Positions 1 to 6,432 of a stretch of DNA of 6,432 bases are shown piece by piece. Made by a program: the position numbers and the translations under genes. Each line of letters opens with the position of its first letter. Position 1 is the first letter of the stretch. This DNA is from a bacterium (GTDB taxonomy: Bacteria > ARS69): contig JALGZO010000529.1 in the NCBI GenBank assembly GCA_025774865.1, forward strand, positions 1 to 6,432. The letters run 5' to 3'. Below the pieces are notes generated by a model. That model searched no databases. It was not told the DNA's origin and saw only the letters and a list, made by a program, of their open reading frames with translations.

Positions 1-156
1 GCCGTGGTCGTTTCGTGTCTCGAGAAGGACCCGGCCCGGCGACCGCCCAGCGCCGACGCACTCGCCGAAGCGCTCGACGAGTGCGTGCATCGCTCGTGGA
101 CGCAGCGGGAGGCCCGGCGCTGGTGGGCCACGCACCTCCCGGCGCGCCCCTCGTAA
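1..156 (+). CDS. Ser/Thr protein kinase, C-terminal end only
   Basis: Frame 1 is open from the first base and ends at TAA (154-156), giving 51 residues. The visible peptide contains CLEKDPARRPPSADALAEAL, the classic end of a Hanks-type (PknB-like) kinase domain. The R in DPARRP is the subdomain XI arginine that stabilises the C-lobe. After it comes a short tail with WTQREARRWWATHLP and a stop, a tail I recall from many bacterial soluble kinases that lack a C-terminal membrane anchor. The catalytic loop, ATP site and any N-terminal sensor lie outside the window, so activity and topology cannot be judged. There is no evidence that it is cotranscribed with the downstream gene, which begins 91 bp later and has its own promoter-like sequence. 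Identity as a kinase is fairly secure from subdomain XI; the substrate is unknown. Confidence 0.82.
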   Translation, partial: AVVVSCLEKDPARRPPSADALAEALDECVHRSWTQREARRWWATHLPARPS

Positions 157-175
157 CGAACCGCGGTAGCCTCGC

Positions 176-204
176 TTTCCGGTTCGCAACGCCGCGTCTA
201 TACT
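176..204 (+). promoter_or_regulatory. Putative sigma-70-type promoter for the FeS/ThDP fusion gene
   Basis: A -10-like TATACT (199-204, five of six matches to TATAAT) lies 17 bp after a weak -35-like TTTCCG (176-181, three of six). Transcription would start near 211, leaving an untranslated leader of about 37 nt. The leader carries GGAGAG at 237-242, five bases before the ATG at 248. The sequence around the -10 resembles the region upstream of the MFS gene (5215-5237). The call rests on consensus matching by eye. Confidence 0.38.
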
Positions 205-247
205 GCCCACTCCCCTCAGCTGGCCGCTTTTTTCGTGGAGAGTTGCC

Positions 248-2854
248 ATGTCGGACGCCGCAGATTCGCCCACCATATCCCTGCGGCCGAACGGCCCGCT
301 CGAAGTCTCCGGTCTCGAGGAGTTCCGCAACTCGCGGGGGGAGCGGATCGCCACCAAGCCGACGATCTTCCTGTGTCGCTGCGGCGCTTCCAGGAAGAAG
401 CCGTTCTGCGACGGCACTCACAAATCGATCGCGTGGACCGACGAGAAGAGCGCCGAGCGGGCTCCCGATCAGCTCGACGAGTATCCGGGCAAGAAGATCA
501 CCATCTACGACAACCGCGGCGTGTGCTCGCACGCCGGCTTCTGTACACGTGATCTTCCGGCGGTTTGGCGTCCCGCTGATCCGTGGATCGACCCCGACGC
601 GGCCGGCCCCGACGACATCGTGCGGGTGATTCGGAGCTGTCCGTCGGGGGCGCTGAGCTACCGGCGCGGCGGCGATCGCGAGACGAGCTACTTCGACGCG
701 CCGGAGATCAGGATTGCGCGAGACGGTCCCTACGAAGTGCGGGGCGGAGTGGAGCTCCGGGACATCGAGCTGGGGGACGGGGCGAGCGCAGATCACCTCG
801 CGCTCTGCCGCTGTGGCCGGTCCCGCAACAAGCCATTCTGCGACGGCAGTCATTGGTACGCCGGATTCCGCGACGACGAGAGCTCGACGATCGCGATGGC
901 GAATCGGGCGGGGGAGGAGACCGAAGAGACGTGGGTCGCGGTCGGAGCGGTCGAGGATCTCGAGAGGGGGAAGGTGCACTCCGTCACGGTCGGCGAGCGG
1001 ACGATCGCGCTGATCGGGACCGCCGACGCGTGGCATGCGCTCGACGGCAGGTGTCCGCATCAGGGCGGTCCGCTGACGGAGGGGGCGATCTGCGAGGGCG
1101 GTGTCGTTCGCTGTCCGTGGCACGGGTACGATTTTTCTCTGAAGACCGGAAAGGGCGTCGGGAACGACGACTCGGTCGAGACGTTCGAAGTTCGCGAGAG
1201 CGACGGTCAGATCGAGATCGCCGCGCCCGCGCCGAGTCGCTCGACCTGGACGGTGAGTCACGTCATGGTCGAGACGATGGTCGAGTGGGGCGTCGACACC
1301 GTGTTCGGGATGGTGGGGCATTCGAATCTCGGCCTCGCCGAGGCGCTCCGCGTGCAGGAGGAGCGCGGCCGGATCCGCTACATCGGAGTGCGCCACGAGG
1401 GCGCAGCCGCGTTCGCGTGCTCCGGCTACGCGAAGGTGAGCGGCCGCCCGGCCGCCTGCCTCTCCATCGCCGGCCCCGGCGCCACGAATCTCCTCACCGG
1501 TCTGTGGGATGCGAAGGTGGATCGCGCTCCCGTCCTGGCTCTGACCGGACAGGTGAACACCCAGGTGTTGGGGCCGGGCGCGTTTCAGGACATCGACCTC
1601 GCGTCCGCGTTCGAGGCGGTCACGCGGTTCAGCCAGACCGTTCTCCCGAACAGCGATTGGGCCCAGCTGGCGTCACTCGCGTTGAAAACCGCCGTCGTCG
1701 AGCGCGACGTGGCGCATCTCATCTTCCCGGACGAGGTTCAGACCCTCGACGCGGGCAACGCCGGGCCGGGACGCCGGGAGGGGCGGATGGGGGAGACCGC
1801 GATCACCCCGCCGGAATCGGCGCTCGGTCTCGCCGGGTATCGGCTCGGTCGGGCGCGACGGCCCGTGATCATCGTCGGACATGGTGCGCGTCAGGGCATC
1901 GCCGAGGTGGAGGCTCTGGCGGAGGCGCTCGGGAGCCCGATCATCACGACGTTCAAGGGAAAGGGTCTCGTCGGCGACGATCACCCACTCGCGGCCGGAG
2001 TCCTCGGACGAAGCGGAACGCCGGTGGCCAGCTGGTTCATGAACCAGGCCGATCTGCTGCTGGTCTTCGGCGCATCCTTCTCGCAGCACACCGGAATCAC
2101 GACTTCCAAGCCGATCATCCAGGTGGACTTCGATCGCATGGCGCTCGGCAAGTTTCATGGCGTGGATGAGGCCGTTTGGGGCGACATCGGCGTCGCCGCC
2201 CGGGAGTTGCTCGTGCGGCTGTCCGAGAATCCGTCGCGCGTCGACCAACGAGGCGAGCTCGTCGAGCGCTGGAAGGCCTGGCGGGACGAGAAGGGGAGTC
2301 GTGCGCGGCAAGATCGCGGCCACGGGATCAACTCGGCTGCCATCTTCTCTCGTCTGTCGGAAGCGGTCCGCGAGGACGCCATTCTGAGCGTCGACGTCGG
2401 CAACAACACCTACTCGTTCGGGCGCTACTTCGAGGTGGGCCGGCAGCCGGTTCTCATGTCGGGCTATCTCGGTTCGATCGGCTTCGCGTTCCCCGCGGCG
2501 ATGGGCGCGTGGGCGGCCGCGCCGGACCGGAAGGTGGTCTCGATCAGCGGCGACGGAGGCTTCGGGCAGTACCTGGCGGAGTTCACGACGGCCGTCAAGT
2601 ACGGCATGAACATCACGCACGTCCTCCTGAACAACGGGGAGCTCGGCAAGATCTCCAAGGAACAGCGCGACGGCGAGTGGAGAGTGTGGCAGACGGACCT
2701 TCGCAACCTGGACTTCGCCGAGTACGCCCGCCTCTGCGGGGGGGAGGGGTTTCGGGTGGAGTCGGCGGGTGATCTCGCGGCCGCATTCCAGGATGCCCTC
2801 CGGGTGGAAGGCCCCTCCCTCGTCGAGATCGTGTCGGACCCGCTCCTCACCTGA
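248..2854 (+). CDS. Fused CDGSH-Fer4_19-CDGSH-Rieske-ThDP oxidoreductase (acetolactate synthase/pyruvate oxidase family)
   Basis: This is an 868-residue soluble protein with no signal peptide or membrane segment. CDGSH motif 1 has C43, C45, C54 and H58. A YjdI-type ferredoxin spans about 82-138, with C93-x-H95, C99 and CPSGAL from C131. CDGSH motif 2 has C187, C189, C198 and H202. A Rieske domain spans about 228-325, with C269-P-H271 and C289-P-W-H292. A short linker leads to a full ThDP enzyme. Its PYR domain (about 332-500) has the cofactor-activating Glu at E384 (RHEGAAAF) and GPGATNL at 409. The central Rossmann-like domain spans about 520-660. The PP domain (about 690-868) has GDG at 768-770 and NN at 795-796. 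In this family ThDP enzymes decarboxylate 2-oxo acids and pass the intermediate to an acceptor; here the clusters could take the electrons (inference). The E. coli PoxB-type C-terminal lipid-binding tail is absent. The ATG at 248 follows GGAGAG (237-242). FAD binding, substrate and acceptor are unresolved; a non-redox carboligase with structural clusters is possible. Confidence 0.9.
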   Translation: MSDAADSPTISLRPNGPLEVSGLEEFRNSRGERIATKPTIFLCRCGASRKKPFCDGTHKSIAWTDEKSAERAPDQLDEYPGKKITIYDNRGVCSHAGFCTRDLPAVWRPADPWIDPDAAGPDDIVRVIRSCPSGALSYRRGGDRETSYFDAPEIRIARDGPYEVRGGVELRDIELGDGASADHLALCRCGRSRNKPFCDGSHWYAGFRDDESSTIAMANRAGEETEETWVAVGAVEDLERGKVHSVTVGERTIALIGTADAWHALDGRCPHQGGPLTEGAICEGGVVRCPWHGYDFSLKTGKGVGNDDSVETFEVRESDGQIEIAAPAPSRSTWTVSHVMVETMVEWGVDTVFGMVGHSNLGLAEALRVQEERGRIRYIGVRHEGAAAFACSGYAKVSGRPAACLSIAGPGATNLLTGLWDAKVDRAPVLALTGQVNTQVLGPGAFQDIDLASAFEAVTRFSQTVLPNSDWAQLASLALKTAVVERDVAHLIFPDEVQTLDAGNAGPGRREGRMGETAITPPESALGLAGYRLGRARRPVIIVGHGARQGIAEVEALAEALGSPIITTFKGKGLVGDDHPLAAGVLGRSGTPVASWFMNQADLLLVFGASFSQHTGITTSKPIIQVDFDRMALGKFHGVDEAVWGDIGVAARELLVRLSENPSRVDQRGELVERWKAWRDEKGSRARQDRGHGINSAAIFSRLSEAVREDAILSVDVGNNTYSFGRYFEVGRQPVLMSGYLGSIGFAFPAAMGAWAAAPDRKVVSISGDGGFGQYLAEFTTAVKYGMNITHVLLNNGELGKISKEQRDGEWRVWQTDLRNLDFAEYARLCGGEGFRVESAGDLAAAFQDALRVEGPSLVEIVSDPLLT

Positions 2855-2897
2855 GGTTCACGCGCGACCTCGAGAAGCAGTTCAGCAAAAGCGCGTA

Positions 2898-2919
2898 AGT
2901 CCCATTCCCACTGGGGACT
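2898..2919. terminator. Weak hairpin between convergent genes, possible bidirectional terminator
   Basis: AGTCCC (2898-2903) and GGGACT (2914-2919) form a perfect six-bp stem around a ten-base loop, between the stop codons of the two convergent genes. No T-run follows on either strand, so this is not a classical intrinsic terminator. Only its position supports a role. The remaining intergenic bases show nothing recognisable. Confidence 0.3.
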
Positions 2920-2925
2920 CGGCCG

Positions 2926-5046
2926 CTACCGCAGCAGCGTGCCCTTGACCGTCCGCAGGTCCTGGCCCGACTCCAGCCGGAAGAAATACACGCCCGGAGC
3001 GACCCGGCTCCCCGACGCGTCCCGCCCGTTCCACGTCACCGTGTTGACGCCGGCGGGGGCGGGGCCCTCGCTGAGCACCTGGACGAGGCGCCCGGAGACG
3101 TCGAAAACCGAAAGCCGGACGTCACGGCTCTGGGCGATCGAGAACTCCAGCTGGGTCGTCCCCGAGAACGGGTTGGGCTCGGCGGACCGGAGGGCGAAGT
3201 CCTCGGACGATCCCGCGCCCCCGAGCACGGCGGTCGCGCCGGCACTCGGCACCGGGATCTCGACGAAGAGGTTCGTCCCGATCCCCGGCTTGAAGATCCC
3301 GACCGACGCGGATCCGAGGGTGGAAGGCTGGTCCGCGTCGAATCTGAAGTTGAAGAGATCCTGGAAGAACATCGCGTTGGCTTCGGGATCCGTCGCGTAA
3401 TCGTCGGTCGCCCAGGAGATCGTCAGGCCGTCGTCCGTGACCGCCCAATCGTTGCCGACCGTCTTGTCGATGTCGTGGAACCCGACGTTCGAGACGTTCA
3501 CCCCGGCAATCGGGACGGAGAACGAGCGCACCCCGCGCTCCGAGTACCAGTTGTAGACGGCGTATTCGTAGTGCCACTGGCCGCCCCCGAGATCCGTCAC
3601 CTGCGTCGCGATGATGATCTGCCCGTCGTCGTCGGCGAGCTCCTTCTTCAGTAGGTGATCGCCCCAGTTCAGAATGAAGGGACCGTAGTTGGGAGTCAGG
3701 CCGGGGCCGAGCGTGCTGATGTTCCAGTTGGATCCCGACCAGGACATGGTGCACTCGCGCCAACCGATCGAGTTGAACGGGTCTTGGTCGTCCGCGACGA
3801 CGTACAGGCCTTCGTAGTAGTAGTCGGCGTCGGTGTGGCCGAGGTCCTCGTCCCAGACGATGAGCCGGTGCGCGACGCTGCTCGTCTCGGTCCCGTCGTA
3901 GTCGCGATCGCAATCTGCGTCCGGAACCACGGGCTCGTCGAAGAACGATCCGCACGCTTCCCAGGTGCCGGTGAACGGATTGATCTCCTCGCGCGGGCCG
4001 AGGTAAAAGCGGCTCGCGTTCAACCCGGCCGAGTAGGTGTCGGAGCACCCGATGCAGAGCTGGTCCCCACCGCACCCCTCGCAGCCGAGATTGCACTGAT
4101 CATTCGAAAGTGCGAGGAAACCGTGCTTCATCCAGCTCTGGCCGAGCATCTCGAGAACGCCGTCCGCATTGATCCGCAAGACGGAGGCGCCGATCGTGGG
4201 GTGCGTCTCCTGCATCGGCGCGTTCCAGGGAACGCGCACGTCTCCCGAGTTACACGACGTCGTGGCCGCCGCGAGGCCTGCCTGTCCGTTCGGAAACGTC
4301 CCCTCGTGACCGAAGCTGTTCAGACCGTAGAGCTCGCCGAGGGTGACGTCGAGGAAGTCACCGCGGACGGGAGGGCCGGCGTCCGGGTACTCCGGCGCGA
4401 TCGCTTCGCCCGATCGCGGCCGAGAGCGCACGCGAAGGTCGAAGGCGCCGAAGTACTGTCCCGCCAGCTCCGGCTGACCGAGCGCCCGGGCCCATTCGTC
4501 CGTGATGATCATGTCGCCCATCCGGAGAGAGAGCTCCCCCGTGCTCCAGTTGAACCGGAACGCCGTGCTCCGCACTTCCAGAGGCACGACGACGTTCGGG
4601 TCACCGGACACGATCCGAACGATCTCCGGCCGGGAAGGGTCCAGTTCCACCGTGAAGTCGTATAGGAAGGCCGGGGCGAGCGGCGACTTCGTTCCCGGGT
4701 GCCAGGTCTGGAGCGAGAGGCCGCCGCGGAACGGGATCGAGACGACGCCGTCCTCGAGGGCCGAAAAGCCGCCGTTGCTCGTGCGGAACCCGAACCGGAA
4801 GTCGGGAGCCATCCGGAACGCGTGGAGCGATCCTTCCATGAAGCTGTCCCGTCCGGCGGGCGGTTCGGAGCTCGTCCGACTCTGGGCGAGCTTCATCCCG
4901 AGATCCTCGAGCAGGGCCGGATCGAGCGACATCGTGACGGTCGCGTCGGTGGCGACCCAGTTCTGGACGGCAGCGGGGCTCGGAGTGGCAATCAGGCCGA
5001 GCCCCAGGGCAAGAAGGCATGCGAACGGGGCGGATCCGCGTCTCAT
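2926..5046 (-). CDS. Secreted protein of unknown function with cysteine cluster and C-terminal FlgD-Ig/T9SS-like module
   Basis: This is a 706-residue protein. The chosen ATG (5046-5044) begins a clear signal peptide: MRRG, then a hydrophobic stretch of about residues 8-21, then PSPAA with cleavage near 25-26. GGAGA lies six bases upstream. The reading frame stays open 44 codons further upstream, but that extension has low complexity and would bury the signal peptide. The mature part has a cysteine cluster at 308-324 (C308, C312, C315, C321, C324) followed by SDTYSAGLN and LGPREEINPFTG. From memory, QSWMKHGF, the SD.Y..GLN/LGPR signature and the later YYEG.YVVADD...N segment resemble a family of uncharacterised secreted proteins in Planctomycetes-like bacteria. 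The last 95 residues (from SAEPNPF at 611) form a FlgD-Ig/type-A-sorting-like beta domain ending in GVYFFRL...KGTLLR. That suggests export to the surface or outside. No catalytic motif was recognised. It converges with the ThDP gene and diverges from the MFS gene. Confidence 0.85.
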   Translation of the reverse strand: MRRGSAPFACLLALGLGLIATPSPAAVQNWVATDATVTMSLDPALLEDLGMKLAQSRTSSEPPAGRDSFMEGSLHAFRMAPDFRFGFRTSNGGFSALEDGVVSIPFRGGLSLQTWHPGTKSPLAPAFLYDFTVELDPSRPEIVRIVSGDPNVVVPLEVRSTAFRFNWSTGELSLRMGDMIITDEWARALGQPELAGQYFGAFDLRVRSRPRSGEAIAPEYPDAGPPVRGDFLDVTLGELYGLNSFGHEGTFPNGQAGLAAATTSCNSGDVRVPWNAPMQETHPTIGASVLRINADGVLEMLGQSWMKHGFLALSNDQCNLGCEGCGGDQLCIGCSDTYSAGLNASRFYLGPREEINPFTGTWEACGSFFDEPVVPDADCDRDYDGTETSSVAHRLIVWDEDLGHTDADYYYEGLYVVADDQDPFNSIGWRECTMSWSGSNWNISTLGPGLTPNYGPFILNWGDHLLKKELADDDGQIIIATQVTDLGGGQWHYEYAVYNWYSERGVRSFSVPIAGVNVSNVGFHDIDKTVGNDWAVTDDGLTISWATDDYATDPEANAMFFQDLFNFRFDADQPSTLGSASVGIFKPGIGTNLFVEIPVPSAGATAVLGGAGSSEDFALRSAEPNPFSGTTQLEFSIAQSRDVRLSVFDVSGRLVQVLSEGPAPAGVNTVTWNGRDASGSRVAPGVYFFRLESGQDLRTVKGTLLR

Positions 5047-5052
5047 GTCCGG

Positions 5053-5057
5053 TCTCC
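5053..5057 (-). promoter_or_regulatory. Ribosome binding site fixing the start of the secreted protein
   Basis: On the minus strand GGAGA (5057 to 5053) stands six bases before the ATG at 5046. This supports the signal-peptide start over the upstream in-frame codons. A poor minus-strand promoter match lies further upstream (TTGCTC at 5137-5132, 18-bp spacer, GATGAT at 5113-5108); I would not rely on it. Confidence 0.6.
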
Positions 5058-5066
5058 AGGTTGTGT

Positions 5067-5093
5067 GGGTAGGGGGCGACCCCGGGGGGCGGG
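5067..5093 (+). other. G-quadruplex-type tract in the divergent intergenic region
   Basis: Four G-runs of 3, 5, 6 and 3 bases are separated by loops of 2, 7 and 1 bases, which fits the G3+N1-7 pattern. The tract lies on the plus strand, which is the template strand for the minus-strand gene, about 20 bases before that gene's start codon. The CCCC within the second loop could instead pair with a neighbouring G-run to make a hairpin. In DNA this GC-rich the tract may be incidental. Confidence 0.35.
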
Positions 5094-5163
5094 CTTGGAT
5101 CTTGGTCATCATCCCATCCGACCGAGGCGCGGAGCAAGCGGAACTCTCGTGGGCCGTCGCCCC

Positions 5164-5184
5164 GGATCCCGTCCTCACGGGTCC
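5164..5184. repeat. Imperfect inverted repeat upstream of the MFS gene
   Basis: GGA-T-CCCGT (5164-5172) pairs with ACGGGTCC (5177-5184) as eight base pairs with a single bulged T and a four-base loop (CCTC). It sits just upstream of the putative MFS promoter and could be an operator or a small hairpin. No T-run follows, and no regulator gene is visible in the window. Confidence 0.3.
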
Positions 5185-5194
5185 CCGGAGGGGG

Positions 5195-5224
5195 TTGCCG
5201 ATGGAGTCTTCCGCCGACTACGCT
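5195..5224 (+). promoter_or_regulatory. Weak putative promoter for the MFS transporter
   Basis: TTGCCG (5195-5200) and TACGCT (5219-5224) are 18 bp apart. Transcription would start about 20 bases before the GTG. Each element matches the sigma-70 consensus only partly. The sequence around TACGCT resembles that around the better -10 at 199-204, which is the main reason to list it. Confidence 0.25.
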
Positions 5225-5238
5225 GCCGCCTCACCCCC

Positions 5239-5243
5239 GGGAG
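5239..5243 (+). promoter_or_regulatory. Ribosome binding site fixing the GTG start of the MFS transporter
   Basis: GGGAG at 5239-5243 is six bases before GTG (5250-5252). No ATG occurs in this frame between the GTG and residue 158, which lies inside the fifth membrane segment. GTG with this Shine-Dalgarno is therefore the only start that keeps the first half of the transporter. Confidence 0.6.
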
Positions 5244-5249
5244 ACTCGC

Positions 5250-6432
5250 GTGAACGCTCGATCGACGACTCCGTCCCTCGCTCCCGTTCTCGCCGTCAAC
5301 TTCGTCGGGGCGCTGGGCTTCAGCATCGTCCTGCCCTTCCTGGTCTTTCTCGTCACGCGATGGGGCGGCAACGCCCTCGTGTACGGGCTCGTCGGAGCGA
5401 CGTACTCCGCTTTCCAGCTCGTCGGTGCCCCCGTGCTCGGGCGCTGGTCCGACGTCCACGGCCGGCGAAGAATTCTGCTCCTGAGCCAGCTCGGAACCCT
5501 CGCGTCGTGGGTCCTGTTCGTCACGGCCTTCGCGGTGCCGGAACGTCCGATCTGGGAAGTGGACTCGTCCGTCGTCGGACGCTTTGCCGTCACGCTCCCC
5601 CTGGTGCTGGTTTTCGTGGCGCGCGCGTTCGACGGACTCACTGGCGGCAATATCTCCGTCGCCAACGCGTACCTCGCGGACATCACGACCGAAGAGGATC
5701 GCAGCGTCAACTTCGGAAAGATGGGCATCTCGGCGAACCTCGGGTTCATCGTGGGGCCGGCGATCGCCGGCCTGCTCGGAGGCATCGGCGGCGGTGAGCT
5801 CCTTCCCGTGCTGGCGGCCCTCGGGATCTCGATCGTCGCGACGATGATCATCGCGTTCAAGCTCCCGGAATCGAATCCGTGCGTACTGACCTCGGATCCG
5901 GAGCGTGCGGGTGCGCAACGCGTGCTCCGACCGGACCACAAGGCGTGTTTCACCGTGGAGTCGGTGAGGCCGAGTCTCGCGAGCGTACTGCGGACTCCCT
6001 GCATCCCCGTCCTCTTGGCGATTCACTTCTTGGTGATGCTCGGCTTCAACTTTTTTTACATCGCGTTCCCGGTCTACGCCGCGGAGGGGCTGGCCTGGTC
6101 GGTGCGAGACACGGGCCTTTTCTTTTCGGCTCTGAGTTTCTGCTTGGTCATCGTGCAGGGTCCGCTCCTGGGATTCGTGTCGCGATTCTGGCGGGACGGG
6201 ATCCTCATCGTGGTGGGCAGTCTCATCCTCGCCGCCAGCTTTCCGTTCTTCGCCTCGACGCGGAGTCCGGTGATCTACGCCGGTGCCGTACTGCTGGCCC
6301 TCGGCAACGGGCTCATGTGGCCCTCGGTCGTCGCCAGTCTTTCGAAGGCGGCGGGGTCCGAAATCCAGGGCGCCGTGCAGGGACTCGCGAGCAGCGGGGG
6401 AGCGGTCGCGAGCATCCTCGGTCTCGTCGTCG
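5250..6432 (+). CDS. MFS efflux transporter, TetA-like drug:H+ antiporter family, 3' end missing
   Basis: The frame is open for 394 codons from GTG to the window edge. It encodes an integral inner-membrane protein of the major facilitator superfamily. A 14-residue N-terminus leads into TM1 (about 14-35) and TM2 (about 44-63). MFS motif A follows in the TM2-TM3 loop (G64-RWSD68-VHGRRR). TM4 carries R125 and DGLTGG, then NAYLADITTEEDR, a stretch very like the TetA 'AYIAD...R' segment. Antiporter motif C is in TM5 (G159, G165, G169-P170, G174). A polar interdomain loop of about 45 residues (206-250) separates the six-helix halves, with TM7 starting near 252. Compared with about 400-residue TetA proteins, only the last helix or so is missing. 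TetA-like relatives pump drugs or other small molecules against protons. The substrate here cannot be inferred, and no TetR-type regulator is present. The gene diverges from the secreted protein gene. Confidence 0.88.
   Translation, partial: MNARSTTPSLAPVLAVNFVGALGFSIVLPFLVFLVTRWGGNALVYGLVGATYSAFQLVGAPVLGRWSDVHGRRRILLLSQLGTLASWVLFVTAFAVPERPIWEVDSSVVGRFAVTLPLVLVFVARAFDGLTGGNISVANAYLADITTEEDRSVNFGKMGISANLGFIVGPAIAGLLGGIGGGELLPVLAALGISIVATMIIAFKLPESNPCVLTSDPERAGAQRVLRPDHKACFTVESVRPSLASVLRTPCIPVLLAIHFLVMLGFNFFYIAFPVYAAEGLAWSVRDTGLFFSALSFCLVIVQGPLLGFVSRFWRDGILIVVGSLILAASFPFFASTRSPVIYAGAVLLALGNGLMWPSVVASLSKAAGSEIQGAVQGLASSGGAVASILGLVV

Follow-up and report, generated by a model that had tools for sequence, protein, structure and literature searches.

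We conclude that a gene joining two CDGSH domains, a Fer4_19 domain and a Rieske domain to a complete ThDP enzyme is real, and that it is one branch of a Rieske-ThDP family that is apparently so far undescribed. On balance, we lean towards reading its sequence as that of a soluble POX-type ThDP enzyme that oxidises a 2-oxo acid and sends the electrons through its own Rieske and CDGSH-Fer4_19-CDGSH modules to an outside acceptor.

The fusion gene and its recurrence

The window, that is, the whole stretch of DNA analysed, is one entire 6.4-kb contig of a metagenome-assembled genome. The first-pass annotation had described one polypeptide with four Fe-S modules, all cluster ligands and a complete ThDP enzyme, and this description holds: a single 868-residue frame without internal stops carries the domains listed in Table 1, and every Pfam match lies above its gathering cut-off. 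All 12 ligand positions of the CDGSH and Fer4_19 domains are invariant in the fusion-type proteins (20/20), so that all clusters of the fusion would appear to be under selection; the Rieske ligands are kept in 115 of the 116 members of the wider family, the remaining one having a gap. On the basis of its conservation, His95 is assumed to complete the ligand set of the Fer4_19 cluster. An AlphaFold2 model of the fusion protein had a mean pLDDT of 86.1 and a pTM of 0.66.

Table 1. Positions of features in the window (residue numbers refer to the 868-residue protein)
Feature	Position	Strand	Basis and details
Ribosome-binding site GGAG	237..240	+	7 bases 5' of ATG 248; read directly from sequence
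CDGSH-Fer4_19-CDGSH-Rieske-ThDP fusion protein, 868 aa	248..2854	+	Pfam and homologues
CDGSH [2Fe-2S] domain 1; C43 C45 C54 H58	290..424	+	PF09360, residues 15-59, 58.6 bits
Fer4_19 (YjdI-type); C93 H95 C99 C131	482..667	+	PF06902, residues 79-140, 71.5 bits
CDGSH [2Fe-2S] domain 2; C187 C189 C198 H202	722..856	+	PF09360, residues 159-203, 64.2 bits
Rieske [2Fe-2S]; C269 H271 C289 H292	929..1165	+	PF00355, residues 228-306, 62.2 bits
TPP_enzyme_N (PYR); catalytic Glu384, family-specific His358	1250..1600	+	PF02776, residues 335-451
TPP_enzyme_M, flavin-type middle domain	1844..2209	+	PF00205, residues 533-654
TPP_enzyme_C (PP), GDG...NN motif	2393..2830	+	PF02775, residues 716-861
Lys801 codon, invariant; LpPOX Phe479 / PoxB Phe465 position	2648..2650	+	profile alignment
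Secreted protein, 750 aa	2926..5178	-	FlgD_ig / T9SS-type C-terminal sorting domain
MFS transporter	5250..6431	+	runs off contig end

An artefact of assembly or binning, or a pseudo-fusion, would be suggested by the source of the sequence: the window is one short contig, its genome (4.7 Mb in 785 contigs, 92.65% complete) has an estimated contamination of 8.3%, and the gene, single-copy there, was absent from the four other genomes of the same phylum that were examined. Against this, a scan of GTDB species genomes found 18 more that have the identical full domain order (56-72% identity across ~860 residues), and a draw of 385 Alphaproteobacteria added a 19th (L091). All ligands are conserved in these full-length copies, two of which are deposited as chromosomes (L006, CP070631; L011, OY282382). 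Because the full architecture recurs in 19 other genomes, the fusion is neither chance nor an assembly join, and we regard an artefact as barely credible. The 18 hosts are labelled as Alphaproteobacteria, other Pseudomonadota, Acidobacteriota, Latescibacterota, Spirochaetes, KSB1, SAR324 and Gemmatimonadota; none of the E. coli genomes searched had similar DNA. Since the window is a metagenome contig from a genome with this level of contamination, the gene is better established than its host assignment. The two other genes of the window are listed in Table 1; the MFS transporter is weakly Tet-efflux-like, at 130 of 475 bits, far under resistance cut-offs.

The N terminus of the fusion, with two CDGSH motifs, a Fer4_19 domain and full ligands, corresponds to the CDGSH-Fer4_19-CDGSH module of class II CDGSH-Fer4_19 proteins (PMC5859297). 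Combinations of CDGSH with Fer4_19, Glu_synthase, Rieske_2 and ferritin-like domains have been described, but a fusion to a ThDP enzyme was not reported there (Sengupta et al., 2018; PMC5859297). The view that the architecture was undescribed also agrees with our search of the open-access literature, which left most subscription papers outside its scope and returned nothing on the fusion or on a Rieske-ThDP system. The fusion is nevertheless not categorically new, because every part of it belongs to a known family, the enzyme being of the POX type.

The ThDP enzyme and its likely substrate

By profile, the ThDP part is closest to PoxB, then to LpPOX and other pyruvate oxidases, with the C. glutamicum PQO close behind, and the structural model matched truncated PoxB (3eya) with a TM of 0.91, normalised to the target. 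The TPP_enzyme N-M-C fold, the catalytic Glu and the GDG...NN motif of pyruvate oxidases are all present; Glu384 is the catalytic residue and Glu805 aligns with LpPOX Glu483. The NCBIfam pyruvate-oxidase models all scored under their cut-offs (PRK08611, 395/742 bits; PRK09124, 298.5/792; TIGR02720, 281/637.85), and so did the acetolactate-synthase models (TIGR00118, 282/538; PRK08322, 284/509). These last scores of 282-284 bits, together with an AHAS-like GSIGF segment and a dihydroxy-acid dehydratase (IlvD/Edd family) that precedes the gene at one locus (L020), raise the alternative of an ALS-type carboligase or lyase in which the Fe-S modules merely scaffold or target the enzyme. We think this unlikely: the best pyruvate-oxidase profile is clearly higher (395 versus 284 bits), and a scaffold role would not demand invariant cluster ligands.

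Within the pyruvate-oxidase group, the family has active-site features of its own. An invariant lysine, Lys801 (116/116), occupies the position of LpPOX Phe479 and PoxB Phe465 in a profile alignment (PDB chain 2ez4 is titled as the F479W variant of LpPOX), and a GHSN loop containing the invariant His358 stands in place of the P-G-x loop. We take the positions of LpPOX Phe479 and PDC Asp28 to line the substrate pocket, and because Lys801 and His358 lie at such positions, we infer that the substrate carries an added negative charge, as 2-oxoglutarate does. With an invariant Lys for the active-site Phe, the substrate is therefore probably not simply pyruvate, and identity as a plain pyruvate oxidase is doubtful; we rejected that simple label, given the missed curated cut-offs and the absent Phe. 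The middle-domain fold is kept, and the flavin-segment residues T568, G587, S589, G608, S610 and D627 are invariant, which suggests that FAD is retained there.

PoxB reaches the membrane through its C-terminal tail; the title of 3ey9/3eya is cited alongside this link. No PoxB-type tail was found anywhere in the family, whose proteins end at about residue 527 of the 572 of PoxB. The nearest non-Rieske POX relatives, encoded on plasmids (34-36% identity), have neither Lys801 nor His358 nor the loss of the tail. Thus the fusion shares with PoxB/CidC/pyruvate:quinone oxidoreductase and LpPOX the ThDP fold, the residues Glu384 and Glu805 (LpPOX E483) and a flavin-type middle domain, but differs from them in lacking the membrane tail and in possessing N-terminal Fe-S modules, Lys801 and His358. 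With PFOR and other 2-oxoacid:ferredoxin oxidoreductases it would have in common only the idea that ThDP electrons exit via Fe-S clusters. As the first-pass annotation had stated, the domain arrangement is unrelated: Pfam gave no match to a POR or OFOR domain, nor to the pairing of POR with ferredoxin-type 4Fe-4S domains, and on that ground we rejected kinship with PFOR.

The Rieske-ThDP family and its gene neighbourhoods

The first-pass annotation was right that the fusion is real, but the fusion is not isolated, being instead one branch of a widespread family with swapped modules. We defined this family by a Rieske C2H2 domain plus a ThDP enzyme with the GHSN, Ser589, Tyr740 and GKI[ST]KEQ signatures, all of which the window protein has. 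H358, E384, S589, Y740, K801 and E805 are conserved in every one of its 116 members. To judge from the sequences, the electron module is swapped across the family, from Rieske alone (type C, ~656 aa) through 2xCDGSH-Rieske (type B: L021, L022, L027, L039, L092 and L104) to CDGSH-Fer4_19-CDGSH-Rieske (type A, as in the window), and also includes a membrane anchor. Shorter relatives of types B and C (loci L021-L082) are at ~57-65% identity, and plasmids of Halorubrum, Halorarius, Salinirubellus, Haloferax and Mycobacteroides carry others at 53-57%. Even draws of genomes, which included those already known as carriers, found the family, all types together, in 15/385 Alphaproteobacteria, 6/369 Gammaproteobacteria and 16/297 Acidobacteriota. 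Cultured carriers of the Rieske-ThDP form are Roseibium album, Microbulbifer agarilyticus and Haloferax larsenii.

In a tree of the ThDP domains, the domain types cluster (4 changes, versus 22.6 in shuffles). Forcing type A into one clade improved the likelihood by 6.2 (p-AU 0.63), so multiple fusion origins are not needed; a single origin is compatible with these sequences but not proven. Phyla are mixed within type A, and this suggests horizontal transfer of the fusion. A mobilizable Mycobacteroides abscessus plasmid (L087, 3271-9902) carries a Rieske-ThDP gene with cation:proton antiporter, flavodoxin-family, TetR and DUF4331 genes, a layout that to us recalls KefFC electrophile defence.

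Among the 62 non-fusion loci (L021-L082), 29 have a glutamate-synthase FMN-domain (GltS) gene, usually adjacent (a weak generic match at L025 was excluded). The pair repeats at 7 of 15 type C loci in Acidobacteriota, and a glutamate synthase-related gene lies near the Rieske-ThDP gene on a haloarchaeal plasmid. The partner resembles the FMN/3Fe-4S proteins of glutamate synthase (PF01645, 314 bits; three 3Fe-4S cysteines by inspection) but has no amidotransferase domain, carrying instead an N-terminal Rieske, 2xCDGSH, rubredoxin-like or membrane-anchor module. These modules match those of the ThDP enzyme. Apart from the two cases that follow, the ThDP enzyme and the GltS-FMN partner of its genome both have Rieske domains; 2xCDGSH occurs on both neighbours at L021 (52/92 residues identical) and L039 (66/87), that is, at 57-76% identity; and in Planctomycetes the two adjacent genes share an N-terminal membrane anchor, MxPLxNAxLG... 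(L033, 3181-5418 and 5422-6834; L045, 7713-9947 and 9951-11357). At L074 a separate, divergent gene beside the Rieske-ThDP gene encodes a CDGSH-Fer4_19 protein that has two CDGSH domains, an arrangement resembling the window protein in unfused form. Because co-encoded partners carry the matching module, the electron relay is the best-supported reading; the earlier idea of an attached electron wire is to this extent supported. GltS-FMN proteins with exchangeable N-terminal modules (2xCDGSH, Rieske, rubredoxin-like) were seen at L021 (10059-11591), L039 (10112-11683), L046 (6349-7998) and L126 (5072-6460).

Other genes recur at the non-fusion loci. A DUF5996-type gene was found at ~23/62, a CPA1 cation/proton antiporter at ~15/62, and a weakly MsrQ-like Ferric_reduct-Rieske membrane gene at 10/62; the last is a plausible link to quinone. 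DUF5996-type genes stand beside the ThDP gene at L016, L028, L041, L046, L073 and others, and we found no mention of DUF5996 in the open-access literature searched. At L071 (6133-7961) the Ferric_reduct-Rieske protein is followed by an unnamed protein without a Pfam match, in which a DSKCFLGVMKPG...HxACAxxC-like motif is conserved, and at L043 (982-2817) it is fused to a protein of this kind, also with no Pfam match.

CDGSH domains are known redox and iron sensors. The clusters might accordingly gate the enzyme, sensing oxidative or electrophile stress and switching a non-redox decarboxylase or carboligase, and several loci, where a CPA1 antiporter is accompanied by TrkA_C or by an FMN-reductase/flavodoxin gene, have a layout that resembles redox-gated KefFC. 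Four clusters of three kinds in series are, however, excessive for a sensor, and the matched module on the FMN enzyme partner fits electron transfer better; we give redox or iron gating a low probability.

The fusion loci themselves have a different neighbourhood. None of 18 has a GltS neighbour, against 29/62 (Fisher p 0.00014, for related sequences that perhaps share one origin and with some contigs short), and because of this the built-in cluster array may replace the partner relay in type A. Genome-wide, a GltS orthologue at 66-70% identity is present in only 2/18 fusion genomes, one of which also carries a type C gene, and none was found in the genome of the window; we therefore rejected a GltS partner acting from elsewhere. 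In a Latescibacterota genome the GltS protein is more remote (45%), and its N terminus is rubredoxin-like. An antiporter is near at three fusion loci and TrkA_C or FMN-reductase genes at five; since no neighbour recurs beyond the antiporter, TrkA_C and FMN-reductase-like genes, the fusion type has no shared neighbour set, and sulfotransferase, argininosuccinate synthase, Spondin_N and SOUL neighbours look individual.

Proposed electron route and its significance

In the relay that we favour, ThDP would attack the 2-oxo acid and CO2 would leave. The resulting enamine would then be oxidised in two single-electron steps by the Rieske cluster, probably via FAD, and the electrons would pass from Rieske to CDGSH2, Fer4_19, CDGSH1 and finally the outside acceptor. 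The enzyme's own Fe-S relay would thus take up electrons in place of docking on the membrane. Rieske-only enzymes would perform the same task with partners, namely the Rieske-GltS FMN enzyme and the Rieske-MsrQ-like haem membrane protein, and the fusion would have its relay built in. In favour of this route, the nearest relatives by profile and fold (PoxB, LpPOX and pyruvate:quinone oxidoreductase) are all redox members of the superfamily, the PoxB-type tail is missing family-wide while Fe-S modules have been added, and all cluster ligands are retained in proteins from many phyla. Against it count the general scarcity of the Rieske-GltS partner in fusion genomes and the other roles open to CDGSH clusters, which can serve as redox sensors or in cluster transfer.

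The direction of flow could also be reversed. Rieske ferredoxins usually supply electrons to an enzyme, and an FMN-reductase-like gene is near at L004, L016, L058 and L087, so the clusters might feed the ThDP enzyme from a reductase or GltS-type partner, for example for reductive carboxylation or acyl-ThDP reduction. Typical Rieske and CDGSH potentials are, however, far above what reductive carboxylation needs, and we consider electron input improbable.

Extending the outward relay to the whole family gives a bolder and still tentative proposal: Rieske-ThDP and Rieske-GltS enzymes with exchangeable relays may cooperate in oxidising an amino acid and the corresponding 2-oxo acid without NAD or CoA and feed quinone, in bacteria and haloarchaea, for example from glutamate through 2-oxoglutarate to succinate. 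In the branch represented by the window, the relay would have been absorbed into one four-cluster polypeptide, a ThDP-FeS invention independent of PFOR.

If the relay is real, it would be a second, PFOR-independent link of ThDP chemistry to Fe-S clusters, made with cluster types, Rieske and CDGSH, that are usually the higher-potential ones. The relay would moreover assign a role to some of the bacterial CDGSH proteins, few of which have known electron partners, and would offer a way into an unnoticed set of genes encoding Rieske-ThDP, Rieske-GltS, DUF5996, CPA1 antiporter and Rieske-Ferric_reduct proteins. This set is carried by a few percent of Alphaproteobacteria and Acidobacteriota and also occurs in haloarchaea, and the cultured carriers make the system testable.
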